A stretch of DNA of 64,000 nt. Origin: Streptomyces diastatochromogenes. GTDB lineage: Bacteria; Actinomycetota; Actinomycetes; Streptomycetales; Streptomycetaceae. Made by a program: the position numbers and the translations under genes. The notes beneath the pieces were generated by a model, which did not search any database, was not told the origin of the DNA, and worked only from the letters and a program-made list of their open reading frames with translations. The DNA lies in assembly GCF_002242805.1 (NCBI RefSeq), contig NZ_MCGQ01000010.1:318726-382725 (forward strand), given 5' to 3'. Shown here in pieces: positions 1 to 64,000 of this stretch (the first letter of the stretch is position 1; the number at the start of each line of letters is the position of its first letter).

Positions 1-3000
1 CGGTCCAGGCGTCGGTGAGCCGGTCGAGCGTGTCGTAGGAGTAGCACTGCTGGTCGGTGACGGTGTTGCCGGTCTCCGACTGCTGGTCGGTGGTGGAGGT
101 GGGGTTTCCTGCGGCGTCGTAGGTGTACTTGGTGTCGTCCACCGTCGGACCGGGAGCCTGGGTCCGCTCGATGAGGCGGTCGGTGAGCCGGCGGGTCTGG
201 TCGTCGTAGGAGTACGTCGCCCAGGCCGGGTTGGTCGAAGCGCCGAACGTCAGCCGCGAGGGTTCCCCGTAGTTGGTGTAGACGGAGGCACCGACGTAGG
301 TGTTGATGCTGCTGCCGGTCGTGGTCGGGTTGCCCAGCGCGTCGCGGCCGTAGGTGATGACCTCGCTGTTCAGGCCCTGAGTACGCGGGGCGGACTCGGT
401 TTTCAGCAGCTGGTCGTTGGTGCTGTAGGTGTAGGTCGTCGTGTACGTGGACGGCAGCGGCGCCTCGGACGCCGGCAGGGTGATCTTCGTGCCGGTCGGC
501 TTGCCGAGGCTGGTGTAGCCGGTGACGCCGACCGTGTAGCCGCCGCTCACCCCCTGCACGTACCGGGTGGAGGAGGTCGGCAGGCCGATCCGAAGGGTGT
601 CGTAGGTCCACTCGGCGAACTTGAAGTCGGACTTGGCCTTGTCCGTGCCGGTGAGCTTGCGGCCGAGCAGGTCGTAGGTGTAGTCGAGTTCGACCTTCTT
701 GGCGTCTGTGGTCGAGATCAGGTTGCCTGCGTCGTCATAGCCGTAGCTGCTGCCGCCCGCGTCCGGATCGGTCTGGGACTTCTTGCGGCCCAGCAGGTCG
801 TAGTCGAACGTCCAATTCGTTTTGTCCGGTCCGGTGACCCGGGTCTGCTGTCCGGCTGGGTTGTAGCCGTAGGTGGTGGCTGAGGTGGTGCCGCCGGTGG
901 TGGTGAAGCCGGTGGCCGCGGATCCGGAGACCGTGGGCGCGGCGGTGTACTGGTCCAGCTCGGTGGTCTGCCCACGGGCGTTGGTGACCGTGGTGGTGGC
1001 GACCCCGCCCTTGGGCGGTAGCACGGTGGTCTTGTCCCCGGTGAAGGCGGTGGTCGCCGTCCAGGTCTTGGCGCCGTCGTGCTCCTCGGTGACGAGGTCG
1101 GCGCGGCCCATGCCGTCGTGGTCGGTGACGGTGGTGTCGGGGATGGACACCTGGGAGACGGAGATCAGCTTGCTTCCGGGGTTGCCCGAGACGTTGTAGG
1201 CGTTGTTGGCGACGACCGCCCAGCCGTGCGAGTCGTATTGGGTGTCGGAGACCGTGGTGCTGGAGTTCTCCGCTGTCGCCTGGACCTGAAGCGGACGGAG
1301 CATCGCGTCGTACAGCGTCTCGCTCGTGCTGTAACTGCCGTTGTCCAGCAGCGTGTTGGTCGCAACGGTCGAGGGGGCCGACTGGGCCAGGTTGTAGGAG
1401 TAGGTCATGCTGGCCGGCGCGCTGTTGGCCTTGATCTCATTGGGCAGCCACACGGCCGTCAGACGGCCGAGCGCGTCGTACGACAGCGAGGTCAGCAGGC
1501 CGCCCGCGTCCTTCTTGGCGGTCGGCAGGGCACGAGCCGGGTCCAACGTGCTGGTGGCGACCTGGCAGTCCTTGGAACTTGTGCTGCTGACCGTGCAAGC
1601 GGCTCCGGGCGTGACCTGGACGGCGGTGACCACGTCGGTCGGAAGCTCACCGGCGGCCGGGGTGTAGCCGGTGACCACGCTCTGGGACAGGCTCGTACCG
1701 TCCGGAGCGGTGGAGTGGGGCGTGCGCGTCACCTGGGTGATACGGCCGTAGTCGTCGTACTTGGTGATGGCCGTGTCCATGAACGTGGTCGCGGTGGCGC
1801 CGGAGGCGGCGGACGCCTTCTGGACCAGGGTCGCGTCACCGGTCGTGGGCAGGTCCGGGTTCGACCGGCCGTCGCCGTCGTAACCGAAGGCCTTGTTGTC
1901 GTAGGAGGTACGGAGGTCGGAGACGAGCGTGCCGCTTGGGGTGGCACCGGCGCTGGAGCAGTCCTGGGCCGTGGTGATGACCTCCGCCGGCAGCACCAGG
2001 GTGTCCACGCTGCCGGTGAGGTAGCGGGTGTAGGTGCACTTGGCGACGTTGTCGCTGTCGGCGGTCTCACCCCGGTCGTCCACCTGAACCTGCATCCCGG
2101 TGGTCGGCTTGCCCAGCGTCCGGTTGTAGAAGGTGTCCGTCTCCGTCTTGCGCCAGCCGTAGGAGACGGCCTGCCGGGTGAGTGTCCTGGCGGTGCGCAC
2201 CATCTGCGCCGTGAGGTCGGGCAGCCCGCTGCGGTTGCGGCTGGCGGTGGGACCGATGATCGTCGGTACGGTGACGGCGGCCTTGTCCAGGCTGCCGCCG
2301 GAGGCGGTGTAGGTGTCGGTCTCGAAGACCTGTCCGGCCAGCGCGTTGTCGTCGGCGACGGACGTGGCACCGTCCTGGCTGGTCAGGTCGGGCACCGTGC
2401 GGGTCTTGCCACCGGGCAGCGTGTCGCCGTTCATGCCCAGGAAGTAGTACGTCTTCGACAGCGTCTTCTGGTCGTGGACGGCGGTGCCGTTGGTCTTGTG
2501 GAAGACGTTGGGGTCACCGGTGGTGACGTCCACCTCCGGGTAGCCCCGGAACTGGCCCCAGGTGCGGTTCTTGGCCTTGACGACCTCGTTGTCGTCGTAG
2601 TGCCACCCCGGATTGCCCTTGTAGGTGTAGTCCGTCTCCAGATCCGGCTGCGTGCCGTCCTGGTAGGAGTTGTGCACGTCCGTGGTGACGACCGAGCTCA
2701 CCTTGTATTTGTAGAACCAGTCCATCCACGGCGCCGGCTGACCCGTCGGAGTCCAGTACACCGGGAAACACGACAACGTGTTCGTGGAGGCGAAGGACTG
2801 CGCCGCCGCGTCCGTCGGATCGTTCGGGTCGCTGGCCGGGGCGCTGGAGCAGTCCGGGCGGTCGTAGGTGACCGTGGTCTGGGCGCCGGTCTCGCTGGTG
2901 ACCGTCTGGATGCGGTCGTGGTACATCAGCGGCATCTGCGGGATGGTGCCGACCCGGTTGGGCAGTTGCAGCGGCGGGTCGAAGCTGATGGCCGGGGTCG

Positions 3001-4978
3001 AGGTGCTGCCGGAGGCGCCGCCCAGGGTGTCCAGGCCGGTGCGCTGCACCGAGTCCAGCCACAACGTGGGCGCGTGGTCGCCGCCGTCGGGGAAGGACTG
3101 GGTGAAGGTGTACTTGTCGACCTGCTTGGTCGCCCCACCGCTGCGGATCTGCGTGGTGATCGACGTCAGCCGCTTACGGGACCAGAAGCTCGGGCCGTGG
3201 TTGGTGCAACTCGTCGATCCGGAGGTGCAGTTCAGGTCGATGGGCACGTCCGGCCAGTAGGCGGCGTTGGCCGCGGTGAACTGGCTGTCCGCGCACGTGT
3301 TGCCCGACGGGGTGCCGGGAATGCAGCGCTCGGCAGTGTCGAAGAGGATCTGCTCCGGGGCGGTGTCCGAGTAGATCGTGGACGACGTCATGCCGTAGTC
3401 GATGCGCGAGAGCGTGCCACCACGGGTGTAGGAGACCGCGGTGTCCTTCATGTCCGCGCCGTAGTAGCCCGTCTCCGGGCTGTAGTACCAGGCAGTGGCG
3501 TTGCCGTGCCGGTCCACGGCGTAGTCGAGGTTGAAGCGGTAGCCGAGTGTGCAGGACGTGTCGGCGAAGGTCGTGCTGTCCGGGCAGGCCGAGACGCCGC
3601 CGTGCGCGTGGTAGACGGGCTCGGTCCACACGGACTTCGTCTCGTCCTTGCCCGACGACCAGCCCGGCAGCCGGTTCAGGCCGAAGAAGTACTGCGTCCC
3701 GCCCTGGGTGACCTTGAAGTACTCCTTGTTGTCGGTGCCGTTCGTGGCCCCGGTCAGGTTCTGGATCTTGGTGGTCGAGTCGTCGGAGACCGGGCGGAAC
3801 GTCTTGGTCGCGTCGTCGTAGACGAGGGCGGTGGACTTCCCGTTCAGCGAAAGGGTCAGGATCTGACCCGCCCAGCACTCGTCCCCGTCGTCCTTGGGAG
3901 CGCCGGAGGAGGAGTCGTCCTTGCAGGACTTGTAGGTGCGCTCGATGTAGTTGTCCTGCGTGGTCCAGCCGTCGCCCAGCCATGAGGACTGGTTGTTGGT
4001 CCCCTCGGTGCGCGCGTCCTGGCTGGAGGAGTCGTACGACAGGTCCACGTTCGGCGCCGATCCGCCGACGGCCGCGGGCACGTTGATGGGGTACGTATAC
4101 GTGAACGACCCGGTGTTGCCCGAGGTCGACCACGTCCCCGCGGGCGACAGGTTCGTCGCCGAGTAGTCACCCGACGAACCCGACGTGCCCGAGGTCGCCG
4201 CCATGACCACCATGGCGCCGGACGACGCCGTCGCCCTGCTCGTGTGGAAGGTGCTGCCGGTCGCCGCGCCCGGCACGGCGACCTGTCCCGACAGCGGCGA
4301 CCCAGGGGCAGTGCGCACCGGCGCCTGGACCTGGCACTTGCGCAGCTTCGGCGTGGTCAGTGCGCACGCGGGCAGCTGGACCAGGTGCAGACGCGAGGCG
4401 AAGTCACCGCCGAAGGCATAGCGGAAGGAGGAGTCGTCCACCCGCAGGGCGACCTTGCCGCCGCCCGGGCCGGTGCGCCGCAGGGTGAACAGCACACCGT
4501 GGACACCGGCGGCACGCGCCGCCTTCTGGCCCAGCACGCTCACCCGCACACGCTGCGAACCGATCACGGCACCGCCCTGAGGCCGGGCGGTCGCGGCGGC
4601 ACCGAGCAGGACGGGCGTGCTCCCGGCTCGCACCTGGGTCGCCTTGGCGCTCAGCCTCGCCGACGCAGGCGCGACCGGCAGGGTCACCACGGCACTGCCC
4701 GCCGCCGGGAACTTGGCATGCGCAGCGGGATCGAAGTGCTTGAACCCCTTGTGCGAGGGGACGTGCCGGGGAGTGGCGTGCGTGAACGGGATCCGCTTGT
4801 CGTGCGGAACGGCCGGAGCCGACACGTGCCGCTTCGTCGTCGGCGAGGCCGCCGTGGCCGTGCCCGCGGGCAGCAGGCCCGACACCAGCACGGCGCCGAC
4901 CGTGACGAACACCGACCGCCGAAGTCTTCGGGTGCGTGAGGCCAACCGCCCTTTTCGCCACCCCGTAGTTCGCACCAT
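1..4978 (-). CDS. RHS/YD-repeat secreted protein, 3' end outside window
   Basis: The reading frame is open from the ATG at 4978 to the left edge (1,659 codons seen), so the C-terminus, where RHS proteins carry their variable toxin tip, is not visible. The start is followed by a twin-arginine-rich, then hydrophobic signal peptide ending near an Ala-rich cleavage region. After about 300 residues an RHS N-terminal region begins (VPAAVGGSAPNVDLSYDS-like), followed by the YD-repeat series: YDALGRLTAV, YDDAGNLIST, YDLLGRKLTG, YSYDTLDRLTDAW at the window edge. Such repeats build a hollow shell that encloses a C-terminal effector. It is divergent from another giant exported protein. Family assignment is firm; the effector and the target are unknown. 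Confidence 0.9.
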   Translation of the reverse strand, partial: MVRTTGWRKGRLASRTRRLRRSVFVTVGAVLVSGLLPAGTATAASPTTKRHVSAPAVPHDKRIPFTHATPRHVPSHKGFKHFDPAAHAKFPAAGSAVVTLPVAPASARLSAKATQVRAGSTPVLLGAAATARPQGGAVIGSQRVRVSVLGQKAARAAGVHGVLFTLRRTGPGGGKVALRVDDSSFRYAFGGDFASRLHLVQLPACALTTPKLRKCQVQAPVRTAPGSPLSGQVAVPGAATGSTFHTSRATASSGAMVVMAATSGTSGSSGDYSATNLSPAGTWSTSGNTGSFTYTYPINVPAAVGGSAPNVDLSYDSSSQDARTEGTNNQSSWLGDGWTTQDNYIERTYKSCKDDSSSGAPKDDGDECWAGQILTLSLNGKSTALVYDDATKTFRPVSDDSTTKIQNLTGATNGTDNKEYFKVTQGGTQYFFGLNRLPGWSSGKDETKSVWTEPVYHAHGGVSACPDSTTFADTSCTLGYRFNLDYAVDRHGNATAWYYSPETGYYGADMKDTAVSYTRGGTLSRIDYGMTSSTIYSDTAPEQILFDTAERCIPGTPSGNTCADSQFTAANAAYWPDVPIDLNCTSGSTSCTNHGPSFWSRKRLTSITTQIRSGGATKQVDKYTFTQSFPDGGDHAPTLWLDSVQRTGLDTLGGASGSTSTPAISFDPPLQLPNRVGTIPQMPLMYHDRIQTVTSETGAQTTVTYDRPDCSSAPASDPNDPTDAAAQSFASTNTLSCFPVYWTPTGQPAPWMDWFYKYKVSSVVTTDVHNSYQDGTQPDLETDYTYKGNPGWHYDDNEVVKAKNRTWGQFRGYPEVDVTTGDPNVFHKTNGTAVHDQKTLSKTYYFLGMNGDTLPGGKTRTVPDLTSQDGATSVADDNALAGQVFETDTYTASGGSLDKAAVTVPTIIGPTASRNRSGLPDLTAQMVRTARTLTRQAVSYGWRKTETDTFYNRTLGKPTTGMQVQVDDRGETADSDNVAKCTYTRYLTGSVDTLVLPAEVITTAQDCSSAGATPSGTLVSDLRTSYDNKAFGYDGDGRSNPDLPTTGDATLVQKASAASGATATTFMDTAITKYDDYGRITQVTRTPHSTAPDGTSLSQSVVTGYTPAAGELPTDVVTAVQVTPGAACTVSSTSSKDCQVATSTLDPARALPTAKKDAGGLLTSLSYDALGRLTAVWLPNEIKANSAPASMTYSYNLAQSAPSTVATNTLLDNGSYSTSETLYDAMLRPLQVQATAENSSTTVSDTQYDSHGWAVVANNAYNVSGNPGSKLISVSQVSIPDTTVTDHDGMGRADLVTEEHDGAKTWTATTAFTGDKTTVLPPKGGVATTTVTNARGQTTELDQYTAAPTVSGSAATGFTTTGGTTSATTYGYNPAGQQTRVTGPDKTNWTFDYDLLGRKKSQTDPDAGGSSYGYDDAGNLISTTDAKKVELDYTYDLLGRKLTGTDKAKSDFKFAEWTYDTLRIGLPTSSTRYVQGVSGGYTVGVTGYTSLGKPTGTKITLPASEAPLPSTYTTTYTYSTNDQLLKTESAPRTQGLNSEVITYGRDALGNPTTTGSSINTYVGASVYTNYGEPSRLTFGASTNPAWATYSYDDQTRRLTDRLIERTQAPGPTVDDTKYTYDAAGNPTSTTDQQSETGNTVTDQQCYSYDTLDRLTDAWT

Positions 4979-5307
4979 GGTGTGCGATTCCTCTCTGAGG
5001 CAAGAGCACACAGGTCGCCCGCGGGCATCTGAGTGCACGTCAAAAGAGGGGTGCACAAAACTCACACCCCCCGCAGTTGATCACGCTAGGGCCTCACGCG
5101 ATCTCCACAGGCAAAGGATTTCCTGTGAAAACCCCAAGGGATGTTCCAAGTTGAAACCCAAGCCGTCTCGCATACGTCAAAAGCGGACTAACTACGGACG
5201 TCATTCGGTCAGTTGACGATGGACCCCGATCACACGGGACCTCAGAATGCACAGCGGCGCGGACCCACGGGGGGACCGCCTGATACCTGCTAAGGATCCC
5301 AACCTCG
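4979..5307. promoter_or_regulatory. Divergent intergenic region between two giant exported-protein genes
   Basis: This 329-bp gene-free stretch must hold the promoters for both flanking genes. It is more AT-rich than its surroundings. The 10-bp sequence ACGTCAAAAG occurs twice in the same orientation (5037-5046 and 5174-5183), and the palindrome GTGCAC occurs twice (5033-5038, 5051-5056). A TTGAAA at 5151-5156 could be a -35 element for the rightward gene, but I could not assign a convincing -10. The ribosome site AAGGA (5292-5296) precedes the rightward ATG. Confidence 0.4.
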
Positions 5308-8300
5308 ATGTCCGCCTTCCGCACACCCCTACGTGCGTCCAGACGTCCCGCCTCCAGACCCCTCGCCGCCGCCGTCATCGCGGCCCTGGCGGCCGGGTCG
5401 CTGACCGCGACGGTGTCGGCCCACGCGGCACCCGCCGCCCCCGCCCGGTCGTCCCACGCGAAGTCGCACAGCACGCGTTCCCAGTCCGCCGCCAGGCGTT
5501 TCAACCCCACGGAGTCGGCGTCCGCCCGGGCGAAGGCGACCGGCAAGCCGGTGACCATCGACCAGCTCACCGACACCGGCACGACGGTGGTGGCCAACCC
5601 CAACGGCACCTTCACCCGCACCGACTCCTCGATGCCGCAGCGCACCCGGCAGCACGGCAAGTGGGTGCCGATCGACACCACGCTGGTACGGCAGGCGGAC
5701 GGAACCTGGGCTCCCAAGGCCGCCGTCACGGACGTGGCCTTCTCCGACGGTGGCTCCGGTGCGCTGGTCACGCTGCGCAGCGGCAAGGACCGGCTGGGCT
5801 TCTCCTGGCAGGGCAAGCTGCCCAAGCCGGTGATCTCCGGTGACACCGCCACCTACCCCGACGTGCTGCCCCAGGTCGACCTCCAGCTGACCGCGGACGC
5901 CTCCGGCTACTCCTCGATCCTCGTGGTCAAGTCCCCCAAGGCCGCGGCCGATCCGCACCTGCGGAGCCTCGCGCTCAGGACCACCTCGGCCAACCTCAAG
6001 CTGGCCGCCACGCACGACGGTGGCGCACAGGCCACGGACAAGCACACCGGCAAGACGGTGTTCCACAGCGACACCGCGCTGATGTGGGACAGCGCAGGTC
6101 AGAAGGCGGCCGGCGCGCCCCTGGCCCACACCGCGACCACCTCCTCCGCCCGGGCCGAGCACAAGGCGGCGGCCAGGGTCGGCAAGCACCGCGCCCAGGT
6201 CCGCGTGAGCCTCAAGGCCGGCAAGCAACTGCTCGGCCTGGACAGGAAGCTGCTCACCGCCAAGAGCACCACCTACCCGGTCTACGTGGACCCCGAGTGG
6301 AGCGGGCGCCCCTCCCAGCTGGACTGGGCGCGGATCTCCGACAACGGGTGGAACGTCTACAACTCGACGTCCACCAGCGGTGAGACCAACGCCCGCGAAG
6401 GATGGGACAACTCCTACCCCGGCAACGGCGAGCGGGCCCGCACCTACTACCAGATGAACACCAGCGGCATCAAGGGCGCCGTGGTCAGCCACGCCTCCCT
6501 GTACGTGAAGCAGCTCTCCGCCGCCTCCTGCGCGGACACCCCGGCCGCCGTCTACGGCACCGACCGCCCCGCGGGCTGGGGCTCCTCCTCGCTGTACTGG
6601 GGTCACGAGCCCGGGGGCCGTACCGGCTCCCTCGGCACCAACCCCAAGAGCCACGAGGCGGGCACCTGCCCGGTCACGGACGGTGCGCACTCCTGGGTCA
6701 GCCCGCCCTCGCTGGAGTTCGACGTGACCTCCCGTGCGCAGAGCGCGGCGGCCGGCGGCTGGAAGAGCATGACGCTGATGGTCCAGTCGCCCGACATGAA
6801 CGACGCCACGCAGTGGAAGCAGCTCGCCTACGGCGGCGGCGCGACCATGTCGGTCACCTACAGCTACCGGCCCAAGCTCAAGAACGGCACCGGCACTCCC
6901 GCCATCAAGCCGTCCACGGTGAGCATGGGCAAGACGATGACCACCACCCACACCCCGACGCTGTCCGCGCGCGCGGTCGACCCCGACCTGGCCGGCGGCA
7001 GCGAGCTGGTGCGCGTCGACTACCACGTCTACAACTCCTCGGGCACCCAGGTGGGACAGGGCTTCGGCCCCAACCTCGACTCCAAGAAGCGCGCCCGGTA
7101 CAACACCAACGGCAGTGACTGGACCACCCCGAGCCTGCCGGACGGCACCTACACCTGGAAGGCCACCGCACAGAACGCGGCGGGCTACTGGGCCGGCACC
7201 GGCAACGGCGTCTGGACCAAGACCCAGACGTTCACGGTGGACACCAGCGCGCCGCCCGCGCCCACGGTGACCTCCAGTCAGTTCCCGGCGAAGCAGATCG
7301 GTGCCGCCTTCGGCGACAAGGGCACCTTCACGATCAGCAACAACCACACCAACAACATCACCGGTTACCTGTTCGCGCTGGACGGCACGCTCGGCAACAC
7401 GGTCTACAGCAGCAGCGTCACCAAATGGACCACGAGCACGACGATCCTGCCGGCCCATGTGTACTACGCCACTTCGGACAACGGCCCGGGCACCGGCACC
7501 GCGGTCGTCAACGGCAGCGCCTCCCCCGCTTTCGCCCCCGCCAAGGCGGGACCGCACACCCTGTACGCCAAGGCCGTGGACCAGGCCGGTTCGACGTCCA
7601 TCACGCAGACGGCCTACGCCTTCTACGCGGGCACCAGCACGCCGACGTACGCCTACGGCGACAAGATGATCAGCGGCTGGACGGCGACCAACGCGGACAA
7701 CACGACCACGGCCGTGCCCAAGGCGACCACCACCTCCAACGGTGGTCAGCTGATCAGCCAGGCCGCCGGCAGCGGCTACGAGTTCGCCGACGGCTACCAG
7801 GCCATGCTCGCCAACAAGAGCACCACCAAGGTCGTCGCCGGTGACAGCGCGACGTTCAGCTTCGACATCCCCAAGGACGGCCCCTGGGGCTTCGGTGCCA
7901 ACCTGACCAAGGCCAAGGACTACGGCATCTACAAGCTGGTCCTGGACGCGGGCAAGCCCACCGAGTCCACCCTGCTCAGCAACTTCGACGCCTACAACTC
8001 CTACGTCACCACCCGGTTCGTGAACCTCGGGATACCCAAGGACGCGAACGGCCAGCTGCTCACCCTCAAGCAGGGCGTGCACACCCTCACCCTCACCCTC
8101 ACCGGCAAGAACACCGGTTCCACCGGATACCAGGCGGGCCTCGACGTGCTGCGGCTCGCGCCGGCGCTGACCTGCGCCATCAACAGCACCAGCAGCTGCC
8201 TGAACAACACCGCCACCAGCACCTTCACCACCACGACCAGCCCGGCCGACGCCGACGGCTCCGGCAACAGCATCAACTCCGCCGACCTGACGAGCACGGC

Positions 8301-11300
8301 GGGATGGCAGAGCGGCAAGACGGTGACCGTCGACGGCGCCGGCATCAAGCTGCCGACGTTCGGCAGCGGCACCTACGACAACCTGCTGGCCTCCGGCCAG
8401 ACCGTCACGGTGCCGGGCAGCGGCGTCGTGAACACCGGTGACGCCGTGGTCTTCCTCGGCTTCGCCACCGGCGGCGCGGCGAAGGGCGCCACCGGCACCA
8501 TCACCTACGCCAAGAACAACTGCCTGGACCCGGACGGCAACCCCGCCGACCAGTCGTACACGCTGGACACCGTGCCGGACTGGCTCAGCGGCCCGTCCTC
8601 GGCGGCCTCGCTGACCCTCGTCCACCAGAACCACAGCAACAACACCCAGACCAGCCCCAGCCCCGGCCCGAAGATCTACGCCGTCAGCGTCCCGCTGGCC
8701 TGCCCCGGCTCGGTCATCAGCAGCGTCTCCCTGCCCCTGTTCACCAACGGCGTCCAGTCCGGCCAGCCCGCGCTGCACATCCTCGGTCTCGGCGTGCGGC
8801 CGCTGACCGTCACCGGCAGCGGATCCAGCGCCCAGCACTGGGTCGGCACCTGGTCCTCCGTGCAGGACACCGCCAAGGTGCAGCAGTCCGGCGGCACCAC
8901 CGCCACCGTCAACGGGCAGACGCTGCGCATCCCGGCGCACGTCAGCATCGGCGCCGACAGCGGCAACGGTGTCCGCATCCACCTGTCCAACGCCATGGGC
9001 AGCGCGCCGGTGACCTTCGACGCGGCCTCGGTCGCGCTGCAGGACGGCACCGCGGGCGGGGCCACGGCGGCCGCGGCACCGACGGCGCTGACCTTCGGCG
9101 GCGCTACCTCGGTCACCGTCCCCGCGGGCGGCGACGTCACCAGCGACCCGGTGACACTGGCGGTCACGCAGCAGGCCACCGTGCTGGTCAGCCTGCAGGT
9201 GCACGGCTCGGTGTCGGCCATGGCCGGCCATGCCGCGGCCCAGACACCGGTGTGGGTGAGCGACGCGGCCAACCGCACCGGTGACACCGCGGCGACCAAG
9301 TACACGCAGACGACGTACACCGGTCTGCCGTACCTGGCCGGCATCGACGTCACCACGCCCACCTCCGCGCCCACCGGTTCGCTGGTGCTCTACGGCGACC
9401 AGAGCGTCAACGGGGACTCCGCGAGCGGCGACGGCCAGCACCACCTCAGCGACGCCATCACCGGCGCCCTGGTCAACGACCCCAACGGCGACGACACGGT
9501 GGACTACGGCGTGCTCAACGCCGGCACCAACAGCAACAGCCTGAGCAACAACCTGCTGCCGCAGATCACCAACAGTGACAGCCCGACCAACGCGCTCAAC
9601 CCGCTGGACCGCAATGTGCTGGCCCAGGGCAACGTACGCACCGTGCTCGTCTCGACCGGCGCCACCGACCTGCTCAACTGCACCGGCGACGCCAACACCT
9701 GCGCCACCAACGTCGAGAACGGACTGGCCTCGCTCAACAGCCAGCTCAGCTCGTACTACACCGACGACGGGCAGACCTACATCAACGGGCAGCCGGTCAC
9801 GCAGAACTCCAACATGACCGTCTACCTCACCACGATCCCGCCGTTCACCGCCGCCCACCCGGGCACGGCGACGCAGGAGACCGCACGTGAGCAGGTGAAC
9901 CAGTACCTGCTCGACAACTTCCCGTCCCAGGTCATCGACTTCGCCGCGGCGGTCTCCACGGACGGCACGGCCACCTCGTCGACCGTGAAGACGGCCGACC
10001 TGTCGAGCGGCAACCCGTCCAACGCGTACTACACCGACCTCGCCGGCCGGTACCTCAACGACACCAACACCCAGGTCGTCAGCATCGCGCCGAACCTGAT
10101 CGTCCCGCTGGCCACCGGCAGCGACACCCCCGACAACGAGTGGGAGCTGTCCGCCGACGGCACCGACGCGCGCGGGGACAACCCGTTCACCGCGGTCGGT
10201 GGGGCGACCTTCAACGGGGCCGGACCGGACGCGGTCAACGCGCCCGCCGCCGCCACCTCGTTCGACGGCAGCACCGGATTCCTGGAGAGCGACCACACCG
10301 CCGTCAACACCCTCGCCGACTACACCGTCTCCGCGTGGGTGAAGCTCGATTCGGCTGACAATCCAGCCACCGCGATCTGCGAGGGGACCAGTCAGCACCA
10401 GGCGTTCTACATCGGGTACGACAGGGGCAACAAGGGCTGGATGTTCCAGACCACGACCACCAACGACGACAACGCCGACTTCCCGACCGCGGAAGGAGAC
10501 ACCGGCACCGGGGCCCTGGGCACCTGGACCCACCTCCTGGTCACCTACACCGCCCCCGTGGACGGTGACTCCAGCACCGGCCTGATGTCGATCTACCAGA
10601 ACGGCACCCTGATGGGGACCGCCACCAACCTCACCCCGCAGTACGACTCGTCCATGCCCCTGACCGTCGGCGGCTGCGTCAACAGCCCCGACACGACGTC
10701 GCCGTACAACGCCTTCCCCGGTTCCGTCTCGGACGTGCAGGTCTACCCGTACGCCATGGCCCCGGGCGACGCCGACGCCGGCAGCGTGATCGTGCCGAGC
10801 GGCTGGGACAAGGGCATGCCCGAGGACGAGTGGAAGCTCTCCGGGGACGGCACCGACACCGCGTCCCTGAACCCGGTGACCCCGTCCGGCACCGTCTCCT
10901 TCGGCAGCGACGCGCCGAGCGGGCTCTCCGGAAGCGCGGCCTTCGACGGCAGCACCGGCTTCCTCAAGAGCAAGCAGAGCGCGGTCAACACCCTCGGCGA
11001 CTACACCGTCTCGGCCTGGGTGAAGATCAACTCGGCGCTCGGCACCACAGCGGTCTGCCAGGGCACCACGCAACACCAGTCCTTCTACCTCTCCTACGAC
11101 AAACCCAGTGCCGCCTGGATGTTCCAGACCACGACCACCAACGACAGCAACTCCGACTTCCCGACCGCCGAGGGAGACAACAACACCGGTCCGGTCGGCA
11201 CCTGGACCCACCTGGTCGCCACCTACCGGGCACCGGTCGCCGGGGACTCCAGCACCGGCTCCATGGCCCTCTACCAGAACGGCACCCTGATGGGGACGGC

Positions 11301-11466
11301 CAAGAACCTCAGCCCCCAGTACGACTCCTCCCTGCCCCTGACCATCGGCGGCTGCGTCAACAGCGCCTCCGCCACGACCCCGTACCTGGCGTTCCCCGGT
11401 TCCGTGGCCGATGTCCACGTCTACCCCCGGACGCTGTCGGCGACCGAGGTCAGCGCACTGCACTGA
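5308..11466 (+). CDS. Giant exported multidomain protein with SGNH-like and two LamG domains
   Basis: A 2,052-residue protein beginning with a signal peptide (basic start, hydrophobic core, Ala-rich cleavage near residue 45). Residues ~90-330 resemble the N-terminal region of Streptomyces RHS proteins (KTVFHSDTALMWDS). A DNRLRE/carbohydrate-binding-like beta region follows (~330-520), then an Ig-like segment. From ~1176 (HWVGTWSSVQD) to ~1590 the layout is that of an SGNH/GDSL esterase, but the GDS block reads GDQSVNGD at ~1363 and I see no terminal DxxH block, so it may be catalytically dead. Two homologous LamG/concanavalin-like jellyroll domains end the protein (~1609-1820 and ~1839-2050). 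ATG 5308 has AAGGA 11 bases upstream. Likely a secreted binding or adhesive partner of the divergent RHS protein; exact role unknown. Confidence 0.85.
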   Translation: MSAFRTPLRASRRPASRPLAAAVIAALAAGSLTATVSAHAAPAAPARSSHAKSHSTRSQSAARRFNPTESASARAKATGKPVTIDQLTDTGTTVVANPNGTFTRTDSSMPQRTRQHGKWVPIDTTLVRQADGTWAPKAAVTDVAFSDGGSGALVTLRSGKDRLGFSWQGKLPKPVISGDTATYPDVLPQVDLQLTADASGYSSILVVKSPKAAADPHLRSLALRTTSANLKLAATHDGGAQATDKHTGKTVFHSDTALMWDSAGQKAAGAPLAHTATTSSARAEHKAAARVGKHRAQVRVSLKAGKQLLGLDRKLLTAKSTTYPVYVDPEWSGRPSQLDWARISDNGWNVYNSTSTSGETNAREGWDNSYPGNGERARTYYQMNTSGIKGAVVSHASLYVKQLSAASCADTPAAVYGTDRPAGWGSSSLYWGHEPGGRTGSLGTNPKSHEAGTCPVTDGAHSWVSPPSLEFDVTSRAQSAAAGGWKSMTLMVQSPDMNDATQWKQLAYGGGATMSVTYSYRPKLKNGTGTPAIKPSTVSMGKTMTTTHTPTLSARAVDPDLAGGSELVRVDYHVYNSSGTQVGQGFGPNLDSKKRARYNTNGSDWTTPSLPDGTYTWKATAQNAAGYWAGTGNGVWTKTQTFTVDTSAPPAPTVTSSQFPAKQIGAAFGDKGTFTISNNHTNNITGYLFALDGTLGNTVYSSSVTKWTTSTTILPAHVYYATSDNGPGTGTAVVNGSASPAFAPAKAGPHTLYAKAVDQAGSTSITQTAYAFYAGTSTPTYAYGDKMISGWTATNADNTTTAVPKATTTSNGGQLISQAAGSGYEFADGYQAMLANKSTTKVVAGDSATFSFDIPKDGPWGFGANLTKAKDYGIYKLVLDAGKPTESTLLSNFDAYNSYVTTRFVNLGIPKDANGQLLTLKQGVHTLTLTLTGKNTGSTGYQAGLDVLRLAPALTCAINSTSSCLNNTATSTFTTTTSPADADGSGNSINSADLTSTAGWQSGKTVTVDGAGIKLPTFGSGTYDNLLASGQTVTVPGSGVVNTGDAVVFLGFATGGAAKGATGTITYAKNNCLDPDGNPADQSYTLDTVPDWLSGPSSAASLTLVHQNHSNNTQTSPSPGPKIYAVSVPLACPGSVISSVSLPLFTNGVQSGQPALHILGLGVRPLTVTGSGSSAQHWVGTWSSVQDTAKVQQSGGTTATVNGQTLRIPAHVSIGADSGNGVRIHLSNAMGSAPVTFDAASVALQDGTAGGATAAAAPTALTFGGATSVTVPAGGDVTSDPVTLAVTQQATVLVSLQVHGSVSAMAGHAAAQTPVWVSDAANRTGDTAATKYTQTTYTGLPYLAGIDVTTPTSAPTGSLVLYGDQSVNGDSASGDGQHHLSDAITGALVNDPNGDDTVDYGVLNAGTNSNSLSNNLLPQITNSDSPTNALNPLDRNVLAQGNVRTVLVSTGATDLLNCTGDANTCATNVENGLASLNSQLSSYYTDDGQTYINGQPVTQNSNMTVYLTTIPPFTAAHPGTATQETAREQVNQYLLDNFPSQVIDFAAAVSTDGTATSSTVKTADLSSGNPSNAYYTDLAGRYLNDTNTQVVSIAPNLIVPLATGSDTPDNEWELSADGTDARGDNPFTAVGGATFNGAGPDAVNAPAAATSFDGSTGFLESDHTAVNTLADYTVSAWVKLDSADNPATAICEGTSQHQAFYIGYDRGNKGWMFQTTTTNDDNADFPTAEGDTGTGALGTWTHLLVTYTAPVDGDSSTGLMSIYQNGTLMGTATNLTPQYDSSMPLTVGGCVNSPDTTSPYNAFPGSVSDVQVYPYAMAPGDADAGSVIVPSGWDKGMPEDEWKLSGDGTDTASLNPVTPSGTVSFGSDAPSGLSGSAAFDGSTGFLKSKQSAVNTLGDYTVSAWVKINSALGTTAVCQGTTQHQSFYLSYDKPSAAWMFQTTTTNDSNSDFPTAEGDNNTGPVGTWTHLVATYRAPVAGDSSTGSMALYQNGTLMGTAKNLSPQYDSSLPLTIGGCVNSASATTPYLAFPGSVADVHVYPRTLSATEVSALH

Positions 11467-11481
11467 CCCCCACCGCCGAAA

Positions 11482-11520
11482 CGGGCCCCCGTCGCTCCTG
11501 CCCGGAGCGGCGGGGGCCCG
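11482..11520. terminator. Strong bidirectional hairpin terminator
   Basis: A 17-bp stem (11482-11498 with 11504-11520, one G-U wobble) closes a 5-base loop between two convergent genes ending at 11466 and 11533. No long T tract is needed in high-GC actinobacteria. Confidence 0.85.
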
Positions 11521-11532
11521 CTGTTGTCGGCC

Positions 11533-13257
11533 TCAGTGGTGAGCGCCCCGGACGCGGTCGATGACGTAGTGCGGGTCCGCGGGCGGGGTGTCCCCGCGCC
11601 AGGCGACATGCTGGTCGGGCCGGATGAGGACGAGGTCGCGCTCGTAGAGGGCCCGGGCGTGGGTGTCACGGACGTCGACGACACCGAGAGGGACGTCGCG
11701 CTCGGCGGCGGCCTCGGTGAGTGCCGTGACGTCGTGGTCGGCGAAGCGCAGCAGGGTGAAGCCGCGGTGGAAGAGGTCGAACAGGGCGCGGCCGTCCGAA
11801 AGGTGCAGGCTCGGTGGGCGGGCGCCCGGCCAGGTGCTGGGCGTGTACGCGTCCATGGTCTGGCGTGGAGCCCGGCCGCCGGGGTCGGGGCAGACGACGG
11901 GTGAGGTGTCGTAGCGGTAGCCGAGTTCGATGCCGAGTGCCTCGTTCTCCAGGTTTCCCAGGTCGGCGATCTCCCGGCCGAGCCGGGCGCGAGCGCGCGC
12001 TCCGAACCAGCGTTCGCTGCGTACGGCGGTGCGGTGGGCGGCCTTCACCGCTCCCCGTACGACACTGTGCCGGGCGGCGGCCTCACGGTTGCGCAGGGCC
12101 ACGGACCGGCGCTCCTGTGCGTAGGCCCGCAGCAACCCGGGTGTCCCCCAGCCCTGGAGCACCGCCGCGAGCGCCCAGCCGAGGCCGACCGCGTCGCCGA
12201 CACCGGTGTTCATGCCGTAGCCGCCGGTGGGCGGCACCTGATGGACGGCGTCCCCGGCGAGCCAGACCCGGCCGCGGCCGTACCCGTCGGCGACGGTGAG
12301 TCTCGGCGTCCAGGCGTTGGCCACCAGGACGTTCATCTCGAACCTGCGGCCGAGGCGCTCGTACACGAACTCCCGCGGGTCGATGCGGTCGGCGTCGGTG
12401 CCGATGCCCAGCGGGGCGTGCAGCGTGAAGGTGTCGCCGTCGTTCTGGGAGATCAGCGTCCAGCCCTCCGGGGACTGGAGGTGCCAGACGTGACCGCCGA
12501 AGCGCCGGAAGATCTCCCGGTCCGGTGTGGTGAAGTGGACGAGGTGGATACGGCCGTCCATGGGACGTTCGCGGGTCGCCGTGAAGGCGCGCCCGAGCAT
12601 CGCCGCCGTACGTCCGAGTCCCAGTTCCCTGACGAGCATCCGGCGCAGGTCGATCTCGTCCAGGCCGATGCCGAGCCGTCTGCGGGTGCGGCTGCCGGCG
12701 CCGTCGCAGCCGGCGAGGTACCGGGCGCGGACGGTACGCCGTCGGCTCCCGTCCGCCGACACCAACTCGGCCGTCACGCCATCGGTGTCCTGCTCGAAGC
12801 TCTCCAGCGCCCAGCCGTACTGCACCCTCACGTGGGTGGCGCGGGCCTCCAGCAGGTCACGCAGCGCCGGTTCGAGGATGACCTGTGAGACCCGCATCCA
12901 GGGTTCGAGGGGAAGGGTGCCGTCGTCGCGGTCGCGGATCGTCTCGCGCATCTCGTCGACGCTGGGGTAGTCGAAGGAGGCCAGCTCCCAGCCCACCGCG
13001 CTGGTCGCCCACGTGACCTTGGTGCGGTGGTCGGCCGGGACGGCGATCTTGCGCAGGTCGTCGGCGACGCCGAGGCGGCGGTACAGCTCCATGCTGCGGC
13101 CGTTGGTGACGTCCATCTTGGGGTGCCGGGTGGTGGCGGTGTTGCGCTCCACGACCAGGGCGTCCACACCGTGGTGCTCCAGCTCCATGGCCAGCGTCAG
13201 CCCGACCGGCCCCGCGCCGACGACCAGCACCGGCACGGTCTCTGCCGTGGCGGGCAT
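11533..13257 (-). CDS. FAD-dependent aromatic monooxygenase (MhpA/PheA type)
   Basis: A class A flavoprotein hydroxylase of about 574 residues. The N-terminus carries the dinucleotide fold VVGAGPVGLTLAMELE, and the second FAD-binding block is WLAGDAVHQVPPTGGYGMN with the typical GD motif. These enzymes hydroxylate phenolic rings with NAD(P)H and O2. It is the last gene of the catabolic operon; its start lies at the stop of the acyl-CoA ligase. I prefer ATG 13257, which has GGGGAG 9 bases upstream, over the in-frame ATG 13266, which touches that site. Family is certain; the substrate is inferred to be a hydroxylated aromatic acid or its CoA ester. Confidence 0.88.
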   Translation of the reverse strand: MPATAETVPVLVVGAGPVGLTLAMELEHHGVDALVVERNTATTRHPKMDVTNGRSMELYRRLGVADDLRKIAVPADHRTKVTWATSAVGWELASFDYPSVDEMRETIRDRDDGTLPLEPWMRVSQVILEPALRDLLEARATHVRVQYGWALESFEQDTDGVTAELVSADGSRRRTVRARYLAGCDGAGSRTRRRLGIGLDEIDLRRMLVRELGLGRTAAMLGRAFTATRERPMDGRIHLVHFTTPDREIFRRFGGHVWHLQSPEGWTLISQNDGDTFTLHAPLGIGTDADRIDPREFVYERLGRRFEMNVLVANAWTPRLTVADGYGRGRVWLAGDAVHQVPPTGGYGMNTGVGDAVGLGWALAAVLQGWGTPGLLRAYAQERRSVALRNREAAARHSVVRGAVKAAHRTAVRSERWFGARARARLGREIADLGNLENEALGIELGYRYDTSPVVCPDPGGRAPRQTMDAYTPSTWPGARPPSLHLSDGRALFDLFHRGFTLLRFADHDVTALTEAAAERDVPLGVVDVRDTHARALYERDLVLIRPDQHVAWRGDTPPADPHYVIDRVRGAHH

Positions 13258-13258
13258 G

Positions 13259-15091
13259 TCAGTCATCTCCCCGGTCCCGGGTGACGATGCGGCACGGTAC
13301 GGCGAACTCGCCGACCCTGCGCTGCACTTCGGCCGTGTCGGTGATCCCGGCGCGCAGCGTCACGGTGACCGTCACCGTCCCCGAGCCGGCGTCCGCGCCG
13401 ACCTCCGCGAGGTCGTCGAGGACCTCGGCCAGCACACGGCGGGTGGCGTCCGCGCGCAGCGGGAGCTTGTACGGCTTGCCGACCGCGGTGACGGGCAGCG
13501 CGTCGAGGACGCGGACCGCCTTGGGTGCGGCGGCCGCCTCGCTGACGTGGGCGGCGGCCCAGGCCCGCAGCTCGTCCTCGCCGACGGTGCCGTCGGCCAG
13601 GGTCACATAGGCCACGGGGATCTCGCCCGCGCGCCGGTCCGGCTGCCCGACGGCCTGGGCCCCGGTCACGGCGGGGTGCGCGAGCAGCGCGTCCTCGATC
13701 ACCCGGGGGTCGATGTTGTGGCCCCCGCGGATGATCAGGTCCTTTGCCCGTCCGGTGAGGTGGAGGAAGCCGTCCTCGTCGAGGTAGCCGAGGTCGCCGG
13801 TGTCCAGCCAGCCGTCGGTCACCTTGCCCTGGCTGCTGATCCGGAAGCCGTCGGCGCCCTTGCCCTCGACGTACCCGGGGAAGACGGCGGGACCGCTGAT
13901 GAGGACGGGGCCGATCTCGCCGGGCGGCAGGCCGTGCCCGATCCTGATGTGCTGGTACGGCAGCCGCTGCCCGACCGAGCCGGGCCGGCGGACGTCCAGG
14001 AAGCCTCGCGCGCTGGCGCACGTCGCCTCGGTGAGCCCGTAGCCTTCGAGCAGCGGAATCCCGGTCGCCGTCTCGAAGGCGGTGCGCACTCCGTCGGGCA
14101 GCGCGGACGCGCCGACCATCGCACAGCGCATCGAGCCGATGTCCGCCCCGTCGACCGGACAGGCGGCCAGCACCGCGTACACCGTCGGTACGGCGCTCAT
14201 CGTGGCGATCCGGTAGTGCTCGACGATGCGCCAGAAGTCCCCGTAGAGCGCGGGGTCCCGGTAGCCCAACGGGCCCGCCCAGACGACCTGTTGGCCACGG
14301 AGCAGCGGCGCGAGCAGGGTCACGACGAGCGCGTTGACGTGGAACAGGGGCAGCGCGGCGAAGACGACCGAGTCCTGGTCCAGTACGGAGTTGGCCGCGA
14401 TCATCCAGGCGTCGGTGATCTCATTCGCGTGCGTGTGGGCCGCGAGTTTCGGGGCCCCGGTCGTGCCGCCGGTGTGGAAGAAGGAGGCCAGGTCGGTGCT
14501 GGTGGGCGGCTCGCCGAGGAAACGGTCGTCCGGGCAGCCGGCCAGGGCGTCGTTCCGGTCCACGGCACCGGTGGGCCGGAGCACCAGCACATGGTCCACC
14601 AGACCCTGCCGCGCCAGCTCGGCACCGGTCTCGTACGCCTCCGGGTCCAGCTCCTTGGAGGCGGTGACGATCACGCGGGCGCCGGCCCGGCGGATCAGCT
14701 CGGTGACGTGGTCCCGGGCGAGCGCCGGGTTGACGGGCGTCACGATGCCGGCGAGCTGGGCGGCCAGGAGCGCGGTGATCAGCTCGTCGCAGTTGGGCGC
14801 GAGCAGGGCGACGGTGTCATGGCGGCGGACGCCGAGCCGGTGGAGGGCGTTGGCCATCCGGTGCACGTCGGCGAGCAGGTCCGCGTACGTGCGGGAGGTG
14901 GGCGAGCGCCAGGACGCGGCGTCCGGGAGGACGGTGACCGCGGTCCGCTCGGGCCACTGCCCGGCCGCCCGCCGCAGCAGGTCGTACGAGGTCCCGGGCA
15001 GCCCGCGCTCGGCCAGCGGTGTGGCCTCGATGGCGGCCAGGTCGTCGGGGTGGTCGTAGCGCGGCCACCCCACACACAGGTCGGTGGTCAC
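13259..15091 (-). CDS. AMP-forming acyl-CoA ligase
   Basis: A 610-residue member of the ANL adenylate-forming superfamily. The P-loop-like motif FFHTGGTTGAPK, the YGLTEAT motif, the DTGDLGYLDEDGFL hinge with GRAKDLI, and a C-terminal lysine in VGKPYK are all present. It activates a carboxylic acid as acyl-AMP and transfers it to CoA. It starts with GTG at 15091 overlapping the upstream stop by GTGA, so it is translationally coupled to the FAH-family gene. Its place between ring-cleavage and hydroxylase genes suggests it activates an aromatic or side-chain acid in the same route. Substrate not determinable from sequence. Confidence 0.9.
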   Translation of the reverse strand: MTTDLCVGWPRYDHPDDLAAIEATPLAERGLPGTSYDLLRRAAGQWPERTAVTVLPDAASWRSPTSRTYADLLADVHRMANALHRLGVRRHDTVALLAPNCDELITALLAAQLAGIVTPVNPALARDHVTELIRRAGARVIVTASKELDPEAYETGAELARQGLVDHVLVLRPTGAVDRNDALAGCPDDRFLGEPPTSTDLASFFHTGGTTGAPKLAAHTHANEITDAWMIAANSVLDQDSVVFAALPLFHVNALVVTLLAPLLRGQQVVWAGPLGYRDPALYGDFWRIVEHYRIATMSAVPTVYAVLAACPVDGADIGSMRCAMVGASALPDGVRTAFETATGIPLLEGYGLTEATCASARGFLDVRRPGSVGQRLPYQHIRIGHGLPPGEIGPVLISGPAVFPGYVEGKGADGFRISSQGKVTDGWLDTGDLGYLDEDGFLHLTGRAKDLIIRGGHNIDPRVIEDALLAHPAVTGAQAVGQPDRRAGEIPVAYVTLADGTVGEDELRAWAAAHVSEAAAAPKAVRVLDALPVTAVGKPYKLPLRADATRRVLAEVLDDLAEVGADAGSGTVTVTVTLRAGITDTAEVQRRVGEFAVPCRIVTRDRGDD

Positions 15092-16065
15092 GCGAACCTC
15101 ACCTTGTTCTGCTGGGTGCCGAGGTCGATGGCTCCGTCGGCGGTGCGGATGGACAGTTCGAGGACGTCACCGTCGTGGAGGTACTTCTCGTTCCTCTGCT
15201 GGGAGTTGAAGAACGTCCTCCACTTCACCGCAGGAGGAAGGAGTGCGGCGATGATCTCCACCGGTTTCGGGGGCGCCTTGAGGGCCGTGCCGCCGGGCGT
15301 GCCGGTGAGGACGAGGTCGCCGGGGGCGAGGGCCTGGAAGCGGGAGAGTTCCCGCAGGGCCTGCAGCGGGGTGTAGATCATGTCGGTCAGGTCGCTGTTC
15401 TGGCGGACCTCGCCGTTGACCTTGAGGACCAGCCTGAGGTCGGCGAGGCGGTCGAGTTCGTCGGCGTCGAGCAGGACCAGGGCGGGGCCGACCGGGGTGA
15501 AGGTCGGGTAGGACTTGGCCTCGTAGAACTGGGTCTTGGGCAGTTGTACGTCGCGTGCGGAGACGTCGTTGGTGATGACCAGGCCCGCGATGTGGTCCTT
15601 CCAGCTGGCCTCCGTCACTCGGGTGCCGACGGGCAGGGGGCGCCCGATGACCAGGCCCAGCTCGATCTCGTAGTCGAGGAAGCGGACGTGGCCGGGCCGC
15701 ACGATCTCGTCGTACGGGCCGCTGATCGAGCCGGACGTCTTGCGGAAGAAGGTCAGCGGCACGGTGGCCGGGTCCATCCCCGAATCCCGCACATGGGAGA
15801 CGAAGTTGGTCATCTGCGCGACCACCCGGCACGGCGCGGTGACCGGGGAGACCAGCGCGAGTTCCGCGATGGGGCGGGACTCGTCCGCCGACGTGCGGGC
15901 CGCGTGGACGGCGGCCACGTCGGCGAGCAGGTCGGCGGTGCTGGTCGCGGGGGTCTCGACCCGTACGGCGCGGTGTTCGTCGAGCGCGACCCACCACGCT
16001 CCCCCACTCTCGGCTTCGCTCGAGCGGGAGGGACCCCCAGCCGTACGGAGGACGGAGATGCTCAT
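15088..16065 (-). CDS. Fumarylacetoacetate hydrolase-family protein
   Basis: A 325-residue FAH-fold protein. The metal-binding acidic set is visible in FLDYEIELGLVIG and NDVSARDVQ, with the C-terminal GDLVLTGTPGG motif. Family members hydrolyse or decarboxylate 3-oxo or 2-hydroxy-dienoate acids made after meta ring cleavage. The gene starts at ATG 16065 in a 4-base overlap (ATGA) with the upstream dioxygenase-like gene and ends in a GTGA overlap with the acyl-CoA ligase. A longer upstream frame exists but lies inside the preceding gene, so this start is preferred. Confidence 0.88.
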   Translation of the reverse strand: MSISVLRTAGGPSRSSEAESGGAWWVALDEHRAVRVETPATSTADLLADVAAVHAARTSADESRPIAELALVSPVTAPCRVVAQMTNFVSHVRDSGMDPATVPLTFFRKTSGSISGPYDEIVRPGHVRFLDYEIELGLVIGRPLPVGTRVTEASWKDHIAGLVITNDVSARDVQLPKTQFYEAKSYPTFTPVGPALVLLDADELDRLADLRLVLKVNGEVRQNSDLTDMIYTPLQALRELSRFQALAPGDLVLTGTPGGTALKAPPKPVEIIAALLPPAVKWRTFFNSQQRNEKYLHDGDVLELSIRTADGAIDLGTQQNKVRFA

Positions 16066-17195
16066 GAGGTTGCCACCTTCAAAAGGCCGCGCAGGCGTTC
16101 GAGGTCGAACTCGTTGTCGTCGGATCGGAGGGCGGAGATGACCGAGCGCAGCTCGGCCAGCGACTCGCGGCCGGGGGCCACGCCCAGGAAGTCCTTGGTG
16201 GCCGGCGGCCCCCACTGCGCGAGCCCGGAGGCCGTCATGGGGGCCCAGCCGGGCTCCAGGGTGGAGTCGAACATGTCGCTGTCGGCGAAGTGCTCGACCA
16301 GGAAGCCGTCGGGGTCGCGCCAGTAGTCGAAGATCTGGCTGCCGAGGATGTGCCGGCCGATCCCCCACGAGCGCCGGTAGCCCTCGTCCAGCAGGTGCTC
16401 ACCGCCTGCGGCCATCGCGTCGAGGTCGGTCACCTCGTACGCCGAGTGCACGTACCGGTCGGAGGGCCCCAGCGTCAGGGCCAGGGTGTGGTGGTCGGTC
16501 GGCGTGCCGCCGCGGTCACAGCGGATGAAGCTCATGGTCGGGCCGCGGTCGCGCTGCCCCTCGTAGTAGAGGAAGTCGCTGACGATCAGGCCGAGGTGCT
16601 CCAGGTACCAGTTCAGGGTGCGCAGGTAGGTGGTGCTCTGGAGGACCACGTGCCCCAGACGTCGTACGCCGGCCGGTTCCCGTGGCGGCCGCTGGGTGTC
16701 GTTCATCCGGTCGAGGTCGCCGCCGAAATTGAGCCGCTGCGGCCACTGCCCGGGCAGGGCGGCCAGCTCGTCCTGGTCGGCGACGACACGGACCCGCAGT
16801 CCGCCCGGGTCGGTCAGGTCGACGACGGACCCGCCGAGGGTCTGGGGCAGCGGATGGACCCGGGTGCCGACGGTGTCGGCCAGTCGCAGCAGGTCACGGG
16901 TGTCGGCGGCGCGGAAGGCCGGGCCGAGGAACCGCGACCTGCGGCCCCTGCGGATGATCACGCAGGGCGCGCCGGCCTGGGTGCCCCGCAGGTGCAGCTC
17001 GTGGGTGTCGCGGTACGACGTGACGAAGCCGAAGGCCCGCGCGAAGTCCTCGGCACGGTCCAGGTCGGGCTTGAGGAACTCCAGCCACGCGATGTCGTGG
17101 ACCTTGATCACCGGGTTCGCGGCCCGGCCCGGATGCTCTCCGGGGAGTGCGCCCTGCTCGGAGTGCAGGTCGTTGTGCGTCCCGTGCACAGCCAC
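16062..17195 (-). CDS. VOC-family extradiol-dioxygenase-like protein
   Basis: About 377 residues with two vicinal-oxygen-chelate halves. The second half carries the expected ligands: His in RLGHVVLQS, His in DHHTLAL and Glu in GFLVEHF, matching the H-H-E iron site of catechol 2,3-dioxygenase-type enzymes that cleave rings next to the hydroxyls. It is the first gene of the four-gene operon. The AGGAGG site (17204-17209) is 8 bases before GTG 17195, so I prefer that start to the GTGs at 17204 and 17201, which overlap the site. Ring-cleavage role is inferred from the ligands and neighbours. Confidence 0.85.
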   Translation of the reverse strand: MAVHGTHNDLHSEQGALPGEHPGRAANPVIKVHDIAWLEFLKPDLDRAEDFARAFGFVTSYRDTHELHLRGTQAGAPCVIIRRGRRSRFLGPAFRAADTRDLLRLADTVGTRVHPLPQTLGGSVVDLTDPGGLRVRVVADQDELAALPGQWPQRLNFGGDLDRMNDTQRPPREPAGVRRLGHVVLQSTTYLRTLNWYLEHLGLIVSDFLYYEGQRDRGPTMSFIRCDRGGTPTDHHTLALTLGPSDRYVHSAYEVTDLDAMAAGGEHLLDEGYRRSWGIGRHILGSQIFDYWRDPDGFLVEHFADSDMFDSTLEPGWAPMTASGLAQWGPPATKDFLGVAPGRESLAELRSVISALRSDDNEFDLERLRGLLKVATS

Positions 17196-17326
17196 GGTCA
17201 CCACCTCCTGAAGAAAGCTTCACTTTCGAAGCTGACGTCAGTCAATAGAACTGAAGAAATATTCAAGAAACAGGGAACAGCGACTAGAGTGCGGGTGAAG
17301 CGTGTACGGGTGGGATGGAGGATGCG
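17196..17326. promoter_or_regulatory. Divergent promoter/operator of catabolic operon and TetR gene
   Basis: Two dyads lie side by side: AGCTTC-N6-GAAGCT (17216-17233) and the perfect palindrome CTGACGTCAG (17232-17241). They are plausible operator sites for the TetR protein encoded next door. For the rightward gene a -10 TAGAGT (17285-17290) has a weak -35 TTCAAG 17 bases upstream. The leftward strand has TTGACT overlapping the palindrome. The promoter calls are inference. Confidence 0.55.
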
Positions 17327-17977
17327 ATGGCCGAGAAGACCGCACTGCGGCGCGTCGACCGGCGGAAGGCGCGGACGCGCACCGCGCTGGTGTGCGCGGC
17401 ACAGCGGTTGCTGGCCGAGCGGCGGACCGACGTCCCCATCCTCGAGATCACCGAACTCGCCGACATCGGGGTCGGGTCGTTCTACAACCACTTCGACAGC
17501 AAGGAAGACCTCTTCCGGGTCGCGGTCGAGGAGGCGCTGGAGTGGTGGGGCTCGGTGATGGACCGCCTCACCGCGGACATCGAGGACCCCGCGGTCGCGT
17601 ACGCCCAGAGCTTCCGCATGACCGGCCGGCTGCACCGCCGCCACCCGGAGCTGAGCCGGATCCTGCTGAACCACGGACTCGAACTGGCCCGGTCCGAGCG
17701 CGGGTTGGCGCCGCGCGCGTTCCACGACATCCGTGCCGCGGTGGACGCGGGCCGCTTCGAGGTGGAGGACCTGGACCTCGCGCTGGCGGTGACGGCGGGC
17801 GCCGCGCTGGCACTGGGCGCGCTGCTGCACTCGCAGCCCGACCGCGACGACGGCAAGTCCGCGGACCTGGCCGTCCGCGGCCTCCTGCGCCAGTTCGGCA
17901 TCCCCGCCGACGAGGCCGAGCGGATCTGCTCGCTCGACCTGCCGGACCTCGATGCCGTGGACACCCTGGTGGGCTGA
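17327..17977 (+). CDS. TetR-family repressor of the adjacent catabolic operon
   Basis: A 216-residue TetR-type regulator. The N-terminal helix-turn-helix reads ITELADIGVGSFYNHFDSKEDLF, the canonical TetR signature, followed by an all-helical ligand domain. I chose ATG 17327 because GGAGG ends 5 bases before it; the in-frame ATG 17315 has no ribosome site. It is divergent from the dioxygenase operon with two dyads in between, the usual geometry of a local repressor released by a pathway intermediate. Confidence 0.9.
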   Translation: MAEKTALRRVDRRKARTRTALVCAAQRLLAERRTDVPILEITELADIGVGSFYNHFDSKEDLFRVAVEEALEWWGSVMDRLTADIEDPAVAYAQSFRMTGRLHRRHPELSRILLNHGLELARSERGLAPRAFHDIRAAVDAGRFEVEDLDLALAVTAGAALALGALLHSQPDRDDGKSADLAVRGLLRQFGIPADEAERICSLDLPDLDAVDTLVG

Positions 17978-18008
17978 GCCGGCCCCCTGCCGTCGCGCCC
18001 CGCCCCAT

Positions 18009-18014
18009 TAGAGT
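18009..18014 (+). promoter_or_regulatory. -10 element TAGAGT, probable leaderless start
   Basis: TAGAGT ends 6 bases before ATG 18021, so transcription would begin at or next to the start codon. There is no ribosome site before this ATG. The -35 is poor. Confidence 0.45.
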
Positions 18015-18020
18015 GGGGGC

Positions 18021-18647
18021 ATGACCAGGGGGAATCCGGAGCGGAAGCAGCGTGCCAACGGCGTGGAGTCCCGCCGCCGCATTCTGGACGCCGCGGTGGA
18101 GATCTCGGGCGAGCGCGGGTACGAGGGCACGTCCATCGCGGCGGTCAGCGCCAAGTGCGGGCTGCCGGCCAGCTCGATCTACTGGCACTTCAAGGACAAG
18201 GACGACCTGATCGCCGCGGTCATCGAGCGCAGCTTCGAGACCTGGCTGGCGGCCGTCGAGCTGCCCGGCGACGAGGCGGGTACACCGCTGGAGCGGGTCA
18301 CCGCCATGGCGGCGAACGTGGCGCGGTCGCTGGCCGCCACCCCCGAGTTCCTGCGCCTCGGGCTGATGCTCGCCCTGGAGCGGCGCCCCAAGGAACCGCA
18401 GGGCCGGACGGTGTTCCTCCAGGTCCGCGGGATCGCCCACCAGAGGACCGGCGACATGCTCAGGACACTCTTCCCCGAGCTGGACGAGGACGCCGTACGC
18501 ACGCTCACCACCTACGCCATCGCCGGCGCCGACGGACTGTTCGTCCACCAGGAGATCAACGCGGACGCCGGCGACCTGGTGGAGATGTTCGAGCTGCACG
18601 CGCGGCTGGTGTACGACGCGGCGGCGCGGTTGGCGGCCAGGCCCTGA
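18021..18647 (+). CDS. TetR-family transcriptional regulator
   Basis: A 208-residue regulator with the TetR helix-turn-helix TSIAAVSAKCGLPASSIYWHF at residues ~33-53 and a C-terminal helical domain of the TetR_C type. It follows the first TetR gene by 43 bases in the same direction but is not similar to it in the ligand domain. It may act on the same catabolic operon or on a distant target; nothing here decides. The transcript is probably leaderless. Confidence 0.88.
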   Translation: MTRGNPERKQRANGVESRRRILDAAVEISGERGYEGTSIAAVSAKCGLPASSIYWHFKDKDDLIAAVIERSFETWLAAVELPGDEAGTPLERVTAMAANVARSLAATPEFLRLGLMLALERRPKEPQGRTVFLQVRGIAHQRTGDMLRTLFPELDEDAVRTLTTYAIAGADGLFVHQEINADAGDLVEMFELHARLVYDAAARLAARP

Positions 18648-18678
18648 TCACCTTGCCGTCCTCGTAGCGAGGGAACTT

Positions 18679-18715
18679 CGGGCGGGCGGGTTCCCCCCTC
18701 GCACCCGCCCGCCCG
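18679..18715. terminator. Perfect 13-bp hairpin terminator between convergent genes
   Basis: Arms 18679-18691 and 18703-18715 pair perfectly around an 11-base loop, between the TetR stop (18647) and the macrodomain gene stop (18729). Confidence 0.85.
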
Positions 18716-18728
18716 GCCCCCGCGCCGC

Positions 18729-19871
18729 TCAGGCGGAGCGCGGGTCCTCTCCCATTCCATCGGGTCGACCGGGCGTCCGCCGGTCGTGCGGCGGGCGGAT
18801 CCCGGCGGGTATGCGCTCCACGAGCGCCGCCGCAGCGGGCGTACGCACCACGAAGTGGACGTCCCACCCGGCCCCACGCGCCAACTCCGCCTCCACGGCG
18901 GCCCATAAGGCGGCCAGACTGACGTCGTACGGCAGTCCGCCGCGGCCCGAGCCGAGCAGCGGGAAGCACACCGAGCGCAGCGGCGGGTCGAAGCGGTCGT
19001 GCTCCTCCGCCAGGACCGCGAGAGCGCGGGAGGCGGCCCGGGTGATGTCGGACGGCAGCACGTCGTAGTCGTTGGTCCCGGCCCGGGGGACGGCGACTGC
19101 CGCGTGGTAGATCCGCCGTACGCCCTGTCCGGCCAGGGCCCCCGCACCGGTGGCGGCCACCGTGCCGGGCAGCACGGCGCGCCCCGAAGTGCCGTGCCGG
19201 GAAGCCCACTTGGTCAGCTCGTCGTGGACCGGGTCGTCCAGGACGTCACCGGTCACACCGCGCACCGAGGCCGCCCGGCGCAACGAGGCGGCGACCGACG
19301 ACTTGTACCGCTCGGGCAGTGCGAAGTGGACGTTGGACGGGGAGACGACCACGTCCACGTCGCGCAGCAGGTCCACCGGATGCACATGGAGCGTGAGCGT
19401 CACCGGCCGCTCGCCGGCCCTGACCCGCACGGTCCGGTGCGTGCCGACGCCCTCCTCGGCCACGACGGCTCCGGGTTCCGCGGCCGCCTCCGCCGCCAGC
19501 CGCAGCACGTGCTCGGCGACCTGTCCGAGGACCATCACCTCGTGGTCCTTGCGGAACCGCTCGACGCTCACCCCGTACACCGAGGCCGCCCTGGCCCGGC
19601 GGGAGGACGCCGGCCAGTCCCGGGTGCCCTGGGCCAGCCCCAGGGTGTACTCGGCTGCGGTGCGCAGGGTCCCGGCGTCCAGGCGCGTCACGGCGAGCCG
19701 CAGCAGCGTCTCGACGGCCGCGCCGGGAGCCCGGGCGCCGGGCGCGGTCACCGTCTGCGCCACCGACTCCAGGGCGGGCAGCTCCCGCCCGCGCAGCCTC
19801 ACCAGTCCGGCGCGCCTGACCTCCTTGAGTTCACGGAGAAGTGACGCATGGTCAGGGAGGGACGATGCCAT
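18729..19871 (-). CDS. Macrodomain (ADP-ribose-binding fold) protein with helical N-terminal region
   Basis: A 380-residue protein. Residues ~1-150 are helical and charged with LAQGTRDWPASSRRARAA and VYGVSVERFRKDHE, a segment I know from other Streptomyces conflict-type proteins and that may recruit a partner. From ~165 a macrodomain follows: VDVVVSPSNVHF (strand and adenine loop), GVTGDV, GTVAATGAGALAGQGVRRIYH, then SVCFPLLGSGRGGLPYDVS (the phosphate-binding loop block). Macrodomains bind ADP-ribose or hydrolyse ADP-ribose-1''-phosphate. The usual GGG of the first loop is absent, so activity may be altered. It is the last gene after RES, 58 bases downstream. Start ATG 19871 has only a weak ribosome site. 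Confidence 0.8.
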   Translation of the reverse strand: MASSLPDHASLLRELKEVRRAGLVRLRGRELPALESVAQTVTAPGARAPGAAVETLLRLAVTRLDAGTLRTAAEYTLGLAQGTRDWPASSRRARAASVYGVSVERFRKDHEVMVLGQVAEHVLRLAAEAAAEPGAVVAEEGVGTHRTVRVRAGERPVTLTLHVHPVDLLRDVDVVVSPSNVHFALPERYKSSVAASLRRAASVRGVTGDVLDDPVHDELTKWASRHGTSGRAVLPGTVAATGAGALAGQGVRRIYHAAVAVPRAGTNDYDVLPSDITRAASRALAVLAEEHDRFDPPLRSVCFPLLGSGRGGLPYDVSLAALWAAVEAELARGAGWDVHFVVRTPAAAALVERIPAGIRPPHDRRTPGRPDGMGEDPRSA

Positions 19872-19929
19872 GCGCCCACGATGACATCACGCCTCGACCA
19901 CCGACAAGCGGGACGGAACGGTCCCCACA

Positions 19930-20601
19930 TCACTGCCACACGGGCTCCGAGATGACCGCCCGCAGCGGTTCGAGGATCTCGTTGGCCTTCTTCATGCCCT
20001 CCTGGGAGCCGAGGTCGGGGATCCCGCCGTCCCGCAGCACCTCCAGCGGCCCGCCGTCGCAGTGCGCGAAGCGATCGTGGAAGAGCACCAGGGCGCGCTG
20101 GGACCGGTTGCGCCGGGACTCCCAGATCAGTCCCATGGCATCGGGTGCCTGCGCCCGGATCTCGCTCGACCAGCGCCGCGCTGTCGCGTAGTTGCTCTCG
20201 TCCTCCAGGAGCGTGGAGTCCTGGCAGACGGCGGCCAGATCCCTCCCGTCGACCAGGGAGACCAGGGTCAGCTCGCACCGGGTGCGCAGACCGCTCAGCG
20301 ACCGTCGCCACACCGCGCTGTACGGGATCCGCCGCGTGCCGGCCGGCAGTTCGAAGGGCCGGGAGCGCAGCACGCTCTCCGCGAGGGCGGTGAGCGGGGT
20401 GTCCGCCACGTACAGGCTGTGGTACGGATCCAGCACCGTGCCCTCGAAGCGGCCGCCGCCGAAGTGGATGTCCGCGAGCTTCGGGCTGAACTGGTCCGGC
20501 GCGTACTTGGACTGGTGCACCCGCCACAGCTCGGTGCCGGCCGGGATCACCAGCCGGTTGGGGCGCAGCTCCAGCTCGATCATGGGGAAGAAGTCGCTCA
20601 T
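19930..20601 (-). CDS. RES-domain protein (NAD+ phosphorylase toxin family)
   Basis: A 223-residue protein that is nearly all RES domain. Visible family hallmarks: WRVHQSKYAP, FGGGRFEG with the conserved Arg, SLYVADTPLTALAESVL with the conserved Tyr and Glu. Characterised RES toxins (MbcT, ParT) destroy NAD+ by phosphorolysis, or modify phosphoribosyl-pyrophosphate synthetase. The ATG at 20601 overlaps the upstream stop by one base (TGATG), typical of an antitoxin-toxin pair with the antitoxin first. At 223 residues it is at the long end for the family. Which reaction it catalyses is not proven. Confidence 0.88.
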   Translation of the reverse strand: MSDFFPMIELELRPNRLVIPAGTELWRVHQSKYAPDQFSPKLADIHFGGGRFEGTVLDPYHSLYVADTPLTALAESVLRSRPFELPAGTRRIPYSAVWRRSLSGLRTRCELTLVSLVDGRDLAAVCQDSTLLEDESNYATARRWSSEIRAQAPDAMGLIWESRRNRSQRALVLFHDRFAHCDGGPLEVLRDGGIPDLGSQEGMKKANEILEPLRAVISEPVWQ

Positions 20602-21374
20602 CAGTCCCCCTCCACCAGTGCGGTGGCCGCGCCGACCAGCCGATGGTCCGGCAGCCGGCCGAGCAGCGACGCGGGCGTCCCGCCCAGCCAGGTGTTGCCG
20701 CTGAGCCACCAGGCCGCGGCTCCCCAGGGGTCGATGTCGGCGAGGAGCAGCCGGTTGACCTCGAGGACGACCTCGCGCGGGGTGCCGCTGCCCTCGGTGA
20801 ACTGGAACTCCGGATAGCGGTCGCCGTCCCGGGGATCCCGCAGTCTGATCAGCTCGGGGGGCGGCGCGCCGCCGCAGCGGACCCGCGCCTCGTCGGCCGA
20901 GAGGGCCGGCGCGCCGAGCAGCAGCCGGTCCTCCTCGGGCGCGGGGCCGTAGGCCGGTTCGGGGGCGGTGTCGTAGGCCGGTTCGGGAGCGGTGCCGGAC
21001 GCCGGGTCGGGTGCGGTGCCGTACACCGGTTCGGGCGCGGGCGGCAGGGCCATCAGCAGGGCCAGCAGCTCGCGCGCCCCCACCACGGCCGTCGGCTCGG
21101 GGGGCGCCGCGACCTGCCGTAGGGAGTCCAGTGCCCTGTACACCGGATGGTCCAGCGGCAGGCGCAGCAGGGCCAGGCGAACACCCTGGCACGCCCTGCG
21201 CACCGCCCTGTCGTCATCGGCGTCCGTGGCCGCGAGGGCCTCCAGCCGGGTCAGCAGCGTGGCGTACTCCTCGTCGTCGAGCGTCTCGCGGATGGTGTCG
21301 TGATGCTCGCCGATCAGGGCGAGCAGCTGCTCCATCAGACCGCCGGGGCCGTCGCTCGTACCGCCGCCGTTCAT
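20601..21374 (-). CDS. Antitoxin-like protein with C-terminal MbcA/ParS/Xre toxin-binding domain
   Basis: A 257-residue protein in three parts. Residues ~1-105 are helical and acidic. Residues ~111-145 form a Pro/Ala/Glu-rich linker of four octapeptide repeats (PAYDTAPE type). The last ~60 residues read DPWGAAAWWLSGN, WLGGTPASLLGRLPDH, which fits the DUF2384 signature (WL...LGG..P..LL) that seals the active site of RES toxins in known complexes. The Xre-type DNA-binding half of classic antitoxins is replaced by the helical region and linker. ATG 21374 overlaps the CHAT stop by ATGA. Role as neutraliser of the next gene's product is inferred. Confidence 0.72.
   Translation of the reverse strand: MNGGGTSDGPGGLMEQLLALIGEHHDTIRETLDDEEYATLLTRLEALAATDADDDRAVRRACQGVRLALLRLPLDHPVYRALDSLRQVAAPPEPTAVVGARELLALLMALPPAPEPVYGTAPDPASGTAPEPAYDTAPEPAYGPAPEEDRLLLGAPALSADEARVRCGGAPPPELIRLRDPRDGDRYPEFQFTEGSGTPREVVLEVNRLLLADIDPWGAAAWWLSGNTWLGGTPASLLGRLPDHRLVGAATALVEGD
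20947..21039. repeat. 24-bp coding tandem repeat (octapeptide linker)
   Basis: Three full 24-bp units (20947-20970, 20971-20994, 20995-21018) and a partial fourth encode the repeated octapeptide of the antitoxin-like protein. The frame is preserved. Confidence 0.85.
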
Positions 21375-24300
21375 GCGTTCTCCCCTCCGGTGGCTGTATC
21401 CGTCTCTCTGCTGGTTCCGGTCCTCGCCGCTCCCGGATGCCCCTGGTGGATGAAGGCGGCCCAGAGCGCGATCCGGTCGAGATCGGTGCGTTCCAGCTGC
21501 CGCAGCAGTTCGCCGCCGAGCGAGCCCGGGTTCGTGCGGTGCGGGTCGAGCATCCACAGCTGTGCCGCCCTGAGCGCGTCGACGGGGCTGAGCCCCTCGA
21601 CGGTCAGGTGGTGATGGAACACCGCCATCAGCAGCGCCGACGCGCTGTCCTGGGTCGTCCACCGCGATCCGACGACATCCCGTGCGCCACCCGCGACGAA
21701 CGCCGTGGTGAGGGTCAGCGCCTCGTCGTGGTCGCGGGTGCTCAGATCGGTCTGGCAGGCACTGAGGACGACCAACGGCCCGTCCTCGGCGGCCTGTTGG
21801 CCCGGCCGGTCGAGGAGCCGGGTGACCGTCAGCAGGCCCGGGCCCGCTTCTTCCGCCGACGTCCCCCCGGTGTCCTCGGGGGCGGCGAGATGCAGCGCCG
21901 AGACCGTGGGACGTGTGCCCGCCGATCCGTGCGAGGCCACGTGGAGCAGCGAGGTCTCGTCGGCGAGGAACCCGAGGACGTCTTCGGGTGTGCCGGGGGC
22001 CAGCTCCTCCTCGGGTACCTGGAAGAGGCCCCCGCACATCCGGGCCTGCCGGTAGAAGGCGTCGCGCAGGGCGATGACCTCGACCTCGGCGTGCGTCAGG
22101 TCCATGGTCGGGTCGGCCAGCAGGACGGGTGCGGCGGCTGGTTCGCGCGGTGCGCGCTTCAGTGTCCGCAGGAACTGGCTGCCGGACGCCGCGTAGCTGA
22201 TCACGGCGGTCTGGCAGAGGTGGTCGTGGGGCGCTTCGGCCGGGAGGCGCGCGGCGTGCCAGGGGACGATGCCGAGCCGCCCGCAGGGCACGAGGACGAG
22301 TCTGAGTGGCCGGTCGCCCGGGTCTCCGTCGGCCGTGAGCCGCTCGCCGACATCGGTGAGGAGGGGGGCGAGCACCTCGTAGGCCCAGTCGCAGAGCGCC
22401 GAGAGGGCTTCTTCCCAGGCCTGTTCGGCGGACGGGTCGTTCCGGCTGCCGTCGCGTACGGCGGTGGCGTCGAGGTAGTGCTCCAACGGGCCGCTCTCGG
22501 CGCCGGACAGGAGCGACCGTACGCCCACCCCGGCTCCGAGCTGCGGCCCCACCGCGATCACCACGCCGGGGTTCTCGCCCTCGCCGGGGACCAGGTAGAC
22601 GAGCGCGTCGGCGCCGCTCTCCTCGACCCCGTCCGCGAGTTCGCTCAGCGTGGGCGTGCTGAGCAGGCTGCCGTCCCGTCGGTAGCCGAGGGCTTCGAGG
22701 GCCTGGCGACGCAGCGTGCTCGGCAGCTCGTCGGGTACGCCCTCGTCGGCGGCGTCGGGGCCCCGGGTCGCGTCGACCGCCCGCCACGCCTCGGCGAGTG
22801 CGTGGTGGCCGCCCGCGTCCAGGAGTTCCGGCACGGCCGACGAGGTGGACGCCGCGTGCAGCACCAGAGCCCGGCCCAGTTCCAGCGCGGCCACGGCCTC
22901 GTGCAGCCGGCCCTGCGAGGCCGCCCACAGGGCAGCCTGCACACCCCTGCTCGCCCCGGCACGGGCCGTCAGCAGTCCGTGTTCCGCCCCGGCCTGGAGG
23001 AGGACGTCGGCGGCGAGCGCCGTCAGCGCCTCCTTGGCGGCTTCCAGGGCGGCGATGTCCCGCACGTCGTCGTTGCCGACACCGCGCTCGCGATAGGCCA
23101 TCGCCAGCTGCCACAACGCCTCGGCGGCGATCCGCGGCGCCCTCCCCTCCCGGACGCCGTCACGGACCAGCTCCAGCTCGCCGATCAGCCTGTCGAGGTC
23201 CGCGCGATCGCGGGTGAGGCTGTAGCGGAGGGCTACGGAGAGCGCGGAACGGTGCAGGTCCTCCGTGGAGGCGCCCGGAGGCGGGGGGACGGGGTCGTGG
23301 TCCTTCGCCGCCGCCGTGTCGCGGGTGAGCGCCGCGCGCAGCAGGTCGATGTCCGGGAGGTACGGCACGGGGAGCTCGTCGGCGAACGGGAGACCGCTCT
23401 CCTTGATGCCGGACATCCCCTTCTCGAGGTACGGCAAAGACCGCAGCATCAGCTCCTCGTCCCTGGTGAGGGCACCGAGCCTGCCGTAGGCCGCCCCCAG
23501 GGTCATGAGGACCACGAAACGGAACGAATGACCTTCCGGTACGGACTTCTCCAGCGCCTCGGCCTCGTCCACCACGTCACGCAGCGCCTGGACGTCCTCC
23601 GCCTCCCCGGCGTCCCTGACCCGGCTGTACAGCAGGAACGCCCGGCCCCAGACTCCGGGATCCCCCATGCCCGGCGGCAACGATCCCGCGAGCTTCTCGA
23701 AGTGGCCGACGATCCGCTCCATGTGGGCACGGCCGGCCGACTGGTCCTGGAGCGAGCCGCCGGCGCCGGAACTGATGTTGAGCAGCAGCGCCCTCATGGC
23801 CTCCATGGCGGAGGTCGGGTCCGGCCCCGGGGGCGGCAGGTCCTGCACGGAGTACAGCCTGCGGAGGAGTTCGTTGATCGCCCCGGCGGGATCGTCACTC
23901 TTCAGCGCACCGTCGAGGCCGTCCGTGGCGGCGTTCACCGCGTCCATGGCGGCGGCGAGCCGACGGATGTCGTCGGCGGTGAGCGTGGGCTTCGGATCCG
24001 ATGGGGGATCGGAATCCGCGGAGGGAGCAGGGGCGGTGGACGGATCAGGGGCCGTAGCCGGATCAGGCGCCGTGGACGGATCAGGAGCCGTGGACGCTTC
24101 AGGCGCCGCAGACGGACCCGGGGCCGCAGACGCATCAGGCCCCGCAGCCGGACCAGCGGCCGCAGCCGGCTCCGCGTCCGCGGTCCTGCCGGCTCCCGTC
24201 GCGTCCGTCTGCCCGCCCGTGGGGGTTCCGGTCGTGCCGAACACCCCGTCCATCGTCTTCCGGAACAGATCCGCATAAGGATCCCCGGCGGGCATCATGT

Positions 24301-24904
24301 TCGTGATCGGGTCGAAGTACCCCGGCCCGGGCGAGGTCGTGAAGAGCGTCTGCATCTGCCGCAGCTGCCCCAGGAACTCCGGCGGCAGGGGCAGCTCCAC
24401 CACCTCCGCGGTCAGCTCCTCGATCTCCGCCGCGACGCTCGCCATCCCGGCCGGCCCCACCCGGGTGACCCACTCGAGGAAGGCGGAGAGGTCGGGCGCC
24501 GCCCCGAACCCGCCCCGCTGCGGCTGTATCGGCGAGATGAGCGGCAGCAGGAACAACGCAGCCCACCGCCGGTCCTCCTCGGTCGCCGTCGCCCCGAGCG
24601 CCGTACCGGGGTCCCGCGCGTCCCTCAGCAGCGCCTCCGCACGCTCCCGGTCCGCGGGCTCACCACCCCCGGCGAGGTGCCGCTGGGCCAGCGCGCCCGC
24701 CAGCCATACGCCGACCGCGCTGCGCAGGGCGGGGTCGTGGTCCAGCAGCCTTGCCAGCTGGTCGAGTTCGGTGACCGACGCGTCGTAGGCCCGCGGCGCC
24801 ACCGCACCGGCCCCCATGGCCGGGATCAACCGCTTGACCCGCTCCGCCGCGTCCTCGGCCCACGCGCGCAGCCCCCGTACGCCGCCGCTCTCCTCGTCGC
24901 TCAT
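21371..24904 (-). CDS. CHAT-domain protease with helical-repeat scaffold
   Basis: A 1,177-residue protein. Residues ~1-230 are helical, ~232-307 is a Pro/Ala/Asp/Ser-rich flexible linker, ~310-750 are helical repeats of TPR type, and ~760-1140 is a CHAT caspase-like domain. The catalytic dyad is intact: His992 in LLHVASHGSAG and Cys1050 in VVLSACQTD, followed by FVAGGARDVVGSRW. CHAT proteases with TPR scaffolds act as sensors that cleave partner proteins (TPR-CHAT of type III-E CRISPR, CHAT activators of bacterial gasdermins). It is directly upstream of and overlapping the antitoxin-like gene, so cleavage of that protein is an attractive but unproven idea. Confidence 0.9.
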   Translation of the reverse strand: MSDEESGGVRGLRAWAEDAAERVKRLIPAMGAGAVAPRAYDASVTELDQLARLLDHDPALRSAVGVWLAGALAQRHLAGGGEPADRERAEALLRDARDPGTALGATATEEDRRWAALFLLPLISPIQPQRGGFGAAPDLSAFLEWVTRVGPAGMASVAAEIEELTAEVVELPLPPEFLGQLRQMQTLFTTSPGPGYFDPITNMMPAGDPYADLFRKTMDGVFGTTGTPTGGQTDATGAGRTADAEPAAAAGPAAGPDASAAPGPSAAPEASTAPDPSTAPDPATAPDPSTAPAPSADSDPPSDPKPTLTADDIRRLAAAMDAVNAATDGLDGALKSDDPAGAINELLRRLYSVQDLPPPGPDPTSAMEAMRALLLNISSGAGGSLQDQSAGRAHMERIVGHFEKLAGSLPPGMGDPGVWGRAFLLYSRVRDAGEAEDVQALRDVVDEAEALEKSVPEGHSFRFVVLMTLGAAYGRLGALTRDEELMLRSLPYLEKGMSGIKESGLPFADELPVPYLPDIDLLRAALTRDTAAAKDHDPVPPPPGASTEDLHRSALSVALRYSLTRDRADLDRLIGELELVRDGVREGRAPRIAAEALWQLAMAYRERGVGNDDVRDIAALEAAKEALTALAADVLLQAGAEHGLLTARAGASRGVQAALWAASQGRLHEAVAALELGRALVLHAASTSSAVPELLDAGGHHALAEAWRAVDATRGPDAADEGVPDELPSTLRRQALEALGYRRDGSLLSTPTLSELADGVEESGADALVYLVPGEGENPGVVIAVGPQLGAGVGVRSLLSGAESGPLEHYLDATAVRDGSRNDPSAEQAWEEALSALCDWAYEVLAPLLTDVGERLTADGDPGDRPLRLVLVPCGRLGIVPWHAARLPAEAPHDHLCQTAVISYAASGSQFLRTLKRAPREPAAAPVLLADPTMDLTHAEVEVIALRDAFYRQARMCGGLFQVPEEELAPGTPEDVLGFLADETSLLHVASHGSAGTRPTVSALHLAAPEDTGGTSAEEAGPGLLTVTRLLDRPGQQAAEDGPLVVLSACQTDLSTRDHDEALTLTTAFVAGGARDVVGSRWTTQDSASALLMAVFHHHLTVEGLSPVDALRAAQLWMLDPHRTNPGSLGGELLRQLERTDLDRIALWAAFIHQGHPGAARTGTSRETDTATGGENA
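23985..24210. repeat. Degenerate 18-bp repeats encoding a Pro/Ala/Asp linker
   Basis: Imperfect 18-bp units of the type encoding TAPDPS/TAPDPA recur in frame within the CHAT gene and make the low-complexity linker between the N-terminal helices and the helical-repeat scaffold. Confidence 0.7.
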
Positions 24905-25002
24905 CGGCGCCCTGCCTTTCCGGGTCCTCGACAGCCCTAGGACTGACCGCCACTATGCCGAGCCACCGGAGCGATGGCGACAAGATCCCGCGCATCGGGT
25001 GC

Positions 25003-25545
25003 TCAACGCCCGAAATCCACCCGGGACGCGCCCAGTTCGACCCTCATCGCCCGCCGTATCCGCCGCAGCCTGCTCCACAGCGCGTCGATGCTCTCCTGTA
25101 CGGCGGCCTGCGAGTCCCCCGCGCGCAGGGCGCCGTCGTCCAGGCGCCGGACCATGCCGTAGACCACGCCCAGGTCATGGCTGAAGTCGCCCGCGAGGTC
25201 GAGCACGCGTTCGGGCACCCGCAGCTGCGCCTCCGCGTACACGTCCCGGTACTGGTCACGGGCTTCGGTGAGCCGCTGCCGTACGACCCTCAGGTCCTCG
25301 TCGCGGCCCAGCGCGTGCACCTGGTCGGTGAGCGCGGCCAGATACTGCCGGGCGGAGGTGTTCAGGGCGACGTAGCACGACCGCAGCTCCTGGGCCTGTC
25401 TGCGCCGCTCCTGCAGTTCCTCGGCGTGTTCCTGCTCGCGTCGGCGACTGCGGTCGGCCGCGCGCTGGGTCAGCAGCGCGGACAGCAGCGTCCCGACGAC
25501 TCCGACGACCGCGACCACGAGCGCGGTCGCACCACCGACGTCCAC
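25003..25545 (-). CDS. One-helix membrane protein with cytoplasmic coiled coil
   Basis: I do not recognise a named family. The N-terminus has one clear membrane helix (ALVVAVVGVVGTLLSALL), followed by a long charged helix (RSRRREQEHAEELQERRRQA) that should form a coiled coil and then a helical domain of about 120 residues. GTG 25545 has GGAGG four bases upstream; an in-frame GTG at 25587 would add 14 residues but has no ribosome site. It sits 98 bases before the CHAT gene and after the PP2C gene on the same strand, so it may anchor the system to the membrane. Function unknown. Confidence 0.7.
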   Translation of the reverse strand: MDVGGATALVVAVVGVVGTLLSALLTQRAADRSRRREQEHAEELQERRRQAQELRSCYVALNTSARQYLAALTDQVHALGRDEDLRVVRQRLTEARDQYRDVYAEAQLRVPERVLDLAGDFSHDLGVVYGMVRRLDDGALRAGDSQAAVQESIDALWSRLRRIRRAMRVELGASRVDFGR

Positions 25546-25686
25546 GCCGCCTCCGTCCGTCGTCCCGTCACTACATCCAGGAGACACGCGATCCGGGGCA
25601 CCACTTGGGCAAAATCCGGTTGTTGTGAGGGAGTTGCCGGACCGCCTTCATCCACCGGGGCCATCCCGGCCCGGGCCGCGACCGGG

Positions 25687-26436
25687 CTACTCCTCCACGA
25701 CGCGCGCGACCGCCAGCGTGATGTTGTCGGGGCCGCCCGCCGCGATGGCGGCCTTCCACAGCTCGAAGGCCGCCCGGTTGTCCTCGCGCTCCCGCAGCAC
25801 GTCGTCCAGCATCTCCGGCGGTACCGGATCGGTCAGACCGTCGGTGCAGATGAGCCAGCGGTCGCCGGGTGACAGGGGCGCGGCCGCCACATGGGGGCGG
25901 ATCGGGCGGTAGCCGGGGCTGCCGCCCAGGCACTGGGTGACGAGGGAGGTGGTGCGCTGCCCGGGTTCGAGGGGTGGGCTGTCGTCGACGCTCAGCTGGC
26001 GCAGCCCGTCGTCGGAGGCGGCGAGGACCCGGCTGTCGCCCACGTTGAACACCATCAGCGAGCCGGGCTGTACGACGATGCCGGCGACCGTCGTCCCCAT
26101 GGCCGCCAGCTCGCTTCCCTCGTCGCCGCCGGCGGCCAGGTACACGGCGCGGTTGCAGGCGCTCAGGGCGTCGCGGACGGCGTCCTCGCTGCTCAGGCCG
26201 GACCCGATCGACGCCATCCGGCGGACGACCAGCGCGCTGGCCACGTCACCCCCGGGATGCCCGCCGAGTCCGTCCGCGACGGCGACGACCAGGGGCGTCC
26301 CGAGCGGGAAGAACAGGGTCTGCGGGCTCTCGGTCACGGTGGCGCACAGGGTCCACGGCCCTACGACGAGACTGTCCTCGTTCCGTTCGCGGAGCAGCCC
26401 GGGATGGCTCAACGCGGTCACAGTCACGTACGGCAT
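25687..26436 (-). CDS. PP2C-family serine/threonine phosphatase
   Basis: A 249-residue PPM/PP2C phosphatase. All metal-site blocks are present: RERNEDS, VADGLGGHPGGDVAS, VFNVGDSRV, WLICTDGLTD and GGPDNITLAV. It removes phosphate from Ser/Thr on proteins, usually opposing a Hanks-type kinase, with two Mn or Mg ions. No kinase gene is next to it. ATG 26436 follows a purine-rich AAGGCGGTGG stretch; an upstream TTG frame lacks support. It is the first gene of the minus-strand series leading into the CHAT-RES block and may regulate it by dephosphorylation, which is inference from position. Confidence 0.88.
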   Translation of the reverse strand: MPYVTVTALSHPGLLRERNEDSLVVGPWTLCATVTESPQTLFFPLGTPLVVAVADGLGGHPGGDVASALVVRRMASIGSGLSSEDAVRDALSACNRAVYLAAGGDEGSELAAMGTTVAGIVVQPGSLMVFNVGDSRVLAASDDGLRQLSVDDSPPLEPGQRTTSLVTQCLGGSPGYRPIRPHVAAAPLSPGDRWLICTDGLTDPVPPEMLDDVLREREDNRAAFELWKAAIAAGGPDNITLAVARVVEE

Positions 26437-26510
26437 AAAACGCCACCGCCTTCCCTTCAAAGTCTAGTTTCGTGCCGGAAACCCGGTGGAGGCACACCGC
26501 CCGCCGTGCC

Positions 26511-26516
26511 TAAGGT
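26511..26516 (+). promoter_or_regulatory. -10 element TAAGGT, probable leaderless start
   Basis: TAAGGT is 6 bases before ATG 26523, placing the transcript start on the start codon; no ribosome site is seen. Confidence 0.45.
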
Positions 26517-26522
26517 CGCGGG

Positions 26523-26882
26523 ATGAGTACCCGAACCTTCCGTATCACCGTCCGCGGCGCCTTCGACGGGCTCAGCGAGGCCCAGCGGGCCGAACTGCTC
26601 GCCGACGCCGCCCGGCACGACGTGCTGCACGCCGCCTACACGCCCGAGGGACACCTCAGTTACGACATCGCCGCCCGGCCGGCCTTCGTCTTCCGCTTCT
26701 CGGACACCGGGGAGGAAGAGGAGGACATCCTGGAGGCGACCGAGCGGGCCGAGGAGGCGGCGACGGCATGGCTGACGGAGCGCGGCTACGGCTTCAAGAA
26801 CCTCAGGTCCAGCGCGGAGGACCTCTCCCAGGCGCCCTTGGGGAAGCGGCAGCGGCGGGCCGCGCGTACGAGCGGCGCATAA
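26523..26882 (+). CDS. DUF6204-family protein
   Basis: A 119-residue small soluble protein starting RTFRITVRGAFDGLSEAQR, which I recognise as the DUF6204 family common in Streptomyces. The N-terminal ~60 residues look like a ferredoxin-like beta-alpha-beta fold, then an acidic helix (EEEEDILEATERAEEAA) and a basic tail. No catalytic residues are evident. It precedes the MarR gene by 46 bases. Function unknown. Confidence 0.75.
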   Translation: MSTRTFRITVRGAFDGLSEAQRAELLADAARHDVLHAAYTPEGHLSYDIAARPAFVFRFSDTGEEEEDILEATERAEEAATAWLTERGYGFKNLRSSAEDLSQAPLGKRQRRAARTSGA

Positions 26883-26883
26883 A

Positions 26884-26897
26884 CTTGAGTAGTCAAG
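26884..26897. promoter_or_regulatory. Putative MarR operator (CTTGA-N4-TCAAG)
   Basis: A 14-base dyad CTTGAGTAGTCAAG lies 31 bases upstream of the marR-type ATG. TTGA-N4-TCAA palindromes are typical MarR-family sites, so autoregulation is likely. Confidence 0.6.
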
Positions 26898-26928
26898 GAG
26901 ATGGCAATCAACAGGACGGCGGTGCGCG

Positions 26929-27369
26929 ATGAGTGACGCCCTGGACGCGTCACTGCGCCTGGTGCGGGCCCAGACCGCGCTCGTGCGGCGTTTCGACGCC
27001 CGGCTGGGCGGGCTGCACGGGGTGAGCCTGGCCGACTTCACGATGCTGCTGCGCCTGGGGCAGGCGCCCGGCGGCCGGATGCGCCGGGTCGATCTGGCCG
27101 AGGCGCTGGGGCTGACCGCCTCCGGGGTGACCCGCGGGTTGGCTCCCCTGGAGCGGATCGGGCTGGTGACCCGCGAGTCGGACGCCCGTGACGCGCGCGT
27201 GGCCTACGCGTCGCTGACCGGGACCGGCCGGCAGCGGCTGAAGGAGATGCTGGCCACGGCCGAGGAGACCGCCGCCGAGATCTTCGCCGGTCCCGGGTGG
27301 AGCGGGGAGGACATCGGGCTGCTGTCCGGCCTGCTGACCCGGCTCGGCGGCACGGGGCTCGCGGGCTGA
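26929..27369 (+). CDS. MarR-family transcriptional regulator
   Basis: A 146-residue winged-helix regulator: RVDLAEALGLTASGVTRGLAPLE is the recognition region, followed by the wing ESDARDARVAYASLTGTGR (the usual D-R-D/R-V-S/A-L-T block). MarR proteins bind palindromic operators as dimers and are released by small phenolic or oxidant ligands. A matching dyad precedes the gene. The regulated partner could be the DUF6204 gene upstream or a distant locus. Confidence 0.88.
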   Translation: MSDALDASLRLVRAQTALVRRFDARLGGLHGVSLADFTMLLRLGQAPGGRMRRVDLAEALGLTASGVTRGLAPLERIGLVTRESDARDARVAYASLTGTGRQRLKEMLATAEETAAEIFAGPGWSGEDIGLLSGLLTRLGGTGLAG

Positions 27370-27514
27370 CCTCTGCCCGGGTGGGTCGGGGGCTCGCCGC
27401 AGCGGCGACCCTCCGCCCCGCCCGGCGGCCCGGATCCAGCCATTGCGCGGCCTGAACTCGCCGTGTGCCAGGTCACGTTGAGATGTGGGCGGATTGTGAG
27501 GGGCCGGTGCGTGC

Positions 27515-27572
27515 AGCCATGGCATGCTCATGGCTCACCATCGAGTTACCGACCGGTTCTACCCATGGGTAG
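27515..27572. promoter_or_regulatory. Two palindromes upstream of a lipoprotein gene
   Basis: The 258-bp gap after the MarR gene holds AGCCATG-N7-CATGGCT (27515-27535) and the perfect palindrome CTACCCATGGGTAG (27559-27572), 23 bases apart. They are candidate operators for the downstream lipoprotein gene. I could not place a convincing -35/-10 pair. Confidence 0.4.
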
Positions 27573-27627
27573 CCGGGCCGTCGGTGCTGCCTTCCTCACC
27601 ACCCCCCACTCCATCCCGGGACCAACC

Positions 27628-29058
27628 TTGCGCAGACGCATGAGGCACCGGCGTGCCCTCCTGCCCGCCTTCGCCGTGACCGCCCTCCTCCTCGCCGCCG
27701 GCTGCTCCTCGCCCGCGCCGCACGCCGCACCGCCGGCGGCAGGCCAGGGCCAGGACGTCCGGGCCACCGACGGCCCCAGCAGCGACACGGACCACTCCCT
27801 CACCGTGGCGGCGGCCCCCGCCGCCACCGCGACCGCCACAGCAAGCACGTCCGGCACAGACCGGCGGGCGCACAAGACCACGCTCACCGTCAGCTCGTAC
27901 GACGGCCGGACCCGACGCGCCGTCATCGCCAAGGCACCGGCGAGGAACGGGTCTTCGCAGCCCCCTGCGACCCCCTCGCCCTCCTCCTCGGCGGCGCCGC
28001 ACAAGGCCGCCGTCGGTGACGTCATCGCCAGTGCCCCGGCGCCCGGGGCCCCGCACGGCCTGCTCGCCAAGGTCACCCAGGTGATCGGCGAGACCGACCG
28101 GGGCACCGAGGTACAGACCGAACCGGCGGCGCTCAACGCGCTGCTGGGCGACGACACGGCCAAGGGCACCGTGCCGGTCGACCCGTCCGCCTTCGCCGTC
28201 GACAAGCTGCTGCCCGACGTCAAGGTCTCCTGGTCCAAGGCGGGCGACGTGCACGTCGGGCCCAAGGGCGCGACCGTGCCGCTCGGCAGCCTCCGGCTCG
28301 ACGTCGGCGCCAAGGTGCCCACGCCCGAGGGCGCCCCGGTCTCGGCCTCCGCCTCGGTGTCCGGGTTCGTGCAGGTGGCCCCGCAGGTCGACTTCCGCTA
28401 CGGCGGCACCGGGACCGACGCGGCGCCCGGCTCCGCCTACCTCGGCGTCTCCGGCGACTGGACCTCCGGGTGGGCCGTGAAGGGCCAGGCCGGCGTGGGT
28501 ACCGGCACCCCGCTGCGGATCCCGTTCGCCAAGCTGCACGCCGACCCCGTGCTGCAGGTCGGCCCGGTCCCCGTCGTCGTCAACCTCGACCTGACCTGCT
28601 ACGTCCAGATCAGCGGCGACGGGCACGTCACCGTCGACGTCGAGCAGAGCCTCAAGGGCGCCTTCGAGGCGGGCGGCACCTTCGGGGCGGGCAAGGGGTG
28701 GACGCCGGTCAGCTCGGCGGACATGACGAGCACGCCCGTACGGGCCTCCCTGACCACCGCCGGGAGCCTGAAGACGGCCCTCGGCGCCGAGGCGTCCGTC
28801 GGCCTCTACGGCACCGTCGGCGTCACCGCCGACCTGGCGCCGTACCTGCGCGGCGAGGCCTCCGGGACGGTCACCGCCTCCTCCGACACGCCCGGCGCGA
28901 AGGCCGAGGGCACCTGGGGGGTGTACGGCGGTGTCGACCTGTCGGGCACCCTGCGGATCCAGCTGTCCATCTTCGGCACGCCGGTGCTGCAGCGGAGCGT
29001 TCCGCTGGGCTCCCTGCACCGCGAGTGGAAGCTGGCGGGCGGCTCGCTCACGTCCTAG
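27628..29058 (+). CDS. Secreted lipoprotein of unknown function
   Basis: About 476 residues. The N-terminus is a lipoprotein signal: basic RRRMRHRR, hydrophobic core, and lipobox LLLAAGC with the Cys to be lipidated. An Ala/Ser/Thr-rich linker follows (to ~residue 140), then a beta-strand-rich domain of Gly- and Val-rich segments to the end, with no catalytic motif I recognise. TTG 27628 has GGGA six bases upstream; ATG 27640 and ATG 27565 are in-frame alternatives. It ends 3 bases before the convergent MazG-like gene. It is likely exposed on the outer face of the membrane. Confidence 0.7.
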   Translation: MRRRMRHRRALLPAFAVTALLLAAGCSSPAPHAAPPAAGQGQDVRATDGPSSDTDHSLTVAAAPAATATATASTSGTDRRAHKTTLTVSSYDGRTRRAVIAKAPARNGSSQPPATPSPSSSAAPHKAAVGDVIASAPAPGAPHGLLAKVTQVIGETDRGTEVQTEPAALNALLGDDTAKGTVPVDPSAFAVDKLLPDVKVSWSKAGDVHVGPKGATVPLGSLRLDVGAKVPTPEGAPVSASASVSGFVQVAPQVDFRYGGTGTDAAPGSAYLGVSGDWTSGWAVKGQAGVGTGTPLRIPFAKLHADPVLQVGPVPVVVNLDLTCYVQISGDGHVTVDVEQSLKGAFEAGGTFGAGKGWTPVSSADMTSTPVRASLTTAGSLKTALGAEASVGLYGTVGVTADLAPYLRGEASGTVTASSDTPGAKAEGTWGVYGGVDLSGTLRIQLSIFGTPVLQRSVPLGSLHREWKLAGGSLTS

Positions 29059-29061
29059 GCG

Positions 29062-29469
29062 TCAGGCTGCGCCGCCCGGTGTCCAGCCCTGGCGGCGCAG
29101 CACGGCCGACACGTCCGGTGCCCGGTAGTGCTCGCCCTTGAGGACCTTGCCGTCGGCTCTGCGGGCGACCTGGCCGTCGGGGCCCAGCTTGCTCATGTTG
29201 GCGCGGTGGATCTCGGCGATCACCTCGTCCAGATCGATCCCGTGGACCAGCGCGGTGCCGTACGCCACGTACACCACGTCCGCCAGTTCGTGCGCGAGCT
29301 GGTTCAGCGGGCCCTCGACGGACACCTCGGCGACCTCCGCGGCCTCCTCGGCGAGCAGGTGCCCGCGGTGCGCGGCCAGCTCGGGGCCCACCTCCGTCGG
29401 CGTGGTGCGGGCGTCGAGGCCGAAGGCGTGGTGGAATTCGCGGACGAGACGGGCGGGCGAGGAACTCAT
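29062..29469 (-). CDS. MazG-like nucleotide pyrophosphohydrolase
   Basis: A 135-residue all-alpha NTP-PPase. The metal-binding acidic motif is split over two helices: HLLAEEAAEVAEV (EExxE) and LAHELADVVYVAY (ExxD). Such enzymes hydrolyse non-canonical or surplus (d)NTPs to NMP and pyrophosphate, or act as house-cleaning enzymes. ATG 29469 is used. It converges on the lipoprotein gene with no room for a terminator. Confidence 0.82.
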   Translation of the reverse strand: MSSSPARLVREFHHAFGLDARTTPTEVGPELAAHRGHLLAEEAAEVAEVSVEGPLNQLAHELADVVYVAYGTALVHGIDLDEVIAEIHRANMSKLGPDGQVARRADGKVLKGEHYRAPDVSAVLRRQGWTPGGAA

Positions 29470-29576
29470 ACGGCGACTCTAACGGCCGCCGCTGACAGTC
29501 CCACCGCGCTTCCCTGGGGCCCGGGATCGACCCCGGCGCTGGTCAGCTCCGCGCACGGCCTGGCAGGATCGCCCGC

Positions 29577-30575
29577 ATGTCCAAGGTGTTCCCCCGTGTC
29601 AGCATGCGCCGTGCGCTCCAGGGCGCGACCGTCGGCGTCGTGGCCCTCGGGCTGCTGCTGTGGTGGCTGCTGCCGCTGGGCGAGACCCCGCCGAGCGGGA
29701 CGATCGTCTTCAGCACGGGCACGCCTCGCGGGGTCTACCAGGAGTACGGCGAGCGGCTGCGCACCGAGCTGGCCAAGGACATGCCGGGGCTGAAGGTGAA
29801 GCTGCTCAACAGCGCCGGCTCGCAGGAGAACGTCGAGCGGCTGGCGACCGGGAAGGCCGACTTCACGGTCGCGGCGGCCGACGCCGTGGCGACGTACGAG
29901 CTGCAGCACCGCGCCGGCGCGGACCGGTTGCGCGGTGTGGCCCGGCTCTACGACGACTACGTGCAGCTGATCGTGCCGCGCGACTCCAAGGTGAACAGCG
30001 TCGCGGACCTGCGGCACAAGCGGGTGGCCATCGGGCTGCCCGACTCCGGGGTGCGGCTGATCGCCAACCGGGTGCTCAGGGCCGCGGGCATCGACCCGCG
30101 GAAGGACATCACTCCGGTGGCGGAGGGCATCGACACCGGGCCGGACCGGTTGCGGCACGGCCAGATCGACGCCTTCTTCTGGTCGGGCGGGCTGCCCACC
30201 AAGGGGTTGGGCGAGCTGGCCAAGAAGTACGCCTTCAAGTTCGTACCGATCGACGGCGACCTCGTCACCAGGCTGCACGCCGGCGGGGAGACCGCGCGCT
30301 ACTACCGGGCCACCAACATGCCCGAGTCGGCGTACCCGTCCGTGCAGCACGGCACCGCGGTGCCGACCATCTCGGTGTCCAACCTGCTGATGACCCGCAC
30401 GGACATGGATCCCCGGCTGACCGAGTGGGTGACCCGCACGGTGATCAAGAGCCGCGACGGCATCGGCGCCCACGTCCACTCCGCCCAGCTGGTCGACCTG
30501 CGCACCGCGATCTACACCGACCCGCTGCCCCTCCAGGAGGGCGCCCGGCGCTACTACCGGTCGGTGAAGCCCTAG
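29577..30575 (+). CDS. TAXI-family solute-binding protein, membrane-anchored
   Basis: A 332-residue TRAP-associated extracytoplasmic binding protein of the TAXI class: TIVFSTGTPRGVYQEYGE and NSAGSQENVERLATGKADF are the canonical N-terminal blocks, with VAIGLPDSGV and DAFFWSGG later. The signal segment has no lipobox Cys, so it is probably tethered by its N-terminal helix. No TRAP membrane subunits are nearby. It converges with gluK; a characterised TAXI protein from Thermus binds glutamate/glutamine, so it could hand glutamate to the sensor kinase. That link is inference. Confidence 0.85.
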   Translation: MSKVFPRVSMRRALQGATVGVVALGLLLWWLLPLGETPPSGTIVFSTGTPRGVYQEYGERLRTELAKDMPGLKVKLLNSAGSQENVERLATGKADFTVAAADAVATYELQHRAGADRLRGVARLYDDYVQLIVPRDSKVNSVADLRHKRVAIGLPDSGVRLIANRVLRAAGIDPRKDITPVAEGIDTGPDRLRHGQIDAFFWSGGLPTKGLGELAKKYAFKFVPIDGDLVTRLHAGGETARYYRATNMPESAYPSVQHGTAVPTISVSNLLMTRTDMDPRLTEWVTRTVIKSRDGIGAHVHSAQLVDLRTAIYTDPLPLQEGARRYYRSVKP

Positions 30576-30615
30576 AGGTCGGTGAGGCCCGAGAGGTTCG
30601 GTGAACCCCTAGAGG
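30561..30615. repeat. 18/19-bp tandem repeat across both stop codons
   Basis: Three imperfect copies of TCGGTGAAGCCCTAGAGG (30561-30578, 30579-30597, 30598-30615) fill the whole gap between the TAXI gene and gluK. The first copy carries the TAXI stop and the third carries the gluK stop on the other strand. Confidence 0.85.
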
Positions 30616-32018
30616 CTGTCCGGGTTCCTCGGCACCGTCACCGTCACCTGGAGTCCCCGCGGCTCGTGGTGCGCGTAGGTGATCGAGCCGCCGCCCGCCG
30701 CGAGCAGGGCGCGGGTGATGGACAGGCCCAGGCCCGAGCCCTTGACGTTCTGGTGGCGGCCGCTGCGCCAGAAACGGTCGCCCACGCGCGCGAGTTCCTC
30801 GTCGGTGAGGCCGGGGCCGGTGTCGGTGACCACGACCGTCGAGGTGTCGCCGTTGGAGGAGACGGCGACCTCGACCGTGCCGCCCTCGGGGGTGAACTTC
30901 ACGGCGTTGTCGATCACCGCGTCCAGCGCGCTGGACAGGGCGATCGGGTCGGCCCACGCGGTGGTGGGCGGGCAGTCGCCGACCAGCCGGACCCCCTGGG
31001 CGCCGGCGGCCGGTGACCAGGCGGCCACCCGCTCCTCGGCCATGGCTCCGACGTCGGTCAGCATGAGGTCGGCCGCGGCGTGCTCGGCCAGCGCCAGATC
31101 GAGCAGGTCGTCCAGGACCTGCGCGAGGCGCTTGCCCTCGGTGCGGACCGAGGCGATCTCCTCGTTGCCCTGCGGGAGTTCCAGGGCGAGCAGTTCGATG
31201 CGCAGCAGCAGCGCCGAGAGCGGGTTGCGCAGCTGGTGCGAGGCGTCCGCGACGAAGGCGCGCTGCTGCTCCAGCACGTCCTCGACGTTGTCCGCCATCT
31301 CGTTGAACGACCGGGCCAGCCGCCGGAGTTCCGGCGGCCCCCCGGCGACCGCGACCCGGGACTTCAGGCGCCCGGTGGCGATGTCGTGGGTGGTGGCGTC
31401 CAGGATCCGTACCGGCCGGAGCACCCAGCCGGTCAGCCGCAGCGCGGCACCGACGGCGAGCAGCATCGCGGCGATCTCGCCGGCCCCGATGACCAGCCAG
31501 CCGCGCAGGATCCGGGAACGCATCTGCCCGGTGGGCGAGTCGGTGACGACGACCGCCACGACGTCCCCGTCCCGGATCACCGGCGAGGCGACGACCAGAC
31601 TGCTGCGCTGCCACGGCCACACCTGCCGGGGGTCGTGGCTGCGGCGGCTCAGCAGCGCCTCGGCGAACGCCGCCCGGACCTCCCCCGTCCGGGGGACGAA
31701 CCAGTCGCCCGGGGCGTTGGCCATGGCGGCCGAGCCGTTGCGGTAGAAGACCCCCGCGCGGATGCCGTAGACGCCGTAGTAGCTGTCCAGTTCGCGGCGG
31801 AGCGTCTCCTGGCGCTCGTCCGGGGCGGTACGACGGGATCCGCTGGGACCGTCGGTGACGAACTGGGCGAGCGCCGCGAAGCGCGCGGTGTCGTCGATCC
31901 GGTCGACGACGACCCGCTGCTGCTCGCCTGCAGCCACGCTGACGGCGAGCGGGACGCCGAGGGCGAGGAGTACGGCCGCCATCAGGACGATGAGCAGCGG
32001 CAGGAGCCGTGTGCGCAC
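30609..32018 (-). CDS. gluK: Glutamate-sensing histidine kinase GluK
   Basis: A 469-residue sensor kinase. It has an N-terminal membrane helix, an extracytoplasmic sensor of about 130 residues, a second membrane helix, HAMP, HisKA with the phosphoryl-accepting His261 in DASHQLRNPLS, and HATPase_c with DNAVKFTPEGG, DTGPGLTDEE and GSGLGLSI. It starts with GTG 32018, 9 bases after the response-regulator stop. Position beside gluABCD matches the GluR-GluK system described in Streptomyces coelicolor, which senses glutamate and controls its uptake. Symbol assigned by context and architecture. Confidence 0.85.
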   Translation of the reverse strand: MRTRLLPLLIVLMAAVLLALGVPLAVSVAAGEQQRVVVDRIDDTARFAALAQFVTDGPSGSRRTAPDERQETLRRELDSYYGVYGIRAGVFYRNGSAAMANAPGDWFVPRTGEVRAAFAEALLSRRSHDPRQVWPWQRSSLVVASPVIRDGDVVAVVVTDSPTGQMRSRILRGWLVIGAGEIAAMLLAVGAALRLTGWVLRPVRILDATTHDIATGRLKSRVAVAGGPPELRRLARSFNEMADNVEDVLEQQRAFVADASHQLRNPLSALLLRIELLALELPQGNEEIASVRTEGKRLAQVLDDLLDLALAEHAAADLMLTDVGAMAEERVAAWSPAAGAQGVRLVGDCPPTTAWADPIALSSALDAVIDNAVKFTPEGGTVEVAVSSNGDTSTVVVTDTGPGLTDEELARVGDRFWRSGRHQNVKGSGLGLSITRALLAAGGGSITYAHHEPRGLQVTVTVPRNPDSL

Positions 32019-32027
32019 CCGACCCCG

Positions 32028-32714
32028 CTAGGCGGCCGGGGCGACGAGCCGGTAGCCGACGCCGCGTACGGTCTCGATCAGCGCGGGCATGCGCAGCTTG
32101 GCGCGCAGGGAGGCGACGTGCACCTCCAGGGTGCGGCCCGTGCCCTCCCAGCTGGTGCGCCACACCTCGCTGATGATCTGCTCCCGCCGGAAGACGACTC
32201 CGGGCCGCTGGGCGAGCAGCGCGAGCAGATCGAACTCCTTGCGGGTCAGTTGGATCACCGAACCGTCCACGCTGACCTGCCGGGTGGGCAGTTCGATGAG
32301 CACGGCTCCCAGCCGCAGCGCGGTCTCGGCGCCCGGTGCGGCGTCCTCGTGGGCGGTGCGCCGGCTGACGGCGTGGATCCGGGCGAGCAGCTCCCCGGTG
32401 TCGTACGGCTTCACCACGTAGTCGTCGGCGCCCAGGTTGAGCCCGTGGATGCGGGAGCGGACGTCGGAGCGCGCGGTGACCATGATCACCGGCGTGCTGG
32501 TGCGCTTGCGGATCTTGCCGCAGACCTCGTAGCCGTCCTGGTCGGGCAGGCCCAGGTCGAGCAGGACCACGCCGAATCCGGCGCCCTCGGGGACGAGTGC
32601 CTGGAGGGCCTCCTCGCCGCTGCGCGCGTGGGTGACCTCGAAGCCGTGCCGCGCGAGGACCGCCGACAGCGCGGCTGCGACATGGTTGTCGTCCTCGACG
32701 AGCAGCAGTCTCAT
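32028..32714 (-). CDS. gluR: OmpR/PhoB-type response regulator GluR
   Basis: A 228-residue regulator with a receiver domain (acidic pocket E7, D8; phospho-acceptor Asp53 in VVLLDLGLPD; Lys in VVKPYD) and a winged-helix Trans_reg_C domain ending TVRGVGYRLV. ATG 32714 is chosen because GGAGG lies 8 bases upstream; an in-frame ATG 9 codons earlier lacks such a site. Transcribed with gluK and divergent from gluA. An 11-bp-phased direct repeat ahead of the gluA promoter is a likely binding site. Confidence 0.88.
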   Translation of the reverse strand: MRLLLVEDDNHVAAALSAVLARHGFEVTHARSGEEALQALVPEGAGFGVVLLDLGLPDQDGYEVCGKIRKRTSTPVIMVTARSDVRSRIHGLNLGADDYVVKPYDTGELLARIHAVSRRTAHEDAAPGAETALRLGAVLIELPTRQVSVDGSVIQLTRKEFDLLALLAQRPGVVFRREQIISEVWRTSWEGTGRTLEVHVASLRAKLRMPALIETVRGVGYRLVAPAA

Positions 32715-32900
32715 CCCGGCCCCCTCCGGTTCAGCGGTCATACGGTCACGGTTCTCGTTCGGCTTGTAGATCGTGCGCACGCGCGCGTGCACCATGGAAG
32801 TCACGCCGATGGAGAAGGACGGCGTCAAGAGGGTTCCGGTTGCCTGCCGCTTCCGTTACCCGCCCGATACGCGCGCGGGTCTCAAGTGCTACGACACGTG

Positions 32901-32975
32901 TCCGATTGCTATCGGATCGTGATGCTCAGATTCCCCTCAGATGTGATGACGCTGGTCACCGGCCATCACTACTGT
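32901..32975 (+). promoter_or_regulatory. gluA promoter region with candidate GluR direct repeat
   Basis: Within the 295-bp gluR-gluA gap lie a dyad TCCGAT-N4-ATCGGA (32901-32916) and a direct repeat CTCAGAT-N4-CTCAGAT (32925-32942), one helical turn apart, as OmpR-class regulators prefer. It stops 3 bases before a -35-like ATGACG (32946-32951), 18 bases from a -10-like TACTGT (32970-32975). That layout suits activation by GluR. Site identity is inferred. Confidence 0.55.
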
Positions 32976-33009
32976 CCACCGAAACCGAGGAGGACGGAGC
33001 CTGAGAGCG

Positions 33010-33786
33010 ATGACCAAAGTATCGGTGGCCAAGGAAGACGTGGCCGCGTCCGGCGATCTGGTCGTCCTGAAGAGCGTCAACAAGCACTTCGGCGCGTTGC
33101 ACGTACTCCAGGACATCGACCTGACGATCGCCCGCGGTGAGGTCGTCGTGGTCATCGGGCCCTCCGGGTCCGGAAAGTCGACCCTGTGCCGCACCATCAA
33201 CCGCCTGGAGACGATCGACTCGGGCACCATCGCGATCGACGGCAAGCCGCTGCCCCACGAGGGCAGGGAGCTGGCCCGGCTGCGCGCCGACGTCGGGATG
33301 GTCTTCCAGTCCTTCAACCTCTTCGCGCACAAGACCGTGCTCGAGAACGTGATGCTCGGGCAGGTCAAGGTCCGCAAGGCGGACAAGAAGCAGGCCGAGG
33401 AGAAGGCCCGTGCCCTGCTCGACCGGGTCGGTGTCGGCACCCAGGCCGACAAGTACCCGGCCCAGCTGTCCGGCGGCCAGCAGCAGCGCGTCGCCATCGC
33501 CCGGGCGCTGGCGATGGGCCCGAAGGTCATGCTCTTCGACGAGCCGACCTCGGCCCTCGACCCCGAGATGATCAACGAGGTCCTCGAAGTCATGCAGCAG
33601 CTCGCCCGGGAGGGCATGACGATGATCGTCGTCACCCATGAGATGGGTTTCGCACGATCGGCTGCAAACCGGGTGGTCTTCATGGCGGACGGCCGCATCG
33701 TCGAACAGGCTGCGCCCGACCAGTTCTTCAGCAATCCGCGCAGTGACCGGGCCAAGGACTTCCTGTCGAAGATCCTGCACCACTGA
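33010..33786 (+). CDS. gluA: Glutamate ABC transporter ATP-binding protein GluA
   Basis: A 258-residue ABC ATPase of the polar amino acid class. Walker A GPSGSGKST, Q-loop MVFQSFNLF, signature LSGGQQQR, Walker B VMLFDEPTSALD and the H-loop VVTHEMGF are all intact. It couples ATP hydrolysis to glutamate import through GluC-GluD. First gene of the gluABCD operon; GGAG lies 10 bases before ATG 33010. Confidence 0.95.
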   Translation: MTKVSVAKEDVAASGDLVVLKSVNKHFGALHVLQDIDLTIARGEVVVVIGPSGSGKSTLCRTINRLETIDSGTIAIDGKPLPHEGRELARLRADVGMVFQSFNLFAHKTVLENVMLGQVKVRKADKKQAEEKARALLDRVGVGTQADKYPAQLSGGQQQRVAIARALAMGPKVMLFDEPTSALDPEMINEVLEVMQQLAREGMTMIVVTHEMGFARSAANRVVFMADGRIVEQAAPDQFFSNPRSDRAKDFLSKILHH

Positions 33787-33868
33787 CGGCACAGAGCCCT
33801 GGCCCCGGACACCCGGGGCCACCCGTCCCTCACGGACCGCGTTCCTCACCACTCAAAGGATGTTCACG

Positions 33869-34705
33869 ATGAAGCTCCGCAAGGTCACCGCCGCCTCTGC
33901 CGTCGTACTCGCCCTCACCGTGACCGCCACCGCGTGCGGCGGCGACAAGAAGGACGAGGGCGGCTCCTCCGGCGGCGGCAAGAAGATCACCATCGGTATC
34001 AAGTTCGACCAGCCCGGCATCGGCCAGAAGACCCCGCAGGGCTACGCGGGCTTCGACGTCGACGTGGCCACCTACGTCGCCGGCAAGCTCGGTTACAAGC
34101 CGAACCAGATCGAGTGGCGGGAGTCGAAGAGCGCCGACCGCGAGACCATGCTGCAGCGTGGTGACGTCGACTTCATCGCGGCCTCCTACTCGATCACCCC
34201 GGAACGTCAGCAGAAGGTCGACTTCGCCGGCCCGTACCTGCTGGCCCACCAGGACGTGCTGCTCCGCGCGGACGACAACACCATCAAGTCGCCGGCGGAC
34301 CTGAACAAGAAGAAGCTGTGTTCGGTGACCGGCTCGACGTCGGCGCAGAACGTCAAGGACAAGCTGGCCCCCAAGGCGCAGCTGCAGCAGTACCCGACGT
34401 ACTCGGCGTGCCTGACCGGTCTGCAGAGCAAGGCGATCGACGCGCTGACCACGGACGACTCGATCCTCGCCGGTTACGCCGCCCAGTCCCAGTTCAAGGG
34501 CAAGTTCAAGCTCGGCGGCTTCAAGATGACCAACGAGAACTACGGCATCGGCATCAAGAAGGGCAGCGACCTCAAGGCCAAGATCAACAAGGCCCTGGAG
34601 GAGATGGTCTCCGACGGTTCCTGGCAGAAGGCCGTGGACAAGAACTTCGGCCCGGCCGGCTACAAGAACGAGCCCGCCCCGAAGATCGGCGACATCAAGA
34701 GCTGA
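33869..34705 (+). CDS. gluB: Glutamate-binding lipoprotein GluB
   Basis: A 278-residue SBP_bac_3 solute-binding protein. The lipobox ends in TATACGG (Cys about 23), followed by a Gly/Ser linker and the bilobed domain with GYAGFDVDVATYVAG and DFIAASYSITPER, typical of glutamate/polar amino acid binders. ATG 33869 has AAAGGA 8 bases upstream; the ATG at 33860 overlaps that site. It sits between the ATPase and the permeases, and a stable hairpin follows it. Confidence 0.93.
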   Translation: MKLRKVTAASAVVLALTVTATACGGDKKDEGGSSGGGKKITIGIKFDQPGIGQKTPQGYAGFDVDVATYVAGKLGYKPNQIEWRESKSADRETMLQRGDVDFIAASYSITPERQQKVDFAGPYLLAHQDVLLRADDNTIKSPADLNKKKLCSVTGSTSAQNVKDKLAPKAQLQQYPTYSACLTGLQSKAIDALTTDDSILAGYAAQSQFKGKFKLGGFKMTNENYGIGIKKGSDLKAKINKALEEMVSDGSWQKAVDKNFGPAGYKNEPAPKIGDIKS

Positions 34706-34718
34706 GGAAACGCCCGGC

Positions 34719-34748
34719 GGGTGCGCCGTCCGTGAGGGCGGCGCACCC
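34719..34748 (+). terminator. Intra-operon hairpin between gluB and gluC
   Basis: A 13-bp stem (34719-34731 with 34736-34748, one G-U pair) on a 4-base loop. Hairpins after binding-protein genes usually stabilise the upstream mRNA or partly stop transcription, giving more binding protein than permease. Confidence 0.7.
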
Positions 34749-34780
34749 GGGCATCCCTACACGCGGAAGCGCGGGAGATC

Positions 34781-35446
34781 GTGTTCGACTTTCTTGACAA
34801 GTACGACGTGCTGGGAGCGTTCTGGACGACGGTGCAGCTCACCCTGCTGTCCGCCGCCGGCTCCCTGATCTGGGGCACTCTGCTGGCCTCCATGCGGGTG
34901 GGCCCGGTGCCGCTGATGCGCGGTTTCGGCACCGCCTACGTGAACATCGTGCGGAACATCCCGCTCACGGTGATCATCCTGTTCGCCTCGCTCGGGCTGA
35001 ACCAGACGCTGGGCGTCAACCTGGGCTCGGACAAGGTCGACACGACCAACTTCCGGCTGGCCGTGCTCGGTCTGATCCTCTACACGTCGGCCTTCGTCTG
35101 CGAGGCGATCCGCGCGGGCATCAACACGGTTCCGGTCGGCCAGGCGGAGGCGGCCCGGGCCATCGGCCTGAGCTTCACGCAGGTCCTCGGCCTGATCGTG
35201 CTGCCGCAGGCCTTCCGCGCGGCCGTCGTGCCGCTGGCCAACGTACTGATCGCGCTGACGAAGAACACGACCGTGGCGGCCGCGATCGGCGTGGCGGAAG
35301 CGGCGCTCCTGATGAAGGAGATGGTGGAGAACGAGGCGCAGCTGCTGGCGATCTCCGCGGTCATCGCCTTCGGGTTCTGTTGTCTGACCCTGCCGACCGG
35401 TCTGATCCTCGGCTGGGTGGGCAAGAAGGTGGCGGTGAAGCGATGA
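34781..35446 (+). CDS. gluC: Glutamate ABC transporter permease GluC
   Basis: A 221-residue integral membrane permease of the HisMQ type with about five membrane helices. The EAA loop is visible in GQAEAARAIGLSFTQVLGLIVLPQAFR, the contact point for the ATPase. It starts with GTG 34781 with GGGAG just upstream, and its stop overlaps the gluD start by ATGA. Confidence 0.93.
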   Translation: MFDFLDKYDVLGAFWTTVQLTLLSAAGSLIWGTLLASMRVGPVPLMRGFGTAYVNIVRNIPLTVIILFASLGLNQTLGVNLGSDKVDTTNFRLAVLGLILYTSAFVCEAIRAGINTVPVGQAEAARAIGLSFTQVLGLIVLPQAFRAAVVPLANVLIALTKNTTVAAAIGVAEAALLMKEMVENEAQLLAISAVIAFGFCCLTLPTGLILGWVGKKVAVKR

Positions 35447-36336
35447 GTTCGGTCCTGTACGACGCCCAGGGCCCCCGCGGCAAGCGGCGCAACGTCCTGT
35501 ACACGGCGGTCTTCCTGGTCGCCTTCGCGGCCGTCCTGTTTTGGGTGTTCCAGGCCCTGGACGACAAGGGCCAGCTGGAGTGGGTGCTGTGGAAGCCGTT
35601 CTTCAGCGGCACCGAGGCCTACTCGACGTACATCTGGCCCGGTCTGCAGAACACCCTGAAGGCCGCGGCGCTCGCGATGGTCATCGCGCTGCCGCTGGGT
35701 GCGACCCTCGGCATCGCCCGCCTCTCGGACCACCTGTGGATCCGCGTCCCGGTCGGGATGATCGTCGAGTTCTTCCGGGCGATCCCGGTGCTGGTCCTGA
35801 TGATCTTCGGGCTCGCCCTGTTCGCCCAGTACACCGACGTCAGTTCGGACGACCGTCCGTTCTACGCAGTCGTGACCGGTCTGGTGCTGTACAACGCGTC
35901 GGTGCTGGCGGAGATCGTCCGCGCGGGCATCCTCGCCCTGCCGAAGGGCCAGTCCGAGGCGGCCATGGCGATCGGTCTGCGCAAGAACCAGGTGATGCGG
36001 CTCATCCTGCTGCCCCAGTCGGTGACCGCGATGCTCCCGGCGATCGTCAGCCAGCTCGTCGTGATCGTGAAGGACACCGCGCTCGGCGGCGCGGTCCTCA
36101 CCTACCCCGAACTCCTCGCTTCGGCCAACACGATGAGCGGCTACTACGGCGCCAACATCATCGCCTCCCTCACCATCGTGGCCGTGATCTTCGTGATCAT
36201 CAACTTCTCGCTGACCTCGTTCGCGAGCTGGCTGGAGGGGAGGCTGCGGCGGCGCAAGAAGTCGACCGGCGCGGTCCTCGGTGTCGATGACACCGTGAAC
36301 ATCCCGGGCCACGCGGGAACGGGAACCTCGGCCTGA
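35443..36336 (+). CDS. gluD: Glutamate ABC transporter permease GluD
   Basis: A 297-residue permease of the HisMQ type, longer than GluC because of a basic N-terminal extension and a C-terminal tail. EAA loop: GQSEAAMAIGLRKNQVMRLI. ATG 35443 overlaps the gluC stop, so the two permeases are translationally coupled and should assemble as a heterodimer. Last gene of the operon, followed by a strong hairpin. Confidence 0.93.
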   Translation: MSSVLYDAQGPRGKRRNVLYTAVFLVAFAAVLFWVFQALDDKGQLEWVLWKPFFSGTEAYSTYIWPGLQNTLKAAALAMVIALPLGATLGIARLSDHLWIRVPVGMIVEFFRAIPVLVLMIFGLALFAQYTDVSSDDRPFYAVVTGLVLYNASVLAEIVRAGILALPKGQSEAAMAIGLRKNQVMRLILLPQSVTAMLPAIVSQLVVIVKDTALGGAVLTYPELLASANTMSGYYGANIIASLTIVAVIFVIINFSLTSFASWLEGRLRRRKKSTGAVLGVDDTVNIPGHAGTGTSA

Positions 36337-36355
36337 CGTCAGGTCAAACCCGAAT

Positions 36356-36407
36356 GCGTCACCCAGAGGCAGTGGCATGATCGCCACTGCCTCTGGTCAC
36401 TTGACGC
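36356..36407 (+). terminator. gluABCD terminator
   Basis: A perfect 14-bp stem (36363-36376 with 36383-36396, 6-base loop) inside an outer GCGTCA/TGACGC pairing, starting 20 bases after the gluD stop. Confidence 0.85.
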
Positions 36408-36513
36408 AAACTCTGCCAATGGGTTGCATACGTTCTGTGATCGTGCACCCCGCTTCACCTTCCTGTTCCTCCATGTCCGTCAGGGCACCGCTGCGGGCAG
36501 GGGGCGCCGCGCC

Positions 36514-38139
36514 GTGGACCCGGTGATCATCGTCGGAGCGGGGCCCGTCGGGCTCACGCTCGCCCTGGCGCTGGCCCGCCAGGAGGTGCCCTCCGTCGTC
36601 CTGGACGAGGGCCCCGGCAAGGACGAACCACGCCCGGCGCGCACTGTCGTGCTGCGCGAGGACACGGCCGCCCTGCTGGAGCGGCTGACCGGATTCGCGC
36701 TCGGTGATCACGGCACGAGATGGACCGGATGGCGGTCGGTCAGGCGCAGGCAGGTGATGACCGAGATCACCTTCGACGAGGGCGATCCCGCCACGCCGCT
36801 GCACCTCGCCCAGCACGTCCTCACGGGCGCCCTGCGCGCGGCCGTCGCCCACGAGCCGCTGGTCGAGGTCGCCGTGGACAGCCGGCTCGACTCGATCGAG
36901 CAGGAGCGTTCCGGCGTCTCCGCCCACACCCGCGGCCCCAAGGGCACCTGGTGGCGCGGCAGTTACCTGGTCGGCTGCGACGGGCCCCGCTCGACCGTGC
37001 GCAAGCTGCAGGACATCCGCTTCCCGGGCCGTACGGCGGTGGAGCGGCACGCGGTGGCCGCCCTGCGCGTGGAACTTCCTTGGGAGGGCCAGGCGTTTCT
37101 CCATCGGATGCCGCCGTGGCGGTCGTCCGGGCCCTCGGCCGGGGAGGTGACCGCCCGCCCCCTCCCGGACGGCGTGTGGCGTCTGGACTGGCTGCTGCCG
37201 CCGGGCAAGGACCTGGTCACGCCCGAGATCCTGGTGGCCCGGATCCGCGAGACCCTCGCGGGCTGGACGGAGGGCACCACACCGGCGTACGACCTCCTCG
37301 ACACCGGTGTCCACACGGTGCACCACCGGCTGGCCCGGCGCTGGCGCGCCGGCCGGGTCTTCCTCGCCGGGGACGCGGCCCACCTGCTCGGCGCGCTCGG
37401 CACCCAGGGGCTCGACGAGGGCCTCAGGGACGCCGACAACCTGGCCTGGAAGCTGGCCCCGGCCTGGCACCACGGGCACCACGAGGCGCTGCTCGACAGC
37501 TACCAGGCCGAGCGGCGCGCGGTGGTCGCCGCCCGGCTGCGCGCCGCCGACCAGTTGCTGCCGGTGCTCCGCGGCGGGGGCGGGCTGCGTCACTACGTCC
37601 CGGGCGCGGCCCGGGGTCACGACGCACTGCTCACGGACGGTCACCTGGGGCGCGGCCCGGTGGGTGCGCCGGGGGCGTACGCCGACTCGCCGCTCGCACC
37701 CCGGCACCTGGAGGCGGAGATCCCGGTCGACACGCCGTTCGGCTCAGCGGTGACCGATGTGCGGGTCACCGCGGAGGACGGTTCCTTCGTACGGCTGCGC
37801 GACCGGCTGGGCCGTGGCGCACTGCTCGTCGTGCTGATCGCACCGGGCACGGGCGTGTGGGACCGCAAGCACTGGGTGTCCGCCGGGGTCATGCCCCGGC
37901 TCGCCGCCGCGGTGACGGCGCTTCCGCACCCGGCCGAACTGCTGGTCGCCGAGGACTACCCGGGTGCGCCGGCGCACAGCGTGCTGCTCGTGCGCCCCGA
38001 CGGCCACCTGGTCACCGCGCTGAGCGGAGTGCGTCCGGCCGACCTGTACGCGGCGGCGGAGGCGACGCTGGGCGGTGCCGTGCAGGCGAAGGAGGAAAAG
38101 GAGAAGGAGGGGGCGGAGGCCGGCTCCGGCGCGCGCTGA
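36514..38139 (+). CDS. FAD-dependent monooxygenase (PgaE/MhpA type) with thioredoxin-like C-terminus
   Basis: A 541-residue flavin hydroxylase: VIIVGAGPVGLTLALALARQ at the N-terminus, VGCDGPRSTVRK in the middle and GRVFLAGDAAHLLGALGTQG near residue 290. The last ~130 residues match the thioredoxin-like fold seen in phenol and polyketide hydroxylases but lack a CxxC. GTG 36514 follows a GGGGG stretch; a TTG at 36424 would add 30 unrelated residues. It stands alone between the glu operon and the cysteine genes, and is not similar enough to the catabolic-operon hydroxylase to call it a recent copy. Substrate unknown. Confidence 0.85.
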   Translation: MDPVIIVGAGPVGLTLALALARQEVPSVVLDEGPGKDEPRPARTVVLREDTAALLERLTGFALGDHGTRWTGWRSVRRRQVMTEITFDEGDPATPLHLAQHVLTGALRAAVAHEPLVEVAVDSRLDSIEQERSGVSAHTRGPKGTWWRGSYLVGCDGPRSTVRKLQDIRFPGRTAVERHAVAALRVELPWEGQAFLHRMPPWRSSGPSAGEVTARPLPDGVWRLDWLLPPGKDLVTPEILVARIRETLAGWTEGTTPAYDLLDTGVHTVHHRLARRWRAGRVFLAGDAAHLLGALGTQGLDEGLRDADNLAWKLAPAWHHGHHEALLDSYQAERRAVVAARLRAADQLLPVLRGGGGLRHYVPGAARGHDALLTDGHLGRGPVGAPGAYADSPLAPRHLEAEIPVDTPFGSAVTDVRVTAEDGSFVRLRDRLGRGALLVVLIAPGTGVWDRKHWVSAGVMPRLAAAVTALPHPAELLVAEDYPGAPAHSVLLVRPDGHLVTALSGVRPADLYAAAEATLGGAVQAKEEKEKEGAEAGSGAR

Positions 38140-38180
38140 CCGTGCGCCCGGTCACCCTCTGTCCACATGGTGACGGTGAG

Positions 38181-38209
38181 TTGACCGGAGTGCGGCAGCG
38201 TGCTGTACT
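38181..38209 (+). promoter_or_regulatory. Promoter of the cysteine dioxygenase-rhodanese operon
   Basis: TTGACC (38181-38186), 17-base spacer, TGTACT (38204-38209). The transcript would start about 38216, directly at the leader-peptide GTG, so the leader is probably read from a leaderless mRNA. Confidence 0.6.
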
Positions 38210-38216
38210 CCGGATC

Positions 38217-38303
38217 GTGACCGACACCTGTGTGCGCCTGTGGCGGAGGGTCCATATGGACCTCGTCCGCTATGCGGGCTGCGTGTGTCGCCCGTCCTGC
38301 TGA
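38217..38303 (+). CDS. Cysteine-rich leader peptide
   Basis: A 28-codon frame starting GTG 38217 encodes a peptide with RRVHMDLVR in the middle and ends AGCVCRPSC. The RR-x-H-x-DL-x-R core is the signature of the short leader peptides found ahead of sulfur and amino-acid genes in actinobacteria. Three of the last ten residues are cysteine, plus one near the start, so ribosome progress would report cysteinyl-tRNA supply. It precedes the genes for cysteine breakdown. A hairpin lies 24 bases after its stop. Assignment as an attenuation leader is strong by pattern and position but untested. Confidence 0.75.
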   Translation: MTDTCVRLWRRVHMDLVRYAGCVCRPSC

Positions 38304-38326
38304 ATTCGCTCCCCCCTTTCTTGCTC

Positions 38327-38346
38327 CGGGCGCCGTTGTGCGCCCG
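38327..38346 (+). terminator. Putative attenuator hairpin
   Basis: CGGGCGC-N6-GCGCCCG, a perfect 7-bp stem between the leader peptide and the cysteine dioxygenase start. It could terminate or mask depending on where the ribosome stalls in the leader. Confidence 0.5.
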
Positions 38347-38375
38347 TTCGGCGAACCCTCTTCAGGACGGTGCAC

Positions 38376-38921
38376 GTGTCTGTATCCCCCTCCGTCTCCC
38401 CCGCTGCCACCGCCGGTGCCACCGGCTCGGCGCCGACCCAGGCGGACCTCCTCGACTTCGCGCGGCGCACGGCTGCCGACACCGAGCTGGTCGCCTCGCT
38501 GCCGCTCGACCCGGAGGGCCGCACCTGGGTGCGGCTCGAGGGCCCCGGCGGCAGCGAGGCCTGGCTGATCGGCTGGCCGCCCGGCTCCGGCACCGGCTGG
38601 CACGACCACGCCGACTCGGTCGGCGCCTTCCTCACCGCGGCGGGTGAACTCAAGGAGTACTCACTGGCCGCCCGGCTGCCCACCGACGGCTGGAAGACCC
38701 TGGAACTCACCGAGGGCGTCGACCGCGAGCGCCGGCTGCCCGCCGGACAGGGCCGCTCCTTCGGCCGCCACCACGTGCACGAGGTGCTGAACGAGTCCCC
38801 GGACCGGCATGCGATCTCCGTCCACGCCTACTACCCGCCGCTGCCACGGATCCGCCGTTACAGTCGCACGGGTCAGGTACTGCGCCTGGAGCAGGTCGAG
38901 CGCCCGGAGGACTGGCAGTGA
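38376..38921 (+). CDS. Cysteine dioxygenase-family protein
   Basis: A 181-residue cupin of the type I cysteine dioxygenase family. Metal-binding cupin motif 1 is GTGWHDHADSVGAFLTAAGELKE (two His) and the third ligand is in GRHHVHEVLN. The enzyme oxidises L-cysteine to cysteine sulfinate with O2 and Fe(II). GTG 38376 has AGGA 8 bases upstream; GTG 38370 is too close to that site. The stop overlaps the rhodanese start by GTGA. Confidence 0.88.
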   Translation: MSVSPSVSPAATAGATGSAPTQADLLDFARRTAADTELVASLPLDPEGRTWVRLEGPGGSEAWLIGWPPGSGTGWHDHADSVGAFLTAAGELKEYSLAARLPTDGWKTLELTEGVDRERRLPAGQGRSFGRHHVHEVLNESPDRHAISVHAYYPPLPRIRRYSRTGQVLRLEQVERPEDWQ

Positions 38922-39331
38922 GCGGCGGCACGGAGACACAGCCCGTGGGCATCGACGACCTGCTGGAGCGGGTCCGCGCGGGCTACCGGCGCGTCGAGGC
39001 ACAGGAGGCGCACGAGGCGGCGCGGACCGGTGAGGCCCTGCTGGTCGACATCCGGTACGCGGCCCTGCGCGAGCGGGACGGCGTGATCCCCGGCGCGCTG
39101 ATCATCGAGCGCAACGAACTGGAGTGGCGCCTCGACCCGCAGGGCAGCCACCGGACCCCCGAGGCCACCGGCCACGACCTGCACATCGTCGTCATCTGCA
39201 ACGAGGGCTACGCCTCCAGCCTGGCAGCCGCCTCCCTCCACCAGCTGGGCCTGCACCGCGCGACGGACCTGGTCGGCGGCTTCCAGGCATGGCGGGCGCA
39301 GGGGCTGCCGGTGGAGCCGGTGAACGGCTGA
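38918..39331 (+). CDS. Rhodanese-like sulfurtransferase
   Basis: A 137-residue single-domain rhodanese. The active-site loop is CNEGYASS with catalytic Cys94, preceded by LLVDIRYAALRERDGVIPGA (the CH2A-like Asp-Ile-Arg block). It accepts sulfane sulfur as a persulfide. Translational coupling to cysteine dioxygenase suggests the pair handles cysteine or sulfide surplus. Confidence 0.9.
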   Translation: MSGGTETQPVGIDDLLERVRAGYRRVEAQEAHEAARTGEALLVDIRYAALRERDGVIPGALIIERNELEWRLDPQGSHRTPEATGHDLHIVVICNEGYASSLAAASLHQLGLHRATDLVGGFQAWRAQGLPVEPVNG

Positions 39332-39372
39332 CGGAGGCTCAGCAGGGCGGCGGCCACGGCCTGTCCCTCCCC

Positions 39373-41901
39373 TTACTCCTTCGCCGTGGCCACCGTCACC
39401 GCCGGTACCCGCAGCGCCGCCCGTCCCGGAAGGGCACTGGACACGAGCGCGAGCAGGGCGGCGATCGCGACCACGCCGACGTAGAGGAGGGGCGTGACCG
39501 TGGGGGCCGCCCGGCCGGTCATGCCGAGGCTGAACGCGGTGAGTACGGCGAGGGCGATGCCACTGCCGAGCGCGGTGGCGAGCAGCAGCACGGACAGTGC
39601 TTCGGTGCGCAGCACGCGCAGCACCTGACGGCGGGTCGCTCCGGCGAGGCGGAGCAGGGCGAACTCCCGGACACGCTCAGCGACCGACATGGCGAGGGTG
39701 TTGACGACCGCGATGGCGGTGAAGGCCAGCACCAGCCCCATGGCCAGGTAGTTGACCTCGGCGTTCGCCTGCTGCCGGTCGGCCTGGAGGGAGTCCGCGG
39801 CGGCCGGCGAAAGAATCCGCAGACCCGGGAACTCACGCAGCGTAGTCGCGAGTTGTGTCTGTGTACGGGTCGTGCTGACGAGGACGGAGGAGGCGAGCGG
39901 GTTGTCGATGTGCCGGGCCACGAGGTCGCGGGCGAAGGTGAGGTCGCCGAAACCGAGACCCCGGGCGTAGACGGCGGCGACAGTGAGCGTGGCGGGCGCG
40001 CCGTCGCCGAGCGTGAGCTTCAGAGTGCTCCCGGGCTTCAAGTGGTGCTGGTCCGCGGCCAGTTCACTGACGGCGACGGTGCCGGGGGCGAGATCACGAA
40101 GGGAGCCGGCGGTGACCTTCGGGTCCCAGGTGCGGGTCAGACCGGTCGGCGTGACGCCCTGGGCCGGGTACTTGTCGAGGCCGATGCGGACGGTCGTGCG
40201 GACCACCTCGGTGACGGTGTCGTGCTGCCCACGCAGCCGCCGTGCTGCCTCACCGGGGACTCCGGGCCCCTGGGCGGCGACGACCCAGTCGGCGGTGACA
40301 CCCTCGCGCGCCTGGGTCCGGGCGGCGTCGCCGAGGGTCGGCTGGACGAACAGGACGGTGCAGGTCATGCCGATGAGCAGGGTGAGGGGGGTGACGACGG
40401 AGGCCATCCGGGTGGCGTTGCCGCGCAGGTTGGCGGTGGCGAGGCGGCCACCCTGACCGGTGAGCCGCAGGGGACCGGCGAGCAGCAGCGCGGCCGCCTT
40501 GACCAGCAGCGGGCCGAGCAGGGCCACGGAGGTGGACAGGACGACGACGGCGAGGAAGGTCACGGGAGTCGAGGCGGGCTCGGTGCGCAGGGAGGTGAGG
40601 ACGACGACGAGGACGACTCCGCCGGCGAGGAGCAGCAGACCGGCGGCGATACGCCCCCAGGCCGGGCGGGTGCGCTCGGTCCTGGCCTCCGCCAGGGCTT
40701 CCGCCGGGCGGATCCCGGCGATCCTGCGGGAGGCGATCCGGGCCGCCGCCCAGGCGCCGAGCAGGGTCGCGGCAAGGGCGGCGAGCGGCGGGAAGACGCT
40801 CACGGTGTGCTGAAGCGTGACGGGTACGGCGCCCAGGGCGACGAACCGGGAGTGCAGCCAGCCGCCCAGCGGCAGCCCGAGCAGTGCGCCGGCGCTGCCC
40901 GCCACCGCGCCGATGATCAGCGCCTCCCGGCCCAGCAGCCTGCGGATCTGGCCGGGGGTGGCGGCGATGGCGCGGAGCAGGGCGAGTTCGCGGTGGCGCT
41001 GCTGGACGGAGAGCGCGAAGGTGCCGACGACCACGAGCACCGCCACCAGCAGCGAGGTGCCGCCCATCGCGCCGCCCATGCTGACCAGCCGGGTGCGGGC
41101 GGTGGCCGCGTCCAGGAACTCGACGGGCCCGCGGGCGTCGCCGGTGCTGACCTGCGCGGTGGTGCCGTGCAGCGCCCGCACCACAGCCTGCCGCACCGCC
41201 TCCGGATCGGCGCCCTTGGCCGGGAGCACACCGAACGCGGTGACCTGCCCGGGGTGCGCGGCCAGCCGCTCGGCCTCCGCGGTGGAGAAGAACAGCGACG
41301 TCTGGTGGCGCACCGCGGTCGCCGGTGTGGCGATGCCGGTGATCCGGTAGCTGCGCGGCGACTGGGTCGACTGCACGGTGAGGCGGTCGCCGGTCCGGAG
41401 GTGGGCGCGTGCCGCGAGGTCATCGTCGATGACGAGGTCGCCGTCGGCCTTGGGCGCGCTGCCCGAGGCCAGCCGGTACGGCGTCAGCGCCGCGGAGTCC
41501 CAGGCGTGCCCGTAGGCGGTACGGCCGCCGGTGCCGACGGGGATCAACGGCTGTGCGAGAAAGGTCAGTTCGGGGACGACCCGGGCGACGCCGGGGGTAC
41601 GGGCGAGGGTGGCCCGCAGGTCCGCGGAGAGCCAGGCGCGTTCGGCGACGGGTTTCGCCTTGTGCTTGACCTTGGTCTTGCCCTTCTTGTGCTTCACGGT
41701 GGTCTGGTGGACGTACTGGTCGGCGGAGACCACGACGGGAGCGGCGGCATAGCGCTCGGTGCGGATCGTGCCGCGCAGGCCGGTGTCGAGGAGGGTGCCG
41801 CAGGCGGTGATCAGAGCGGCCGCGCACATCAGGGCGAGGAAGGCACCGAGGAAGCCCGCCTTACGGGCGCGGATGGTCTGGAGGGCGTAACGCAGCATCA
41901 T
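39373..41901 (-). CDS. FtsX/MacB-type ABC transporter permease, no ATPase neighbour
   Basis: An 842-residue permease with two FtsX domains, each of three or four helices, separated by a long extracytoplasmic region. An N-terminal helix (GFLGAFLALMCAAALITACG) anchors a periplasm-facing MacB_PCD-like domain that contains a Lys-rich insert (KHKKGKTKVKHKAK). FtsX repeats: RHRELALLRAIAATPGQIRR and RVREFALLRLAGATRRQVLR. The usual LolD-type ATPase gene is not adjacent on either side. The double ATG 41901/41898 follows a weak purine stretch. Substrate unknown; export of lipid or peptide is typical of the family. Confidence 0.85.
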   Translation of the reverse strand: MMLRYALQTIRARKAGFLGAFLALMCAAALITACGTLLDTGLRGTIRTERYAAAPVVVSADQYVHQTTVKHKKGKTKVKHKAKPVAERAWLSADLRATLARTPGVARVVPELTFLAQPLIPVGTGGRTAYGHAWDSAALTPYRLASGSAPKADGDLVIDDDLAARAHLRTGDRLTVQSTQSPRSYRITGIATPATAVRHQTSLFFSTAEAERLAAHPGQVTAFGVLPAKGADPEAVRQAVVRALHGTTAQVSTGDARGPVEFLDAATARTRLVSMGGAMGGTSLLVAVLVVVGTFALSVQQRHRELALLRAIAATPGQIRRLLGREALIIGAVAGSAGALLGLPLGGWLHSRFVALGAVPVTLQHTVSVFPPLAALAATLLGAWAAARIASRRIAGIRPAEALAEARTERTRPAWGRIAAGLLLLAGGVVLVVVLTSLRTEPASTPVTFLAVVVLSTSVALLGPLLVKAAALLLAGPLRLTGQGGRLATANLRGNATRMASVVTPLTLLIGMTCTVLFVQPTLGDAARTQAREGVTADWVVAAQGPGVPGEAARRLRGQHDTVTEVVRTTVRIGLDKYPAQGVTPTGLTRTWDPKVTAGSLRDLAPGTVAVSELAADQHHLKPGSTLKLTLGDGAPATLTVAAVYARGLGFGDLTFARDLVARHIDNPLASSVLVSTTRTQTQLATTLREFPGLRILSPAAADSLQADRQQANAEVNYLAMGLVLAFTAIAVVNTLAMSVAERVREFALLRLAGATRRQVLRVLRTEALSVLLLATALGSGIALAVLTAFSLGMTGRAAPTVTPLLYVGVVAIAALLALVSSALPGRAALRVPAVTVATAKE

Positions 41902-42032
41902 CGGGCGGGCTCTCTTCTGTTGTGCGTCTCGGAGTCCGTGCGCCGCCGGCCTCGGCGTGGGCCGTGGTCCGGGGCGTGCATACACACTCGCGCGTGCACG
42001 GGTCCGCAAGCACTGCGGTGGCCCGGCGTCTT

Positions 42033-42056
42033 GGGCGGGGGTTAACCCCACCGCCC
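42033..42056 (-). terminator. Hairpin terminator after recX
   Basis: GGGCGG-GGG-TTAA-CCC-CCGCCC type hairpin, 10-12 bp with small bulges, starting 18 bases beyond the recX stop. Confidence 0.6.
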
Positions 42057-42073
42057 GGCCGGGCGCCCGGCTG

Positions 42074-42838
42074 TCAGAAGGCCTCGCCCTCCAGGAACTC
42101 CGTGTCCTCGCCCTCTTCCTCCAGGGCCTGGCGGACGACGCGAAGGGCCATGCCCTCGGGGTAGCCCTTGCGGGCGAGCATGCCGGCGAGGCGCCGGAGC
42201 CGCTTGTCGCGGTCGAGGCCACGGGTGGCCCGCAGCTTGCGGGCGACCAGCTCGCGGGCGGTCGCCTCCTCCTGCTCGGAGTCGAGCTGGCCGACCGCCT
42301 CGTCGATCAGCGCGGAGTCGACGCCCTTGGTGCGCAGTTCCCGGGCGAGTGCGCGGCGGGCGAGCCCCCGGCCGTGGTGCCGGGACTCCACCCAGGCGTC
42401 CGCGAACGCGCTGTCGTCGATGAGCCCGACCTCCTCGAACCGGGACAGCACCTCCTCGGCCACGTCCTCGGGGATCTCCCGCTTGCGCAGGGCGTCCGCG
42501 AGTTGCTTGCGGGTGCGCGGGGTCCCGGTGAGCAGGCGCAGACAGATCGCCCGCGCCCGCTCAGCCGGGTCCCCTGAAGACTCCCCCCGCTCGGCCCTCG
42601 ACGAGGTGGGGGTGCCTTCGTCCTCACCGGGCGGCTCCCCGAAGCCGCCCCGCCGACGGTCACGGCCGCGCCCCCGAGCGCGCCGTGCCCCGGACCCGCC
42701 GTGCTCCCCGTCCCCGGACCCGTCTCCGTACCCGTCGTCACCGGCCGTGGCGGAGCCCGAGTCGCCGCCGGTGCCCCTCCCCCGTGGGGTACCGGGGGTG
42801 GCGTACTCGTACTCGGCCCAGTCGGTTCGTCGTGTCAC
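42074..42838 (-). CDS. recX: Recombination regulatory protein RecX
   Basis: A 254-residue RecX with the three-helix repeats in residues ~95-250 (RARAICLRLLTGTPRTRKQLADAL, VGLIDDSAFADAWVESR, RRLAGMLARKGYPEGMALRVV). The first ~85 residues are a disordered Gly/Arg/Asp-rich extension common in Streptomyces RecX. It modulates RecA filaments. GTG 42838 lies 3 bases after the recA stop, so recA-recX are co-transcribed. Confidence 0.92.
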   Translation of the reverse strand: MTRRTDWAEYEYATPGTPRGRGTGGDSGSATAGDDGYGDGSGDGEHGGSGARRARGRGRDRRRGGFGEPPGEDEGTPTSSRAERGESSGDPAERARAICLRLLTGTPRTRKQLADALRKREIPEDVAEEVLSRFEEVGLIDDSAFADAWVESRHHGRGLARRALARELRTKGVDSALIDEAVGQLDSEQEEATARELVARKLRATRGLDRDKRLRRLAGMLARKGYPEGMALRVVRQALEEEGEDTEFLEGEAF

Positions 42839-42841
42839 GGG

Positions 42842-43957
42842 TCAGCTCTTGGCAGTGGCGGCCTTGGGCTTGGTGGCCTTGGCGGGCGCCGCCTTGGCGT
42901 CGTCCTCGGCCGCGGTGGTCACCGCCGCGTCCGCGCCCGGCTCGGCCGCGGGCTCCTCCGGCCGGACACCCACGCCCAGCTTCTCCTTGATCTTCTTCTC
43001 GATCTCGTTGGCCAGGTCCGGGTTGTCCTTGAGGAAGTTGCGCGCGTTCTCCTTGCCCTGGCCGAGCTGGTCGCCCTCGTACGTGTACCAGGCGCCGGCC
43101 TTGCGGACGAAGCCGTGCTCCACGCCCATGTCGATCAGGCCGCCCTCGCGGCTGATGCCCTGGCCGTAGAGGATGTCGAACTCGGCCTGCTTGAAGGGCG
43201 GGGCGACCTTGTTCTTCACGACCTTGCAGCGGGTGCGGTTGCCGACCGCCTCCGTGCCGTCCTTCAGGGTCTCGATGCGGCGGATGTCGATACGCACCGA
43301 GGCGTAGAACTTCAGCGCCCGGCCACCGGTCGTGGTCTCCGGGGAGCCGAACATCACGCCGATCTTCTCGCGGAGCTGGTTGATGAAGATCGCGGTGGTC
43401 TTGGACTGGTTGAGCGCACTGGTGATCTTCCGCAGGGCCTGGCTCATCAGCCGGGCCTGGAGACCGACGTGGCTGTCACCCATCTCGCCCTCGATCTCCG
43501 CGCGCGGGACGAGCGCGGCGACGGAGTCGATGACGATGAGGTCGAGGGCACCGGAGCGGACGAGCATGTCCACGATCTCCAGGGCCTGCTCGCCGTTGTC
43601 GGGCTGGGAGAGGATCAGGTTGTCGATGTCGACGCCGAGCTTGCGCGCGTACTCGGGGTCGAGGGCGTGCTCCGCGTCCACGAAGGCAACCTGGCCGCCG
43701 GCCTTCTGGGCGTTGGCCACGGCGTGCAGGGTCAGGGTCGTCTTACCGGAGGACTCCGGGCCGTACACCTCCACCACTCGGCCGCGCGGCAGACCGCCGA
43801 CACCGAGGGCGACGTCGAGTGCGGTCGACCCGGTGGGGATGACCTCGATGGGCTCGTTCGGCCGCTCGCCCAGGCGCATGACCGCGCCCTTGCCGAACTG
43901 CCGTTCAATCTGTGCGAGCGCGGCGTCGAGCGCCTTCTCGCGGTCGGTTCCTGCCAT
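42842..43957 (-). CDS. recA: Recombinase RecA
   Basis: A 371-residue RecA: Walker [14 protein letters not shown], Walker [15 protein letters not shown]2 region [20 protein letters not shown], and an Ala/Lys-rich C-terminal tail. It forms filaments on single-stranded DNA for homologous recombination and triggers LexA self-cleavage. ATG 43957 gives the usual N-terminus [15 protein letters not shown] LexA-type box sits in its promoter. Confidence 0.98.
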
Positions 43958-44117
43958 GGGTTCCACCCGGTTTGCTTGAGTCGATCGCTTCACGTCAAAG
44001 ACGCTAACGCCTGCCACTGACAATGCGCCCCGACGTCGGCCCGGCCTGTGGATAACGAGGGGACATCTCATGACGAAACATGTCGAAATCCCCGTCTGGA
44101 GCCTTGCCCGAGCCTCC

Positions 44118-44147
44118 ATAAGAATGGATGTTCGATTTTCGTGTCAA
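44118..44147 (-). promoter_or_regulatory. recA promoter with LexA-type box
   Basis: On the minus strand TTGACA (44147-44142), 18-base spacer, TCTTAT (44123-44118). The spacer and -10 hold TCGAACATCCATTCTT (44136-44121), an imperfect GAAC-N4-GTTC box of the type used by actinobacterial LexA. The leader to recA is then about 150 bases. The rest of the 314-bp gap to the rightward gene shows nothing clear. Confidence 0.75.
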
Positions 44148-44271
44148 GCGGCACCACGCGGTACCCGGAGCCTCTTCCGCGTCGCGGCGCGCGCCGCTAC
44201 TCCCGGCGTCGTACGGCGGGTGTCTTCGGCCGGACGACGACCGGGCGGGGCGCTCCCGGGAGCCTGGGGCC

Positions 44272-45015
44272 ATGAAGAGTCCGCGCCCCGCCGAGCGCCT
44301 GTGTCACGCGCCCGGTCTGCTCCTCGTCCTCTCCGGTCTCGCCCACCTGGTGGTGTTCGCGGTCGACGGCGGCCCCTGGGACGGACCCGTCTCCTGGCGC
44401 AAGCCCGTCACGTTCGGGCTCTCCTTCGGGGTGACGCTGATCGCGATCACCTGGGTCACGTCCTACCTGCGCGTCGGGGCGCGGCTGCGCACCGTCCTGC
44501 TCGTCGTCTTCGCCGCGGACTGTGTGGTGGAGGTCGGCGGCATCACCCTTCAGGCGTGGCGCCGGGTGCCTTCGCACCTGAACATGGAGACCCCCTTCGA
44601 CACGGCGGTGTCCATGACGCTCGCGGTGGGCGGTGGTGTCCTGGTGGTGCTGCTCACCGTCTTCGCCGTCGCGTCCTTCCGGCACCGGCCGACGGGCCCC
44701 GCCGGCATGCCGCTCGCGGTGCGCTCGGGGTTCGCGATCCTGCTCGTGGCGCTGGCCTCGGGCGCGGCGATGATCGCGCGCGGGGTCGTGCTCACCCGGA
44801 CCGGCCACCAGGAGGCCGCCTATCACTCGACGGCCCCGCTCAAGCCGCTGCACGGAGTGAGCCTGCACGCCGTCCTGGTGCTGCCGCTGCTGGCCTGGCT
44901 GCTGTCCTGCACGACCTGGAGCGAGCGGGTGCGGTGGCGCACCGTGGCCACCGCGGTGGGCTGTTACGTGGCGGCCGTCGCAGCCGCCGGGGTGTGGGCG
45001 GTCCTGACGTACTGA
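44272..45015 (+). CDS. Multi-spanning membrane protein of unknown function
   Basis: A 247-residue integral membrane protein with about seven hydrophobic helices (for example GLLLVLSGLAHLVVFAV, FGLSFGVTLIAITWV, AVLVLPLLAWLLS). Short charged loops carry conserved-looking HLNMETPFD and FSFGV-like segments, but I do not recognise a catalytic family. ATG 44272 is the first start giving a clean membrane protein; an upstream frame is low complexity and unlikely. Its 3' end runs into a tandem repeat. Function unknown. Confidence 0.7.
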   Translation: MKSPRPAERLCHAPGLLLVLSGLAHLVVFAVDGGPWDGPVSWRKPVTFGLSFGVTLIAITWVTSYLRVGARLRTVLLVVFAADCVVEVGGITLQAWRRVPSHLNMETPFDTAVSMTLAVGGGVLVVLLTVFAVASFRHRPTGPAGMPLAVRSGFAILLVALASGAAMIARGVVLTRTGHQEAAYHSTAPLKPLHGVSLHAVLVLPLLAWLLSCTTWSERVRWRTVATAVGCYVAAVAAAGVWAVLTY

Positions 45016-45092
45016 ACACGGCACGTACTGAACACGACACGTACTGAACACGACCCCCGACGCAGGCTCCTGTCCCCGACGCGGGCTCCTAC
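45007..45092. repeat. Two tandem repeats filling a convergent junction
   Basis: Three 16-bp units ACGTACTGAACACGAC (45007-45022, 45023-45038, 45039-45054) are followed at once by two 19-bp units CCCCGACGCAGGCTCCTGT (45055-45073, 45074-45092). The first array begins with the stop of the rightward gene and the second ends on the stop of the leftward gene. Confidence 0.88.
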
Positions 45093-46339
45093 GAGGACTC
45101 CTCCGCGCTGGGCCGCCGTTCCCACAGCCGTCGTAGGCGCGGGCCGGCCGGCCCCCGCGTGCGGTGTCCGTGCACCCGGGGATCGTCCGTGACGGCGTAC
45201 CGCTTCACGTACGCACCCAGGAAGGCCTGCAGCGTGGCGACCGCCGGGATGGCGATCAGCGCGCCGACCGCGCCCAGCAGCGCGGTGCCCGCGATCACCG
45301 AGCCGAAGGCGACGGCCGGGTGGATGTCGACGGTCTTGGCAGTCAGCTTGGGCTGCAGCATGTAGTTCTCGAACTGCTGGTAGACCACGACGAAGACCAG
45401 CACCCACACCGCGTACCAGGGGTCCACGGTGAACGCGATCAGCATCGGCAGCGCACCCGCGAGATAGGTGCCGATGGTCGGGATGAACTGCGAGACGAGA
45501 CCCACCCAGACACCGAGCACGGGCGCGTACGGCACACCCAGGGCCGCGAGCAGGATGTAGTGCGCTATCCCGGAGATGAGCGCCATGAGGCCGCGCGAGT
45601 AGAGGTAGCCGCCCGTCTTGTCGACGGCGATCTCCCAGGCCCGCAGCACCTCCGCCTGGCGCGCGGGCGGCAGGACGGAGCAGAGCGCGCGGCGCAGCCG
45701 GGGGCCGTCGGCGGCGAAGTAGAACGAGAACAGCGTGACCGTCAGCAGCTGGAAGAGGCCGCCGAGCACCTGGGCGGACACGTCGAGCACGCCGGCCGCG
45801 CTGTTCTGCGCGTACTTGCGCAGCCAGTCGGAGTGCAGCAGTCCCTCCTGGACGTCCACGCGCCTCAGGTCCGTGTGGAACGTCTCGTTGATCCAGTTGA
45901 TGACCGAGTCCAGGTAGTCGGGGAAGCCCTCGACCATCTTGATGATCTGGCCGGCCAGCATCGAGCCGAGCAACGTGATGAAGCCGGCGGTGACGATCAT
46001 CAGGCCGAGGAAGACCAGGAAGGTGGCGAGTCCCCTGCGCATGCCGCGAGCGGCCAGCCGGCTCACCGCGGGTTCGATGGCGAGGGCCAGGAAGAACGCG
46101 ATCAATATGTTGATCAACAGCCCGGTCAGCTGGTGGAAGGCCCAGCTGCCCAGCTGGAAGGCGGCTATGAGCGCGAGCGCGAGCACCATGGCGCGCGGCA
46201 GCCAGCGCGGCATGCGGCCGCTCGGCGCGGCGGCGTCGGCCGGGGGCCGGTCGGGCGTCGTCGTAGCGGTCGGGGATGCTGCGTACCGGTCGACCGGCAC
46301 GGTCTCGTCAGTGGGTGCCACGGGCCAAGTCTCGCCCAC
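45089..46339 (-). CDS. AI-2E family transporter
   Basis: A 416-residue membrane protein of the AI-2E (PerM/TqsA-like) family with about eight helices: MVLALALIAAFQLGSWAF, LLINILIAFFLALAIEPAV, then the family hallmark FIPTIGTYLAGALPMLIAF and a conserved YQQFENYMLQPKL. Members export small molecules or act as ion antiporters; the true substrate is unclear despite the name. The basic C-terminal tail is cytoplasmic. GTG 46339 is used; a GTG six codons later is possible. Confidence 0.87.
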   Translation of the reverse strand: MGETWPVAPTDETVPVDRYAASPTATTTPDRPPADAAAPSGRMPRWLPRAMVLALALIAAFQLGSWAFHQLTGLLINILIAFFLALAIEPAVSRLAARGMRRGLATFLVFLGLMIVTAGFITLLGSMLAGQIIKMVEGFPDYLDSVINWINETFHTDLRRVDVQEGLLHSDWLRKYAQNSAAGVLDVSAQVLGGLFQLLTVTLFSFYFAADGPRLRRALCSVLPPARQAEVLRAWEIAVDKTGGYLYSRGLMALISGIAHYILLAALGVPYAPVLGVWVGLVSQFIPTIGTYLAGALPMLIAFTVDPWYAVWVLVFVVVYQQFENYMLQPKLTAKTVDIHPAVAFGSVIAGTALLGAVGALIAIPAVATLQAFLGAYVKRYAVTDDPRVHGHRTRGPAGPRLRRLWERRPSAEESS

Positions 46340-46381
46340 GCCACCGACAGCCCGCTGCCCGCCCGGGAACTTCGTGCCCGG

Positions 46382-46576
46382 TCAGCGCTGCTCCCCGGGC
46401 ACGTTCATCACCGAGCAGACCACGCGCCACACGTCCTTGGCCTCCCAGCCGGCGTCCAGTGCCTCGTGCACCGTGCGCCCGCCCAGATCCGTCATCACAT
46501 GATCGCGCGCGAAGGTGTCGGCGTACCCCGGACCGAAGTGTTCCGCCATCCGCTGCCAGAAGACCGTCAACCGCAT
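46382..46576 (-). CDS. DUF3046-domain protein
   Basis: A 64-residue protein starting RLTVFWQRMAEHFG with the DUF3046 pattern (RTVHEALDAGWEAKDVWRVVC). It is an actinobacterial small helical family of unknown role that is often found close to recA-recX, as here. Confidence 0.85.
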   Translation of the reverse strand: MRLTVFWQRMAEHFGPGYADTFARDHVMTDLGGRTVHEALDAGWEAKDVWRVVCSVMNVPGEQR

Positions 46577-46621
46577 GACTCCAGTATCCCGCCCCTGGGG
46601 GTGGGGCCCGCCCGGGACCGC

Positions 46622-46649
46622 TTGCCGAGACCGCTTTCCGCCCTACGGT
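46622..46649 (+). promoter_or_regulatory. Promoter TTGCCG-N16-TACGGT, probable leaderless start
   Basis: TACGGT (46644-46649) ends 7 bases before ATG 46657 and no ribosome site is present. Confidence 0.45.
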
Positions 46650-46656
46650 CTGTCGC

Positions 46657-47601
46657 ATGGCCGAAACAGGAGCTTCCCCACTCCCCTCTACGACCCCGGC
46701 GCGCTCCCCGCTCTTCCGCGCCGAACAGTTCGTCTGGCTCACCGCGCGCGTGCTGGAGCAGCGGCTCTTCGCCTACCACTTCCTGAACGGCGCCGCCGAT
46801 CCGGTGGAGGCGGCGCTGGACGCCTACCGCAACGAGGACGGCGGGTACGGCCACGCGCTGGAACCCGATCTGCGCGGCCCGGTGAGCCAGCCCCTGCACA
46901 CCGGTCACGCGCTGCGCGTGCTGGACGCCGTCGGGCGCTGCGGCGGGCAGCGGGTGGAGCGGGTGTGCCGCTATCTGACCTCCGTCTCCACCGCGGACGG
47001 CGCCCTGCCGGCGATCCATCCCAGCCAGCGCGGCTATCCGGTGGCCCCGTTCGTCCCGGTCGTGGACGACCCTCCCAGCGAACTGCTCGCCACCGGTCCC
47101 GTGGTCGGGCTGCTGCACCGCAACGAGGTGTGGCACGCCTGGCTGTTCCGGGCCACCGACTTCTGCTGGCAGGCCGTGGAGTCCCTGGAGAAGTCCCACC
47201 CGTACGAAGTGGAGGCCGCCGTGGCCTTCCTGGACTCCGCGCCCGACCGCCCGCGCGCGGAGGCCGCGGCCGACCGTCTCGGCCGCCTGGTGCGCGAGCA
47301 GCGGCTGGCGGCCCTGGACCCGGATCGCCTCGACGCCTACCCGGTCGCTTCCGGCTATGCCCCGGGCGAGCACCACTTCCCGCACGACTTCGCGAAGAGC
47401 CCGGACTCGCTCGCGCGCGCGTGGTTCACGGACGAGGAGATGGCGCGCTCCCTGGACTTCCTCGCCGCCGAGCAGCAGGAGGACGGCGGCTGGCCCGTCC
47501 GCTGGCGCCACTGGGCACCGGCTCCCACGCTGGAGGCGCGCCCCATGGTGACCATCGAGGCACTGCGCACCCTCAGGGCGTACGGCCGCTTCGTGGGCTG
47601 A
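46657..47601 (+). CDS. Terpenoid-cyclase/prenyltransferase-fold-like protein
   Basis: A 314-residue soluble protein of alternating helices that resembles the alpha-alpha toroid of the squalene cyclase/prenyltransferase superfamily: LDAYRNEDGGYGHALEPDLRG and AEQQEDGGWPVRWRHWAP match the QW-type repeat (Gly-Gly-Tyr/Trp). I do not see the DxDD or DxxD acid of true cyclases, so a catalytic role is uncertain. It is a widespread hypothetical family in Streptomyces. Its stop is repeated in the downstream array. Confidence 0.7.
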   Translation: MAETGASPLPSTTPARSPLFRAEQFVWLTARVLEQRLFAYHFLNGAADPVEAALDAYRNEDGGYGHALEPDLRGPVSQPLHTGHALRVLDAVGRCGGQRVERVCRYLTSVSTADGALPAIHPSQRGYPVAPFVPVVDDPPSELLATGPVVGLLHRNEVWHAWLFRATDFCWQAVESLEKSHPYEVEAAVAFLDSAPDRPRAEAAADRLGRLVREQRLAALDPDRLDAYPVASGYAPGEHHFPHDFAKSPDSLARAWFTDEEMARSLDFLAAEQQEDGGWPVRWRHWAPAPTLEARPMVTIEALRTLRAYGRFVG

Positions 47602-47890
47602 CCCGGGCCGAGCCCAACTGACACCGACCGAGCCCGACTGATGCCGGCCGAGCCCGACTGATGCCAGCCGAGCCTGGCTGGCCCCGACTGATCCAGGCTG
47701 AGCCCGGCTGGCACCGGCCGAGCCTGGCTGACCGAGGTGGCCCGGCTTGCCCCCGACTGACGTCGGCCGAGCCCGACTGACCCAGGTGGCCCGGGTGGCC
47801 CGGCTTGCCCCCAGCTGACGTCAGCCGAGCCCGACTGAACCCGGCCGAGCCCGGCTGCCCCGGCCGACCCCAACTGGCATCAGCTGTCCC
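47599..47890. repeat. Degenerate 20-bp tandem repeat array
   Basis: From the stop codon onward, 20-bp units of the type TGATGCCGGCCGAGCCCGAC recur. The first four are in strict 20-base register (47599, 47619, 47639, 47659). Later units are more degenerate and form a larger duplication (GGTGGCCCGGCTTGCCCC near 47737 and again near 47795). The whole 310-bp convergent gap is occupied. Confidence 0.85.
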
Positions 47891-47911
47891 CGGCGCCGAC
47901 CCCCGCCGCCC

Positions 47912-48220
47912 TCACCCACCGATCGCCCGCACCCCCGCCGTCACCACCACGGCCGCCGCGACGACCAGCAGGAACGGTGCGCGCAGCACCAGCGCCACGG
48001 CGGCCGCGCCGAGCCCCGCGGCCCTCGCGTCCAGCACGAGCGCGTGCCCGTCGGCGAACGTCTGCTGGGCCGTGAGCGCGGCGAGGAGGGCGACGGGCAG
48101 CAGGGCCGCGAGCCGCCGGACGAACGGCCGCTCCAGGACGCCGGCGGGCACCAGCAGCCCAGCGAGTTTGACGGCATAGCAGCCGAGAGCGGTCACACCG
48201 ATCGCGATCCAGGTGTTCAT
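47912..48220 (-). CDS. azlD: AzlD-family branched-chain amino acid export subunit
   Basis: A 102-residue membrane protein with about four helices (IAIGVTALGCYAVKLAGLLVP, LLPVALLAALTAQQTFADG). It is the small partner of AzlC in branched-chain amino acid or azaleucine export. ATG 48220 has a strong AGGAGG and overlaps the azlC stop by ATGA. Confidence 0.88.
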   Translation of the reverse strand: MNTWIAIGVTALGCYAVKLAGLLVPAGVLERPFVRRLAALLPVALLAALTAQQTFADGHALVLDARAAGLGAAAVALVLRAPFLLVVAAAVVVTAGVRAIGG

Positions 48221-49029
48221 CGGACCTCCTCCGATCCGTCCGGCACATCCAGCCCGTCCGATATGCCCGATACATTCGGCGCATCCGATCCGTCCGGCGC
48301 GTCCTGTCGGGTACGACCCCCGCGCCGGCCCTCGGCGAACAGCACGGCCGGTGCCGCCAGCGCGGCCACCAGGACCGGTACGCCGGCCGGCAGGACGGGC
48401 AGCAGGCCGAGGCCGAGCAGGATCGCGAGGCCGGCGACCACGCGCTCGGTGGACGTCTTCAGCATCGGGGCGAGCAGCGCCAGGAAGACCGCCGGCCCGG
48501 CCGCGTCCAGGCCCCACGCGTCGCTGTCCCCGATGGCCTTCGCACCCAGCGCGCCGAGCAGTGTGGTGAGGTTCCACAGCAGGTAGAGACTGAGCCCGGT
48601 GACGGTGAACCCGATCCGCGCGGCACGCCGGGTCGGCTGGGCCAGGGTCACCGCCGTGGTCTCGTCGATCACCCACTGGGCGGCGAACGGCCGCACCGCG
48701 CGCGGGAGGGCCAGCAGCTGCGACAGCCGCAGCCCGTAGAAGGCGTTGCGTACGCCCAGGAAGAACGCGCCGGCGGCGGCCGTCAACGGGTTGCCGCCGG
48801 CGGCGAGCGCGCCCACCAGGGCGAACTGGGAGGCGCCGGTGAACACCAGGAGGCTGAGCGCGCAGGTCTGCAGGAGTCCGAGTCCGCTGCCGGCCGAGGT
48901 CACCCCGAAGGCGACCCCGGAGAGTCCGACGGCGACGCCGACGCCCAGGGCGTCGCGCACGACGGCGGCGTCGGGCTTTCCCGTGCCGTCGGCGGCCATG
49001 TCCGCGAGTGCTGTCTGTTGTTGTGCCAC
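48217..49029 (-). CDS. azlC: AzlC-family branched-chain amino acid exporter
   Basis: A 270-residue membrane protein with the AzlC signature GVTSAGSGLGLLQTCALSLLVFTGASQFALVG and GAFFLGVRNAFYGLRLS. The tail after ~225 is Asp/Gly/Ser-rich and disordered. GTG 49029 is 23 bases after the regulator stop; an ATG ten codons later is an alternative. It should form the exporter with AzlD. Confidence 0.88.
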   Translation of the reverse strand: MAQQQTALADMAADGTGKPDAAVVRDALGVGVAVGLSGVAFGVTSAGSGLGLLQTCALSLLVFTGASQFALVGALAAGGNPLTAAAGAFFLGVRNAFYGLRLSQLLALPRAVRPFAAQWVIDETTAVTLAQPTRRAARIGFTVTGLSLYLLWNLTTLLGALGAKAIGDSDAWGLDAAGPAVFLALLAPMLKTSTERVVAGLAILLGLGLLPVLPAGVPVLVAALAAPAVLFAEGRRGGRTRQDAPDGSDAPNVSGISDGLDVPDGSEEVR

Positions 49030-49052
49030 GCCCCGGACGGTACGGGCGGCCG

Positions 49053-49892
49053 TCAGCCCGGGTCTTGTACGTTCTTGCGCTCGCGCTGATAGGCGCCCGG
49101 GGGCACCCCGACGATCCGGGTGAAGTGCCGGTTGAGGTGCGGCTGGTCGGTGAAGCCGACGACGACGGCCGCCTCGGCGGGTGCCGTCCCCGCGTCCAGC
49201 AACAGCCGCGCGCGGCGCACCCGGGCGTCGGTCAGCCAGGTGTGCGGCGGCATGCCGTAGGCGTCGCGGAACGCCCGCAGCAGGGCGAACGGACTGGTTC
49301 CGAGGTCGGTGGCGAGGCGCTCCAGGGTCGGCGGCTCGGCCATCCGCTCCTCCAGTACGGCACGCGCGCGTGCGGCGATCCGCGCTCCGGCGGTCCGCGT
49401 CCGCCGCTGCGGCAGCGGCCCGCCGTTGAGCCGCAGCAGCCTGGTCACGGCCACGCGCAGCAGGGTGTCGGCGGCCAGTGCGTTGCCCTCGTCGGCGGCG
49501 CGGAGCACCTGATGGACCAGGCGGACGGTGTACGGATCGTCGAGGACCGGGCTGACGAAGCCGGGCGTGCCGCGGATCGTGGTGGTCTCGGCCGCGATCT
49601 TGGCCACCACCTCGGGCGAGGGATAGACGGCACCGTACCGCCAGCCCTCGGGCACACCGGCCCGGCCCGTGTGCGGAGTGTCCGGGTTGACCAGCGCGAG
49701 GGCGCCGGCTCCGGCGGACACGTCGGAGCCGCGGTGGTGGAACACCTCGACGCCGTCGGCGATGGCCGCGATCACGAAGTTCTCGTGGGTGTGCCGGACG
49801 AAGGTCTTGCGGATGTAGCGGGCACGCAGCAGATCGACGCCGGGCAGCTCCTCGTACCGCCAGTGCCGCGCCCGCTCCGCCGAACCCGTCAT
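49053..49892 (-). CDS. AraC-family regulator of azlCD
   Basis: A 279-residue regulator with an N-terminal AraC cupin-like sensor (HTHENFVIAAIADGVEVFHHRG) and two C-terminal helix-turn-helix motifs (LERLATDLGTSPFALLRAFR and AEAAVVVGFTDQPHLNRHFTR, ending GVPPGAYQRER). Directly upstream of azlC on the same strand, so likely its local activator responding to an amino acid. ATG 49892 is used. Confidence 0.9.
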   Translation of the reverse strand: MTGSAERARHWRYEELPGVDLLRARYIRKTFVRHTHENFVIAAIADGVEVFHHRGSDVSAGAGALALVNPDTPHTGRAGVPEGWRYGAVYPSPEVVAKIAAETTTIRGTPGFVSPVLDDPYTVRLVHQVLRAADEGNALAADTLLRVAVTRLLRLNGGPLPQRRTRTAGARIAARARAVLEERMAEPPTLERLATDLGTSPFALLRAFRDAYGMPPHTWLTDARVRRARLLLDAGTAPAEAAVVVGFTDQPHLNRHFTRIVGVPPGAYQRERKNVQDPG

Positions 49893-49996
49893 ACGGCCAT
49901 TGTCCGTCCCGCCCGCCGACCCGCTCCCGTCGGCCTGTCCACCCCTGATTCCCCAGGTCAGCACGATTGTCAGTGGCCGGGTGCAGGATGGGTGGC

Positions 49997-52900
49997 ATGG
50001 TCAGCTCCGCACACCGAGCCCTCGACGGCTTCTCGCCCGCGACCCGCGGCTGGTTCACGGGGGCGTTCTCCGCGCCCACCGCGGCTCAGGCGGGCGCGTG
50101 GCAGGCCATCCGGGAGGGCTCGGACGTGCTGGTGGTCGCCCCCACCGGTTCGGGCAAGACGCTGGCCGCGTTCCTCGCCGCCCTGGACCAGCTGGCCTCG
50201 ACCCCTCCCCCGGCCGACCCGAGGAAGCGCTGCAGGGTGCTGTACGTGTCGCCGCTCAAGGCGCTTGCGGTCGACGTCGAGCGGAACCTGCGCAGTCCGC
50301 TGACCGGTATCCGCCAGGAGTCCGTGCGTCTGGGGCTGCCCGAGCCCGAGGTGAAGGTCGGCATCCGCTCCGGCGACACCCCGGCCGCCGAGCGGCGCGC
50401 CCTGTCCACGCGCCCGCCGGACATCCTGATCACCACCCCCGAGTCGCTGTTCCTGATGCTCACGTCGGCCACGCGGGACGCGCTGACGGGCGTGGAGACG
50501 GTGATCCTGGACGAGGTGCACGCGGTCGCGGGCACCAAGCGCGGCGCGCATCTCGCGCTGTCTCTGGAGCGGCTGGACGAGCTGCTGCCCAGGCCGGCTC
50601 GCCGGATCGGCCTGTCGGCGACCGTGCGCCCGGTGGACGAGGTGGCCCGGTATCTCTCGCCGCGCCGCAAGGTGGAGATCGTCCAGCCGGAGTCCGGCAA
50701 GGAGTTCGACCTCTCCGTGGTCGTCCCGGTCGAGGACATGGGCGAGCTGGGCGGCTCCCCGGCGGCCGACGGCAACGAGGGGGCGGAGAAGCCGTCGATC
50801 TGGCCGCATGTGGAGGAGCGGATCGCCGACCTGGTCCAGGCCCACCGCTCCACGATCGTGTTCGCCAACTCCCGGCGTCTGGCCGAGCGGCTGTGCAACC
50901 GGCTCAACGAGATCGCCTACGAGCGGGCGACCGGCGAGCCCTTGGAGGAGCATCACGCCCCGGCGGAGCTGATGGGCGGTTCGGGCGCGGCCCAGGGCGC
51001 GCCCCCGGTGATCGCCCGCGCGCACCACGGCTCGGTCTCCAAGGAGCAGCGCGCCCTCGTCGAGGAGGACCTCAAGGCGGGCCGGCTGCCCGCCGTGGTC
51101 GCCACCTCCAGCCTGGAGCTGGGCATCGACATGGGCGCCGTCGACCTCGTCGTACAGGTCGAGTCCCCGCCCTCGGTGGCCTCCGGACTCCAGCGCGTCG
51201 GCCGCGCGGGGCACCAGGTGGGCGCCGTCTCCACCGGCGTGGTCTTCCCCAAGTACCGGGGCGACCTGGTCCAGTCGGCCGTGGTCACCGAGCGGATGCG
51301 CACCGGTGCCATCGAGTCCCTGAAGGTCCCCTCGAACCCGCTGGACGTGCTGGCCCAGCAGCTCGTCGCCATGACGGCGCTGGACACCTGGCAGTTCGAC
51401 GACCTGCTCGCCGCGGTCCGCCGCGCGGCCCCCTTCGCCTCGCTGCCCGAGTCGGCGTTCACGGCGACCCTCGACATGCTCGCGGGCCGCTACCCGTCCG
51501 ACGCGTTCGCCGAGCTGCGCCCGCGCGTGGTGTGGGACCGCGTGGCCGGCACGATCACCGGCCGGCCGGGCGCCCAGCGCCTCGCCGTCACCTCGGGCGG
51601 CACGATCCCCGACCGCGGCCTCTTCGGGGTCTTCCTCGCCGGTTCCGACCCCAAGAAGGGCGGCGGCCGGGTCGGCGAACTGGACGAGGAGATGGTCTAC
51701 GAGTCCCGGGTGGGGGACGTCTTCACGCTGGGCACGAGTTCCTGGCGCATCGAGGACATCACCCGAGACCGCGTTCTGGTCTCCCCCGCGCCGGGCGTGC
51801 CGGGCCGGCTGCCGTTCTGGAAGGGCGACCAGCTGGGCCGCCCGCTCGAACTGGGGCGCGCGGTGGGCGCGTTCCAGCGCGAGGTCGGCTCGCTGCCCAA
51901 GGACGACGCCCGGCTGCGGCTGCTCGCCGCGGGCCTGGACACGTGGGCGGCGGACAACGTGCTGTCGTACCTGGACGAGCAGCGCGAGGCCTGCGGCCAT
52001 GTCCCGGACGACCGCACGATCGTGGTCGAGCGCTTCCGCGACGAGCTGGGCGACTGGCGGGTCGTCGTCCACTCCCCCTTCGGCGCCCAGGTCCACGCCC
52101 CTTGGGCCCTCGCGCTCGGCGCCCGCCTCTCCGAGCGGTACGGCATGGACGCGCAGGTCATGCACGCCGACGACGGCATCGTGCTGCGCCTGCCCGACGC
52201 CGACCTGATGGGCCTGGACCTGCTCGACCAGGAGCCCATGAAGGCCGGCACCGAGTACGACAGCGAGCAGGCGCCGGTGGGCGCGGCGGACGTCGCCTTC
52301 GACAAGGGCGAGGTCGACCAGATCGTCACCGACCAGGTCGGCAGCTCCGCCCTGTTCGCCTCCCGGTTCCGCGAATGCGCCGCCCGCGCGCTGCTGCTGC
52401 CGCGCCGCAACCCGGGCAAGCGCACGCCCCTGTGGCAGCAGCGCCAACGGGCGGCCCAACTGCTCCAGGTGGCGAGCGAGTTCGGCTCGTTCCCGATCAT
52501 CCTGGAAGCGGTCCGCGAGTGTCTCCAGGACGTCTTCGACGTCCCCGGCCTCGTAGAGCTGATGGGCGACATCGAGTCCCGCAAGGTCCGCCTGGTCGAG
52601 GTCACCACCCCGGAGCCGTCCCCCTTCGCCCGCTCCCTCCTCTTCGGGTACGTCGCCCAGTTCCTGTACGAGGGCGACTCCCCGCTCGCCGAGCGCCGCG
52701 CCGCCGCGCTGTCCCTGGACTCCCGGCTGCTGGCCGAGCTGCTGGGCCAGGCGGAGCTGCGCGAGCTGCTCGACGCGGACGTGCTGACCGAGCTGGAGCG
52801 CGAGCTGCAGTGGCTGACGGAGGACCGGCGCGTCAAGGACGTCGAGGGCGTGGCCGACGTGCTGCGCCTGCTCGGCCCGCTGACCGACGCCGAGCTGGCC

Positions 52901-54991
52901 GAGCGGGGCGCCGAGCCCCCGTGGGCACGGGAGCTGGCCGCCGCGCGCCGGGCCATCAAGGTCCGGATCGCAGGACAGGACCACTGGGCGGCCGTCGAGG
53001 ACGCGGGCCGGCTGCGCGACGCGCTCGGCACGGCACTGCCGGTCGGTGTCCCCGAGGCGTTCACCGAGCCGGTGAAGGATCCGCTCGGCGACCTCCTCGC
53101 GCGCTACGCCCGCACCCACGGCCCCTTCACGTCGACCACCGCGGCGGCCCGTTTCGGCCTGGGCGTGGCGGTCACCGAGGGCGCCCTGCAGCGGCTGGCC
53201 GCGAACGGCCGTGTCGTACAGGGCGAGTTCCACCCGGCGGGCATCGGCCAGGAGTGGTGCGACGCGGCCGTACTGCGCCGGTTGCGCCGCCGTTCCCTGG
53301 CCGCGCTGCGGCACGAGCTGGAACCGGTGTCGCCTGCCGCCCTGGCCCAGTTCCTGCCGCAGTGGCAGCACATCGGCAAGGGCCACGGACTACGAGGCAT
53401 CGACGGACTGGTGCGCGCCGTCGAGCAGTTGCAGGGCGCCTCGGTACCGGCATCCGCGCTGGAGAAGCTGGTCCTGCCCTCCCGCGTGGCGAACTACACG
53501 CCGTCGATGCTCGACGAACTCACCGCCGCGGGTGAGGTGGTGTGGGCCGGAGCGGGCGCCCTGCCCGGCAAGGACGGCTGGGTCTCCCTGTACGCGGCGG
53601 ACGCGGCCCCGCTGCTTCTGCCACCGCCGCATCCCCTGGAGCTGACCGCGCTCCACCAGTCCGTCCTGGACGCCCTCTCCGGCGGCTACGGCCTGTTCTT
53701 CCGCCAGATCGCCGACCAGGTCCGTGCCACCACTCACCCCGACGTCACCGATCCCCAACTGGCCGACACCCTGTGGGACCTGGCGTGGACGGGACGGCTC
53801 ACCAACGACACCCTCGCTCCCATGCGCTCCCTGCTGGGCTCGGGCCGCACGGCGGGCTCGACGGCCCACCGCGCCAAGCGCGCCGTCCCCCGCGGCCGCT
53901 ACGGCTCCCTGACGGCCGCTGCGCGCCCCGCCTCCCGCACGGGCCCGCCGACGGTGGCCGGCCGCTGGTCCCTGCTCCCCGCCCCCGAGCCGGACGCCAC
54001 CGTGCGCGCCCACGCGCGTGCGCGCGTCCTCCTCGACCGGCACGGCGTGGTCACCCGGGGGGCGGTCGCCGCCGAGGGCGTCGAGGGCGGCTTCTCGGCG
54101 GTGTACCGGGTGCTGTCGGCGTTCGAGGACAGCGGCCAGGCCAGGCGCGGCTACGTGGTCGAGGGCCTGGGCGCCGCCCAGTTCGCGATGGACGGCGCGG
54201 TCGACCGCCTGCGCGCGGTGTCCAACGCCCGCGAACGCGGCGAGGGCCTGCCCGCCCCGGGCGTCCCGGACGGCTTCGGCGGTGGCAACCCGCTCTTCAT
54301 CGACGGCGGCCACACCACCCCGAACGCCTTCGACCAGGCCGACGCCGGACTCGCCCACCCGGGCCTCGACGGCGACTTCACCTGGCCACCGGAGGACCAC
54401 CCGGCCACGCCCGGCGACTTCACCTGGCCACCGGAGAACCGTCGCGCCGACGAGTACGTCTCCCCCCGCGACCTCGCTCCCACCGACCCCTTCGCCTCCC
54501 CCGGCTACGGCGCCCCCCGGGGCGGCGGCCCGGCCTCCGCCTACGGCTCACCGGCGAACCGCGGCTTCGGCGACCGCCTCGCGCGCTCGTCCTCCCCCGA
54601 CCCGCGCGCCGTGGTCCTCGCCGCGGCCGACCCCGCCAACGCCTACGGCGCGGCACTTCCCTGGCCCGAGCCGCCGAACGATGCCGGGCACAAGCCGGGC
54701 CGCAAGGCGGGCTCCCTGGTCGTGCTGGTGGAGGGCGAGCTGACGCTGTACATGGAGCGCGGCGGCAAGACGCTGCTGGCCTGGCCCTCCGCCCCGGACA
54801 CCGCCGCGACCGACGATCCACGCCTGCGTACGGCTGCGGAGGCCCTGGCCGCGGCCGCCCGCGCGGGCTCGCTCGGCACGGTCACGGTGGAGCGGATCAA
54901 CGGCGCCCAGGCCCTGACCGCCCCCCTGGGCACCCTCCTGGAGGCGGCGGGCTTCATCGCGACCCCGCGCGGTCTGCGCCTGAGAGCCTGA
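49997..54991 (+). CDS. lhr: Lhr-like ATP-dependent helicase
   Basis: A 1,664-residue superfamily 2 helicase of the Lhr (large helicase-related) class. Walker A is VVAPTGSGKTLAAF near residue 50, the DEVH box is in VILDEVHAVAGTKRG, SAT motif in IGLSATVRPV, and helicase C shows VATSSLELGIDMG and QRVGRAGHQ. The long C-terminal Lhr-CTD has winged-helix and beta modules (GLSA-like FHPAGIGQEWCDAAVLRRLRRR). Residues ~1458-1487 contain a direct duplication of GDFTWPPE in a disordered insert. It is followed by nei, the usual Streptomyces pairing, and acts in DNA repair or replication-fork processing. Confidence 0.93.
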   Translation: MVSSAHRALDGFSPATRGWFTGAFSAPTAAQAGAWQAIREGSDVLVVAPTGSGKTLAAFLAALDQLASTPPPADPRKRCRVLYVSPLKALAVDVERNLRSPLTGIRQESVRLGLPEPEVKVGIRSGDTPAAERRALSTRPPDILITTPESLFLMLTSATRDALTGVETVILDEVHAVAGTKRGAHLALSLERLDELLPRPARRIGLSATVRPVDEVARYLSPRRKVEIVQPESGKEFDLSVVVPVEDMGELGGSPAADGNEGAEKPSIWPHVEERIADLVQAHRSTIVFANSRRLAERLCNRLNEIAYERATGEPLEEHHAPAELMGGSGAAQGAPPVIARAHHGSVSKEQRALVEEDLKAGRLPAVVATSSLELGIDMGAVDLVVQVESPPSVASGLQRVGRAGHQVGAVSTGVVFPKYRGDLVQSAVVTERMRTGAIESLKVPSNPLDVLAQQLVAMTALDTWQFDDLLAAVRRAAPFASLPESAFTATLDMLAGRYPSDAFAELRPRVVWDRVAGTITGRPGAQRLAVTSGGTIPDRGLFGVFLAGSDPKKGGGRVGELDEEMVYESRVGDVFTLGTSSWRIEDITRDRVLVSPAPGVPGRLPFWKGDQLGRPLELGRAVGAFQREVGSLPKDDARLRLLAAGLDTWAADNVLSYLDEQREACGHVPDDRTIVVERFRDELGDWRVVVHSPFGAQVHAPWALALGARLSERYGMDAQVMHADDGIVLRLPDADLMGLDLLDQEPMKAGTEYDSEQAPVGAADVAFDKGEVDQIVTDQVGSSALFASRFRECAARALLLPRRNPGKRTPLWQQRQRAAQLLQVASEFGSFPIILEAVRECLQDVFDVPGLVELMGDIESRKVRLVEVTTPEPSPFARSLLFGYVAQFLYEGDSPLAERRAAALSLDSRLLAELLGQAELRELLDADVLTELERELQWLTEDRRVKDVEGVADVLRLLGPLTDAELAERGAEPPWARELAAARRAIKVRIAGQDHWAAVEDAGRLRDALGTALPVGVPEAFTEPVKDPLGDLLARYARTHGPFTSTTAAARFGLGVAVTEGALQRLAANGRVVQGEFHPAGIGQEWCDAAVLRRLRRRSLAALRHELEPVSPAALAQFLPQWQHIGKGHGLRGIDGLVRAVEQLQGASVPASALEKLVLPSRVANYTPSMLDELTAAGEVVWAGAGALPGKDGWVSLYAADAAPLLLPPPHPLELTALHQSVLDALSGGYGLFFRQIADQVRATTHPDVTDPQLADTLWDLAWTGRLTNDTLAPMRSLLGSGRTAGSTAHRAKRAVPRGRYGSLTAAARPASRTGPPTVAGRWSLLPAPEPDATVRAHARARVLLDRHGVVTRGAVAAEGVEGGFSAVYRVLSAFEDSGQARRGYVVEGLGAAQFAMDGAVDRLRAVSNARERGEGLPAPGVPDGFGGGNPLFIDGGHTTPNAFDQADAGLAHPGLDGDFTWPPEDHPATPGDFTWPPENRRADEYVSPRDLAPTDPFASPGYGAPRGGGPASAYGSPANRGFGDRLARSSSPDPRAVVLAAADPANAYGAALPWPEPPNDAGHKPGRKAGSLVVLVEGELTLYMERGGKTLLAWPSAPDTAATDDPRLRTAAEALAAAARAGSLGTVTVERINGAQALTAPLGTLLEAAGFIATPRGLRLRA

Positions 54992-55048
54992 GCGCAGCGG
55001 CCCCGGGCACGGCCGTCCTGCGTCACCCCACCGTGGCACCCTTGACGC

Positions 55049-55894
55049 ATGCCCGAAGGTGACACGGTCTGGCAGGCCGCGAAGCGGCTGCACGAGGCCC
55101 TCGCGGGCAAGGTGCTGACCCGCAGCGACTTCCGGGTGCCGAAGTACGCGACGGTCGACCTCACGGGCCGTACGGTCCTGAGCACGACCCCGCGCGGCAA
55201 ACACCTGCTCACCCGCTTCGAGGGCGATCTGACCCTGCACACGCATCTGCGCATGGAGGGCGCCTGGAAGGTGTACGGCACGGGCGAGCGCTGGCGGGGC
55301 GGTCCGGCGCACCAGATCCGGGCGATCCTCGGCACCGCCGACCGCACGGCCGTCGGCTACCGCCTCCAAGTGCTGGAGTTCCTGCGCACCGGCGAGGAGG
55401 AGCGCGTCGTCGGCCATCTCGGCCCCGACCTGCTCGGCCCGGACTGGGACCCCGAGCGCGCCCTCGCCAACCTCCTCACGGACCCCGCCCGCCCCCTCGG
55501 CGAGGCCCTGCTCGACCAGCGCAATCTCGCCGGCATCGGCAACGTCTACAAGAGCGAGCTGTGCTTCCTGCTCGGCGTGACGCCCTGGCTGCCGGTCGGC
55601 GCCCTGCCCGCGGACCGCGCCGCCAAGCTGCCCGCCCTCGCCAAGAAGCTCCTGGAGGCCAACCGCGACCGCCCGGTCCGCCAGACCACGGGCCTGCACC
55701 GGCAGGACCTGTTCGTGTACGCCCGCGCGCCCCGCCCCTGCCTGCGCTGCCGCACGCCGGTCCGGGTGGCCGACCAGGGCGACGGATCCCAGGAACGCCC
55801 CACCTACTGGTGCCCGTCCTGCCAGACGGGCCCCGCACCGGCACCGGGAACGGCACAGCAGTGGCGCAACCGCTATCCCCGTCCAACTAATTGA
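55049..55894 (+). CDS. nei: Endonuclease VIII-family DNA glycosylase Nei
   Basis: A 281-residue Fpg/Nei glycosylase starting PEGDTVWQAAKRLHE (catalytic Pro2 and Glu3). The H2TH region is GEALLDQRNLAGIGNVYKSELCF and a C-terminal CxxC...CxxC zinc finger (CLRCRTPV ... WCPSCQ) is present. It excises oxidised pyrimidines and nicks the strand. 57 bases after lhr; a shared repair operon is likely. Its TGA overlaps a palindromic operator for the next gene. Confidence 0.93.
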   Translation: MPEGDTVWQAAKRLHEALAGKVLTRSDFRVPKYATVDLTGRTVLSTTPRGKHLLTRFEGDLTLHTHLRMEGAWKVYGTGERWRGGPAHQIRAILGTADRTAVGYRLQVLEFLRTGEEERVVGHLGPDLLGPDWDPERALANLLTDPARPLGEALLDQRNLAGIGNVYKSELCFLLGVTPWLPVGALPADRAAKLPALAKKLLEANRDRPVRQTTGLHRQDLFVYARAPRPCLRCRTPVRVADQGDGSQERPTYWCPSCQTGPAPAPGTAQQWRNRYPRPTN

Positions 55895-55920
55895 CGGACC
55901 GTCAGAAACGCTCGTACCGT
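55891..55920 (+). promoter_or_regulatory. Promoter and palindromic operator of the SDR gene
   Basis: TTGACG (55891-55896), 18-base spacer, TACCGT (55915-55920); ATG 55927 follows 6 bases later, so the mRNA is probably leaderless. The dyad TGACGGACCGTCA (55892-55904) overlaps the -35, a position suited to repression. Confidence 0.55.
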
Positions 55921-55926
55921 CCCTGT

Positions 55927-56691
55927 ATGCCCCTCAAGGCGTACGACCTCACCGGACGCACCGCGTTCGTCACCGGAGCCGCCGGCGGCATCGGCCGGGC
56001 GTCCGCCGTCCTGCTCGCGGCGGCGGGAGCCGCGGTGCACTGCGCCGACCTGGACGCGGACGGCCTGCACGGCACCGCCAAGCTGATCGAGGACCGCGGC
56101 GGCACGGCCCGTACGCATGTCGTCGACGTCACCGACCGGACCTCTCTCGCGGAGGCCGTCCGTTCCTGCGGACGCCTGGACGTCATGGCCGCGATCGCCG
56201 GGATCATGCACAGCAGCCCGGTCCTGGAGACCCGGGACGAGGACCTGGACCGGGTCCTCAGCGTCAACTTCAAGGGTGTGCTGTACGCCTGCCAGGAGGC
56301 GGCCCGACTGATGCTCGCCCACGACACCCGGGGCAGCATCGTCACCATGGCCTCCGGCGCGGTCGACACCGGCGGCCCCGGGCTGCTCTGCTACGGCGCG
56401 GCGAAGGCGGCCGTGGTCCAGCTGACGAAGACGCTGGCCTCCGAGGTCGGCCGGCACGGCATCCGGGTCAACGCGGTCGCACCGGGCTGGATCCGAACCC
56501 CCATGACCGACCGTCACGACCGGGCGGCGCAGGCGCACACCGAGTCGCTGATGGCCCGGATGTCCCCGCTGGGCCGGGTCGGCGAGCCGGACGACGTCGC
56601 GCACACGGTGCTGTACCTGGCGTCGGACGCGTCGGCGTTCACGACGGGTCAGATCCTGCGCCCGAACGGGGGCGTGGCGATGCCCTGGTAG
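55927..56691 (+). CDS. Short-chain dehydrogenase/reductase (SDR)
   Basis: A 254-residue classical SDR with the cofactor motif TGAAGGIGRAS, DLDADG at the end of strand 2 (NAD preference), active-site Ser in VTMASGAVDT and YGAAKAAVV (the YxxxK pair). The C-terminal motif PNGGVAMPW closes the fold. The substrate is a hydroxyl or keto compound I cannot identify. ATG 55927 is preferred over an upstream frame inside nei. It is alone downstream of nei with its own promoter. Confidence 0.9.
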   Translation: MPLKAYDLTGRTAFVTGAAGGIGRASAVLLAAAGAAVHCADLDADGLHGTAKLIEDRGGTARTHVVDVTDRTSLAEAVRSCGRLDVMAAIAGIMHSSPVLETRDEDLDRVLSVNFKGVLYACQEAARLMLAHDTRGSIVTMASGAVDTGGPGLLCYGAAKAAVVQLTKTLASEVGRHGIRVNAVAPGWIRTPMTDRHDRAAQAHTESLMARMSPLGRVGEPDDVAHTVLYLASDASAFTTGQILRPNGGVAMPW

Positions 56692-56917
56692 CGTCCCCCG
56701 CCCGCCAGGCAGCCGCCCACCGCCCCGTTTCCACGGCCCCCACCGCCCGTCTCTTGGACACACAGTGCACAGGGAGCACGCTCAGCCCCCATCCGCTGAC
56801 CGCGACGGCCCCTTCGAGTACCCCGGCGCCCGACCCCACGGCGATCCGCAGCACCGCCCACCACCACACCGCCCCCAGCACGAGAACGGGCCCCCAGCGC
56901 AGTATCCGCCCCACCAT
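56639..56917 (-). CDS. Small membrane protein, antisense overlap with SDR end
   Basis: A 92-residue protein with one or two membrane helices (WGPVLVLGAVWWWAVLRIAV and VLEGAVAVSGWGLSVLPVH) and a basic tail. GGAGG lies 8 bases before ATG 56917, and a similar protein is familiar from other Streptomyces. The last 53 bases overlap the SDR 3' end on the other strand. Function unknown; existence is fairly likely. Confidence 0.55.
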   Translation of the reverse strand: MVGRILRWGPVLVLGAVWWWAVLRIAVGSGAGVLEGAVAVSGWGLSVLPVHCVSKRRAVGAVETGRWAAAWRAGDATRASPRPRSGAGSDPS

Positions 56918-57012
56918 GGCCGCCACCTCCAGCGGGAAGCTAGAACGCCTCGTGACCCGCACGGGAGGCGCACCGAGGGCTCACCGATGCAACACCGGGC
57001 ACTCCGGCACGC

Positions 57013-57483
57013 TCACGCGTTCTCCGCCTGGAACATCCAGTGATGCTTCTCCAGGTCCGCGGTGATGCCGATGAGGATGTCCTGCGACACCGGATCGGCC
57101 TCCCCGGTCGCCTCGACCCGCTCCCGCATCCGGGTGATCACCGCACCGAGGGCGTCGACCATCGTCCGGACCGCGTCCGTGTCCTTGACCCAGCCGGCCG
57201 GGGCGGTCCCGATGCCGCTGCCGGAGGCCACCGTGGCCGCGCGCCCGTCGGGTGGGACCCCGAGGGCGGATGCCCGCTCGGCCACCGTGTCGGAGTGCGT
57301 TCGGGCGGAGTCGACGACCTCGTCGAGCTGGAGGTGGATGGACCGGAAGCGGGGTCCGACGACGTTCCAGTGGATCTGCTTGGCGACCAGGGAGAGGTCC
57401 ACCAGGTCGACGAGGGCGCCGTGCAGCGCCTCGGACACGGTCTTCAGATCGTGATCGGGCAACGGGCTCTTCACGACGTACAT
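57013..57483 (-). CDS. dps: Dps-family DNA-binding ferritin (DpsB type)
   Basis: A 156-residue Dps. The ferroxidase ligands are visible in AKQIHWNVVGPRF and IHLQLDEVVDSARTHSD (His, Asp, Glu from adjacent subunits), and the C-terminus ends LEKHHWMFQAENA. It oxidises and stores iron and protects DNA under stress. GGAGG is 7 bases before ATG 57483. In S. coelicolor the Dps gene in this chromosomal position is called dpsB. No reliable promoter was identified in the 199 bases upstream. Confidence 0.92.
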   Translation of the reverse strand: MYVVKSPLPDHDLKTVSEALHGALVDLVDLSLVAKQIHWNVVGPRFRSIHLQLDEVVDSARTHSDTVAERASALGVPPDGRAATVASGSGIGTAPAGWVKDTDAVRTMVDALGAVITRMRERVEATGEADPVSQDILIGITADLEKHHWMFQAENA

Positions 57484-57593
57484 CCGGTTTCCTCCGGTGG
57501 TTCGGCGCCGGCACGTCCCTCCACGATGACCGCCCAGTCGAATACCGGCAAATGGAGGCAAAAGAGACATGAATCACACGCCCGGACCACACG

Positions 57594-57647
57594 AAAGCCC
57601 CGGCCGGGCTTCCCCAGGTCTCCCTGGACAAGCCCGGCCGGGGCTTC
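57594..57647 (-). terminator. Perfect 17-bp terminator after clgR
   Basis: Arms AAGCCCCGGCCGGGCTT (57595-57611) and 57630-57646 pair perfectly; the loop itself carries a CCAGG/CCTGG stem. It lies 36 bases beyond the clgR stop and upstream of dps. Confidence 0.9.
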
Positions 57648-57682
57648 ACACGTTCGGGGTCGCTAAGCCGCGTACGCGGACG

Positions 57683-58057
57683 TCACGCGGCGACCACGTC
57701 CACCGCACCGGCGGGCGCCTTGATGGTCACCCGTTCCGGTGGCACACCGGCCACCGACACGGAACCCAGCACCGGACGGACCGGCGTGGGCACGGGCTCG
57801 GTGGCCGTGGCGGACTGGGCCAGCTCGGCGAGCGCGAGTTCGTCGCTCACCTCTCGCATCAGTTCCGACATCCGTACGTCCAGCGCGTCGCAGATGGCGG
57901 AGAGCAGCTCGGAGGAAGCCTCCTTCTGCCCCCGCTCCACCTCGGAGAGATAGCCGAGTGAGACTCGGGCGGACGAGGAGACTTCGCGCAGAGTACGGCC
58001 CTGGCGTTGGCGCTGCCGACGCAGCACGTCACCAAGCAGGCGACGGAGCAGAATCAT
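57683..58057 (-). CDS. clgR: Clp gene regulator ClgR
   Basis: A 124-residue Xre-type activator: helix-turn-helix [30 protein letters not shown], then an acidic linker and a C-terminus ending VDVVAA. The gene follows pgsA-cinA as in other actinobacteria, where ClgR drives clp and lon protease genes. The terminal AA resembles the double-alanine end reported as the ClpP-dependent degradation signal of ClgR and PopR. ATG 58057 has GGAG just upstream. Confidence 0.82.
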
Positions 58058-58166
58058 CGGTGGCTCCCTCCTCGGACCGCGTAGCCGCATCCTTCTCGCC
58101 CCACCGTACCGCCTTGCGCCGCGGCCGTGCGGGGAGCGATGTCGTGTTCACTCAGGGCTGCAAACA

Positions 58167-58712
58167 TCAAAACCCCCCGTTCCGTTCCGTATCCTGTGCC
58201 CGCTCATTCCCGGTCTGTTCGCCCGCAAGCTCCCTCAGGAGCAGTGCGAGTACGCTCCGTACACTCTCCATACGAATTTCCGCACGGTCGCCGTTCAACC
58301 GCAGCGCCGCCACTTTTCCGCCACCGGCAGAACCGGAGCTGGAGGTGAGCGGCCCGTCGACGGCCACGAAGACCGTCCCGACGGGCCTGCCGTCCTGCGG
58401 TTCGGGCCCGGCGACACCGGTCGTCGCAATCCCCCAGTCGGCTCCCAGGGCCTTGCGCACCCCGGCCGCCATCTGGGCCGCGACCTGCGGATCCACCGCA
58501 CCCTGCGCCGCCAGCAGAGTGGCGTCGACCGCCAGCAGCTCGTGCTTCAGCTCGGTGGCGTAGGCGGTGACCGAACCCCGGAAGACCTTGGACGCCCCGG
58601 GGACGGCCGTGATCTCCGCCGCGACGAGACCACCGGTGAGCGACTCCGCGACGGCGAGGCTCTCGCCCCTCACGGTCAGTAGTCGCACCACTTCGGTGGC
58701 CGGGGAACTCAC
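58167..58712 (-). CDS. cinA: CinA-family nicotinamide-nucleotide amidohydrolase
   Basis: A 181-residue single-domain CinA C-terminal protein: ESLAVAESLTGGLVAAEIT (nucleotide-binding ESLTGG), TAYATELKHELL and GIATTGVAGPEPQDGRPVGTVFVAV. It deamidates NMN to nicotinic acid mononucleotide in NAD recycling. GTG 58712 overlaps the pgsA stop (GTGA). Confidence 0.92.
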   Translation of the reverse strand: MSSPATEVVRLLTVRGESLAVAESLTGGLVAAEITAVPGASKVFRGSVTAYATELKHELLAVDATLLAAQGAVDPQVAAQMAAGVRKALGADWGIATTGVAGPEPQDGRPVGTVFVAVDGPLTSSSGSAGGGKVAALRLNGDRAEIRMESVRSVLALLLRELAGEQTGNERAQDTERNGGF

Positions 58713-59470
58713 GCTTCCTTCTCCTCCAACGCTGCCGCGCGCTCGGCGATTCCCTGCCGGCGCAGCACAATGGCTTGTCTCACGTAGTCGAGACCGGTGA
58801 CGACGGTGAGGACGACCGCCACAGCCATCACCCAGAACCTCAGGGTGGCCAGCCACCCCGTCAGTGCCAGGACGTACATCCCGACGGCCACGCCCTGGGT
58901 GAGCGTCTTGAGCTTGCCGCCCCGGCTCGCGGGGATCACGCCGTAGCGAATGACCAGAAAACGCATCAGCGTGATGCCGAGTTCCCGACCGAGGATCACG
59001 GCCGTCACCCACCACGGCAGATCGCCCAGGGCGGACAGACAGATGAGCGCCGCCCCCATGATCGCCTTGTCGGCGATGGGGTCGGCGATCTTCCCGAAGT
59101 CGGTGACCAGGTTGTAGGTGCGCGCCAGATGCCCGTCGAACAGGTCGGTGATCATGGCGACGGCGAAGGCCGCCCAGGCCAGCGAGCGCCAGGCCGGGTC
59201 GTAGCCACCGCCCGCCAGCATCAGCGCCACGAATCCGGGCACCAGCACCAGCCGGAGCATCGTCAGCAGATTGGCGACGTTCCACACGCTGGCCTGGTTG
59301 ACGGCCGCGGCCGCGATCTTCGCGCCACGCGGGGGCTTCACGCCTTCGCCGGCGGAGCCGGAAGCAGTACCGGAGACCTCGGACGCAGCGCCGTCGGCAG
59401 CGGCGGCGGAACCCCGCGCGCCCTGCGCGCCGGAGGAGCCGCCCGCGGCGGATGCCGGGACTCCGGTCAT
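58709..59470 (-). CDS. pgsA: CDP-diacylglycerol-glycerol-3-phosphate 3-phosphatidyltransferase
   Basis: A 253-residue membrane enzyme. The CDP-alcohol phosphotransferase motif D-G-x2-A-R-x8-G-x3-D-x3-D is complete in [20 protein letters not shown]. The first ~50 residues are Ala/Gly-rich and probably disordered. It makes phosphatidylglycerol phosphate from CDP-diacylglycerol. ATG 59470 overlaps the rimO stop (ATGA), coupling rimO-pgsA-cinA. Confidence 0.93.
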
Positions 59471-60939
59471 CTGCCCGCCTCCTCACTACACGCGAGCGAG
59501 CCGGTCAGCGGCTCGGCGACCAGGTCGACACCTTCCGTACCGACCACCTTCGCCTCGACCATACGTCCGACGCTCAGGCCCTCGCCGCTCGTGAGCAGCA
59601 CCTGGCCGTCGGTCTCCGGCGCCTGGTGCGCGCCACGGCCGTACACGCCCTCCTCCTCGTCCACGGACTCCACGAGGACGTGCACGGTCTGCCCGACGCG
59701 CTCCTCGGAGCGCTGGGAGACGAGGTCCTCGGCGAGCCGGGAGATGTGGGCCAGGCGCTCGGCGACGACGTCCTCGTCGAGCTTGTTGTCGTACGTGGCC
59801 GCCTCCGTGCCCTCCTCGTCGGAGTAGCCGAAGACACCGATCGCGTCCAGGCGGGCGCCGGTCAGGAAGCGCTCCAGCTCGGCCAGGTCCGACTCGCTCT
59901 CGCCGGGGAAGCCGACGATGAAGTTGGAGCGCACGCCGGCCTCGGGGGCCTTGCTGCGGATGGTGTCCAGCAGCTCCAGGAAGCGGTCGGTGTCACCGAA
60001 GCGGCGCATGGCGCGCAGCACGTCGGGCGCGGAGTGCTGGAAGGACAGGTCGAAGTAGGGGGCGACCTTCGGGGTCGACGTCAGTACGTCGATCAGGCCC
60101 GGGCGCATCTCGGCCGGCTGCAGGTAGCTCACCCGCACGCGCTCGATGCCGTCGACCTCGGCCAGCTCCGGCAGCAGGGACTCCAGCAGGCGGATGTCGC
60201 CCAGGTCCTTGCCGTAGGAGGTGTTGTTCTCGGAGACCAGCATGATCTCCTTCACGCCCTGCTCGGCCAGCCACCGCGTCTCGTTCAGCACGTCGCTCGG
60301 GCGGCGCGAGATGAAGGAGCCGCGGAAGGACGGGATGGCGCAGAAGGAGCAGCGCCGGTCGCAGCCGGAGGCGAGCTTGACCGAGGCGACCGGGGCGCCG
60401 TCCAGGCGGCGGCGCAAGGGCGCGCGCGGGCCGGAGACCGGCGCGACTCCCTCGGGGAGGTCGGCCGGGCCGTGACCGGGCAGCGCGACGGAGGCGGCCG
60501 ACTCCTGGCGCTCGGCCGGGCTGATCGGCAGCAGCTTGCGGCGGTCGCGCGGGGTGTGGGCGGCGTGGATGCCGCCGGACAGGATGGTCTGCAGGCGGTC
60601 GGAGATGTCGGCGTAGTCGTCGAAGCCGAGCACGCCGTCGGCCTCGGGCAGCGCCTCGGCCAGCTCCTTGCCGTACCTCTCGGCCATGCAGCCCACCGCC
60701 ACGACGGCCTGGGTTCTGCCGTGATCCTTGAGGTCGTTGGCCTCCAGCAGGGCGTCGACGGAGTCCTTCTTGGCGGCTTCGACGAAGCCACAGGTGTTGA
60801 CCACGGCGACATCGGCGTCCGCGGCGTCCTCGACGAGCTGCCAGCCGTCCGCCTCCAAACGGCCTGCGAGCTCCTCCGAGTCCACCTCGTTACGGGCGCA
60901 GCCGAGAGTGACGAGTGCGACGGTACGGCGTTCAGGCAT
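59467..60939 (-). CDS. rimO: Ribosomal protein S12 methylthiotransferase RimO
   Basis: A 490-residue radical SAM methylthiotransferase. N-terminal UPF0004 cysteines are in [19 protein letters not shown] and [10 protein letters not shown]. The SAM cluster is Cys193/197/200 in [13 protein letters not shown], and a C-terminal TRAM domain is present. It adds a methylthio group to S12 Asp. ATG 60939 gives the usual start [14 protein letters not shown]. Confidence 0.95.
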
Positions 60940-60978
60940 GGGCTCAAGACTACTTCGTCCGTCCGACACCCCACGTCG

Positions 60979-61008
60979 AAGGGGTTGGCCGATCTTGGCC
61001 AACCCCTT
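60979..61008 (-). terminator. Terminator of the RodZ-like gene
   Basis: AAGGGGTTGGCC-N6-GGCCAACCCCTT, a perfect 12-bp stem 24 bases after the RodZ-like stop and 40 bases upstream of rimO. Confidence 0.88.
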
Positions 61009-61032
61009 CACATCCGCTCCCCCAAGGGCCTG

Positions 61033-61878
61033 TCATCCGGCCTCGGGGTCGCCCTTCGTGTACGTGAGGCGCTCCACAGCGCCCTTCTGGAAGTTGTCCT
61101 CGATCTTCTTGCCGTTGACGTACAGCTGGATCGCGCCGGCGTCACCGAGGATCAGGTTGATCTTGGAGCTGTCCTGGAAGGTCTTGGACTCGCCCTGCTT
61201 CAGCAGTCCGTCGAAGAGCATCCGGCCGTTGTGGTCCTTGGCGGAGATCCAGCTGCGCCCACCCGCCGCGCTGACCTGGACGGTCACCTTGTCCTGCGGG
61301 GCCGCCGCGATGGCGCTGTCGGACGCCTCGGACGTCGGTGCGGCGGGCTTGTCCTTCTTGGGCGTGGGCGAGGCGGCCTTGCTGGGGCTGGCCGTGGGGG
61401 CGCCGTCGGCCACCTGCGACTTGGCGTCGTTCCCGCTGTCGCCGCCCTTGAAGGCGGTGAACCCGACGAAGCCGACGACGGCGACGATCGCGGCGACCAT
61501 GGCCGCGGTCCAGTTGGGCCCACGCCGCTCGGGGCGGATACGTTCCGCCTCGAACAGGGGCGCCGCCGGGGTGGGTGCGGGCCGCCCGCCGTGCGCGGCG
61601 TCGTACTGCGCGATCAGCGGTGCGGGGTCGAGGTGTACGGCCCTGGCCAGCGTGCGGATGTGCCCACGGGCGTACACGTCGCCGCCGCAGGGCGCGAAGT
61701 CGTCCGCCTCGATGGCGTGCACGATGGCGATACGGACACGAGTGGCGCTGCTGACGTCGTCGACGGTGAGCCCGGCCGCGATACGCGCCTGCATCAGGGC
61801 GCGCCCCACGGAGGGACCTGTTTCCTCGGACACGTCTTGGAACGGACGCTCGTCTTCAGGGGAGTTGCCGATGGACAC
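61033..61878 (-). CDS. RodZ-like cell-shape/HTH membrane protein
   Basis: A 281-residue protein: cytoplasmic HTH_25 domain (RIAAGLTVDDVSSATRVRIAIVHAIEADDF), one membrane helix (AAMVAAIVAVVGFVGFTAF), a Ser/Pro/Lys linker and an extracytoplasmic DUF4115 domain (KVTVQVSAAGGRSWISAKD). This is the RodZ architecture, which links the cytoskeleton or division machinery to the wall. GTG 61878 has AAAGG 7 bases upstream. A TAGACT -10-like element (61927-61922) may serve it. Whether it binds MreB is unproven. Confidence 0.85.
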   Translation of the reverse strand: MSIGNSPEDERPFQDVSEETGPSVGRALMQARIAAGLTVDDVSSATRVRIAIVHAIEADDFAPCGGDVYARGHIRTLARAVHLDPAPLIAQYDAAHGGRPAPTPAAPLFEAERIRPERRGPNWTAAMVAAIVAVVGFVGFTAFKGGDSGNDAKSQVADGAPTASPSKAASPTPKKDKPAAPTSEASDSAIAAAPQDKVTVQVSAAGGRSWISAKDHNGRMLFDGLLKQGESKTFQDSSKINLILGDAGAIQLYVNGKKIEDNFQKGAVERLTYTKGDPEAG

Positions 61879-62096
61879 GGGGGCGCCTTTCGAGCGTGTG
61901 AGCCACCTGTGCTGGAAGTTCAGTCTAGGGGGGTGTGAAAGGGTGGGGCGACCGGGCGGTGCTATTTGTACGCCATCGGAACGGCTGCTCATCCCAACGG
62001 CGGGCCAGGCCCGAAAGCCCACAGTGAGCCCCGAACCTGTCCTCTCGCTCAACTTGACGTGCGACAAAGGGAAACGGTTGCCCGCCGATCTCTAAC

Positions 62097-62145
62097 GGGT
62101 GGATCACGGCCGTGCATCCACCCGGCGTAAACCCGACACGCCGGG
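62097..62145 (-). terminator. Double hairpin terminator after ftsK
   Basis: CCCGGCG-N11-CGCCGGG (62121-62145) followed by GGGTGGAT/ATCCACCC (62097-62123). The rest of the 279-bp gap to the RodZ-like gene shows only the possible -10. Confidence 0.7.
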
Positions 62146-62157
62146 CGGCCCGTTGCC

Positions 62158-64000
62158 CTATCCGTCAGCCTCCCCGCGAATCAGCGCGAGCACTCCGTCC
62201 AGCTCGTCAGCCTTCACAAGAACGTCACGCGCCTTGGAACCCTCGCTGGGCCCGACGATGTTCCGGGACTCCATCAGGTCCATGAGCCGCCCGGCCTTGG
62301 CGAAGCCGACGCGCAGCTTGCGCTGGAGCATGGACGTCGACCCGAACTGGGTGGAGACCACCAGCTCGGCCGCCTGGCACAGCAGGTCGAGGTCGTCGCC
62401 GATGTCCTCGTCGATCTCCTTCTTCTGCTTGCTGCCCACGGTGACGTCGTCCCGGAAGACGGGCGCCATCTGGTCCTTGCAGTGCTGCACGATCGCCGCG
62501 ACCTCGTCCTCGGTCACGAACGCGCCCTGCATACGGGTCGGCTTGTTCGCGCCCATCGGCAGGAACAGGCCGTCGCCCTTGCCGATCAGCTTCTCGGCGC
62601 CGGGCTGGTCGAGGATGACCCGGGAGTCGGCGAGCGAGGAGGTCGCGAAGGCCAGCCGGGAGGGCACGTTGGCCTTGATCAGACCGGTGACCACGTCGAC
62701 CGACGGGCGCTGGGTGGCGAGCACCAGGTGGATGCCGGCCGCGCGCGCGAGCTGCGTGATGCGCACGATCGCGTCCTCGACGTCCCGTGGCGCGACCATC
62801 ATCAGGTCGGCCAGCTCGTCCACGATCACCAGCAGGTACGGGTACGGCTGGAGTTCCCGCTCGCTGCCCTCCGGCAGCTTCACCTTCCCCTCGCGGATGG
62901 CCTCGTTGAAGTCGTCGATGTGCCGGTAGCCGAAGGCCGCCAGGTCGTCGTAGCGCAGGTCCATCTCGCGTACGACCCACTGGAGCGCCTCGGCGGCCCG
63001 CTTGGGGTTGGTGATGATCGGCGTGACCAGGTGCGGGATGCCCTCGTAGGCGGTCAGCTCGACGCGCTTGGGGTCGACCAGGACCATACGGACGTCCTCG
63101 GGGGTCGCGCGGACCATGATCGACGTGATCAGGCAGTTGATGCACGACGACTTGCCGGAACCGGTGGCTCCGGCGACGAGGATGTGCGGCATCTTCGCGA
63201 GGTTGGCCGTGACGTAGCCGCCCTCGACGTCCTTGCCGAGCGCCACCAGCATGGGGTGGTCGTCCTCGGATGCGTCCGCGAGGCGCAGCACGTCGCCGAG
63301 GTTGACCATCTCCCGGTCGGTGTTCGGGATCTCGATGCCGACCGCGGACTTGCCCGGGATCGGGCTGATGATCCGCACGTCCGGGCTGGCCACGGCGTAC
63401 GCGATGTTCTTGGTCAGCGCGGTGATCCGTTCCACCTTCACGGCGGGGCCGAGCTGGACCTCGTAGCGGGTGACGGTCGGGCCGCGGGTGAACCCGGTGA
63501 CGTCGGCGTCCACCTTGAACTCGGAGAAGACGTTGCGCAGGGAGTCGACGATCGCGTCGTTCGCCTCGCTGCGCGCCTTGCCGGGGCCGCCGCGCGTGAG
63601 GAGGTCGAGCGACGGCAGCGCGTAGGTGATGTCCCCGGAGAGCTGGAGCTGCTCCGCGCGCGGGGGCAGGTCACGGGGCTGTTCGGGGGCCGCCTTCGTG
63701 AGGTCGGGGACGCTCGCGACCTTGAGCCTCTTCTGCTTGGGGCGCGCGGCCGGCGCCGGAACCGGCGCCGGCTTGGGTTCCGACGACGGCGCGGGTACCG
63801 GTGTGGTCTCCTCGCGGTCGCCCACGCTCACGCCCTGGGTGAGGTCGGCGACGAGCGGGGACGGCGGCATGCCGTGCAGGACGGCACCGTCGAGGGCGGC
63901 AGCGGCGGCCGCCGCGACGTCCACCGCGTCCATCTGGCGTTGCAGATCGGGCTGGGGCACCGCGGAGCGCCTGGGGCGGCCGCGGCGCTGCGAGAGGGCC
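62158..64000 (-). CDS. ftsK: FtsK/SpoIIIE DNA translocase, 5' end outside window
   Basis: The frame is open to the right edge, so the N-terminal membrane domain lies outside; 613 codons of the motor part are seen. Walker A is [14 protein letters not shown], Walker B is VDELADLMM, with the FtsK family blocks [17 protein letters not shown] and [12 protein letters not shown]. The C-terminal gamma winged-helix ([21 protein letters not shown]) reads KOPS-like polarity signals. A Pro/Ala-rich linker precedes the motor. It pumps chromosomes across division or sporulation septa. Confidence 0.95.

Follow-up and report, generated by a model that had tools for sequence, protein, structure and literature searches.

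The locus described here lies in a 64,000 nucleotide stretch of the genome of Streptomyces diastatochromogenes (contig NZ_MCGQ01000010.1), referred to below as the window. It holds a gene for cysteine dioxygenase (CDO), a rhodanese-domain gene and, upstream of both, a short leader open reading frame (ORF) with a candidate promoter and several predicted RNA pairings. The features are given one per line.

38181..38186, + strand: -35 element TTGACC, conserved from -36 to -31 relative to the leader across 87 distinct relatives
38201..38211, + strand: extended -10 region TGCTGTACTCC, likewise conserved in these relatives, from -16 to -6
38217..38303, + strand: leader ORF with a GTG start and 28 codons, reading VTDTCVRLWRRVHMDLVRYAGCVCRPSC and then a TGA stop
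38249..38262, + strand: inner hairpin GGTCC-ATAT-GGACC, nearly invariant, with 99.5% of cells paired in 41 sequences
38280..38282, + strand: Cys22 codon TGC, Cys in 86/87 distinct Streptomyces leaders and lost in some other genera
38286..38288, + strand: Cys24 codon TGT, the proposed stall codon, TGT in 87/87 distinct Streptomyces leaders
38292..38299, + strand: anti-Shine-Dalgarno sequence CCGTCCTG in leader codons 26-28, the full complement of 38363-38370
38328..38345, + strand: hairpin GGGCGC-CGTTGT-GCGCCC, a perfect 6-bp stem whose sequence and length vary between relatives
38363..38370, + strand: CDO ribosome-binding region CAGGACGG, the complement of leader codons 26-28
38376..38921, + strand: CDO gene (PF05995, E 1.1e-48; PDB cysteine dioxygenases, E 2.8e-12)
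38918..39331, + strand: rhodanese-domain gene (PF00581, E 5.3e-14), overlapping the CDO stop by GTGA

The initial annotation placed a cysteine dioxygenase-rhodanese downstream of the leader. Both domains are present there, but in two genes and not in one protein; a single fusion protein was rejected because the two ORFs are separate and overlap by GTGA. The CDO ORF is also open from a GTG at 38370. The GTG at 38376 is the more likely start because AGGACG lies just upstream of it and the alignments of most of the relatives listed begin at residue 3 or beyond. In 108/110 Streptomyces loci CDO is followed by a rhodanese match, the exceptions being L034 and L058. An FAD-dependent monooxygenase gene (PF01494; 36424-38139, + strand) lies directly upstream of the leader and ends 77 bases before it.

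The putative -10 block TGTACTCC (38204-38211) begins 13 bases upstream of the leader and TTGACC begins 36 bases upstream. A well-formed promoter that starts transcription at the leader GTG had been claimed. Since both blocks are conserved in the 87 relatives, transcription may plausibly begin at the GTG or close to it, and the leader is probably leaderless. However, a strict sigma-70 scan reported no promoter at the leader, and the start at the GTG itself is one that we infer. Farther upstream, a partly conserved block GTCCACATGGTGAC (38161-38174, 43-56 bases before the leader) resembles the GGTCCATATGGACC palindrome within the leader and is a possible candidate for a protein-binding site.

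The 28-codon GTG frame, with its RR-x-H-x-DL-x-R signature and Cys-rich end, reads as the initial annotation described it. It matches the NCBIfam family NF042934 ("putative leader peptide") with 37.1 bits and E 1.6e-9 (cut-off 27), and with 35.5 bits in a six-frame genome search. With NF042933, the mycobacterial Ms5788A type, it scores 17.9 bits, under the cut-off of 45. The Cys end is C-V-C-R-P-S-C and includes no contiguous run of Cys codons. The spacing from His13 to Cys24 is 11 codons, which matches the NF042934 core with a Cys at a fixed distance. The same H/A-to-Cys spacing is found in 42/43 other members of a first family set (L009 has Ser) and in 39/39 of a second. This NF042934 leader precedes sulfur-metabolism genes, CDO and then rhodanese; "short ORF upstream of sulfur-metabolism gene" is our own reading of the family and is not a stated family rule. 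By sequence comparison the leader at 38217-38303 is real: it is conserved, it belongs to a leader family that already has a name, and its target is new for that family.

At the gathering threshold no Rfam family was found within the window. An intrinsic terminator scan of 37800-38700 found none, and no U run follows the hairpin at 38328-38345. This lack of intrinsic terminators between the leader and CDO speaks against a classical transcription attenuator, and control of translation is therefore expected.

Conservation was followed in 150 Streptomyces genomes, of which 149 have a CDO-type match and 130 a close match (E < 1e-60); 110 of the 130 close-CDO loci (30 + 80) were read for the leader. 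It lies upstream of CDO in 108/110. One of the two misses is a contig edge within the CDO gene (L116). In the other, L126 (G012), no leader was found and the CDO frame runs upstream into LacI-type repressor sequence, either a rearrangement or an assembly fault. The leaders comprise 87 distinct nucleotide versions, and the reading frame and TGA stop are intact in 87/87. Trp9, Arg10, Val12, His13, Asp15, Arg18, Tyr19, Cys24 and the stop are invariant. The conservation of Cys codons across Streptomyces had been set beforehand as a test of the leader. The late codons bear it out (86/87 for Cys22, 87/87 for Cys24), and Cys28 is kept in 77/87. Codon 5 does not, being Cys in only 26/87 and Asp in 40/87, and Cys5 was discarded as a sensor codon.

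In other genera of the Streptomycetaceae, a version of the leader is found at 27/31 CDO loci (not in L176, L181, L182 and L183). None was found at L188, a CDO locus of a different family in the class, or at L189, a divergent Streptomyces CDO. Among seven distant CDO-like genes of Streptomyces (L190-L196) two have a family leader, L191 with RHHVDLVRVASALC and L192 with RHHVDFVRVASALC. The residues after Cys24 vary widely between genera and are not kept outside Streptomyces.

Pairwise comparison of codons 9-28 (1500 pairs drawn from the 87 leaders) gave an amino-acid identity of 0.928 vs 0.818 in the compared stretch of CDO. Synonymous identity was 0.851 vs 0.665 in CDO, and 0.646 at the conserved sites of CDO itself. 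Both the peptide and the RNA therefore look constrained. The synonymous constraint is uneven: codons 16-19 are near the gene rate (0.694), and codons 10-12, 15 and 20-24 hardly vary (0.94-0.97).

The codon for Cys24 is fixed far beyond Streptomyces. The equivalent codon is TGT in 27/27 CDO leaders of other genera. We located the fixed position by counting 11 codons on from the H/A of [HA]xDLxR and assembled a family sample of 84 leaders: 14 own-genome matches (L001-L014, two weak ones omitted), 30 class loci (L127-L156) and 40 class regions (L197-L236). L207 is cut by a contig end, leaving 83. The fixed codon is TGT in 81/83, the others being TGC in L229 and Ser in L009. Among leaders without Cys runs (L136 not counted) the fixed position has 67 TGT vs 1 TGC, and the other Cys codons are TGC in 84/89 and TGT in 5; the difference is significant by Fisher test (4e-37), with shared ancestry ignored. 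In leaders with Cys runs the non-fixed Cys codons are often TGT as well. The background of TGT in long ORFs, under a crude filter, is 28/138 in the window and 22/157 in the class flanks. Other conserved residues of the leader vary synonymously across the class. UGU is read by wobble. The fixed TGT suggests, on codon usage, one tuned stall codon. We infer that the ribosome acts at the fixed UGU, the peptide and the codon working together and the UGU serving as a tuned slow codon.

The NF042934 family is well represented in this genome, with 16 matches at E up to 1, nine of them over the cut-off. At the same E, 6/14 control genomes also match, none over the cut-off. In a class-wide draw, a match at E up to 0.001 was found in 199/296 genomes and 79/114 genera, and in 0/14 control genomes. 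The frames that follow the own-genome leaders are long open frames and not proven first genes. They include cysteine synthase, nitrite/sulfite reductase, a sulfonate-type transporter permease, sulfurtransferase, flavin reductase and a luciferase-like monooxygenase. Those after L001 and L006 match no family, and those after L009 (glutathione-transferase-like) and L011 (sugar-binding type) have no clear sulfur link. Three of the matches lie on contig 14 within about 6 kb (G000:C14:175281, L009; 176691, L014; 180802, L001), one of them weak; they are perhaps a sulfur-uptake cluster with several leaders.

The end of the CDO leader is complementary to the ribosome-binding site of the next gene. The identical octamer pair (CCGTCCTG / CAGGACGG) is present in 85 of the 115 loci that have the motif. 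GGACGG is found in all 41 aligned rows, with an inserted A in 2. The initial annotation called a hairpin downstream of the leader. The 6-bp hairpin is there and is perfect, but it forms the variable end of a more extensive predicted fold. The openness of the CDO site, that is, the predicted unpaired probability of the ribosome-binding site, was averaged over 108 loci. It is 0.05 with no ribosome and 0.06 with a ribosome at Cys22, and it is 0.28 at Cys24, 0.33 at Cys28 and 0.33 at the stop. When the leader was redrawn with synonymous codons at 20 loci, openness was 0.23 vs 0.08 for the native sequences; closing of the site is therefore partly written in the codons. On average about 6/25 redraws equalled the native hiding and 7.6/25 the native stall gain, and at 3 of the 20 loci (L021, L055, L084) most redraws were at least as good as the native leader at hiding the site.

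Complementarity and folding thus agree on a masked site in Streptomyces, but covariation and the consensus fold do not. In the 41 sequences 95.3% of cells pair, and the complement to the CDO site is present in 93.6% of cells. Only one two-sided pair change was seen among them, in the inner hairpin and not in the masking helix, and covariation was no better than in shuffles; lacking significance, it was set aside as proof of the helix. In the RNAalifold consensus of the 41, the partner of the CDO site is UGUC of codons 24-25 and not CCGTCC, so that CCGTCC of codons 26-28 is a candidate for the exact partner.

Most CDO leaders in other Streptomycetaceae genera lack the masking helix. Three other-genus loci (L166, L167 and L177) have a matched change, CCGTCCC with GGGACGG. 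L167 folds that way, the site of L177 pairs elsewhere and L166 was folded from another start. GGACGG is missing within the 140 bases searched in 20/27 leaders of other genera; in three of these (L161, L175, L185) it lies further downstream, unpaired with the leader end. Of the 26 other-genus loci whose CDO start could be placed, 6 have the site paired to the end of the leader, and one masking mechanism for all CDO leaders was rejected on this count. Only some of the Streptomycetaceae have the predicted site-masking helix. Because the TGT is kept where the helix is mostly absent, the output step is either lineage-specific or just one component of the control.

Across the family, the pairing was examined at 64 loci whose downstream start could be placed with confidence (the window's own locus, L002, was left out). 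The 24-base leader segment that starts at the fixed Cys pairs at -12.4 kcal/mol with the ribosome-binding site of its own locus and at -10.9 with the sites of other loci; 0/200 permutations were as good. The 24 bases just upstream of the fixed Cys score almost equally (-12.2 kcal/mol), and the location of the pairing is therefore not sharply defined. A stall at the fixed Cys raises mean predicted openness from 0.23 to 0.29 in 66 family rows. Openness rises by at least 0.1 in 20 of them (most clearly L010, L155, L156, L225 and L227), falls by at least 0.1 in 8, one of which is the cysteine synthase locus L003, and changes little in 38. Stall opening is therefore the architecture of some family members and not of all. 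The opened loci include those before sulfurtransferase, DUF4395 and luciferase-like monooxygenase genes. Ten downstream proteins, most of them picked for stall opening, comprise five DUF4395, two rhodanese, two luciferase-like monooxygenases and one flavin reductase.

We consider it somewhat probable, from sequence and predicted folds, that this NF042934 leader controls translation of CDO-rhodanese, that a pause at UGU24 opens the CDO site and that the operon is turned up when Cys-tRNA is short. The transcript would start at the leader GTG. With no ribosome near the leader end, the CDO site would be hidden in the fold. On pausing with its A site at the UGU of Cys24, a ribosome would cover codons 26-28 and free the CDO site. 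The pause would depend on the supply of Cys-tRNA and would probably be helped by the conserved nascent peptide RRxHxDLxR, which is why the UGU, and not the earlier UGC, would be the stall point. Shortage of Cys-tRNA would then raise the operon, as it would the sulfur genes with the same kind of leader.

The sign of the response, up or down with cysteine, is the least certain step of this model. Since the masking RNA follows immediately after Cys24, holding a ribosome at that codon opens the CDO site in silico, and opening is therefore predicted when Cys-tRNA is short; on the folds, this is the simpler prediction. Plentiful passing ribosomes would also open the site briefly, which weakens the prediction of the sign. 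Moreover, it would be physiologically odd to raise a cysteine-destroying enzyme at low cysteine. In a Streptomyces isolate grown in feather medium, the available part of a report gives a 50.2-fold rise in the mRNA of cdo1, a possible orthologue of this CDO (PMC7181669). Such a rise points to cystine-rich food and to control at the mRNA level. The initial annotation had proposed ribosome-mediated control by cysteinyl-tRNA in which ample cysteine opens the catabolic genes. The regulatory leader, the conserved late Cys codons and the sulfur operon stand, but the direction is unsupported: in silico a Cys24 stall opens the site, as it does in 20/66 family rows.

The opposite sign nevertheless keeps a real chance, given the oddity of the shortage response and the feather result, and we rate it as unlikely but not negligible. 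Ribosomes with ample cysteine would pass Cys22 and open the CDO site again and again, and in shortage they would stop at Cys22 and leave it closed. The predicted openness at Cys22 (0.06) and at the stop codon (0.33) is in keeping with this, as is the closing of the site by a fixed-Cys stall in 8/66 family rows, and the catabolic role of the operon and the cdo1 rise (PMC7181669, in the part available) would follow naturally. Yet Cys22 is lost in several genera while the TGT of Cys24 is fixed, and the same layout precedes a sulfurtransferase gene and further sulfur genes, which ought to open in shortage. A simple sensor of tRNA charge leaves the fixed RRxHxDLxR with its single TGT unexplained. 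A nascent arrest peptide, in which RRxHxDLxR stalls at the UGU on a small sulfur molecule and abundance opens CDO, is doubtful to much the same degree. It would account for the non-Cys residues held at constant spacing before the TGT across many genera, and since synonymous codons vary at these residues the peptide is what is kept. No ligand is pointed to by this analysis, however, and the residues from the UGU to the stop are not conserved outside Streptomyces. TnaC-type arrest occurs at the stop codon and has conserved residues up to that codon; this form of arrest was rejected because the C-terminus after Cys24 varies so widely between genera.

Leader translation might instead govern Rho-dependent termination within the leader, with the masking helix secondary. 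The helix is missing in most other genera and there is no intrinsic terminator, and Seliverstov in 2005 suggested Rho for mycobacterial cys leaders, calling it weak in the portion of the paper at hand (PMC1262725). We judge this improbable, as 93.6% of cells in the 41 Streptomyces sequences retain the complement to the CDO site. It is very improbable that the conservation reflects an RNA element or a protein-binding site, with an incidental reading frame. The unusual synonymous conservation of codons 10-12, 15 and 20-24 and the almost invariant inner hairpin would suit such an element. Against it, residues stay while codons vary across the class, frame and stop are kept in 87/87 leaders and the window has no Rfam family at the gathering threshold.

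The leader-controlled translation favored here would place a cysteine-breakdown operon, one that most sampled Streptomyces genomes possess, under a family otherwise seen in this analysis before several sulfur-gathering genes. The family would also gain a concrete stall point. If the UGU is the single sensor codon, a TGT to TGC change should shift regulation with the peptide unchanged. A broader reading, which we hold as tentative and rather unlikely, is an Actinomycetes-wide sensor in which the nascent peptide and a near-obligatory UGU report Cys-tRNA to sulfur genes, with Streptomyces having wired it with the same sign to a cysteine-destroying operon. In that reading, the earlier Cys codons would be mostly UGC so that the ribosome reaches the tuned stall codon. 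A proposed role of Streptomyces CDO is to provide sulfite for the breakdown of feather keratin (PMC7181669, partial text), and its control is therefore also of practical interest.

In the open-licence literature we found no direct report on the Streptomyces CDO leader or its test, nor on the fixed UGU. Cysteine leaders without terminators were predicted in 2005 for Mycobacterium, Propionibacterium and Bifidobacterium (PMC1262725, in part), and cysteine-rich leaders with ribosome occupancy were described in mycobacteria in 2015 (PMC4633059, in part). Citing papers, in the text available, attribute the control of mycobacterial cysteine genes to a hold by scarce Cys-tRNA (PMC13236596, PMC9031893). 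The leaders of S. lividans (trpL, leuL, ilvL, metL and others) are similarly short, mostly leaderless and located before amino-acid genes (PMC8079986, available part). Unlike the present leader, none of the eight listed is called cysteine-dependent or assigned to CDO in that part, although metL holds Cys codons (PMC8079986).

The closest known system is the NF042934 (cis_reg_atten) family, with the same RRxHxDLxR...C core; several other members in this genome also precede a sulfur gene. The present leader differs in its target, a cysteine-breakdown operon, and in the extra C-terminal RPSC, conserved in Streptomyces, which carries the complement to the next ribosome-binding site. The mycobacterial polycysteine leaderless ORFs of the Ms5788A type have in common with it the core KRRAVDLCRVAG followed by Cys, no terminator and a likely leaderless start, and the class loci with Cys runs, taken as this type, have the same fixed TGT. 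It differs from them in having no run of Cys codons and a score below the NF042933 cut-off. Canestrari et al., in Mol Microbiol in 2020, reportedly described cysteine-responsive attenuation by these mycobacterial ORFs. In translation attenuators of the ermC type, a masked downstream ribosome-binding site is freed by a ribosome held on the leader and the signal is an antibiotic. The masked site and the held ribosome would be alike in the CDO leader, and the proposed signal here is Cys-tRNA at one codon.
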